A program made the translations under genes and the position numbers. This document shows, in pieces, positions 1 through 35,014 of a stretch of 35,014 nucleotides of DNA. Source of the DNA: Bacteroidota bacterium (GTDB lineage Bacteria > Bacteroidota > Bacteroidia > Bacteroidales > FEN-979); assembly GCA_026391845.1 (NCBI GenBank), contig JAPLDG010000220.1, positions 986-35,999 on the forward strand. The letters are read 5' to 3'. The notes under the pieces were generated by a model. The model had not been told where the DNA came from. It was given only the letters and a program-made list of their open reading frames with translations, and ran no database searches. Each line of letters starts with the position of its first letter. Position 1 is the first letter of the stretch.

Positions 1-1220
1 GCAAATAATGGCGTATAGAGTTCCTTGGGAATCTTCAGGCATTCATAAACAAATCCTGAATAGAAATCAACGTTGGGAGATATCAGTTTATCCTGGGTTC
101 CTTTGAATTCATAGAATATCTCCGGCCCGATGCGTTCAATGGCTTCATACAAGGCCATTTCATCCTCTCTACCCTTCTCTATGGACAGGAGGCGGGCTTT
201 TTCCTTCAGCAGGATGGCCCTTGGATCAGAGACTGTGTAAACCGCATGTCCGAACCCATAAATTTTTCCTGATTTGTCATGAACCTCTTTCCGGGTGATT
301 TTGCGCAGGTATTCAGCCACTTCATCATCATTGGCCCAGTTCTTTACGTTTGCTTTGATGTTTTCCATCATTTCAATCACCTGCAGGTTGGCGCCGCCAT
401 GCAACGGGCCCTTTAATGAGCCGATCGCTGCAACAATGGCTGAGTAGGTATCAGTACCGCTTGAACTAACCACCCGTGTTGTAAAGGTAGAGTTGTTTCC
501 ACCGCTGTGTTCGGCATGCAAAACCAGTGAAAGGTCAAGTAATTCGGCTTCCAGGGCAGTATAATCGTTGCCTTTCAGCATGTACAGGAAATTTGCAGCC
601 GTACTTAACTTTTTATCCGGATACCTTACCGTAAGTGTGTCATAATAAATCAGATGGCGCATCGAATGATACGAATACACCGCGATGGTCGAAATCTTCG
701 CGATGAGGCTGATGGATTGCCTCAGGATATTTTCAATTGACGTATCATCGGCCTTTTCATCCAGGGTATAGAGTGCCAGGATAGACCGTGCCAGCATGTT
801 CATGATGTCTTTCCCCTTCATGGTCAGGATCATGTCGCGGTTGAAATTTTCGGGCAGTGCGCGCAATTCTGCAAGCCCGTCGGAAAATTTATCGAGTTCA
901 TCTTTCAGCGGAAGTCGTCCAAAAAGCAGCAGGAAAACCGTTTCATCGAACCCGGGGCGTTTTGCCTCCTGGCACCCATGAACCAGGTCGCGGATATCGA
1001 TTCCACGGTAGATCAGTTTGCCGTCGATGGCTTCGAGCACTCCATTGATCTTCTCATATCCTACCACGCTGCCCACTCGCGTCAGCCCGACGAGTACGCC
1101 GGTATGATCGGCATTTCGAAGGCAGCGTTTGACATCAAATTGTTTGAAGAGACTCTCTTCTATGGTGCAGGATTCTTCGGTCAGTTTGGCCAGATCCTGC
1201 AGGAAATCAGCGATTATCAT
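1..1220 (-). CDS. gltA: Citrate synthase, 3' end cut by the window edge
   Basis: Condenses acetyl-CoA and oxaloacetate to citrate, the entry step of the TCA cycle, in the cytoplasm. I translated the minus strand from the ATG at 1218-1220 (MIIADFLQDLAKLTEES). About 406 codons are visible with no stop before the edge, so roughly the last 30-40 residues are missing. Family signatures are clear: YRGIDIRDL near the N-terminus, LVLHAEHSGGNNSTFT in the middle, and YGFGHAVYTVSDP, which holds one of the catalytic histidines; the catalytic Asp segment is DFYSGFVY near the left edge. The start lies 11 bp downstream of the aconitase stop on the same strand, so the two consecutive TCA enzymes look co-transcribed. 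The family call is secure; a 2-methylcitrate synthase role cannot be excluded from sequence alone. Confidence 0.93.
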   Translation of the reverse strand, partial: MIIADFLQDLAKLTEESCTIEESLFKQFDVKRCLRNADHTGVLVGLTRVGSVVGYEKINGVLEAIDGKLIYRGIDIRDLVHGCQEAKRPGFDETVFLLLFGRLPLKDELDKFSDGLAELRALPENFNRDMILTMKGKDIMNMLARSILALYTLDEKADDTSIENILRQSISLIAKISTIAVYSYHSMRHLIYYDTLTVRYPDKKLSTAANFLYMLKGNDYTALEAELLDLSLVLHAEHSGGNNSTFTTRVVSSSGTDTYSAIVAAIGSLKGPLHGGANLQVIEMMENIKANVKNWANDDEVAEYLRKITRKEVHDKSGKIYGFGHAVYTVSDPRAILLKEKARLLSIEKGREDEMALYEAIERIGPEIFYEFKGTQDKLISPNVDFYSGFVYECLKIPKELYTPLF

Positions 1221-1231
1221 ATGTTTCTGTT

Positions 1232-3490
1232 TTAGAGGGTTTTCATGTAATTGAGTGCGCTTCCTGCCTTGAACCAGTTGATCTGCAGGTCGCTGTAACT
1301 ATGGTTAATGGTAATTTCTTCCTTCGTGCCATCCGCATGAACGAGCTTGAGGTTCAAGGGTTTACCCGGCTTGAATGTTTCCAGCCCGGCGATATCGTAA
1401 ACGTCGTCCTCCCTGATTTTGTTGTAGTCATCGGGATTGGCAAAGGTGAGCGCCAGCATGCCCTGTTTTTTCAGGTTGGTTTCGTGGATCCGGGCAAAGG
1501 ATTTAACCAATACCGCCCTCACCCCGAGATGGCGTGGTTCCATGGCGGCATGTTCGCGGGAAGAACCTTCGCCGTAATTTTCATCGCCAACGATGATCGT
1601 CGGGATTCCTTTGGCTTTGTAAAAACGGGCGGTATCCGAAACCGTTGAGGACTCACCGGTTACAGAATTTTTCACCGCATTGGTCTTTCCATTGAAAAAG
1701 TTAATGGCTCCCATCAGCAGGTTGTTCGAAATATTGTCGAGATGCCCGCGAAATTTCAGCCAGGGGCCGGCCATGGATATGTGATCAGTAGTACACTTGC
1801 CCTTTGCTTTGATCAGCAGGCGCATGCCTTCAATATCTTTTCCATCCCAGGATGTAAAGGGCTCGAGGAGCTGCAACCTGTCGGAATCGGGATTGACACT
1901 GACCTGGATGGCAGATGCATTTGCAGGTGGTGCCAGGTAGCCCGAATCTTTCACCTCAAAGCCATGCACGGGAAGTTCTTCTCCGCTTGGTTCGTCGAGC
2001 ATGACCCGTTGTCCTGCTTCGTTGATCAGAAAATCCTTCAACGGGTTGAAGGTAAGGTTTCCAGCCAATGTCAATGCAGTCACAATTTCCGGAGATGCAA
2101 TAAAGCTGTGGGTGCCGGCATTGCCATCATTTCGCTTGGCGAAGTTCCGGTTGAATGAATTCAGGATGGAATTCTTGCGGTCGGGGTCGTCCATTTTCCG
2201 AGACCATTGACCGATGCAGGGTCCGCAGGCATTGGCCATGATCACGCCGCCAATGTCATTGAAAACTTCCAGCAGGCCATCGCGCTTGCAGGTATATCGG
2301 ATCTGCTCGGATCCGGGTGTGACGATGAATTCAGATTTCACCTTCAGTTTTTTCTCACTGGCCTGTCTGGCAACGGAAGCGGCCCGTGAAATATCTTCAT
2401 AGGATGAATTGGTACAGGAACCGATCAATCCCACTTCGAGTGTTTCCGGATAGTCGTTCTCTTTCACAAAGGCTTTGAATTCAGAGATCGGATGTGCCAC
2501 ATCGGGCGAGAAGGGTCCGTTGATATATGGTTCCACTTCAGAAAGATTGATCCGGATAAACTGGTCGTAATACAATTCCGGATTCGCACAAACCTCGGAG
2601 TCAGGGACAAGGTAACCTGCATAGTTATCTGCCAGCACGGCAACTTCTGCACGGCCGGTCGCCTCGAGATAGGACTTCATTTTAGCGTCGTAGGAAAACA
2701 CGGAGCAGGTTGCACCGATTTCTGCGCCCATGTTGCAGATAGTGCCCTTTCCGGTGCAGGAAAGCGAGGCTGCGCCTTCGCCGAAATATTCGACGACAAA
2801 GCCTGTTCCTCCTTTGACTGTAAGAATTCCGGCAATCTTCAGGATCACATCTTTGGCAGATGCCCAGCCGCTTAGTTTTCCGGTTAGTTCGATTCCCATG
2901 ATTTTAGGCATTTTCAACTCCAGCGGCATGCCCGACATCACATCCACGGCATCTGCGCCGCCAACACCGATGGCCACCATGCCAAGTCCTCCGGCATTGG
3001 GTGTATGTGAATCGGTTCCTATCATCATCCCGCCCGGGAATGCATAGTTTTCAAAAATCACCTGATGGATGATGCCAGCACCGGGTTTCCAGAACCCAAT
3101 GCCATATTTGGCCGATACCGTTTCAAGAAAATCGTAAACCTCCTTATTCTGAACCATGGCCGTTGCAAGGTCGGTCTTTACGCCAAGCTGAGCCTGGATC
3201 AGGTGATCGCAATGAACCGTTGAGGGGACTGCAGCAGTGTCGCGTCCGGCTGTCATGAATTGCAGCAATGCCATCTGTGCAGTGGCATCCTGCATGGCTA
3301 CCCGGTCGGGCAAAAAATTGACATAATCGGCTCCCCGGTGATATGGCTCAGTTGGATTCAGATCGAATAAATGACCATACAGTATCTTTTCAGTCAGGGT
3401 TAAAGGTTTATCCAGTAACACTTTTGCCATGGAAACCCCATCTGATATTTTTTTGTAGGTATTTTGTATTGATTTAATATTCAGTAACAT
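1232..3490 (-). CDS. acnA: Aconitate hydratase (aconitase)
   Basis: Interconverts citrate and isocitrate through a [4Fe-4S] cluster in the cytoplasm. The product is 752 residues. The first cluster Cys is in [11 protein letters not shown] (about residue 358) and the other two are in [11 protein letters not shown] (about 421 and 424). The C-terminal swivel domain contains [19 protein letters not shown] and the R/K-rich [10 protein letters not shown] segment. The frame is open to 3577, but I start at the ATG at 3488-3490 because [14 protein letters not shown] matches the family N-terminus that leads into [15 protein letters not shown]; a start at 3430 is less likely because it drops this helix. 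It is first of two genes, followed by citrate synthase. The upstream 170 bp is shared with a divergent gene. Confidence 0.95.
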
Positions 3491-3587
3491 AAATGAATTG
3501 TTTGATGAATAAATGGCCGATATATTTAGAAGTGTAAATGTAACAGTTTTTCTGTCGCAGAACAAATTTTCGCACAACTAAAAGAAA

Positions 3588-3617
3588 TTGGTATGATGAA
3601 CGCTTTTTTTACATTTG
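3588..3617 (+). promoter_or_regulatory. Bacteroidota-type sigma promoter for the AI-2E-family gene
   Basis: TTG at 3588-3590 and TACATTTG at 3610-3617 are separated by 19 bp. This fits the Bacteroidota primary-sigma consensus TTG-(19-20)-TAnnTTTG exactly at every fixed base. Transcription would start near 3624, leaving an AT-rich leader of about 37 nt before the ATG at 3661. No equally good match was found on the minus strand for aconitase in this gap. Confidence 0.65.
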
Positions 3618-3660
3618 CATTGTGAGATGAAATTTTCAAAAAATATTAATTTAACTTTCA

Positions 3661-4764
3661 ATGCGTGAACTTTATCATCAGCACAAACTTTTTTTCCTGC
3701 TCCTGATTACCGGGGCGGTGGGATTCCTGGTTTGGTATTTCTCCAATATCGTCATCTTTATCATTGTTGCCAGTGTAATCTCCATCATCGGATCCCCGTT
3801 GGTTGAACTGTTCGACCGGATCAGGATTGGGCGATTCTCATGCCCGCATGGGCTGAGTGTTACGCTGACACTTTTACTCATCCTGTTCCTGTTCTTTGGC
3901 ATGTTCAGTCTGTTTATTCCCCTGGTCATGAATGAAGCAACCCTGATCAGCAACATTGATGGCAAACAACTGGCAGCCTATTATCAGAATGATGTAACGC
4001 ATCTCCAGCAAATGCTGATCAAATCCGGTGTCATGCCCCGCGGAACAACGATCGAATCGGCGGTCAAACAGGCCATTTTAAAAATCATTGACTTTGGCAT
4101 GTTTTCCAATGTGCTTTCCTCCATTATTTCCTTCACGGGTACATTCTTTTTTAATCTTTTTTCAATCGTTTTTCTCTCATTTTTTTTCCTGCAGGATCAT
4201 AAAATGCTGCCCCGGTTCATCATGCTTGTTACCCCTGAGAAATATGAAGAACAGATTAAAAACGTGATGTATAAGAGTAAAGACCTTTTGTCGAGATACT
4301 TCATCGGCCTCATCATCCAGATCATGGCAAATATAATTACCTATTCACTGGCCTTGTATATTGTTGGTGTGCCAAGTCCGCTGGTGATTGGTTTCTTTAC
4401 CGGCATCATCATCATTGTTCCCTACCTGGGAGGCATTATCTCCATGATGATGGGTGTGATTCTTGGTGTAACCGGCGTAATCAGCACTGGCGATTATGCC
4501 ATGATCATGCCGATGGCTCTTCGCATCATTGCCGCCATGTTTGTCGTACAAACAATTGACAACAATGTATTTGCCCCGCTGATCCAGGGAAAAAGCGTGA
4601 AAGCCCATCCTGTTGAGATTTTCCTGGTTGTTATCGCTGCAGCCAGTCTGGGCGGCATTGCCGGAATGATCGTAGCCGTTCCTGCCTACGGTTTTGTAAA
4701 AATTGTCGCCCATGAATTTCTGAGCAATTTCAGAATTATTCGCCAAATCTCAGAAAATGGTTAA
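3661..4764 (+). CDS. AI-2E family transporter (PerM/UPF0118-like membrane protein)
   Basis: A 367-residue polytopic inner-membrane protein of the AI-2E exporter/PerM family. Two hydrophobic segments lie at about residues 9-45, one at about 66-90, one at about 155-180, and a dense block of membrane helices fills about 215-360. The family landmarks are the GVPSPLVIGFFTGIIIIVPYLGG region and the DNNVFAPLIQGKSVKAHPVEIF segment near the C-terminus. The middle (about 95-150) is soluble. Family members have been linked to autoinducer-2 or small-molecule export and to Na+/H+ antiport; the substrate here is unknown. It has its own promoter upstream and is followed after 30 bp by a small envelope gene cluster on the same strand. 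Confidence 0.9.
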   Translation: MRELYHQHKLFFLLLITGAVGFLVWYFSNIVIFIIVASVISIIGSPLVELFDRIRIGRFSCPHGLSVTLTLLLILFLFFGMFSLFIPLVMNEATLISNIDGKQLAAYYQNDVTHLQQMLIKSGVMPRGTTIESAVKQAILKIIDFGMFSNVLSSIISFTGTFFFNLFSIVFLSFFFLQDHKMLPRFIMLVTPEKYEEQIKNVMYKSKDLLSRYFIGLIIQIMANIITYSLALYIVGVPSPLVIGFFTGIIIIVPYLGGIISMMMGVILGVTGVISTGDYAMIMPMALRIIAAMFVVQTIDNNVFAPLIQGKSVKAHPVEIFLVVIAAASLGGIAGMIVAVPAYGFVKIVAHEFLSNFRIIRQISENG

Positions 4765-4769
4765 CTTTG
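4762..4769 (+). promoter_or_regulatory. Possible -7 box before the YtxH gene
   Basis: TAACTTTG fits TAnnTTTG and overlaps the stop codon of the preceding gene, 25 bp before the YtxH start. No TTG lies 19-20 bp upstream, so this is half a promoter and may be chance. If real, the YtxH cluster can be transcribed separately from the transporter gene. Confidence 0.3.
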
Positions 4770-4794
4770 AGTCCGTATTGTTAAAAAAACCAAA

Positions 4795-5061
4795 ATGGCT
4801 AATTCAGGTTCAAAAGTATTGCTGGCCGCCCTCGTGGGAGTGGCAGCGGGTATAGGTGTAGGCATGCTGATCGCCCCGGCGAAGGGTTCCAAAACCCGTA
4901 AACGGCTGAAAAAACGCATCATGGGCATTGCCGACATGATGCAGGATGATCTTTCTGAGAAGGTCAATGCATTTAAATCGGCCTTCTCCCGGGAGGAACA
5001 GGATGAACTTTCCAGGGAGGAGCAATGGGTGGATGAAGTGAAGAAAAAGGAGGGAAAGTAA
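4795..5061 (+). CDS. YtxH domain-containing small membrane protein
   Basis: 88 residues. A glycine/alanine-rich membrane segment (about residues 8-28, LLAALVGVAAGIGVGMLIAP) is followed by the short KGSKTRKRLKKR basic stretch and a charged helical tail, the standard YtxH layout. Such proteins are associated with stress and envelope adaptation, but no reaction is known. Its stop TAA shares one base with the next ATG (TAATG), so it is translationally coupled to the holin-like gene. The same adjacency (YtxH, holin-like, small helical protein) recurs in Bacteroidota, which supports a common envelope role by inference. Confidence 0.82.
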   Translation: MANSGSKVLLAALVGVAAGIGVGMLIAPAKGSKTRKRLKKRIMGIADMMQDDLSEKVNAFKSAFSREEQDELSREEQWVDEVKKKEGK

Positions 5062-5442
5062 TGGGACCGGGAAAAATTTCTGACAATGTATCCCTGCTCA
5101 CAGAGAATGTCAAAGATTATGTGAACCTGAGGATTGATCTGGCAAAACTGATCCTTACCGAGAAGATCGCAAAACTGGCTGCTTTTTTTCTGATTTCAGT
5201 GATTTACTTCATCCTTGCCATGTTCCTGCTGGGCCATGTTCCTGCTGCTGTTTCTCACCCTGGCCTTTGTATTCTGGTTTGCCAATGATATCGGGCCGGC
5301 CTGGCTTGGTGCCCTCATCGTTACAGCCTTCTACATTCTTCTTGGTCTGCTGATCTTTGTCAAGCGCCACCAGTTCTTTATCAATCCACTGGTTACCCAA
5401 TTAACTAAAATCCTGATGGAGGACAAAGATGAAAACGAGTAA
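5061..5442 (+). pseudogene. Phage-holin-family (Holin_3_6-like) membrane protein, frameshifted by a 16-bp duplication
   Basis: The first frame gives 58 good residues (MGPGKISDNVSLLTENVKDY up to FILAMFLLG) and then an unrelated tail to 5288. The next frame picks up FLLLFLTLAFVFWFANDIGP and continues to the stop at 5440-5442. Removing one copy of the 16-bp tandem repeat at 5217-5248 restores one uninterrupted 121-residue protein with an amphipathic N-terminal helix, two adjacent membrane segments (about 42-70 and 75-100) and an acidic tail, the usual form of the actinobacterial/bacteroidetal phage_holin_3_6 family. Overlaps upstream (TAATG) and downstream (14 bp) show it was part of the operon. 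It may be a real recent mutation, a switchable repeat, or an assembly error; as read, the product is truncated. Confidence 0.85.
5217..5248 (+). repeat. 16-bp tandem duplication disrupting the holin-like gene
   Basis: Two adjacent copies begin GCCATGTTCCTGCTG (5217-5231 and 5233-5247); they are identical over 15 bases and differ at the 16th (G/C). Sixteen is not a multiple of three, so the second copy shifts the reading frame by one base. Deleting either copy rejoins ILAMFL to LLFLTLAF. Confidence 0.95.
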
Positions 5443-5731
5443 GCGGTATTTGGTACAACCAGACAAAATCCATTCGCTGGAAGACATCAGAATGGAAAAA
5501 CTGCGATTACGCATTGAAATTCTGAAAACGGAGCAAAACATCCATTCCGGATACCAGGATATCCTCCAGGCATTGACTTTCAAGAACCTGGCTTCAACGA
5601 TGATCAACGACATTTCGGCATCCTCCTCGGTGATCTCCTCCGTGATGTCTTTCGGTAAATCCATTGTGGCCAAACGAAAGAAAAAGAAACACGATAAGCT
5701 GAAGGCTGCCGGCGACAATCAGGAACCATGA
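5429..5731 (+). CDS. Small charged helical protein of the YtxH/holin cluster (unknown function)
   Basis: 100 residues, no signal peptide or membrane segment. It is rich in charged residues: a helical N-terminal half (LEDIRMEKLRLRIEILKTEQ), a serine-rich middle (SASSSVISSVMSFGKS) and a lysine-rich tail (AKRKKKKHDKL). I do not recognise a named family. It starts 14 bp before the end of the holin-like frame and ends in an ATGA overlap with the radical SAM gene, so it is embedded in a tightly coupled operon. By position it is probably a cytoplasmic partner of the two small membrane proteins upstream (inference). Confidence 0.75.
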   Translation: MKTSKRYLVQPDKIHSLEDIRMEKLRLRIEILKTEQNIHSGYQDILQALTFKNLASTMINDISASSSVISSVMSFGKSIVAKRKKKKHDKLKAAGDNQEP

Positions 5732-6702
5732 CCCTGCGATTGATCCGGGGAATAAACCTGATTAAAATTTCGTTCAGTTACCTGATTTCCCGATGGTCGA
5801 AAAAGGTAGTTCACTGGGGAAATCCGGTTGCTGCAAGCATTGAGCCAAACAACACCTGTAACCTGCGCTGCCCCGAATGTCCTGCCGGAATGCATGAGTT
5901 AACCCGCCCGACCGGTTTCATGCACCCGGATTTGTTTCAATCGGTCATCGATCAGCTTTTGTCTCATCTCTCCTGGCTCACGCTCTATTTCCAGGGAGAA
6001 CCCTACCTCAGCAGGCATTTCTTTGACTTTATTGCCCTGGCCCGATCAAAAAGAATATTTGTCTCAACCTCAACCAATGGCCATTTTCTGGATGAAAATT
6101 CAGTACGAAAAACAATCGACTCGGGATTGAACCGGTTGATTATTTCGGTAGACGGAGCTGATCAGCAGAGTTATGAAATGTACCGCACGGGGGGAGATTT
6201 CGAAAAAGTGATCACAGGAATCCGTTTGCTGGTAAGTGAAAAAAAACGTCGGAAAACCAATACGCCGGAAATTATTTTACAGTGCCTGCTCCTGAAATCC
6301 AATGAGAATCAATTGGATGAAATACGCAGTCTGGCAAAGGAATTGGGTGTTGACAAACTGGAATTCAAAACCGCCCAGTTCAATGATTATAAGCATGGAA
6401 ATTCATTGATGCCTGATAATCAGCGTTATTCAAGGTATCGGAAAGAGGGGATACAGCAATATTCTTCAAAAAACCGGCTGCCTGATGCTTGTTTCCGCAT
6501 GTGGAGTTCCTGTGTCATCAGCTGGGACGGAAAAGTGGTTCCCTGTTGTTTTGACAAAGATGGAGAACATGTGATGGGTGACCTTACCACAGAAAAATTT
6601 CGGAGCATCTGGGAAGGCAAATCAATGAATGAGTTCAGAAAGAAGATTTTACAAAATCGTAAATCGATCGGAATTTGCATGAATTGTTCGCAGCACTATT
6701 AA
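5728..6702 (+). CDS. Radical SAM/SPASM domain protein
   Basis: 324 residues. The radical SAM cluster motif CNLRCPEC (Cys44, Cys48, Cys51) binds the S-adenosylmethionine-cleaving [4Fe-4S] cluster. A C-terminal SPASM-like region supplies further cysteines: CFRMWSSC at about 255-262, VVPCCFDKDG at about 273-280 and CMNC at 317-320, which would hold one or two auxiliary clusters. The N-terminus is basic and amphipathic. SPASM enzymes modify peptides or proteins or act on metabolites; no precursor peptide gene is visible beside it, so the substrate is unknown. It overlaps the preceding gene by ATGA. Its stop codon abuts a 9-bp tandem repeat. Confidence 0.9.
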   Translation: MTLRLIRGINLIKISFSYLISRWSKKVVHWGNPVAASIEPNNTCNLRCPECPAGMHELTRPTGFMHPDLFQSVIDQLLSHLSWLTLYFQGEPYLSRHFFDFIALARSKRIFVSTSTNGHFLDENSVRKTIDSGLNRLIISVDGADQQSYEMYRTGGDFEKVITGIRLLVSEKKRRKTNTPEIILQCLLLKSNENQLDEIRSLAKELGVDKLEFKTAQFNDYKHGNSLMPDNQRYSRYRKEGIQQYSSKNRLPDACFRMWSSCVISWDGKVVPCCFDKDGEHVMGDLTTEKFRSIWEGKSMNEFRKKILQNRKSIGICMNCSQHY

Positions 6703-6743
6703 GCAATGAAAGCAATGAAGGCAATGAAAGCAATGAAGGCAAT
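6703..6743 (+). repeat. 9-bp tandem repeat (GCAATGAAR)n
   Basis: Four units of GCAATGAAA/GCAATGAAG alternate, giving an 18-bp higher-order unit present twice, followed by a partial GCAAT. The array begins on the base after the radical SAM stop codon and ends 23 bp before the hydrolase start. It fills most of the intergenic space. Confidence 0.95.
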
Positions 6744-6765
6744 TTGAATGGTGATATTACAGAAA

Positions 6766-7590
6766 ATGAAAAAAATTCTCAAGTTGTTTACGGTTTTGAC
6801 CATAATGTTTCTTTCGGTCGTCTGTCGATCGCAGAACAAGGTGAACTCGTATCAGAAATTTGATTATGGCTCGAATTCTCAATTGGGCAAGTATCTTCAA
6901 ACCAGGGACTTCAACCTGTATTTTGAAGTCTATGGAAAAGGCGCCCCTGTGCTGGTGATCCACGGAAATGGCGGATCCATTTCATCCATGAAAGAACAGA
7001 TCCCCTGGTTTTCAAAAAAACATCAGGTTATCGCTGCCGACAGCCGTTCGCAGGGAAAATCGAAGGATGCAGCCGATTCTCTCTCCTACGAGATGATGGC
7101 CGATGATTACAATGCACTTATGGACTCGTTACACCTTGACTCTGCGATGGTGATTGGCTGGAGCGACGGTGGAATCATCGGCTTGTTGCTGGCCATCAGG
7201 CATCCTGAAAAAGTGAGAAGACTGGTTATCACCGGAGCCAACATCCGGCCTGATTCAACTGCCGTGTCTGCAGCTGATATTCAGTCCATGAAACAACAGG
7301 TGCTTGAACTTCAGAAGCAAAAACAAACCCCGAAGATAAAAAACGACACCAAACTGACCCGGCTGATGATTGATGAACCAAATATATCCCTGGCATCATT
7401 GCAGCAGATTCGCTGCCCAGTTTTAGTCATAGGTGGTGACCATGACATCATCAAGACTGAACACACCGTTGAAATTTATCGCAGCATCCCGGGCGCCAGT
7501 TTATGGATTTTACCAGGCTCGGGCCACGACACCTGCATCAGGTTCAAAGATGATTTTAACATCCAGGCAGAAAGATTTTTTAACAAATGA
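6766..7590 (+). CDS. Exported alpha/beta hydrolase
   Basis: 274 residues from the ATG at 6766. I prefer this start to the in-frame ATG at 6748 because MKKILKLFTVLTIMFLSVV then forms a normal signal sequence; Cys20 (SVVCRSQ) could be a lipidation site but is not a textbook lipobox. The alpha/beta-hydrolase fold is clear: VLVIHGNGGS (oxyanion region, about 62-71), nucleophile elbow GWSDGG (Ser133), acidic residue in GGDHD (about Asp227) and catalytic His254 in GSGHD. The protein probably acts in the periplasm or on the outer membrane. It resembles the small ester or lactone hydrolases of this superfamily; the substrate is unknown. CutC follows after 4 bp. Confidence 0.88.
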   Translation: MKKILKLFTVLTIMFLSVVCRSQNKVNSYQKFDYGSNSQLGKYLQTRDFNLYFEVYGKGAPVLVIHGNGGSISSMKEQIPWFSKKHQVIAADSRSQGKSKDAADSLSYEMMADDYNALMDSLHLDSAMVIGWSDGGIIGLLLAIRHPEKVRRLVITGANIRPDSTAVSAADIQSMKQQVLELQKQKQTPKIKNDTKLTRLMIDEPNISLASLQQIRCPVLVIGGDHDIIKTEHTVEIYRSIPGASLWILPGSGHDTCIRFKDDFNIQAERFFNK

Positions 7591-7594
7591 CACG

Positions 7595-8332
7595 ATGATC
7601 ATTGAAGCTTGCGTAAATTCCGCTGTCTCTGCCATAGAAGCTCAAAAAGGTGGCGCCGACCGGGTGGAACTCTGTGAAAACCTGCATGATGGCGGAACCA
7701 CTCCCAGTGCCGGATCTATCCGTTTTGCACGAAAAAACCTGAACATATCGCTTTTTGTGATGATCAGGCCCCGGGGCGGTGACTTTCTTTATTCCGAGGC
7801 TGAATTCAACATCATGCAGGAGGATATCCGGGTGGCTAAAAAAACCGGCGCCGACGGCGTTGTATTCGGCATCCTTCTGCCCGATGGCACCGTGGACGTG
7901 AAACGCATGAACATGCTGGTCAAACTTGCCCGGCCAATGGGTATCACCTGCCATCGGGCCTTCGATATGGCGGCCGACCCATTCCGTGCCATGGAAGATC
8001 TGATCGGGACAGGCATCGACAGGATACTGACCTCCGGACAACAGCCTTCCGCTATTCAAGGCGCCGGGTTGATCAGGGATTTAATCCTCAAATCGGCAAA
8101 CCGGATCATCATCATGCCCGGATGTGGTGTAAAAGAACACAATGCTATCCAATTGATTGAAACCACCGGGGCCAAAGAGGTGCATATTCACCTGGATAAA
8201 CAGGCAAACAGCCATATGCAATTCAGACAATCATCGGTTTACATGGGAAAACCCGGCCAGTCGGAATTTGACCATCCCGTGGCTGATTGGGAGAGAATAA
8301 AGGAATTTAGATTGAGGATTGATGGTGCGTGA
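7595..8332 (+). CDS. cutC: CutC family protein (copper homeostasis protein CutC)
   Basis: 245 residues, the usual family length, a TIM-barrel protein. The start MIIEACVNSA at 7595 is chosen because IEACVxS is the conserved first strand; the longer open frame back to 7433 only shadows the hydrolase. Conserved CutC segments follow: GGADRVELCENLHDGGTTPS, VMIRPRGGDFLYSE, GADGVVFGILLPDG, ITCHRAFDM, DRILTSGQQPSA and IMPGCGV. CutC was linked to copper tolerance in E. coli, but its biochemical role is still unsettled. The last codon and the stop (GCG TGA) are formed by the first unit of a heptamer repeat array. Confidence 0.95.
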   Translation: MIIEACVNSAVSAIEAQKGGADRVELCENLHDGGTTPSAGSIRFARKNLNISLFVMIRPRGGDFLYSEAEFNIMQEDIRVAKKTGADGVVFGILLPDGTVDVKRMNMLVKLARPMGITCHRAFDMAADPFRAMEDLIGTGIDRILTSGQQPSAIQGAGLIRDLILKSANRIIIMPGCGVKEHNAIQLIETTGAKEVHIHLDKQANSHMQFRQSSVYMGKPGQSEFDHPVADWERIKEFRLRIDGA

Positions 8333-8361
8333 CACGTGACACGTGACACGTGACGCGTGAC
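8327..8361 (+). repeat. Heptamer tandem repeat (RCGTGAC)5
   Basis: Five consecutive 7-bp units: GCGTGAC, three ACGTGAC, then GCGTGAC. The first overlaps the cutC stop codon and the array ends 5 bp before the stop of the convergent regulator gene, so it fills the space between them. The same heptamer occurs in inverted orientation at 9608-9635, on the far side of the regulator gene. Confidence 0.95.
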
Positions 8362-8366
8362 GGGGT

Positions 8367-9518
8367 TCAGATAGCAAAGCGTTTTACGTCTTCTTCGGTG
8401 ATTGATCCTTCGCAGAGGATGGCGAGGCGTTCTACCACGTTTTTCAGTTCACGGATGTTTCCCGACCATCGGATTTGTTGCAACGCTGACATAGCTTCGG
8501 TGGTAATTTCCATGGCAGGTTTGCCCATTCCGGTAGAGAAATCGGACAGGAATTGTGTGACCAGCAAAGGTATATCGTCGATCCGCTTGTGAAGAGGCGG
8601 AACTTCGATTACGATCACGCTCAGCCTGTGATAGAGGTCTTCACGAAATGTTTTGCCGATAATTTCCTCCCGGATGTTTTTATTGGTGGCAGCAATCACG
8701 CGCACATCAACCGGAATTTCCTTCTCTCCTCCCACACGCGTGATCTTGTTCTCCTGCAGGGCCCGCAACACTTTCGACTGTGCTGAAAGGCTCATATCCC
8801 CGATCTCATCCAGGAAGAGGGTCCCGCCGCTGGCCTGCTCAAAATCACCCTTATGCTGCTTGATTGCTGAAGTAAACGACCCTTTTTCATGGCCAAAAAG
8901 GTTGCTCTCGATCAGCTCGGCAGGAATGGCAGCGCAGTTCACTTCGACAAATGGCCCGTTGCACCGGTTGCTCAATGCGTGCAAATGCCGTGCAACCAAT
9001 TCCTTACCGGTACCGTTTTCACCGGTAATCAGCACCCGGGCATCGGTAGGGGCCACCTTCGCAATCATGGCCCTGATCTGGAGCATTGGTTCGCTCAACC
9101 CGATCATTTCGTAGTTGGCTCCGATCCTGCGTCGCAGCAGTCGGGTTTCGTCAACAAGACGTGAACGGTCCAGCGCGTTACGCAAGGCAACGAGCAGCCG
9201 ATTCAGGTCAATGGGCTTGGCGATATAATCATATGCTCCTTTTTTAATGGCCTCCACCGCCGTATCAATGGTGCCATGGCCAGAGATCATGATGACGGGG
9301 GTATCTGCAATTTCGAATATTTTAGAAAGCACCTCGATGCCATCCATTTTCGGCATCTTGATATCACACAGGATCACATCGTATTTATGTTCCCTGATCA
9401 TCTGCAATCCAGCCTCCCCGTCAGGTGCCTCATCGACCAGGTACTTCTCATATTCAAGAATCTCACGCAAGGTGTTCCGGATGCTTCTTTCGTCGTCAAT
9501 AACTAATATCCTGGACAT
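8367..9518 (-). CDS. Sigma-54-type (NtrC-like) response regulator lacking a DNA-binding domain
   Basis: 383 residues. The receiver domain (1-120) has the acidic pair DDE, phospho-acceptor Asp52 in LCDIKMPKMDG and Lys101 in AKPID. The AAA+ domain (about 135-375) has Walker A GENGTGKE (166-173), Walker B GGTLFLDE (231-238) and arginine-finger region FREDLYHR. The sigma-54-contact loop, normally GAFTGA, reads GSFTSA (213-218). The protein stops just after the AAA+ lid (EGSITEEDVKRFAI), so the Fis-type helix-turn-helix of NtrC is absent. Similar short regulators with GxFTSA are, to my knowledge, common in Bacteroidota and may act without site-specific DNA binding. No histidine kinase is adjacent. 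Heptamer arrays lie on both sides of the gene. Confidence 0.93.
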   Translation of the reverse strand: MSRILVIDDERSIRNTLREILEYEKYLVDEAPDGEAGLQMIREHKYDVILCDIKMPKMDGIEVLSKIFEIADTPVIMISGHGTIDTAVEAIKKGAYDYIAKPIDLNRLLVALRNALDRSRLVDETRLLRRRIGANYEMIGLSEPMLQIRAMIAKVAPTDARVLITGENGTGKELVARHLHALSNRCNGPFVEVNCAAIPAELIESNLFGHEKGSFTSAIKQHKGDFEQASGGTLFLDEIGDMSLSAQSKVLRALQENKITRVGGEKEIPVDVRVIAATNKNIREEIIGKTFREDLYHRLSVIVIEVPPLHKRIDDIPLLVTQFLSDFSTGMGKPAMEITTEAMSALQQIRWSGNIRELKNVVERLAILCEGSITEEDVKRFAI

Positions 9519-9558
9519 AAATGGGCTGAAAATTAGGTTCGCTTCATTTGCTAATTAG

Positions 9559-9635
9559 TTGGCAGTTGGCAGTCTGCAGTTGGCAGTCTGCAGTTGGCAG
9601 TTGGCAGTCACGCGTCACGCGTCACGCGTCACGTG
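9559..9635 (+). repeat. Composite heptamer array: (TTGGCAG/TCTGCAG)7 joined to (TCACGYG)4
   Basis: Eleven uninterrupted 7-bp units. The first seven are TTGGCAG or TCTGCAG; the last four are TCACGCG (three) and TCACGTG (one). The two families abut with no loss of 7-bp phase. The array lies between the divergent regulator and FG-GAP genes. The first family recurs at 27909-28020 and the second, inverted, at 8327-8361. Confidence 0.96.
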
Positions 9636-9661
9636 TTATAATTCCACTGTCAAAGGTAAGT

Positions 9662-9679
9662 TAACTTTGGATAACTTTG
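9662..9679 (+). promoter_or_regulatory. Two tandem -7-like boxes before the FG-GAP gene
   Basis: TAACTTTG occurs at 9662-9669 and again at 9672-9679, both fitting TAnnTTTG. Neither has a TTG at the right distance upstream, where the heptamer array ends. The first box would place the transcription start near 9676, only a few bases before the ATG at 9684, so the mRNA would have almost no leader. Confidence 0.4.
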
Positions 9680-9683
9680 TACC

Positions 9684-11936
9684 ATGGCGCCAATCCTTCA
9701 ATCGATCTGCGGTTTTTTATTCCGATCTTTGGTAATTGTGTGTTTTTCTGGCATTTTCACCTCCGGATACGCACAGTTTTCACAGTTTTCCGGTCTCTCA
9801 CTGAAATTTCCATGGGCCGGGGGGTTGAATTCCTGCCAGTTCTGTGCCATCGACCTCAACAACGACGGGATCAAAGACCTGCTGATCTTCGACCGGCACG
9901 GCAATCGCAAGCTGACATTTATCAATCACGGAACACCGAATGCCATCGATTATACATTTGCACCTGATTTTGCACTGCAACTGCCTGATTTGCATGATTG
10001 GGTGATTACCGCTGATTACAATTCCGACGGCAGGCAGGACATCTTCACCTATGGGATGGGCGGCGTACGAGTTTTTGAAAACATTTCTGATACCTCGTTG
10101 AAATTCAAACTGATCACCGATTTACTGGAGTCCTACTATTATACCGGAAAAGTGGGCATCCTGGTCACCGACGTTGACTACCCCGCCCTTTCTGATATCG
10201 ACAACGATGGAGATCTGGACCTGCTGACTTTTTTCGGCCTCGGTTCGTATGTGGAATATCATAAAAACATCTCCATGGAAAAGTATGGCCACCGCGACAG
10301 TCTAGATTTTAAACTCGCCGACCCCTGCTGGGGGAAATTTAAAGAAAGTGAGGGTGGAAACAGAATAACCCTGAATGCCGGCTGCCCCCTCGCTGCAGAT
10401 CAAATTTCAAATTTCAAATTTCAGATTTCAGATTTCAAATTGCAAATTGCAAATTGCAAATTGCAAAACACAAAATCAAGACACACAGGTTCTACCTTGC
10501 TAGCCATCGATCTCAACAACGACGGGCTTAAAGACCTCATATTAGGGGATGTAGATTATCCCGGACTCGTTGCACTTTATAATGGCGGAACTCACGATTC
10601 GGCTTTCATAGTGGCCCAGGATACCACATTCCCGGCAACATCAAAGCTGGTGGACCTTTTCTCATTTCCCGCGGTTTCAAACATCGATATTGACAATGAT
10701 GGGCTTAATGACCTGCTGGTCTCTCCGTTTGACCCTGCCCTTTTTACTTCTGACAACTACAACTGTGTTTGGTTCTATAAAAACACCGGATCGAATGTTC
10801 AACCAGTTTTCGAGTTTCAGACCGAAGATTTATTTCGAAGTGAAATGATGGACTTCGGATCGGCCTCCCATCCGGTATTATATGATTTTGACGGTGACGG
10901 ACTGGAGGATCTGTTTGCCGGAGACAACGGAACCTACGATTCTTCCTATTATCAGGATGCACAGCTGCACTCAGTTTACACTTCAAAAATTGCCTTTTTC
11001 AGGAATACCGGAACGAAATCAAGACCCTTGTTCACTTCTTTAACCAGCGATTTGGCCGGGATTTCCGGAATGGGTCTGCGTGGCGCTTATCCCACTTTTG
11101 GTGATTTGAATGGCGACAGCCATCCGGATATGCTGGTTGGGAACAGTGACGGCACTTTAATTTTATTCATTAACTCAGGTATCGATTCAGTTGTTCCTCA
11201 ATTTGAAACACCTCTCCGGCACTGGCAGGGCATCGATGTCGGAAATTACAGCGCTCCGCAACTCTTTGACCTGGATAAGGACAACATTCCAGACCTGATC
11301 ATCGGAGAGCCTGCCGAAAATCCATCATTTAAGATGGTTACAGACAGTCTGGGAAAGGTGAATGTGACCAATTACAACCTCTCATATAACGGCTACAGTG
11401 CGCCTTGTTTTTCCAGAAAGCCCGATGGAACAACTTTTCTGATTGCCGGTTCTGACGAAGGCCGTATTCACTATTTCGAGAACATCGATAACAACCTGAA
11501 TGGAAAATTCAAGGAGGCCGGCGGCCTCTACAACTGGATTTCATCAACCCCTGCCGACACACTTTTCGGCTGGCAGACATCCCCAACCATCGGCCATCTG
11601 ACAGATCCTGTTGATTTTGACATGATCACAGGAAATTTCGCCGGAGGATTGAATTATATTTCCAAACGATCCCCGGTTGGCATTTCAGAATCCCATCCTG
11701 TTCAGCCATGTTCCATGAAGGTCTATCCCAACCCCGCGGACAGGATGGTCACGATTCATCTGGATGAAAAAAACCAGAAACAAATGGCCGGTAGTATTGC
11801 TAATCTGTATGGACAGAAAGTCATTGAATTTCAACATTTCAAAACCACGACTCTTCCTGTTGCCAAACTTCCCTCCGGAACCTATGTGATACACCTTGGG
11901 GAAGTTACCGCTAACCTGATTGTTATTCATCCCTGA
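9684..11936 (+). CDS. Secreted FG-GAP/VCBS repeat protein with type IX sorting domain
   Basis: 750 residues. A signal peptide (about 1-31, ending SGYAQ) is followed by a propeller-like series of FG-GAP/VCBS repeats with EF-hand-like calcium loops: DLNNDGIKD, DIDNDGDLD, DLNNDGLKD, DIDNDGLND, DFDGDGLED, DLNGDSHPD and DLDKDNIPD. The C-terminus is a type A sorting domain of the type IX secretion system (MKVYPNPADRMVTIHL through LPSGTYVIHLGEV). The protein is probably exported across the outer membrane and surface-bound or released; binding or adhesion is the likely role, and no catalytic domain was seen. Residues about 240-261 are encoded by a nine-unit heptamer repeat between two calcium-loop repeats. 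Confidence 0.92.
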   Translation: MAPILQSICGFLFRSLVIVCFSGIFTSGYAQFSQFSGLSLKFPWAGGLNSCQFCAIDLNNDGIKDLLIFDRHGNRKLTFINHGTPNAIDYTFAPDFALQLPDLHDWVITADYNSDGRQDIFTYGMGGVRVFENISDTSLKFKLITDLLESYYYTGKVGILVTDVDYPALSDIDNDGDLDLLTFFGLGSYVEYHKNISMEKYGHRDSLDFKLADPCWGKFKESEGGNRITLNAGCPLAADQISNFKFQISDFKLQIANCKLQNTKSRHTGSTLLAIDLNNDGLKDLILGDVDYPGLVALYNGGTHDSAFIVAQDTTFPATSKLVDLFSFPAVSNIDIDNDGLNDLLVSPFDPALFTSDNYNCVWFYKNTGSNVQPVFEFQTEDLFRSEMMDFGSASHPVLYDFDGDGLEDLFAGDNGTYDSSYYQDAQLHSVYTSKIAFFRNTGTKSRPLFTSLTSDLAGISGMGLRGAYPTFGDLNGDSHPDMLVGNSDGTLILFINSGIDSVVPQFETPLRHWQGIDVGNYSAPQLFDLDKDNIPDLIIGEPAENPSFKMVTDSLGKVNVTNYNLSYNGYSAPCFSRKPDGTTFLIAGSDEGRIHYFENIDNNLNGKFKEAGGLYNWISSTPADTLFGWQTSPTIGHLTDPVDFDMITGNFAGGLNYISKRSPVGISESHPVQPCSMKVYPNPADRMVTIHLDEKNQKQMAGSIANLYGQKVIEFQHFKTTTLPVAKLPSGTYVIHLGEVTANLIVIHP
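10402..10464 (+). repeat. In-frame heptamer array (ARATTKC)9 inside the FG-GAP gene
   Basis: Nine 7-bp units: three AAATTTC, two AGATTTC, four AAATTGC, then degenerate AAAACAC. Nine units make 63 bp or 21 codons, so the frame is kept. The encoded stretch reads as heptapeptides of the form QISNFKF/QISDFKL/QIANCKL, unlike the calcium-loop repeats on either side. Confidence 0.95.
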
Positions 11937-11972
11937 TTCATTTACACTTTTTTTTGCTTCCTCTTTTTCTTT

Positions 11973-12007
11973 GTGGCTCTCAGTGTCATCTTCCCTGTGA
12001 GAACCAC
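11973..12007 (+). terminator. Possible hairpin after the FG-GAP gene
   Basis: GTGGCTCTCA (11973-11982) and TGAGAACCAC (11998-12007) pair over 10 bp with one mismatch around a 15-nt loop, 37 bp after the stop. The downstream sequence is only moderately T-rich, so termination is a guess. It lies in the 193-bp gap between the FG-GAP gene and mraZ. Confidence 0.3.
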
Positions 12008-12067
12008 CCGGGAAATTTTATGATTAACGCAGGATAATACCCTTTTTCAAAAAAGTTATTAACATAT

Positions 12068-12092
12068 TGGAGAAAAGTGGAGGGAAGTGGAG
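12068..12092 (+). promoter_or_regulatory. Candidate MraZ operator: three TGGAG boxes at 10-bp period
   Basis: TGGAG begins at 12068, 12078 and 12088, each followed by 5 nt, giving exact one-helical-turn spacing. MraZ of other bacteria binds direct TGGG-N repeats separated by 5 nt just upstream of its own gene. The arrangement and position match that architecture, with A in place of the third G. The boxes end 37 bp before the mraZ start and just before a -7-like element, so autorepression of the dcw cluster is the natural reading (inference). Confidence 0.7.
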
Positions 12093-12103
12093 GAATTTTA
12101 CCC

Positions 12104-12111
12104 TATATTTA
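12104..12111 (+). promoter_or_regulatory. Possible -7 element of the dcw cluster
   Basis: TATATTTA matches TAnnTTTG at all fixed bases but the last. It sits 11 bp after the third TGGAG box and 18 bp before the GTG start of mraZ. The expected TTG 19-20 bp upstream is absent; that position is occupied by the TGGAG repeats. Confidence 0.35.
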
Positions 12112-12129
12112 CACTCGAAAATAAAACAG

Positions 12130-12612
12130 GTGTCAACAACAAACTTAATCGGTGAATTTGAGTGCAGGCTTGATGATAAAAGCCGCATCATTCTTCCTTC
12201 CGCGCTGAAAAAGCAGATCAGTCCGGAAGCCAATGACAAGTTTGTCATCAATCGCGGTTTTGAAGGCTGCCTGGTGCTCTACCCACAGCATATATGGGAT
12301 GAAACTACCCGTAAAATGAACAGTCTCAATCTGTTCATCAAAGATCACAGGCAATTTGTCAGGGCTTTCAACAATGGCGCTACAGCGCTTTCGCTCGACA
12401 GTCAGAACAGGTTGCTGTTGCCAAAGCCGTTGCTTGATTTTGCCTCCATTGACCGGGAGATTATTTTGTTTGCCTATTCCGACCGGATAGAGGTATGGAA
12501 TAAAAAAACATACCTGGAACTGGTATCAAATGAGCCGGCAGATTTTGCGCAACTGGCAGAAAAAGTAATGGGGAACCCGAAAATTAGCGATGCCGGCGAT
12601 GATCTATCATAA
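12130..12612 (+). CDS. mraZ: Transcriptional regulator / division protein MraZ
   Basis: 160 residues from a GTG at 12130. The two AbrB-like SpoVT half-domains are visible: IGEFECRLDDKSRIILPSAL with the first DxxxR signature, and ALSLDSQNRLLLPKPLLDFA with the second. It forms rings and represses its own cluster by binding tandem boxes upstream; three such boxes are present. A longer reading from a TTG at 12067 would translate through those boxes and the -7 element and was rejected. It heads the dcw cluster and overlaps rsmH. The C-terminus (LAEKVMGNPKISDAGDDLS) is acidic. Confidence 0.92.
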   Translation: MSTTNLIGEFECRLDDKSRIILPSALKKQISPEANDKFVINRGFEGCLVLYPQHIWDETTRKMNSLNLFIKDHRQFVRAFNNGATALSLDSQNRLLLPKPLLDFASIDREIILFAYSDRIEVWNKKTYLELVSNEPADFAQLAEKVMGNPKISDAGDDLS

Positions 12613-13495
12613 AAGTGTTTTACTTGATCAAAGCATCGCAGCGCTGAATCTCAGGCCAGAAGGTGTTTATGTTGATGCCACGTATGGTGGTGGAGGGCAT
12701 GCAAAAGCCATGCTCGATCAGATGCAGGGAGGGAGGCTGGTTGCCTTTGATCAGGATGAAGAGGCCATCCAAAACCGGATTGATGATCCGCGGCTGGTCA
12801 TGGTCAACAACAATTTCCGCTTCCTCAGAAATTTTTTAAAGCTGCACCATGCTTCGCCGGTTGACGGGATCCTGGCTGACCTCGGAATCTCATCCCACCA
12901 GATCGATCAGCCTGAACGCGGATTTTCAACGAGGTTCGACGGCATCCTGGACATGCGCATGGATCAGAAAAAAAAACAAACTGCCAGGGATATTGTAAAT
13001 CACTATAGTGAAGAGACCCTGAGCAACCTGTTTTTTACTTACGGTGAAATCAGAAATGCCCGGAAACTGGCATCAAGGATTGTGGAGGCAAGAAAAATAA
13101 AATCGGTGGAAACAACCAGCGCATTGAAAGAAATTGCGAATACCTGCGCCGAACGGGGTAAAGAATTCAAGTACCAGGCTCAGCTGTTTCAGGCATTGCG
13201 GATTGAGGTGAACCAGGAGATGGAAGCATTGAGGGAATTTTTAAAGCAAGCCCCACAAGCGCTAAAACCGGGAGGCAGGTTCGTTGTAATATCGTATCAT
13301 TCGCTGGAAGACAAACTGGTGAAAAATTATTTCCGGTCAGGGAATTTCGATGGAACAGTGGAAAAGGACTTTTACGGAAATGTGCTTGCACCGATGAAAG
13401 TGATTACCCGCAAAGCCATTGTTCCGTCGGATCAGGAAATTGAAGAAAACAGCCGTTCCCGCAGCGCCAGGTTGCGGGTAGCCGAAAAAATTTAA
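12599..13495 (+). CDS. rsmH: 16S rRNA (cytosine(1402)-N4)-methyltransferase RsmH
   Basis: 298 residues from the ATG at 12599 (MIYHKSVLLDQS); an in-frame ATG at 12590 would add three residues, and either overlaps the mraZ end. It methylates N4 of C1402 in the decoding centre of 16S rRNA using SAM. Visible signatures are YHKSVLL at the start, DATYGGGGHAKAML (SAM-binding loop), LADLGISSHQID, ERGFSTRFDGILDMRMD, RIEVNQEM and the C-terminal VISYHSLEDKLVKNYF. The order mraZ-rsmH is the standard start of dcw clusters. Confidence 0.95.
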   Translation: MIYHKSVLLDQSIAALNLRPEGVYVDATYGGGGHAKAMLDQMQGGRLVAFDQDEEAIQNRIDDPRLVMVNNNFRFLRNFLKLHHASPVDGILADLGISSHQIDQPERGFSTRFDGILDMRMDQKKKQTARDIVNHYSEETLSNLFFTYGEIRNARKLASRIVEARKIKSVETTSALKEIANTCAERGKEFKYQAQLFQALRIEVNQEMEALREFLKQAPQALKPGGRFVVISYHSLEDKLVKNYFRSGNFDGTVEKDFYGNVLAPMKVITRKAIVPSDQEIEENSRSRSARLRVAEKI

Positions 13496-13497
13496 GG

Positions 13498-13949
13498 GTG
13501 AAGGAAAATCTGAAATATAATACGTTGAATCATGGGTTGAATGGTCCTATCAGGGGTTTGCATTACCCGAACAAGCGAAAGAACCTGTCAAAGCTGTTAA
13601 AAAAAGCAATAAAAGCCGCAAGGCAGTTCAGGAATTTCTTGGTGGCGACTACCTTTCAAAGGAGTGGGTGACCGGAAATATCAGCTATATTCTGTATGTG
13701 GCGCTGCTTGCCATGATTTATATCGCCAACACGTATTATACAGAAAAAAAATTCAAGGCCATCGAACGCACAAAAGTCGAACTGAAGGAGTTGCGTTATG
13801 AATATATAACCACCAAATCGATACTGATGTTTCAGGGACGACAGTCAGAAATATCGAAACGTGCTGTGATCCAAGGGCTCAGGGAAGCAAAAATGCCACC
13901 TTTTAAAATTCTTTATTCAAGCGAATCACTTCAACTGAAGAAACAATAA
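13498..13949 (+). CDS. ftsL: FtsL-like division protein; reading frame interrupted near its start
   Basis: The conserved part reads VQEFLGGDYLSKEWVTGN, then one membrane segment (ISYILYVALLAMIYIANTYY) and a coiled-coil-like region to 13949, the form of the Bacteroidota FtsL-like protein between rsmH and ftsI. This frame is open back to 13521 but has no ATG, GTG, TTG or other near-cognate start before a GTG at 13668, which would cut off the conserved FLGGD segment. A GTG at 13498, 2 bp after the rsmH stop, opens a different frame (VKENLKYN) that ends at 13671. Joining the two needs a -1 shift between about 13515 and 13605; an A7 run at 13599-13605 is one candidate site. This is either a sequence indel or a frameshifted gene. 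FtsL is a bitopic inner-membrane component of the divisome. Confidence 0.72.
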
Positions 13950-13953
13950 GGCA

Positions 13954-16101
13954 ATGAAGCAGATCAAGAAAGACATATTGATCCGTGTTTACCTGGTTTA
14001 TCTGGCAGTATTGCTGTTCGGGCTCTTTATTATTGCCAGGGTCGTGATGATCCAGCAATTTGAAAAGAAAGAGTTCATGGAGATGGCGAAAAAACAGGAG
14101 ATCCATCTGTTTGAAATGGAGGCGATCCGGGGCAACATCCTTGCCGATGACGGGAGCCTGCTCGCTGTTTCCATCCCCATCTTTGAAATTCGTATGGATG
14201 TGATGACCGACTCCCTCACCGATGAAGTGTTCCGCAACAACGCTGACTCCCTGTCAATTTGCCTGTCCCGGCTGTTTAAAAACCGGACACCCTCAGAATA
14301 TAAAGACATGTTATGGGAAGGCAGACGAAACCAGAACCGCTATCTCCTCATCCAGCGTGATGTGACCTATCCTGAGTTGAATCAAATGAGGCATTTCCCG
14401 ATTTTCAAACGGGGAAAATTCAAAGGCGGGCTGATCGTAATTGCTGACTATCAGCGTGAACTCCCTTATAAATCGCTTGCCAGGCGCATCATCGGATATG
14501 AAAGCGGAGAGAAGCCAAACCAGGTATTTGTAGGTCTGGAGGGGTCGTTTACAAAAAACCTGCAGGGCATAAAAGGTCAGCGTCTTATGCGCAGAATCGG
14601 TGGAATGGCCTGGGTGCCGGTTGACCCTGAAAGTCAGATTGAGCCTCAAAACGGCAATGACATCATCACCACCCTTGACGTGAACCTCCAGGACCTGGCG
14701 GAATCATCCCTTCGGAAAGAACTCATTGCCGACAGCGCCGATCATGGCTGTGTGATTCTGATGGAAGTGAAAACAGGTTACCTGCGCGCCATGGCCAATC
14801 TTGGCCTCACTAAAAAAGGAACCTACGAAGAGATTTTCAATTACGCCATTGGCGAGAGCCAGGAAACGGGTTCAACATTTAAACTGGCTTCGTTTCTGGT
14901 AGCCCTCGATGATCGAAAAATAGATCTCACCACACCTATCAATTGTTCCGGTGGCATTACCTATTACTCAGGTCGTAAGATGGAGGACTCCCATCATGGC
15001 CTTGGCGTGCTTCCCGCGCTGCAGGTATTTGAAAAATCGTCGAATGTGGGCACTTCAAGAATGGTCTATACAGCGTATTCCGACTCGGCTCAGGCATATA
15101 TCGACGGCCTTTACAGAATCGGGATCAACCGGCCACTCGGGCTTCAAATCGCAGGAGAAGGAAGGCCATATATTAAAAACACAAAAAGCAAATATTGGTC
15201 GGCACTTTCACTTCCATGGATATCAATTGGTTATGAAATATCCCTTGCCCCTATCCATCTCCTTGCACTTTATAATGCTGTGGCAAATAATGGCGTGATG
15301 GTGAAGCCGCTCTTTGTCAGGGAAATTCGTAAAAACGGCAGGTTGGTCCAGCGTTTTAACCCTGTGGTAATCAATCCTCAAATCGTATCTCCCTGGGCCA
15401 TTCAACAAGCCAAAAAATTGCTCGAAGGCGTTGTGGAAGAGGGCACAGGAGCCAGTATCAAGTCGCCAAACTATAAAATTGCCGGAAAAACAGGTACCTG
15501 TCAGATTGCAGCCGGAAACAAAGGCTATCGACAGGGAACAAAACAGGTTCAATATAAAGGATCATTTGTTGGATATTTTCCTGCCGACAATCCCAAATAT
15601 TCCTTGATTGTGGTTATTGTCAACCCCAGAAAAGGAAAGTACTATGGAGGAGCCGTGGCCGCACCGGTTTTTCGCGAATTATCGGATAAACTTTACGCGA
15701 TACGCCCCGACATTTTAATCCCGTTACCTGTTGACACGATCTCCTCACCCCTTCCTTACGCCCAGGCCGGTCAGATGAAAGATCTCTCAGAGGCATTTTC
15801 AATGCTCAGTATGAATGCCAGACCGGAGAACAGGCAATCAACCTGGGTACGTCCGGAAGAATCTTATCAAAAAATTGTTCTTTCCCCGGAAGCAGTTTCA
15901 AAAGGGATCATGCCCGATGTTTGCGGTATGGGACTGAAAGATGCGCTTTTCCTGCTGGAACAGCAAGGATTAAATGTGCTGGTGAATGGCAAGGGAACGG
16001 TTGTAAAACAATCCATCAACCCGGGGCTTACCATATATAAAGGTATGCCAGTGGTCATAGAACTGAAATTGAAACAAGACAAACCCAAAATGCAGGTATG
16101 A
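13954..16101 (+). CDS. ftsI: Septal peptidoglycan transpeptidase (FtsI/PBP3-type) with PASTA domain
   Basis: 715 residues, class B penicillin-binding protein. One N-terminal membrane anchor (about 9-32) precedes the pedestal domain beginning with IRGNILADDGSLLA. The transpeptidase motifs are all present: STFK (Ser307 nucleophile, Lys310), SSN (362-364) and KTGT (512-515). A single PASTA domain follows at the C-terminus (about 648-710, GIMPDVCGMGLKDALFLLEQ). It cross-links septal peptidoglycan as partner of FtsW. It starts 4 bp after the FtsL-like frame and ends in an ATGA overlap with murE. Confidence 0.95.
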   Translation: MKQIKKDILIRVYLVYLAVLLFGLFIIARVVMIQQFEKKEFMEMAKKQEIHLFEMEAIRGNILADDGSLLAVSIPIFEIRMDVMTDSLTDEVFRNNADSLSICLSRLFKNRTPSEYKDMLWEGRRNQNRYLLIQRDVTYPELNQMRHFPIFKRGKFKGGLIVIADYQRELPYKSLARRIIGYESGEKPNQVFVGLEGSFTKNLQGIKGQRLMRRIGGMAWVPVDPESQIEPQNGNDIITTLDVNLQDLAESSLRKELIADSADHGCVILMEVKTGYLRAMANLGLTKKGTYEEIFNYAIGESQETGSTFKLASFLVALDDRKIDLTTPINCSGGITYYSGRKMEDSHHGLGVLPALQVFEKSSNVGTSRMVYTAYSDSAQAYIDGLYRIGINRPLGLQIAGEGRPYIKNTKSKYWSALSLPWISIGYEISLAPIHLLALYNAVANNGVMVKPLFVREIRKNGRLVQRFNPVVINPQIVSPWAIQQAKKLLEGVVEEGTGASIKSPNYKIAGKTGTCQIAAGNKGYRQGTKQVQYKGSFVGYFPADNPKYSLIVVIVNPRKGKYYGGAVAAPVFRELSDKLYAIRPDILIPLPVDTISSPLPYAQAGQMKDLSEAFSMLSMNARPENRQSTWVRPEESYQKIVLSPEAVSKGIMPDVCGMGLKDALFLLEQQGLNVLVNGKGTVVKQSINPGLTIYKGMPVVIELKLKQDKPKMQV

Positions 16102-17570
16102 TGTTGCTCCGGGATATCATCGGTAATTTTTCGATTGCTGGCATTACAGGCAGTGCAGATATCGCCATCAGCGGGATTCAGTTCGATTCACGCAAAGTGA
16201 TGCCCGAAAACTTGTTTTTTGCCATTCGGGGCACGACATCAGACGGGCATGATTTTATTCAGACAGCCATTGAAAAAGGCGCATCAGCCATAGTTTGTGA
16301 AGAGTTGCCCGCAACTCCCCGGGATGGAATCACCTTCGTTGTTGTTTTGAAAACCAACCAGGCCCTGGGAGTGATGGCCTCCAGGTTCTTTGGCAATCCT
16401 TCTGAAAAACTCAAGTTGATCGGAGTGACAGGAACCAATGGAAAAACGACTATCGTGACATTGCTTTACAGATTGTTTCTGGAACTTGGTTATGGTGCCG
16501 GCCTGATATCAACCATCAGCAACAAGATAAACCAGACTGAACTACCGGCTACCCATACCACCCCCGATCCTGTACAACTGAATGAATTGCTCGCACGCAT
16601 GGTCAGAGAGGGTTGTGAATATTGTTTCATGGAGGTCTCCTCCCATGCAGTTGATCAGCAACGGATTGCCGGCCTTACCTTTGCCGGTGGCATTTTCACA
16701 AACCTCACCCATGATCATCTTGATTACCATAAAACCTTTGACGCCTATCTGCGGGCAAAAAAAACCTTTTTTGACCAACTTCCGGCATCCGCTTTCGCCC
16801 TGGTGAACAAAGATGATAAAAATGGCAGGGTAATGGCGCAAAATACACAGGCAGCCAGGGTTACCTACAGCCTTCAGGCTATGGCCGATTTCCGTTGCAA
16901 GATCATTGAAAACCAGTTTCATGGAATTCATCTGAATCTCGATGGCCACGAAGTATGGTTTAAACTTATCGGAACTTTCAATGCCTACAACCTGCTCGCT
17001 GTATATGGTGCAGCAGTACTGCTCGGACAGGACAAAACAGAGGTGCTGACAAGGCTTAGCCGGATGGAGCCTGTTGCCGGCCGGTTTAATTATGTGATGT
17101 CACCAGACAAGATCACAGGTATTGTTGATTATGCGCATACACCGGATGCATTGAAAAATGTACTGGAAACAATCAATGAAATCCGCTCACACCATGAGCA
17201 ACTGATCACAGTGGTTGGCGCAGGAGGAAACCGGGATGCAGCAAAGCGGCCTGTCATGGCTAAAATCGCTGCCAACCTAAGCAACAGGGTTATCCTTACT
17301 TCCGACAACCCGCGTTTTGAAGAACCTGAAACGATTGTAGCCGAAATGCAGGCAGGGGTAGAGATTCATCAGGCAAAAAAGGTGCTTGTCATTGTCAACC
17401 GCCTGGAAGCCATTAAAACCGCCTGTGCACTCGCCAAACCCGGAGACATCATCCTGATTGCCGGCAAAGGACATGAAAACTATCAGGAAATCAAAGGAAT
17501 AAGACACCATTTTGACGATAAGGAGACTCTTCAGGAAATTTTCGTGAACAATAACATGGTAAACCGCTAA
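16098..17570 (+). CDS. murE: UDP-MurNAc-tripeptide ligase MurE (meso-diaminopimelate-adding)
   Basis: 490 residues. It adds the third amino acid to UDP-MurNAc-L-Ala-D-Glu, using ATP. The P-loop is GTNGKTT (112-118). The fold-specific FN..N adenine-contact motif is intact (Asn295, Asn298 in [10 protein letters not shown]). DNPR (403-406) indicates meso-diaminopimelate as the substrate rather than lysine. The KxxxF segment that holds the carbamylated lysine lies in [10 protein letters not shown]. It starts inside the ftsI stop (ATGA), and a second ATG three bases later would also serve. Confidence 0.95.
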
Positions 17571-17574
17571 CCCT

Positions 17575-18828
17575 ATGTTGTACTATCTGTTTACATGGTT
17601 GCATAAAGCATTCAACATCCCCGGAGCCGGTGTATTTCAATACATTTCATTCAGGGCGGCTGCGGCGCTGATCACCTCGTTGTTCATTTCAATGATCATC
17701 GGAAAGCGGCTGATCGACTTCCTGCGGAAAAAACAGGTCGGTGAAACAGTGCGTGACCTGGGACTGGAAGGGCAAACGATGAAACAAGGAACCCCGACGA
17801 TGGGCGGTCTTATCATCCTGGCCGCCATCCTGATTCCATCCCTGCTGTTTGCAAAGCTGAACAACCTTTACATCATCGTGATCCTGGTAGCCACGGTATG
17901 GCTGGGATTGATCGGCTTTCTCGATGACTACATCAAAGTTTTTAAAAAAGATAAAAAAGGGTTGCCAGGCAAATTGAAAATCCTCGGACAGGTGGGAATT
18001 GGTCTGATCGTTGGCTTCACCATGTACTTCAGCGACAGCATTGTGATCCGTGAGCGGGTAAGACAAACCGCCTATGTACCCACCGCCGATGTTTTTGCCA
18101 TGGAATCAACCACGGATAAAAGTAGAATATTCTCCAAAACACCTGTAAAATCAACTAAAACGACCATCCCATTTGTAAAAAACAACGAGTTTGATTACAG
18201 TACATTCGTTTCATGGATTGGTGAAGGTGCAAAAAAATGGACCTGGCTGGCGTTTATCCCCATTGTCATATTTATCATCATCGCTGTTTCGAACGGAGCA
18301 AATCTCACGGATGGTCTTGACGGGCTTGCAACCGGTTCATCGGCCATTATCGGACTCACCCTGGGGGTTCTCGCCTATGTTTCAGGCAATATTGTGTTCG
18401 CCAATTATCTGAATATCATGTACATTCCAAACACAGGTGAGCTCACCATTTACATTTCGGCATTTGTTGGCGCGTGCATCGGATTTCTTTGGTATAACTC
18501 TTTCCCGGCCCAGGTATTCATGGGAGATACCGGGAGTCTGGCCCTGGGGGGAATCATTGCCGTTTTTGCCATCCTGATTCGCAAAGAGATCCTCATCCCG
18601 ATTTTTTGCGGAGTCTTTCTCGCTGAAAACCTGTCGGTGGTAATGCAGGTCACCTGGTTCAAATATACAAAACACAAGTATGGGGCGGGGCGCCGGATAT
18701 TCAAAATGTCGCCCCTTCATCACCATTTTCAAAAACTTGGCTATCATGAGTCAAAGATCGTGATGAGATTTTTGATCGTTGGCATCATGCTGGCCGTTTT
18801 AACCATTGTCACACTCAAACTAAGATAG
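17575..18828 (+). CDS. mraY: Phospho-MurNAc-pentapeptide transferase MraY
   Basis: 417 residues, polytopic membrane enzyme that makes lipid I from UDP-MurNAc-pentapeptide and undecaprenyl phosphate. Signatures are [11 protein letters not shown], the aspartate-rich [49 protein letters not shown] and the terminal [18 protein letters not shown]. The extra soluble segment around residues 155-210 is expected for the longer Bacteroidota form. It begins 4 bp after murE and its stop lies 5 bp before the truncated murD gene. Confidence 0.96.
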
Positions 18829-18833
18829 AACCC

Positions 18834-19382
18834 ATGACATTCGAAGCCCTCGCAAGACAAGGACAAACAACCGTATATCATTCACTGGTGGCCTCCATCG
18901 GTCCTAAGATCCGTGAAATCCGGAAAGAGTTTATCAAGGAGAGCTTTTATGGATTTCAGCAGGTTGAGCATCGCCTCGAAACCGTTGTAATCATCAAAGA
19001 CATGGAATTTATCAACGATTCTAAATCATCAACCGTTAATTCTACCTGGTTTGCCCTGGAAAGCACGCTGCGACCGATCATCTGGATCGTAGGAGGCGTT
19101 GAGCCCGGTAACGATTATTCCATCCTGCGTAACCTTGTACGAACAAAGGTAAAAGGAATGATATGCCTTGGATTAGACACATCCAGCATTCATGAAGCTT
19201 TTGAAGAGCTTGAGATCCCCATGGTTGATGCATTGTCGATGGAAGAAGCAGTTCAGACTGCTTATTACATGGGGGCCAGCGGAGATGCGGTTCTGCTGTC
19301 GCCTGCATGTCCGTCGTTCGACCTTTTCGACGACTACGAAGAGCGTGGAAAAGCATTTCGCAAAGCAGTTAAAAATCTATAA
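18834..19382 (+). CDS. murD: MurD C-terminal (glutamate-binding) domain only; N-terminal and ATP-binding domains absent
   Basis: 182 residues at the position where murD (about 440-450 residues) is expected. The sequence aligns with only the last 40% of MurD. There is no Rossmann-like UDP-binding domain and no GTNGKTT P-loop; mraY ends 5 bp upstream, leaving no room for them. The C-terminal signatures are intact: VEHRLE (45-50), NDSKSSTVNSTW (61-72), GGVEPGNDY and LLSPACPSFDLFDDYEERG (154-172), the glutamate-binding residues of domain 3. The stub before it corresponds to the end of the central domain, but the ATP-contacting G-x-H-N-x-x-N motif reads GQTTVYH (10-16), with both Asn lost, while MurE and MurC in this window keep theirs. 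It cannot be an active ligase alone. The start is the only ATG at the junction. A complete MurD elsewhere, a split enzyme or a deletion are all possible. Confidence 0.85.
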   Translation: MTFEALARQGQTTVYHSLVASIGPKIREIRKEFIKESFYGFQQVEHRLETVVIIKDMEFINDSKSSTVNSTWFALESTLRPIIWIVGGVEPGNDYSILRNLVRTKVKGMICLGLDTSSIHEAFEELEIPMVDALSMEEAVQTAYYMGASGDAVLLSPACPSFDLFDDYEERGKAFRKAVKNL

Positions 19383-19394
19383 GCCGGTTTCTGC

Positions 19395-20606
19395 ATGCTC
19401 AAAATGGCCAAAGATATTAAGGGAGATAAGGTGATCTGGATCGTCGTCGTGATCCTTTGCGTTTTTTCATTGCTTGCCGTTTACAGTTCAACCGGCACGC
19501 TTGCCTATAAAAAACAGCAAGGCAATACGGAGTATTACCTTTTTAAACATTTCATGATCCTGATTTTCGGACTGGGACTTATGTATGTTACCCACCTTGT
19601 GAAGTACACCTATTTTTCCCGGATCTCACAAATCGGGTTGTTCCTTACCTTCCCTTTGCTGCTCGTAACGCTGATTTCCGGAACAAACCTCAATGAAGCA
19701 AACCGGTGGCTTACTGTTCCGATCGTAAACCTGACCTTTCAGAGTTCCGATGTGGCGAAACTCTTTCTCATCATGTATCTTGCCAGGGTGCTCAGCAAGA
19801 AACAGGAACTAGTCCAGGATTTTCGCAAAGGATTTCTGCCGGTGATCATTCCCGTGATCGTGGTTACCCTGTTGATCCTGCCGGCCAACTTTTCAACCGC
19901 CGCCATTCTGTTTGTCACCTGCATCGTGCTGATGTTCATCGGTCGCATCAGCCTGAAATACATGGTTTCACTTGCATTGCTTGGCATTGCAGGAATTGTG
20001 ATGATCTTCATGCTGTCAAAAACATTTCCTGCCCTGTTTCCCCGCGGAACAACCTGGGTTGCACGCATCGATCACTTCATCAACAAACAAGAGGCGGATC
20101 CTGACGCCACCTACCAGGTTGACCAGGCTAAAATTGCAATCGTGCAGGGAGGAATACTCGGTAAATCACCAGGGAAAAGCACGCAGCGAAATTTCCTGCC
20201 TCATCCCTATTCCGATTTCATATTTGCCATTATCATTGAAGAGTATGGACTGGTTGGAGGCAGTTTCGTGTTATTGCTGTACCTGATTTTGTTTTTCCGT
20301 GTAATCCGCATCGCTACTAAAAGCCAGGGAAATTTCGGTTCGCTCCTGAGCATCGGGATTGGTTTCAGCCTGGTATTCCAGGCGCTCATCAACATGGCAG
20401 TGGCTGTTAACCTGTTTCCGGTTACCGGTCAAACCCTTCCCCTGGTCAGCATGGGCGGAACATCTATCTGGTTTACAAGCATTTCACTCGGAATTATCTT
20501 GAGTGTCAGCCGTACAGCCGAAATTGAAACCAAGGATGGTACCGAGGTCGAAATTCTGCAGGAACCAAATCTGAGTAAAAACCTTAAAACGGTTCCGGCC
20601 CTATGA
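19395..20606 (+). CDS. ftsW: Septal peptidoglycan polymerase FtsW
   Basis: 403 residues with about ten membrane segments, SEDS-family glycosyltransferase that polymerises lipid II at the septum with FtsI. Signatures are NEANRWLTVP, FQSSDVAKLFLIMYLAR (family QPSE/K region), RIDHFINKQEADPDATYQV, QAKIAIVQGGILGKSPGKST and the C-terminal NLFPVTGQTLPLVSMGGTS. ATGs at 19395 and 19404 are both possible; the second starts MAKDIKGDK. It lies 12 bp after the murD remnant and overlaps murG by 4 bp (ATGA). Confidence 0.96.
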   Translation: MLKMAKDIKGDKVIWIVVVILCVFSLLAVYSSTGTLAYKKQQGNTEYYLFKHFMILIFGLGLMYVTHLVKYTYFSRISQIGLFLTFPLLLVTLISGTNLNEANRWLTVPIVNLTFQSSDVAKLFLIMYLARVLSKKQELVQDFRKGFLPVIIPVIVVTLLILPANFSTAAILFVTCIVLMFIGRISLKYMVSLALLGIAGIVMIFMLSKTFPALFPRGTTWVARIDHFINKQEADPDATYQVDQAKIAIVQGGILGKSPGKSTQRNFLPHPYSDFIFAIIIEEYGLVGGSFVLLLYLILFFRVIRIATKSQGNFGSLLSIGIGFSLVFQALINMAVAVNLFPVTGQTLPLVSMGGTSIWFTSISLGIILSVSRTAEIETKDGTEVEILQEPNLSKNLKTVPAL

Positions 20607-23152
20607 TACGAGTCATCATCAGCGGAGGAGGTACCGGCGGGCATATATTCCCGGCAATAGCCATTGCCAATGCCCTGAGGGCAAAAGTCGTGGATATCGA
20701 CATCCTTTTTATCGGCGCTAAAGGGCGGATGGAGATGGAAAAAGTGCCTAATGCAGGGTATGTGATCAAAGGCCTTCCCATCAGCGGATTCCAGCGACGG
20801 CTGACCTTGAAAAACCTCTCCTTTCCTTTTAAACTGGCCGACAGCCTCCTGAAGGCACGTTCAATCATCGCGAAGTTTAATCCGGATGTGGTCATTGGCG
20901 TAGGTGGTTACGCCAGCGGGCCGACCTTGCGCATGGCTGCCTATAAAAAAATCCCGTCGCTCATCCAGGAACAGAATTCATTTCCTGGTGTAACCAACAG
21001 ACTCCTGGGCGGCAGAGTTCAAAAAATCTGTGTGGCGTATGAAGGCATGAGCCATTATTTTCCGGAAAGTAAAATTGTGCTTACCGGAAATCCGATCCGG
21101 CAGGATCTGGTGCAGATTTCAGGCAAGAAGGACGAGGCAATGAAACATTTCGGGCTGATTCCACACGCAAAGACCCTGCTGGTGATCGGTGGCAGCCTTG
21201 GTGCAGGAACAATCAACCAGGCCATGCTGAAATTTATCAGGGAATTTGGCTCCAATGACCAGATTCAAATACTCTGGCAGACAGGAAAAAATTATTACGA
21301 AAATGTCATTGAGAGCGCACAGCGCGACAAATTACAAATTAAAAATTACGAATTACAAAAACTGGTCATTCTGCCATTTATTGACCGCATGGATCTGGCC
21401 TATGCCGCCGCCGATCTCATTGTATCCCGTGCCGGCGCCATTGCCATTTCTGAACTATGCGTCGTTGGGAAACCGGCTATTCTGGTTCCGTCGCCCAATG
21501 TAGCTGAAGACCACCAGATGAAAAATGCCCGGGCCATTGTATCCCGGAACGCCGCCTTGCTGATTCCTGATGCAGAAGCCGTTGGCACCCTGGGAAAAAC
21601 AATCCTTGAGACCTTCGGGAACGAAAATTTACAATCAAACCTGAAAAAAAACATTGCAGCCCTTGGAATTACGGATGCCGCCGATAAAATCGCAGAGGTG
21701 GCTTTGTCGATGATAAAAATGAACACCGGAACCGTTCATCGCAAATCTACCTTCATAAATCTCAAATCCGTCTATTTTCTGGGCATTGGCGGCATCGGCA
21801 TGAGCGCCCTTGCCCGGTACTATAAATCCAGGGGAGCCTCTGTTTCAGGCTACGACAAAACTCCAACGGCACTAACCGATCAGCTGATCAGCGAAGGGAT
21901 GCATATCCATTTTACAGATGATGTAAGCCTTTTGCCCGCCAATCCTGACCTTGTGGTTTATACCCCTGCCATTCCCGCAGATCATCAGGAGTTCTGCTTT
22001 TTGAAGGCTCAATCTTTCCCGATGAAAAAAAGGGCTGAGGTGCTGGGCATGATTTCTGATAATTACAAAACCATCGCCGTGGCAGGGACCCACGGAAAAA
22101 CCACTACATCTACCATGATTGCCCACATGTTGCGAACAGCCGGCGCTGATACAATTGCATTCCTGGGGGGCATTTCCAGAAACTATGGCACAAATTTCCT
22201 GGATGAGTCTCAGCTTCACTCAGAAAAAATGTCGCCCGGCGACAAGATCAATGGTTCTTTCTGTGTTGTAGAGGCAGATGAATATGATAAATCCTTTTTG
22301 CAGCTTAATCCTTATATTGCCGTTATCACTTCAGCAGATCCTGATCATCTTGACATTTACGGAAGCCACGACGACATGAAAAGGAGCTTCGCTGAGTTTA
22401 CATCGAAAATTGTCAAAGGCGGGTCACTGGTCATGAAAACCGGGACTATGGTTGCCCCTGTCAATAAAACCGGGTACAGCATTTTTGATTACGCACTCAA
22501 CACAGATGCAGCCTATTATGCCAAAAATATCCGTGTTGAAGACGGTCTGTTTCACTTTGATTTTGTCGGCCCAACCGGTATGGTAAAGGGTCTTGTTCTC
22601 GGTGTTCCGGGAAAATTCAACCTTGAAAATGCCATCGCTGCACTTACCGTCGGGCAACTGACGGGCATTGATGAAGAGGATCTGCGAAAGGCATTCCTTA
22701 CCTATACAGGCGTGCAGCGCCGGTTTGAGTTCAGGATCCGACGCCCTGATCTTGTTTACATTGACGACTATGCACATCATCCTGAGGAGCTCAGGGCTTG
22801 CATCAGCGCTGCGCGGGAACTTTACCCGCTGAAAAAAATCACCGGAGTGTTCCAGCCGCATCTCTTTTCACGAACAAGGGACCTCGCCCATGATTTTGCC
22901 AGGAGCCTTGAATTGCTCGACGAGTTGATTTTGCTTGATATTTACCCTGCCCGTGAAAAACCAATTGCAGGGGTAACATCACAAATAGTGCTTGATGAGG
23001 TAAATCTTCAGCATAAAAAACTGGTCCGGAAGGAGGACCTTCTTACTGAAATCCGGGACTGTAAACCAGAAGTTTTACTTACGCTGGGGGCCGGGGATAT
23101 TGATCAGTTCGTAATCCCGATCACTGACTTGCTTTCACCAATCAAAGGTTAG
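20603..23152 (+). CDS. murG/murC: MurG-MurC fusion protein
   Basis: 849 residues in one open frame. Residues 1 to about 370 are MurG, which adds GlcNAc to lipid I to make lipid II: GGGTGGH (8-14), GVGGYASGP, QEQNSFPGVTNR and VSRAGAIAISEL are present. Residues about 385-849 are MurC, which ligates L-Ala to UDP-MurNAc: YFLGIGGIGMSALARYY, P-loop GTHGKTT (495-501), adenine-contact FNLEN (Asn673, Asn676), YAHHPEE and the FQPHLFSRTR region. The join (AEVALSMIKMNTGTVHRKS) is only about 12-15 residues, so MurG lost its stop codon. An ATG at 21719 (residue 373) could still start MurC separately. The usual dcw order has two separate genes here. A heptamer-like repeat lies in the MurG C-lobe. Confidence 0.93.
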   Translation: MIRVIISGGGTGGHIFPAIAIANALRAKVVDIDILFIGAKGRMEMEKVPNAGYVIKGLPISGFQRRLTLKNLSFPFKLADSLLKARSIIAKFNPDVVIGVGGYASGPTLRMAAYKKIPSLIQEQNSFPGVTNRLLGGRVQKICVAYEGMSHYFPESKIVLTGNPIRQDLVQISGKKDEAMKHFGLIPHAKTLLVIGGSLGAGTINQAMLKFIREFGSNDQIQILWQTGKNYYENVIESAQRDKLQIKNYELQKLVILPFIDRMDLAYAAADLIVSRAGAIAISELCVVGKPAILVPSPNVAEDHQMKNARAIVSRNAALLIPDAEAVGTLGKTILETFGNENLQSNLKKNIAALGITDAADKIAEVALSMIKMNTGTVHRKSTFINLKSVYFLGIGGIGMSALARYYKSRGASVSGYDKTPTALTDQLISEGMHIHFTDDVSLLPANPDLVVYTPAIPADHQEFCFLKAQSFPMKKRAEVLGMISDNYKTIAVAGTHGKTTTSTMIAHMLRTAGADTIAFLGGISRNYGTNFLDESQLHSEKMSPGDKINGSFCVVEADEYDKSFLQLNPYIAVITSADPDHLDIYGSHDDMKRSFAEFTSKIVKGGSLVMKTGTMVAPVNKTGYSIFDYALNTDAAYYAKNIRVEDGLFHFDFVGPTGMVKGLVLGVPGKFNLENAIAALTVGQLTGIDEEDLRKAFLTYTGVQRRFEFRIRRPDLVYIDDYAHHPEELRACISAARELYPLKKITGVFQPHLFSRTRDLAHDFARSLELLDELILLDIYPAREKPIAGVTSQIVLDEVNLQHKKLVRKEDLLTEIRDCKPEVLLTLGAGDIDQFVIPITDLLSPIKG
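21329..21356 (+). repeat. Short heptamer array (RAATTAM)4 inside murG
   Basis: Four 7-bp units AAATTAC, AAATTAA, AAATTAC and GAATTAC, followed by degenerate AAAAACT. They encode the lysine/glutamine-rich DKLQIKNYELQK loop just before the conserved LVILPFIDRMDLAYAAADL of the MurG C-lobe. The loop is a variable region in MurG, so the repeat is tolerated. Confidence 0.8.
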
Positions 23153-23956
23153 ATGAAGAAATTTGTAAAAATACTGGTGATCGTTTTATGGATACTGCTG
23201 GTTGCAGGCGCCGGAGTACTGGTTGGCTTTGTAGAGGCTGCGCAATACAGCCGTCCATGCAAAAAAATTGAAATCCGGATCAACTATGGCGCTGCAGATG
23301 TGTTGATTACGAAGAAGGATGTTGACTCAATCCTGCTCAAAACGACAGGAATGCTCAAGGGCAAGCCGATGGGCTATATAAACACTGGTTCCATCGAAAG
23401 AAATATCCGCAAACAACCCTATGTGGCAAAAGTATCGGTGTATGAAAACAATGAAGGTGTACTCTTCATCCAAATTCGCCAGCGAGAGCCATTGCTGCGC
23501 ATCATTAACCGCAAATATGAAAGTTTTTACCTTGACGAGTCGGGAACCCTCCTCCCCGTCAATCCGAACTTTTCAGCCCGTGTGCTGGTGGCCAATGGTG
23601 TCATCGATGATTCTTACATGAAAAATCCCAATTATCAGGTCAATATCCTTGCTTTGTCCGATTCTGTCTTTTACGATTCCCTGTTGACGAACCTGTATAA
23701 ATTGACCATGTATATCACCCATGATAAATTTCTGAAAGCCCAGATCGCCCAGATCTATGTGAATGAGTTCAGCGAATTCGAACTCATCCCGCGCATCGGA
23801 AATCATGTGATTTTATTGGGAAAAACGGACGACCTCGACGACAAGTTCAAAAGGCTATATGCATTTTACAGATTTGGGCTCAACAAAATAGGGTGGAATA
23901 AATACAATGTCATCAATATAAAATACAAGAATCAAGTGGTTTGTTCTAAAATTTAA
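23153..23956 (+). CDS. ftsQ: Cell division protein FtsQ/DivIB-like
   Basis: 267 residues: short cytoplasmic N-terminus, one membrane segment (about 5-30, ILVIVLWILLVAGAGVLVGF), then a periplasmic POTRA-like region (IEIRINYGAADVLITKKDVDS and VAKVSVYENNEGVLFIQIRQREPLLRI) and a beta domain. It scaffolds the FtsL-containing divisome subcomplex. The ATG follows the murC stop directly with no gap (TAGATG), so translation is coupled. The protein is divergent, as usual in Bacteroidota, but its position before ftsA supports the call. Confidence 0.9.
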   Translation: MKKFVKILVIVLWILLVAGAGVLVGFVEAAQYSRPCKKIEIRINYGAADVLITKKDVDSILLKTTGMLKGKPMGYINTGSIERNIRKQPYVAKVSVYENNEGVLFIQIRQREPLLRIINRKYESFYLDESGTLLPVNPNFSARVLVANGVIDDSYMKNPNYQVNILALSDSVFYDSLLTNLYKLTMYITHDKFLKAQIAQIYVNEFSEFELIPRIGNHVILLGKTDDLDDKFKRLYAFYRFGLNKIGWNKYNVINIKYKNQVVCSKI

Positions 23957-23962
23957 GCACAC

Positions 23963-25240
23963 ATGGAAAACTCAGGAATCATTGTCGGACTCGACATCGG
24001 TACAACCAAAATAGCGGTGATTGTCGGCCGTAAAAACGAACATGGAAAAATTGACATTCTCGGATATGGCAAAGTGCCGTCAATCGGCGTTAAACGGGGG
24101 GTGGTTGCAAACATCGACAATACCGTCCAATCAATCAAGGATGCTGTTGCAGAGGCTTCTTCCAAATCGGGTGTTGATATAAAATATGTAAATGTAGGGA
24201 TTGCCGGGCAGCACATCAAGAGCTTGCATGACAAGTTGTGCAACAGCATGTACAATCTCAACATGAACCCCGGAGAAGAGATACTGGATGTGATCCCTCA
24301 GGAATTCAGCATCGACGGAGAGCATGGCAACACCACGCCGAAAGGGATGATCGGAAGCTCCCTCGAAGCCAATTTCCACATCATCATCGGGCAAACAGCT
24401 GCAGCCAAGAATATTTACAAATGTGTTCGCAAAGCAGGACTTGAAGTGGTCGAACTGATCATTGAACCGATGGCCTCCGCCGAAGCTGTTCTCAGCGAAG
24501 AAGAAAAGGAAGCGGGAGTTGTGCTTGTTGATATCGGTGGCGGAACTTCAGATATTGCCATATTTCATGGTAATATTATTCGTCACACGGCAGTAATACC
24601 CCTCGGAGGTGAAATTATCACCGAAGATATCAAAGAAGGCTGCTCCATCATAAAAAAACATGCCGAAGAGCTGAAGGTGAAATTCGGATCAGCGCTCGCC
24701 CGTGAAAACCGTGAAGAAGAAATAGTTGCAATCCCTGGTCTGCGGGGAAGAACACCCAAGGAAATCAGCATTAAAAACCTTGCTTCAATCATCCAGGCGC
24801 GAATGGAAGAGATCATTGAACATATTTATTATGAAATCAAAAATTCAGGATATGAGAAAAAGCTTATCGGGGGAATCGTTCTTACCGGGGGCGGGGCTCA
24901 GCTGAAACATATTGCCCAGCTCACCGAGTTTATGACCGGACTGGATACCCGTATCGGATATCCGAATGAGCACTTGTCATCCGATGTGGTAACGGAAATG
25001 GCCAGCCCGATGTATGCTACCGGGGTTGGTCTGGTGATCGAAGGAATAGGCAGGTACCAGAAAGAGGTGGAAAAAAACAAACCAGAAGAACCTGTCATTC
25101 AGGCTGAGGTCGCCGAACCGGTTGACAAGAAAACAAAGGGAAAGGAAAAGAAAATCAAGGACCCTACAAAGCCAACCAAACGCCTTCCGGAAATTTTTAT
25201 GGACAAGATCAGGAATATGTTTGAGGAGGATGTTGACTAA
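23963..25240 (+). CDS. ftsA: Cell division protein FtsA
   Basis: 425 residues, actin-like ATPase that tethers FtsZ to the membrane. Actin-fold nucleotide motifs are VGLDIGTTKIAVIVGR (phosphate 1), VVLVDIGGGTSDIAIF (phosphate 2) and GGIVLTGGGAQLKHI (adenosine). The SHS2/1C subdomain spans about 85-165. The tail is lysine-rich and ends RLPEIFMDKIRNMFEEDVD, which includes an amphipathic helix expected to bind the membrane. It starts 6 bp after ftsQ. Confidence 0.96.
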   Translation: MENSGIIVGLDIGTTKIAVIVGRKNEHGKIDILGYGKVPSIGVKRGVVANIDNTVQSIKDAVAEASSKSGVDIKYVNVGIAGQHIKSLHDKLCNSMYNLNMNPGEEILDVIPQEFSIDGEHGNTTPKGMIGSSLEANFHIIIGQTAAAKNIYKCVRKAGLEVVELIIEPMASAEAVLSEEEKEAGVVLVDIGGGTSDIAIFHGNIIRHTAVIPLGGEIITEDIKEGCSIIKKHAEELKVKFGSALARENREEEIVAIPGLRGRTPKEISIKNLASIIQARMEEIIEHIYYEIKNSGYEKKLIGGIVLTGGGAQLKHIAQLTEFMTGLDTRIGYPNEHLSSDVVTEMASPMYATGVGLVIEGIGRYQKEVEKNKPEEPVIQAEVAEPVDKKTKGKEKKIKDPTKPTKRLPEIFMDKIRNMFEEDVD

Positions 25241-25336
25241 TCTCGCTATTAACAATCATCCGTTGATAAGTAAACGAAATTTCGCATTTTTCAATTCTCT
25301 TTCTTAATACTTTTAAACCCAGCAAAAAAAATTATC

Positions 25337-26947
25337 ATGGCCGAGATGTTAAAATTTGAATTACCTAAAAACCAGTCCTCTATCATTAAAGTTATCGGTG
25401 TTGGCGGTGGTGGCAGCAATGCTGTAAACCATATGTTCCAGCAGGGAATCAAAGGTGTGGACTTTATTATATGCAATACCGATGCTCAGGCCATGGAATC
25501 GAGCCCGGTTCCAACCCGGATCCAGCTGGGTGCAAATCTGACAGGCGGACTGGGTGCCGGAGCCGCACCATCCGTTGGGCGCAATGCCGCACTTGAAAAT
25601 TCCGACGACATAAGGTCAGTCCTGGATAAAGGAACAAAAATGCTCTTTATCACAGCCGGGCTGGGCGGAGGCACCGGAACAGGAGCTGCTCCCGTCATCG
25701 CTCAGATTTCCAGAGAACTGGATATCCTGACCGTTGGTATCGTCACCATTCCCTTCTCTTTTGAAGGACGAAAACGCCGCCAATCGGCTGAGGACGGAAT
25801 CCGCCAACTGAAGCAACATGTTGATGCATTGCTGATTATAAGCAATGACAAACTGCGTCAATTGTGCGGTGACATGCCCCTTTCTGAAGCCTTTACCCGT
25901 GCCGACAATGTACTGACAACAGCTGCAAAAGGAATTGCCGAAATCATCACCGTTGCCGGCTATATCAATGTTGACTTCGAAGATGTAAAAACAGTGATGA
26001 AAAACAGTGGTGTGGCCATCATGGGCACAGGTATTGCCAATGGCCCGAACCGTGCACAAACGGCTGTTGAAGAAGCGCTTAACTCACCCCTGCTCGACAA
26101 CAACGACATCAACGGAGCCGGGAATTTATTGCTGTACATCTCCTCCGGAAAAAATGAGATCACCATGGATGAGGTCACAGAAATTACCGATTATATCCAG
26201 GAAAAAACCAAATCAACCGGTGATATCATCTGGGGCAATGGTTTTGAGGAAAGTCTCGACGACAAGATCAGCGTGACCATCATTGCAACCGGGTTTGATG
26301 AAGACCACAAGCAGAGACGCCCGAGCGAACCTGAAACAGTAACAGTCTTTGACCTGTACAATAATACTGAACCTAAAATAGAAAAACGAGTTTTCGTGCC
26401 CGAACCGGAAACAAGTGAACCTGCTGATTTCCGGCCGGAGCCCATCATTTCGCTTGTTAATCCGGATCCTGTTCAGTTTGTGCCCAAACCCGAAATTGAA
26501 TCCGCAGAACCGCTTCGTACCATTGAGTTTACCTTTGAAAAACCTGAATCAGATATTCACCAGGAACCGGCAGAAATCCTTGTTGATGAGCTTCAACCCA
26601 AGATCAACGAAGATTTAATCGAACCAAAGATGATGTTCCGGACTCAATCTGTCAATCACACTCCGTTACCTTCTGAACCAGATGTCAATGATTTTCAGTC
26701 AAAAAAATCATTTGAAAGGGTTTCAAAATTACGTCAGCTGAGCGAAAAATTAAAAACGCATCAGCCGATCGAACAGAACCTCTACGAAATCGAAAACATT
26801 CCCGCCTATAAAAGACGCCATGTTGAATTGAGCGATGTCACTCCGTCGTCTGAGTCGCAAGTGTCTGATTATACAGTATCTGAAAATACAGACAATACCA
26901 TTGAACTCAAAAGTGAAAATAAGTTCCTGAATAAAAAAGTTGATTAA
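25337..26947 (+). CDS. ftsZ: Cell division GTPase FtsZ
   Basis: 536 residues, tubulin homologue that forms the Z-ring. The GTPase domain has GVGGGGSNAVN (21-31), the tubulin signature GGGTGTG (110-116) and the T7-loop region NVDFEDVKTVMKNSG. After about residue 325 a long acidic, proline-rich linker of some 160 residues leads to the conserved C-terminal peptide IPAYKRRHVEL (about 488-498), which contacts FtsA; a further tail of about 40 residues follows. The gap from ftsA (96 bp) is the largest inside the cluster after mraZ and is AT-rich; it contains a small palindrome CGAAATTTCG at 25275-25284 but no clear promoter. A separate ftsZ promoter there is plausible but not shown. Confidence 0.97.
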   Translation: MAEMLKFELPKNQSSIIKVIGVGGGGSNAVNHMFQQGIKGVDFIICNTDAQAMESSPVPTRIQLGANLTGGLGAGAAPSVGRNAALENSDDIRSVLDKGTKMLFITAGLGGGTGTGAAPVIAQISRELDILTVGIVTIPFSFEGRKRRQSAEDGIRQLKQHVDALLIISNDKLRQLCGDMPLSEAFTRADNVLTTAAKGIAEIITVAGYINVDFEDVKTVMKNSGVAIMGTGIANGPNRAQTAVEEALNSPLLDNNDINGAGNLLLYISSGKNEITMDEVTEITDYIQEKTKSTGDIIWGNGFEESLDDKISVTIIATGFDEDHKQRRPSEPETVTVFDLYNNTEPKIEKRVFVPEPETSEPADFRPEPIISLVNPDPVQFVPKPEIESAEPLRTIEFTFEKPESDIHQEPAEILVDELQPKINEDLIEPKMMFRTQSVNHTPLPSEPDVNDFQSKKSFERVSKLRQLSEKLKTHQPIEQNLYEIENIPAYKRRHVELSDVTPSSESQVSDYTVSENTDNTIELKSENKFLNKKVD

Positions 26948-26949
26948 AA

Positions 26950-27402
26950 ATGAGCCTTGAATTAAAGATCAACGATGACATCAAAGCGGCCATGCTTGCC
27001 CGGAATGCTGAAAAACTTGAAGCCCTTCGGGCCATCAAGGCAGCCCTGCTGCTTGAAAAAGCAAAAGAAGGCGCTACCGGAGAAGTTGGGGAAGAGGTTG
27101 AGCTGAAAATATTGCAAAAGCTGGTCAAACAACGTCGTGAATCATCGGATATTTACAGCCAGGCGAATCGCGAGGATCTTGCCCGGCATGAGTTGTTTGA
27201 GGCATCGGTAATTGAAACATACCTGCCTCAGCAGATGTCGGAAGCAGAAGTAACGGAATTGATTACAAAGATTGTTGCCCAAACCGGAGCCACTTCCGTA
27301 AAAGACATGGGGAAAGTAATGGGGATTGCCTCAAAGGAACTTGCCGGTAAAGCGGATAACAAGATGATCTCGGTAATTGTTAAAAGCTTGTTAGTGGGTT
27401 AA
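26950..27402 (+). CDS. yqeY: GatB/YqeY domain-containing protein
   Basis: 150 residues, the usual size. The family start SLELKINDDIKAAMLARNAEKLEALRAIKAAL is followed by the E..ILQKLVKQRRES segment, ETYLPQQMSEAEV and the C-terminal VKDMGKVMGIASKELAGKAD. It resembles the tRNA-binding tail domain of the amidotransferase subunit GatB, but its function on its own is not settled. It follows ftsZ by 2 bp and so ends the dcw transcript. It is convergent with the next gene with only 10 bp between stops; no separate terminator hairpin was seen. Confidence 0.93.
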   Translation: MSLELKINDDIKAAMLARNAEKLEALRAIKAALLLEKAKEGATGEVGEEVELKILQKLVKQRRESSDIYSQANREDLARHELFEASVIETYLPQQMSEAEVTELITKIVAQTGATSVKDMGKVMGIASKELAGKADNKMISVIVKSLLVG

Positions 27403-27412
27403 AGTCAGAATG

Positions 27413-28717
27413 TTACCTGTTACGAAAACGTTTTTCTTTCATTTCTGAAATCCATTTTGAAATATAACAGGCAGCACCCCAGAAAAACTTCCATCTGCCA
27501 AAACCTGCCGGAACATCAGCATACCACCGCTCGCCCCTTAGAATCTTGATGAATGCGCGCCAGGCCCGATCATTGTCCCGAACAAACCGGTGAATTTTCA
27601 GTGGAACGGTATTGAACAAATTCTTGATCCGGTTCGCCTCCAGCAACTCTGTCATCAGTTCATCATTCACCGATCGGGTGTATGATTCCAATGAGGGGTG
27701 ACTGGCCTGAAGATACGCATGACAAGACTTTGCAGCCAGAATACCGCTTCGAACAGCATAATAGATGCCTTCGCCTGTAAGCGGGTCAGTAAGCCCGGCT
27801 GCATCACCGGCAACCAGAACTCGTTTGTTGTGAAACCGGCTCTTTTTTATCCGTCCAGGGATCGGCCAGGATTTTAAGGACATTGTGCTGGTTATCTTTA
27901 GGGGGCAGTTGGCAGTTGGCAGTTGGCAGTCTGCAGTCTGCAGTTGGCAGTTGGCAGTTGGCAGTTGGCAGTCTGCAGTTGGCAGTTGGCAGTTGGCAGT
28001 CTGCAGTTGGCAGTTGGCGAGATACTCCAGCAACTTTTGATAATAGGGCATCATCGATTTGGACAGGCTTGCCGGTCCACCGACTCCAATCGAGAAATGG
28101 TCGCCCTTTGGAAAAACCCACCCATATCCGCCAGGAAAAAAACCCCAGTCCAAAAAAATAGTTTGAGAAAAGGCCTTGACGGTCGCCGGATCTGCTGTTA
28201 CTTCCGCTTCCCAGGCAAGACCCGGCAACATGTTTTCACGCAAGCCTGCTGACCTGGCGACTGCACTAGATGCGCCATCAGCACCAATAACCAGTTTTGA
28301 ATGAAATGTACCGGAACGGGTGACAATAGTTACAAACTCATCATCCTGGGTGACTTGCATTACAATTTCGCCATGAATAACCCGGGCTCCGGCTTCAACG
28401 GCTTTTTTCAGAAGAAAATCGTCGAATTTATCACGATTTGTACAAAACAGCATCGGCTCGTCTGAACTTCTGGTAAATCGCTGCCTGAAGCCGCTTGAAA
28501 ATACAATCGTATGAATCTGTGTTTCAAGAACAGGAGAAATATCAAAGGGAATCTGCTGCAGGATTTTATAGGTCAGGCCAGCACCGCAGACCTTATACCG
28601 GGGAAAAACCGATTTTTCCAGAATCAATACGGAAACACCTTTCAAGGCAAGTTCGTATGCAGCCAGCGAACCAGCCGGGCCTGCACCGGCGATGATTACA
28701 TCGGCATCTGTCGTCAT
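27413..28717 (-). CDS. Geranylgeranyl reductase family FAD-dependent oxidoreductase with heptapeptide insert
   Basis: 434 residues. The FAD-binding fold has ADVIIAGAGPAGSLAAYELA at the start, the KVCGAGLT segment, IGADGASSAVAR in the middle and VLVAGDAAGLTDPLTGEGIYYA (second FAD motif) near residues 295-315. Family members reduce isoprenoid double bonds or act on related lipids or quinones; the substrate here is unknown, although a UbiA prenyltransferase gene lies 2.7 kb away. Residues about 233-270 are a repetitive stretch of ANCQLQT/ADCQLPT heptapeptides encoded by a DNA heptamer array, in a region where the family is shorter. The gene is last in a four-gene minus-strand run, 3 bp after the kinase gene. 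Confidence 0.87.
   Translation of the reverse strand: MTTDADVIIAGAGPAGSLAAYELALKGVSVLILEKSVFPRYKVCGAGLTYKILQQIPFDISPVLETQIHTIVFSSGFRQRFTRSSDEPMLFCTNRDKFDDFLLKKAVEAGARVIHGEIVMQVTQDDEFVTIVTRSGTFHSKLVIGADGASSAVARSAGLRENMLPGLAWEAEVTADPATVKAFSQTIFLDWGFFPGGYGWVFPKGDHFSIGVGGPASLSKSMMPYYQKLLEYLANCQLQTANCQLPTADCQLPTANCQLQTADCQLPTANCPLKITSTMSLKSWPIPGRIKKSRFHNKRVLVAGDAAGLTDPLTGEGIYYAVRSGILAAKSCHAYLQASHPSLESYTRSVNDELMTELLEANRIKNLFNTVPLKIHRFVRDNDRAWRAFIKILRGERWYADVPAGFGRWKFFWGAACYISKWISEMKEKRFRNR
27909..28020 (+). repeat. In-frame heptamer array (TTGGCAG/TCTGCAG)15 inside the reductase gene
   Basis: Fifteen perfect units (eleven TTGGCAG, four TCTGCAG) from 27909 to 28013, followed by TTGGCGA. Fifteen units are 105 bp or 35 codons, exactly five heptapeptides, so the frame is kept. 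Because 7 and 3 share no factor, three units pass through all three phases; the array is free of stops on both strands. It is the same family as the intergenic array at 9559-9607. Confidence 0.97.
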
Positions 28718-28720
28718 TGG

Positions 28721-29728
28721 TTAAATAAGGCCCATTACTTCCCTGAGCAGCTTGTCTTTGCTGATCGGAACAACACCTACCTCCTCGCAGACAAGCCCTC
28801 CTGCCAGGTTGGAAATATATGCAATCTCATTGGGAGTGCGGTTCATAGCCAGACACAGCGAAGCGAGACTGATCACCGTATCACCGGCTCCTGAAACATC
28901 GGAAATCATGCGCATGTGCGCAGGTATGAAAATATTCCGGTCTTCGGTACGTTCTTTCAGACTGAGCAAAACACCTTTATCCGACATCGTAGTCAGTATA
29001 TACCGGCAATCAAGCTGGACACGCAACTGCTGGGCGGCATCAATGACCGACTGGTTGTCGCTGAGATCTTCATCCAGATTCAGCCCATCCTTCATCTCTT
29101 TCAGGTTAGGTTTAAACAAGGTTACCTGCCGGTAAGCCATGAAGTTTTTCCTTTTCGGGTCAACCGTAACAGGAATATTCGCAGCAAGCGCCCGTTTGAC
29201 AACCTCTTCAATCAGCTTTTGTGAAATTACTCCTTTGTCATAATCCTGAAAAATGATGCAATCAATCTTCACATTCTGAAGGATCCGATCTATCACACGG
29301 ATCAAGGTAAGGAAATCCCCCTGAACAAGATTGTCATCCATCTCCTCATCAACACGCAGCATCTGATATGAGTTGCCGAAAATTCTGAATTTTGTCGTGG
29401 TTATTCGCCGCGTGCTCCGAACGATTCCATCATCGGTGATTTTCTCCTTTTTCAGCAATTCGAGAAACTGGTCACCTTTATCGTCTGTGCCAATCACCGA
29501 GCACAGGATCGGATTTGCGCCCATTGCCCTGATGTTCATGGCGACATTGGCGGCTCCACCCATACGATTCTCCCGTTTGCGTAAGGCAACGATCGGAATG
29601 GGAGCTTCAGGTGAGATGCGCTCTACTTTTCCCCATAAATAGGAGTCAACCATAACATCCCCGATAATCATAATGTTCAGACGGTTGAAATCTTCAAAAA
29701 GCTTTTTATAATTACCCTCCTTGTGCAT
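28721..29728 (-). CDS. hldE: D-glycero-beta-D-manno-heptose-7-phosphate kinase-like (PfkB family)
   Basis: 335 residues, carbohydrate kinase of the PfkB/ribokinase family, most like the kinase domain of HldE (RfaE domain I), which phosphorylates heptose-7-phosphate for lipopolysaccharide core synthesis. Evidence: IMIIGDVMVDSYLWGKVERISPEAPIPIV at the start, RENRMGGAANVAMNIRAMG, TTKFRIFGNSYQMLRVDEE, VTVDPKRKNF and the PfkB signature with catalytic Asp in DVSGAGDTVISLASL. The C-terminal nucleotidyltransferase domain of bifunctional HldE is absent, so this is the kinase alone. It precedes the reductase gene and follows the ABC ATPase on the same strand. Confidence 0.88.
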   Translation of the reverse strand: MHKEGNYKKLFEDFNRLNIMIIGDVMVDSYLWGKVERISPEAPIPIVALRKRENRMGGAANVAMNIRAMGANPILCSVIGTDDKGDQFLELLKKEKITDDGIVRSTRRITTTKFRIFGNSYQMLRVDEEMDDNLVQGDFLTLIRVIDRILQNVKIDCIIFQDYDKGVISQKLIEEVVKRALAANIPVTVDPKRKNFMAYRQVTLFKPNLKEMKDGLNLDEDLSDNQSVIDAAQQLRVQLDCRYILTTMSDKGVLLSLKERTEDRNIFIPAHMRMISDVSGAGDTVISLASLCLAMNRTPNEIAYISNLAGGLVCEEVGVVPISKDKLLREVMGLI

Positions 29729-29764
29729 CGTTTATAAATTTATCAGTGAAACAAGGGATGCAGT

Positions 29765-30499
29765 TCACTCCGATACCGCGCTAAAATGGTAATCGGCAAT
29801 GGTTTTAATGTTCTTGTTGGCTTCATCGACATTTATCCTGCCATCCATCAACCGGATGATCCGGTGCGCATGTTGGGCGATATCCTCTTCATGGGTAACG
29901 ATAATTACCGTGTTCCCCATTTTATGGATCTCTTCGAGAAGTCCGAGAATTTCGACAGAGGTTTTTGAATCGAGGTTCCCGGTAGGTTCATCCGCCAGAA
30001 TAATTGCAGGATGGTTTACCAGCGCCCGGGCAATGGCAACCCTTTGCCGTTGTCCTCCGGATAATTCATTCGGCCTGTGTGCCATACGGTCTCCCAGTTT
30101 AACTTCTTCCAGTGTTTGCTTTGCAAGTTCGATTCGCTTTGCCTTACCAATACCGGCATAGATTAACGGAAGCATCACGTTTTCAAGTGCTGTTGAGCGC
30201 GGGAGCAGATTGAAGGTTTGAAACACAAACCCGATCTGGCGATTCCTGATCTCTGCCAGCGCGTTGTCATCCATTTTACTAACATCTTCACCGTTCAGCA
30301 GGTAATTTCCACTGGTGGGAGTATCGAGGCATCCCAGGATATTCATCAGCGTTGATTTCCCTGAGCCTGAAGGGCCCATTAAAGCAACAAATTCATTTTT
30401 CCGTATCACCAGCGAAACAGCACGCAATGCTTCTACCAGGATGGTACCGATCTTATAATTTTTCACAATGCTCTCAAGTCGAATAACTTCGCTGTTCAT
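29765..30499 (-). CDS. ABC transporter ATP-binding protein (MacB/LolD type)
   Basis: 244 residues. The ATPase motifs are Walker [10 protein letters not shown] (about 42-50), Q-loop [10 protein letters not shown], signature [15 protein letters not shown], Walker [14 protein letters not shown] and switch His in IIVTHEED. The N-terminal [20 protein letters not shown] and the DEPTGNLD form place it with the MacB/LolD/FtsE-like group that powers export or lipoprotein release with a separate MacB-type permease. No permease gene is adjacent, so the partner must be elsewhere. It lies 12 bp after the methyltransferase gene. Confidence 0.93.
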
Positions 30500-30511
30500 G
30501 GATCAAATTTA

Positions 30512-31306
30512 TTAAAAACGTATGGTAAAATCTTCTTTGCTTAATTCTTCTTTGAAAAACACAATACCCATGTGATAAATGTCGATACTCACCTTAACCC
30601 GCGGGTGCTTACGGATGATATTCCATGCATCCTCCATACCCGCCGACCAATGAATGTCATCAAAAATAAAAATAGTCCCAGGGTGAACATGCTTCAAACA
30701 CTGATTAAAATACGATAACGTAGGATCTTTCTTATGGTTGCCGTCAAAAAAAACAAGGTCCGGAGAGGGCATTGCAGCCAGAGCAATGGTCAGTTTATCC
30801 TCAAAGTCACCGGTGATGACCTGTACATTTTTCAGGCCGGTTTTGTCAAAGTTCTCACGGGCTAAATTGGCCGAATCGATGCACCCTTCAATGGTAATGA
30901 TCTGGCTTTCGGGAGCGGCAAGTCCAAAATATATGGCGCTGATGCCAAGTGATGTTCCCAACTCCAGAATTGAGGAGGGTTTATATTGGCGGATCAGCCG
31001 GAAGAGGAACTCACCATTTTTACGATTCACAGATGAATGGCGTGCAATGTCCTTAACCCTGACAAAACGCTGGTCGCATGGAAAGTCTTTGCATTTTGCG
31101 CCCAAATCCTTGCGCTTGATAAACCGGCTCACCGTTTCCAGCTCCTTGCGCAACCGGTTAACAACCCGATACTGGATATAAGAATGTTCATCCTTTAACA
31201 CATTCTGATAAAATCCAAAAACGAAAGGTGAGTGGATGTGATATTTGGATTGCGCTCTCACCGCATGTTTCAGATAACCAACCACGGCTTCAACCTGCCT
31301 GCTCAT
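30512..31306 (-). CDS. Class I SAM-dependent methyltransferase (O-methyltransferase-like)
   Basis: 264 residues. The SAM-binding motif I is ILELGTSLGISAIYFGLA (about 113-130), followed by the acidic adenosine-binding position in IITIEGC, motif II around VQVITGDFEDKL and VFFDGNHKKDPTLSYF with a potential metal-binding Asp. The layout resembles O-methyltransferase family 3 proteins. The first 100 residues are a separate helical region rich in Arg and Lys (YRVVNRLRKELETVSRFIKRKD). Substrate unknown. It is the first gene of the minus-strand run and has a good promoter upstream. Confidence 0.88.
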   Translation of the reverse strand: MSRQVEAVVGYLKHAVRAQSKYHIHSPFVFGFYQNVLKDEHSYIQYRVVNRLRKELETVSRFIKRKDLGAKCKDFPCDQRFVRVKDIARHSSVNRKNGEFLFRLIRQYKPSSILELGTSLGISAIYFGLAAPESQIITIEGCIDSANLARENFDKTGLKNVQVITGDFEDKLTIALAAMPSPDLVFFDGNHKKDPTLSYFNQCLKHVHPGTIFIFDDIHWSAGMEDAWNIIRKHPRVKVSIDIYHMGIVFFKEELSKEDFTIRF

Positions 31307-31324
31307 AGTTTGTTTATAAAGCTA

Positions 31325-31355
31325 CAAATTTAGCTTAATTTATAGAGAACGACAA
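31325..31355 (-). promoter_or_regulatory. Bacteroidota-type promoter for the methyltransferase operon
   Basis: Read on the minus strand, TTG (31355-31353) and TAAATTTG (31332-31325) are 20 bp apart, matching TTG-(19-20)-TAnnTTTG. Transcription would start near 31318 and the ATG is at 31306, so the leader is very short. It would drive the methyltransferase, ABC ATPase, kinase and reductase genes. Confidence 0.6.
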
Positions 31356-31417
31356 CTTTGACGATTGCCTGCCTAAATAGTTACATCCGGCCGGAAAACA
31401 AACAATCCTGATTTTAC

Positions 31418-31425
31418 TAACTTTG
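31418..31425 (+). promoter_or_regulatory. -7 element before the UbiA-type gene
   Basis: TAACTTTG matches TAnnTTTG and ends 18 bp before the ATG at 31444. No TTG is found 19-20 bp upstream, so only the downstream half is convincing. Its position argues against a longer reading of the gene from a TTG at 31423, which lies inside this box. Confidence 0.45.
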
Positions 31426-31443
31426 CGGCCAAATTCAGACGGA

Positions 31444-32319
31444 ATGCAACATGTAAGAAAATCAAAGGTTACAGACTATCTTTCCCTGGTAAAAATCAAT
31501 CATACCATTTTTTCTTTGCCATTTGCCCTCATCGGTTTTTTTCTCGCTATAAAAACAGATCATCAGGATTTAAACATCAGATTGTTGGCCATCGTTTTGC
31601 TTTGTGTCCTTTTTGCGCGAAATGCTGCCATGGGTTTCAACCGCTATGCCGACCGGGAATTTGATAAAAAAAACCCGCGGACCGCATTACGTGAAATCCC
31701 GAGCAATATCATCAGTCCGACATCAGCCTTGTTGTTTGTGATTTTCAACTCGTTGCTTTTCATGGGAGCCAGCTACATGCTTAATTTTTTATGCTTTCTG
31801 TTATCCCCTGTAGCATTGATGGTTATTCTTGGATACAGTCTCACCAAACGATTCACCTATTTATCGCATCTTTTCCTGGGAATAGGGCTTTCATTGGCTC
31901 CCATTGGCGCATACCTGGCCGTGACTGCCCGTTTCGATATGCTCCCAGTCATCTTTTCATTCATCGTGATCTTTTGGGTAGCCGGTTTCGACATCTTATA
32001 TTCTCTCCAGGATATTGAGTTTGACCGGATTGAAAAACTGAAATCTCTTCCGGCAAGGCTGGGCCGGGGAAAAGCGCTCATCCTGTCATCTCTGTTTCAT
32101 CTTTTGGTGCTCATTCTTGTCGGAACTGCCGGAGTATTCGGTGATTTTCATCTGCTCTACTGGATAGGTGCAGCCATATTTGCCATCCTGCTGGGCTACG
32201 AACATCTCATTGTAAAGCCCACCGACATTTCCCGCGTTAATCTTGCCTTTGCGACCATGAATGGCATGGCCTCAGTCATTTTTGCCTCCTTTGTCATAGC
32301 TGATCTTTTGCTGCATTAG
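31444..32319 (+). CDS. UbiA-family polyprenyltransferase (4-hydroxybenzoate / menaquinone-type)
   Basis: 291 residues with about eight membrane segments. The two aspartate-rich motifs that bind the prenyl diphosphate through Mg2+ are present: NRYADREFD (N-x3-D-x3-D, about residues 66-74) and DIEFDRIEKLKSLPARLG (about 190-207). It transfers a polyprenyl chain to an aromatic acceptor at the membrane. The form is the UbiA-like group that includes the MqnP enzyme of the futalosine menaquinone route, which many Bacteroidota use; the exact acceptor is inference. ATG 31444 is chosen over a TTG at 31423. It is divergent from the methyltransferase operon. Confidence 0.9.
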   Translation: MQHVRKSKVTDYLSLVKINHTIFSLPFALIGFFLAIKTDHQDLNIRLLAIVLLCVLFARNAAMGFNRYADREFDKKNPRTALREIPSNIISPTSALLFVIFNSLLFMGASYMLNFLCFLLSPVALMVILGYSLTKRFTYLSHLFLGIGLSLAPIGAYLAVTARFDMLPVIFSFIVIFWVAGFDILYSLQDIEFDRIEKLKSLPARLGRGKALILSSLFHLLVLILVGTAGVFGDFHLLYWIGAAIFAILLGYEHLIVKPTDISRVNLAFATMNGMASVIFASFVIADLLLH

Positions 32320-32411
32320 CACCTGCAATTAATTTTGTCAGGACGGTCCGGAATTTTCCATTTTTTTAGATTTACCAACTATCAGGTCAGATTGATGATT
32401 TTTTCCTGATT

Positions 32412-32455
32412 TTAACCACAAAGGCGAATAAGGATGCACGAAGGCGGACAAAGGG
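32412..32455 (+). repeat. Left inverted repeat of the GxxExxY cassette
   Basis: Bases 32412-32446 (starting TTAACCACAAAGGCGAATAA) are a perfect reverse complement of 32827-32861, 35 of 35. The match continues imperfectly (7 of 9) to 32455, the base before the gene's stop codon. Read on the plus strand this copy contains ATGCACGAAGGCG, the same start codon and first codons that open the GxxExxY gene from the other end. Confidence 0.96.
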
Positions 32456-32839
32456 TTATCTGATGACCCGGCGTATTCCCTCTTTCAGATGGCGATGGTT
32501 GAAATTAATGAGTAAACCGAGTTTACAACCCGAGATTTTCAAATATGTCAGCAGCTGCGCCAGATGGACTTCATTCAAGCATTCAACTGCCTTAATCTCA
32601 ATAATTACAGTATCCTCAACAAACAAATCCAATCTATATCCCAGTTCCAATTTAATACCACAGAAAACCAAAGGCATTCCTTTTTGTTTTTCAACCTTGA
32701 GCCCTCTTCTGGACAGTTCATAATACAAGCACTGCTCATAGGCACTTTCAAGCAACCCCGGCCCAAGCTCAGAATGAACAAAAAAAGCCGAATCAAGAAT
32801 TTGCTTAAAAACCTTTTCCCTTTGCGCGCCTTCGTGCAT
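32456..32839 (-). CDS. GxxExxY protein (PD-(D/E)XK nuclease-like fold)
   Basis: 127 residues. The name-giving motif is GPGLLESAYE (about 26-35). A PD-(D/E)XK-like set of acidic residues is complete: the motif Glu, Asp in GYRLDLFVED (about 67-76) and EIK in VIIEIKAVE (about 78-86). This family (PDDEXK_3) is small and of unknown biological role. The first five codons (MHEGA) lie in the perfect right inverted repeat and the next few in its imperfect extension. Between the repeats the coding sequence is normal, with no frameshift. It might be a nuclease, an accessory of a mobile element or a degenerate relative; no partner gene is present. Confidence 0.88.
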   Translation of the reverse strand: MHEGAQREKVFKQILDSAFFVHSELGPGLLESAYEQCLYYELSRRGLKVEKQKGMPLVFCGIKLELGYRLDLFVEDTVIIEIKAVECLNEVHLAQLLTYLKISGCKLGLLINFNHRHLKEGIRRVIR

Positions 32840-32861
32840 CCTTATTCGCCTTTGTGGTTAA
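32818..32861 (-). repeat. Right inverted repeat of the GxxExxY cassette, carrying the gene start
   Basis: Bases 32827-32861 are the perfect partner of 32412-32446. On the minus strand the repeat reads TTAACCACAAAGGCGAATAA, then GGATGCACGAAGGCG, with the GxxExxY ATG at 32839-32837. The repeat therefore contributes leader, start codon and first codons. Confidence 0.96.
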
Positions 32862-32864
32862 TTT

Positions 32865-34403
32865 TCAACGTCCCCAACTGTCCCGGTCAAGCGAACGGTA
32901 ATTGATCGCCTCCGCAAGATGCTCAGTCTGGATGTCTGCTGCATGATCAAGATCGGCAATGGTCCTGGAAACTTTAAGAATCCTGTCATAAGCCCGGGCT
33001 GAGAGTCCCAGCTTTTCCATCGCTGTTTTCAGCAAGCGGTTCCCCGTTTCACTGATTTTGCAAACTTCCCGCAACATCTTTGAAGGAATCTGCGAGTTGC
33101 TGTGAATTCCCGCCATGCCTTCAAATCGCTGTTCCTGAATCTTTCTTGCCTCGATTACTCTGTTTCTGATATCCACGCTGTGTTCGGTCGGCCGCGAATC
33201 GCTCAATCGTTTAAAATCGACCGGCACCACTTCGATGTGAATATCGATCCGGTCAAACAAAGGTCCTGAAATGCGGTTGATGTATTTCTGAACCTCACCC
33301 GATTTGCACTGGCAGTCGGTGGACGGATGGTTATAATATCCGCAGGGACAAGGATTCATGGCGGCAATCAACATAAAACTGGCCGGAAACTCCAGCGTCA
33401 TCTTTGCTCTGGAAACTGTTACCACGCGGTCTTCCATGGGCTGACGGAGTACTTCTAAAACGGTACGCTTAAATTCCGGTAACTCATCGAGAAACAGGAC
33501 ACCGTTATGGGCAAGCGATATCTCCCCCGGCTGCGGAATGCTGCCTCCCCCTACCAGCGCCATGTTTGAAATGGTGTGATGCGGAGCTCTGAAAGGCCTC
33601 ATCACCACCAGCGACCGGTGACTCCCCAATTTTCCTGCAACCGAATGTATTTTTGTCGTTTCCAATGCCTCCTGAAGATTCAACGGAGGCAGAATCGACG
33701 GAATCCGTTTCGCAAGCATGGTCTTTCCTGCGCCCGGAGGTCCGATTAAAATGACATTGTGCCCACCGGCAGCACCAATCTCCAACGCTCTTTTGATATT
33801 TTCCTGACCCCGGACATCAGAAAAATCATGCTCATATTGAGAAACCTGACCATTGAAATTATCCGCCACATTCATTTTTGTCGGCAAAAGCTGCAACTCA
33901 TCATTAAAAAAATCAATCACCTCCCTGATAGAAGTGATGCCATAAACATCTAGTTCACTGACTATCGACGCTTCCCGCGCATTCTGCATCGGCAGCAGAA
34001 TTCCCTTAAAACCCTTGTCACGCGCCTCAATGGCAATGGGCAGCGCCCCTTTGATCGGCATCAGTCCGCCATCCAGGGAAAGCTCCCCCATGATCATGTA
34101 TTTTTCGAGCTTATCTGTTTTTATTATTTCATTTGCTGCAAGAATCCCGATTGCAATGGTCAGATCATAGGAAGAACCTTCTTTGCGGATATCTGCCGGG
34201 GCCATATTGATGATGATCTTCTTTCCGGGAATACGCTGCCCGTTGTTCCTCAGGGCCGATTCGATCCGCTGATGACTCTCCTTTACCGCATTGTCGGGCA
34301 ATCCAACCATGAAAAACTGAATTCCCTGATCCATATATACCTCAACGGTAACTGTAATAGCCCGGATACCGAACACGGCGCTGCCAAAAGTTTTTACCAG
34401 CAT
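32865..34403 (-). CDS. comM: YifB/ComM family Mg-chelatase-like AAA ATPase
   Basis: 512 residues. ComM is a hexameric helicase that promotes branch migration during natural transformation; Bacteroidota members are assumed to have a related role. The N-terminal Lon-like S5 domain (MLVKTFGSAVFGIRAITVTV, FFMVGLPDNAVKES) is followed by the AAA+ domain with Walker A IGPPGAGKTMLAKR, Walker B GVLFLDELPEF, the NPCPCGYYNHPSTDC-x-C cysteine cluster likely to bind zinc, and the sensor region GPLFDRIDIHIEV. The C-terminal helical domain ends EAINYRSLDRDSWGR. The start is the first ATG, giving the family length. It lies downstream of gldB on the same strand, separated by 148 bp that include a tandem repeat. 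Confidence 0.95.
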   Translation of the reverse strand: MLVKTFGSAVFGIRAITVTVEVYMDQGIQFFMVGLPDNAVKESHQRIESALRNNGQRIPGKKIIINMAPADIRKEGSSYDLTIAIGILAANEIIKTDKLEKYMIMGELSLDGGLMPIKGALPIAIEARDKGFKGILLPMQNAREASIVSELDVYGITSIREVIDFFNDELQLLPTKMNVADNFNGQVSQYEHDFSDVRGQENIKRALEIGAAGGHNVILIGPPGAGKTMLAKRIPSILPPLNLQEALETTKIHSVAGKLGSHRSLVVMRPFRAPHHTISNMALVGGGSIPQPGEISLAHNGVLFLDELPEFKRTVLEVLRQPMEDRVVTVSRAKMTLEFPASFMLIAAMNPCPCGYYNHPSTDCQCKSGEVQKYINRISGPLFDRIDIHIEVVPVDFKRLSDSRPTEHSVDIRNRVIEARKIQEQRFEGMAGIHSNSQIPSKMLREVCKISETGNRLLKTAMEKLGLSARAYDRILKVSRTIADLDHAADIQTEHLAEAINYRSLDRDSWGR

Positions 34404-34473
34404 GATCTAACGTTTTCATGCTTAATCAGGTTTTTTGGAAAAGGTAATACGGGATTTGAGGAAAGTTATTAAC

Positions 34474-34521
34474 AAAGTAACAGAGTAACAAAGTGACAAA
34501 GTAACAGAGTAACAAAGTGAC
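34474..34521 (+). repeat. Tandem repeat of 8 bp with 24-bp higher order
   Basis: Six 8-bp units (AAAGTAAC, AGAGTAAC, AAAGTGAC, then the same three again) make two perfect 24-bp copies. The array lies between gldB and comM. It is a different period from the heptamer arrays. Confidence 0.96.
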
Positions 34522-34551
34522 AAGGCAGGGAGGTGAGGTGATTGATGAGAA

Positions 34552-35014
34552 TTATTTTTCTGGTTTATAGCCTGATTTGGTCAGTATCTTCTGGGCGTCT
34601 GTTTCGGTCATTACCTCCTGGAATGTGACATCAGGCTGGTTTTCGAAATATTTTCTGACGATCTGCCAGCCGAGCCACTCCCCAAGGCGGGCCGGGGCTT
34701 CCTTTGAAAATTCTGCTGTGAAAGGACCATCGGCCATGAATGAGCGGATCAGTTTTCCATCGGTGGTAAAAAGAATCCTGTTTTCGATGATTGCCGCCCA
34801 GATATGTGCCTCATTTTTAACAACATAATCGTACTGTTCTTTTGAATACCCGATCTTTAACCAGTCTTCGGTTTGCGGGAGCATTGCATCCATGAAAAGC
34901 AAGCGTTTCCCGGATTCGATCATTTGTTCAAGTAATGTATTTCCGGGAAATTGCTCCGGATAAGTGATCCGGTTGAGAACTTTCATGCACTCGGGAACTA
35001 TCTGTGCTGAGGTC
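34552..35014 (-). CDS. gldB: Gliding motility lipoprotein GldB, 5' end outside the window
   Basis: About 154 C-terminal residues are visible; the frame stays open to the right edge (TSAQIVPECMKVLNRITYPE and onward), so an ATG at 34986 is only an internal Met. Conserved GldB segments are LLEQMIESGKRLLFMDAMLP, DWLKIGYSKEQYDYVVKNEAHIWAA, LFTTD, PFTAEFSKEAPARLGEWLGWQIVRKY and the terminal DAQKILTKSGYKP. GldB is an outer-membrane lipoprotein needed for gliding in flavobacteria and kept in many non-gliding Bacteroidota; the signal peptide lies beyond the edge. It agrees with the type IX sorting domain on the FG-GAP protein. Confidence 0.9.
   Translation of the reverse strand, partial: TSAQIVPECMKVLNRITYPEQFPGNTLLEQMIESGKRLLFMDAMLPQTEDWLKIGYSKEQYDYVVKNEAHIWAAIIENRILFTTDGKLIRSFMADGPFTAEFSKEAPARLGEWLGWQIVRKYFENQPDVTFQEVMTETDAQKILTKSGYKPEK

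Follow-up and report, generated by a model that had tools for sequence, protein, structure and literature searches.

The forward-strand gene at 18834..19382 of the 35,014-nucleotide stretch analysed here (the window) encodes domain 3 of MurD together with the end of domain 2. We refer to this truncated gene as the stub and to its 182-aa product as MurD-C. Within the order Bacteroidales the stub has taken the place of full-length murD in several independent events, nearly all of them in genomes with the MurD2-MurL pair and no MurI. Its product is conserved and subject to purifying selection; it evolves faster than its neighbours yet is far from free. As an explanation of the whole we favour, as fairly probable, a free and non-catalytic MurD-C that would have originated as a nested product of murD and would have been retained after the takeover by MurD2-MurL.

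A stand-alone MurD domain 3 between mraY and ftsW

All features described here are on the forward strand. The stub is preceded by murE (16098..17570; NF001126, 637 bits) and mraY (17575..18828; TIGR00445, 324 bits) and is followed by ftsW (19395..20606; TIGR02614, E 1.4e-83 and 281 bits, below the cut-off of 337.5; Pfam FTSW_RODA_SPOVE, 249 bits) and by a murG-murC fusion that forms one frame of 849 aa (20603..23152; TIGR01133 over residues 1-366 and TIGR01082 over residues 390-836). TIGR01087 (murD) matches the stub over profile positions 274-440 of 441 with 150.4 bits, the cut-off being 212, and Pfam Mur_ligase_C matches residues 46-159 with 27.6 bits, slightly below its cut-off of 28.4. The frame and the TIGR01087 match bear out the initial annotation, which had read the murD slot as a short 182-aa gene. 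As it had described, the ATG is located 5 nt past the mraY stop and the frame closes ahead of ftsW, the four domain-3 motifs VEHRLE, NDSKSST, LLSPAC and DLFDDYEERG are all found, and the UDP-binding domain and P-loop have no space after mraY, where nothing at the window locus aligned to domain 1 or the P-loop of MurD. Domain 3 of the stub is mostly 43-53% identical to that of full-length MurD from other families in the order. The window sequence plus 50 relatives were used for an AlphaFold2 model, which had a mean pLDDT of 81; ten-residue blocks averaged about 84-97 from residue 51 onwards but about 40-63 over residues 1-50. The top solved Foldseek matches of this model are MurD structures, with some 140 columns aligned (7u35, E 1.4e-13, query TM 0.71). 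The profile match, the model and the conservation in relatives together identify the gene.

Based on the alignment, the start codon of the stub (18834..18836) corresponds to an internal Met of full-length Bacteroidota MurD, nine residues before GxHNxxN. Codons 1-40 (18834..18953) are the remnant of the end of domain 2 and have a low-confidence fold. Within them, codons 13-16 (18870..18881) are equivalent to the NxxN Asn pair that contacts adenine in full-length MurD. The window stub reads GQTTVYH here, T..H in place of the pair, so both Asn are gone, as had been noted initially, while the MurE (FNAYN) and MurC (FNLEN) of the window keep the motif. Domain 3 proper covers codons 41-182 (18954..19379), as delimited by the Pfam match and the pLDDT profile. 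It contains HRLE (18969..18980), whose His is found in 53/57 stubs and whose Arg is found in 48/57 (Lys in 8/57), NDS (19014..19022), whose Asp (E. coli D317) is present in all 57 stubs, and SPAC (19299..19310), whose Ser, Pro and Cys are unchanged in 23/23 stubs of family f1. Codon 91 (19104..19106), the equivalent of the Glu-contacting K348, is a Pro.

The loss of active-site residues extends to the stubs as a group. The K348 equivalent is found in 1/23 stubs of family f1 and 7/34 other stubs, as compared with 65/65 full-length MurDs. N268 is kept in 3/23 and 12/34 of these two groups, N271 in 1/23 and 7/34, and the Ser415 equivalent in 23/23 and 23/34, while His301 is kept in 53/57 stubs. 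The roles of these residues, other than those at the D182 and K348 positions, are the ones that we take them to have in MurD. The domain-3 signature is largely lost in stub lineages f2, f35, f80, f101 and part of f72. Compared with MurD itself (TIGR01087, the D-Glu ligase), the stub has the same domain 3 fold and sequence and the same slot between mraY and ftsW but is without domains 1 and 2. Lacking the UDP-binding domain, the P-loop, the carbamylated Lys and the adenine Asn pair, MurD-C cannot act as a ligase. The initial annotation had also called it a glutamate-binding domain. The identity of domain 3 stands, but glutamate binding is doubtful because the K348 equivalent is lost in 22/23 stubs of the family.

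The selection on the stub was estimated from pairwise comparisons. Eight pairs (families f1, f59, f101 and f80) had a usable dS. Their omega was 0.031-0.088, and the likelihood ratio test against an omega of 1 gave 33-183. For the same pairs omega was 0.010-0.045 in MraY and 0.006-0.044 in FtsW (FtsW dS being saturated in the f80 pair), the stub value mostly being about twice that of these neighbours or more. Thirteen pairs were tried; the unused five were saturated (L027/L028, L126/L143, L032/L141), had a dS of 15.5 (L131/L153) or were near-identical (L022/L023). Seven non-independent f1 comparisons gave an omega of 0.047 in codons 2-40 and 0.067 in codons 41-182, indicating that the domain-2 remnant is constrained as strongly as domain 3. 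The short spacing to mraY in most stubs and the divergent stubs of families f2, f80 and f101 could be taken to mean that the stub is a dying relic, whose frame stays open merely for translational coupling from mraY to ftsW. Coupling, however, requires an open frame and not a conserved protein, and the low omega of the stub, together with the equal constraint on its remnant, makes this very unlikely. Decay of the gene, an option in the initial annotation, is thus rejected.

The source genome is a MAG in 343 contigs that is 93% complete, and a fragmented assembly could in principle have collapsed a full-length murD into the short frame. The recurrence of the stub, however, leaves this artefact a negligible probability. 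A stub is located between mraY and ftsW in all 15 relatives of the same genus that hold the locus (three further relatives, of 18 in total, have no mraY in the assembly) and in 6/6 genomes of the family sample beyond the genus. Altogether stubs were found in 58 survey genomes (57 and G264) and one named MAG (record CAMWVZ010000007.1, L110), some of them on contigs as long as 5.26 Mb (G279, another family) and 1.38 Mb. The gene order mraY-stub-ftsW is kept in 35/35 stub loci of one fetched set and in the named MAG, and the stub loci of another set are also flanked by mraY upstream and ftsW downstream. The view of the locus as an established truncated form, conserved among relatives, therefore stands.

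MurD2-MurL and the repeated loss of full-length murD

If MurD-C is no ligase, where is the MurD chemistry carried out? The genome of the window has one full-length MurD on contig C100 (TIGR01087, 304 bits), immediately behind a MurL homologue (the pair at G000:C100, L008:2-2541). The latter matches NF041275 with 243.8 bits (E 2.5e-72); the equivalog cut-off, set for Xanthomonadales, is 700, and the locus gave only 370 aa of frame. MurD2 of Xanthomonas oryzae is reported to ligate L-Glu, after which MurL acts as the epimerase (PMC8788868, PMC5808125), the L-Glu specificity being set by a Glu at the E. coli D182 position and an Arg at the K348 position (PMC8788868). Both residues are present in the MurD on C100 and in 40/40 other fetched MurD2s. 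The C100 locus resembles the X. oryzae pathway in that the putative MurL directly precedes a MurD carrying the diagnostic Glu and Arg, and a search of the genome revealed no MurI. Within the survey of 295 Bacteroidales genomes, 97 were MurL-positive and 198 MurL-negative, trivial MurL matches in G099 (40 bits) and G211 (29 bits) not being counted. MurI was over its cut-off in 0/97 MurL-positive genomes, as compared with 178/295 in the whole sample; weak MurI matches (1e-9 to 1e-12) occur in 11 MurL-positive genomes. The MurD chemistry thus appears to have moved to the pair on another contig, a predicted L-Glu ligase and epimerase. Of the suggestion that the stub is a decayed gene whose job moved elsewhere, the second half holds and the first does not. 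These results put the MurD2-MurL route in roughly one in three genomes sampled from an order whose phylum, Bacteroidota, is absent from the taxon list of PMC8788868; the domain-3 stub is unmentioned in the portions of that paper and of PMC5808125 used here.

The clean domain border of the stub would also be expected of a split MurD, in which another gene supplies domains 1-2 and the halves cooperate. Against this, six Mur_ligase_M proteins were found in the genome (MurE, MurC fused to MurG, MurF-Alr, an Mpl-like protein, FolC and MurD2), each of which has its own C-terminal domain, and no orphan gene for MurD domains 1-2 was found in the 93%-complete genome. A split enzyme, one of the forms suggested initially, is extremely improbable on this evidence, and we rejected it. 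The Mpl-like protein has murC and mpl as its best NCBIfam matches, both below cut-off. MurF and alanine racemase form a fusion on contig C286 (L009), with 819 aa within the stretch read. In G103, G206, G295 and G130 the MurL and MurD2 matches fall within one open frame of 885-949 aa and look fused.

The stub is closely associated with MurL. The 97 MurL-positive genomes comprise 37 with a stub, 52 with a full-length murD, three in which the locus is cut by contig or stretch ends, three without mraY in the assembly, and two (G101 and G204) in which no stub was found. Among the MurL-negative genomes, 168 (88 and 80) were examined singly, 28 others had a match and G041 and G194 had none; a stub was found in two of the 168 (G039 and G264, the latter 68% complete). 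Fisher's test on stub and full-length counts of 37/52 versus 2/159 gave a p of 3e-17, with relatedness ignored and seven short or cut rows omitted. Suspected stubs in G285, G076, G130 and G119 proved to be only contig ends. The G211 locus begins at contig base 1, G178 and G304 are short pieces presumed to be cut, and G261 and G183 have a full-length murD that runs into the end of the fetched stretch. G039 (L161, family f16) is 98% complete in 10 contigs and has a divergent stub but lacks MurL, any MurI match and a MurD over cut-off. The stub frame of G264 (L223:2763-3569) has 269 aa, apparently lengthened by repeat-like sequence that is also found around it. In G101 and G204 (family f78; L225 and L224), mraY has no ftsW behind it and, in G204, lies about 0.7 kb from murL. 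The stub is thus not required universally, and f78, together with the eroded stubs of f2, f35, f80 and f101, limits how essential MurD-C can be.

A separate observation concerns the 52 MurL-positive genomes with a full-length murD in the dcw cluster (L162-L213), which have a seemingly intact D-Glu-type MurD though no MurI is over cut-off. We considered whether these are already dead enzymes and rejected it: 12/13 active-site positions are kept in 51/51, N271 is kept in 49/51, and the full-length MurDs of 14 MurL-negative genomes are similar at these positions. G224, with a dcw murD frame of 447 aa, was omitted from the residue and context tables.

How often the stub arose was estimated from MraY and FtsW. 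The first tree had 112 rows, after nine f1 rows, those cut by contig ends and those lacking MraY or FtsW had been removed. On it the stub label requires 15 changes, of which at least nine are forced by well supported branches; some long branches meet and are placed with little certainty (the f4 pair, f101, and G039 with G032). In a 44-row subset under a mixture model, with the rows picked by hand per family after the first tree was seen, 11 changes were needed (six forced) and a single stub clade was rejected with a p-AU of 5.8e-5. Since a regain of domains 1-2 is unlikely, most of these changes are read as losses. Both forms occur within families f4, f6, f13, f27, f35, f50, f74 and f95. We also compared stubs of mixed families with their best-scoring matches. 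None of the 10 scored higher against a stub from outside its family than against the closest full-length domain 3 (L125 tied, at 157 bits), which argues against stub-to-stub copying; this closest full-length domain 3 is from the same family in only 2/10. Spread of one stub by transfer is made unlikely by the tree, the AU test and this comparison.

A start-like signal inside full-length murD

Most of the truncated genes begin at the same place. In 50/57 stubs, from 18/20 families, the first ATG past mraY aligns to a single column, that of the Met in M-x-x-E-x-L-A-x-x-G, the position being less certain for the most divergent stubs; in 36/57, from 12 families, the length is exactly 182 aa. In full-length Bacteroidota MurDs the same position, -9 relative to GxHNxxN, is Met in 134/142, as compared with a background Met frequency of 2.2%, and in six of the eight exceptions a Met is found 1-2 codons further upstream, two of these six being close relatives. 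In the murD frames of F. hydatis and Flavobacterium sp. SLB02 the internal ATG is codon 263 of 444. In this set, 77 of the 142, termed other Bacteroidota, came from the best 80 loci among the matches listed, ranked by likeness to the stub. Among four further species with a known structure, the aligned residue is Leu in E. coli and P. aeruginosa, Ile in A. baumannii and Met in S. agalactiae. A hydrophobic site in other phyla means that the Met may be partly structural, though Met is not generally required.

The nucleotides around this Met resemble those of a start site. Bacteroidetes start sites have no Shine-Dalgarno sequence; initiation there is accompanied by little structure, by A at -3, -6, -12 and -13 and by an abundance of A from -14 to -11 (PMC6847099). 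Before the internal Met, A is found at 69, 57, 61 and 80% at -14 to -11 and at 69% at -3, but at just 18% at -6, a position that is important according to the same source. A context model trained on mraY starts scored the internal Met at +2.9 in MurL-positive genomes, +0.8 in MurL-negative ones (14 genes) and +1.7 in other Bacteroidota, whereas other internal Mets scored about -3.4. With the amino acids held fixed, A was enriched (z +5.9 and +6.9) and G depleted (z -6.0 and -7.0) in MurL-positive genomes and other Bacteroidota, respectively, related genes being treated as independent. The effect was weak in the 14 genes from MurL-negative Bacteroidales (A z +1.9, G z -1.95). Other Mets gave A z of -2.3 to +1.0 and G z of +1.7 to +3.2, that is, no start-like signal. 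T showed no consistent rise near the internal Met, while A rises and G falls.

The signal is localized. Of the 430 offsets scanned, the top 14 are all located no more than 10 codons from the Met; the peak includes codons past the Met, and the seven codons directly upstream rank 17th in MurL-positive genomes and 6th in other Bacteroidota. In a whole-gene scan the internal murD region reached 22.2, the true starts of MurE, MraY and FtsW 14.9-16.0, and the interior maxima, which exclude the first 21 and last 12 codons, 7.8-10.6; the end of MraY, just ahead of the next start, reaches 15.8. The true murD start scored only 2.7 in the scan, presumably because most alignments start later; measured directly at 49 true starts, it gave an A z of +5.2 and a G z of -1.4. 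The signal was found at identical codons in Bacteroidia, Flavobacteriia and Sphingobacteriia analysed separately, and five Chitinophagia had no peak at the internal Met. The predicted mRNA structure is lowest at the internal Met among 21 sampled offsets. The homologous domain border of MurE had no start-like signal, and in the MurD2 of the same genomes, used as a negative control, Met was found in 0/40 and the signal was at most 1.7. Bacteroidota murD thus has a conserved candidate internal start codon in a start-like nucleotide context beyond what amino-acid constraint explains.

Could the signal serve something other than translation? An internal promoter, mRNA processing or loop composition might act at the nucleotide level and the Met might be structural, in which case stubs would use this ATG simply because no other is as close at the domain border, and the role of the stub would have been gained after truncation. 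The hydrophobic site in other phyla, the Met of S. agalactiae and the part of the signal that sits past the Met are in keeping with such an origin. The rise of A and fall of G without a consistent rise of T are not, nor are the replacement Mets 1-2 codons upstream in six of eight exceptions or the absence of the signal from the MurE border and MurD2. We consider a purely nucleotide-level origin unlikely.

MurD-C as a probable nested product and its relatives among known proteins

Repeated truncation, mostly at the same internal start codon, hints at a hidden second product of murD and a job for it. We consider it probable that murD in Bacteroidota is nested, the first ATG giving full MurD and the conserved internal ATG giving MurD-C in the same frame. 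MurD2, which would add L-Glu, and MurL, which would epimerise the product, would then make the long product dispensable, and deletions could remove domains 1-2 while the pre-existing short reading frame remains. The short form would be kept for a non-catalytic role, probably the binding of a protein. Extended to the phylum, we give somewhat better than even chances to murD encoding the D-Glu ligase plus a nested domain-3 protein with a non-catalytic role in the cell wall or division, the takeover by MurD2-MurL exposing the second gene as the sole murD remnant in perhaps at least nine lineages.

What MurD-C does is a guess. The protein has lost the contacts to adenine and Glu but has retained the domain and the HR-E, D317 and SP positions, which points to protein binding, and the slot between mraY and ftsW suggests that partners might be found there. 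Tentatively, with chances a little short of even, it may bind another protein of the cytoplasmic Mur/MraY/MurG/FtsW machinery as a scaffold or regulator; a MurG-based scaffold for Mur enzymes has been proposed in Bordetella (PMC6420597). A different kind of regulator would be a ligand-binding one. It might sense Glu or a UDP-MurNAc-peptide, or serve MurD2 or MurL as an allosteric subunit, and would answer a need to control the L-Glu route. The near-exclusive co-occurrence of the stub with MurL (37/97 versus 2/168) and the Ser415 equivalent in all f1 stubs fit with such a regulator. However, the K348 equivalent survives in only 1/23 f1 stubs and 7/34 others, and Ser415 in only 23/34 stubs beyond f1. 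The start signal, moreover, is also present in Bacteroidota fetched irrespective of MurL, and a short product would therefore predate MurL. A ligand-binding regulator is improbable on these grounds. From the initial suggestion of a split or regulatory MurD domain, it is the regulatory or structural option that remains likeliest, whereas the split is contradicted by the lack of orphan domains 1-2.

In textbooks murD is an essential gene with one function, and it is a target of antibiotics. The recurrent loss of catalysis with one domain retained amounts to a natural experiment, which suggests that domain 3 does something else; if true, a hidden product of about 20 kDa is predicted in much of the phylum. 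Among the titles and abstract openings listed for open-access papers, we found no description of a domain-3 stub or of an internal start in murD.

CheA-short and ClpB-short are known products of in-frame gene pairs with an internal start. As in those systems, an internal start in a large enzyme gene would give a free C-terminal part. The difference is that here the short product became the sole product several times independently, and its translation from full-length genes is a prediction. Mur-ligase folds are also used outside the MurC-F ladder in MurT/GatD and in the plastid MurE-like PAP11, which retain most of the ligase. The weaker Foldseek matches of the stub model include GatD/MurT chains and a single chain of a plastid RNA polymerase. 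With MurT/GatD and PAP11, MurD-C would share a use outside the ladder, but it consists of domain 3 alone.
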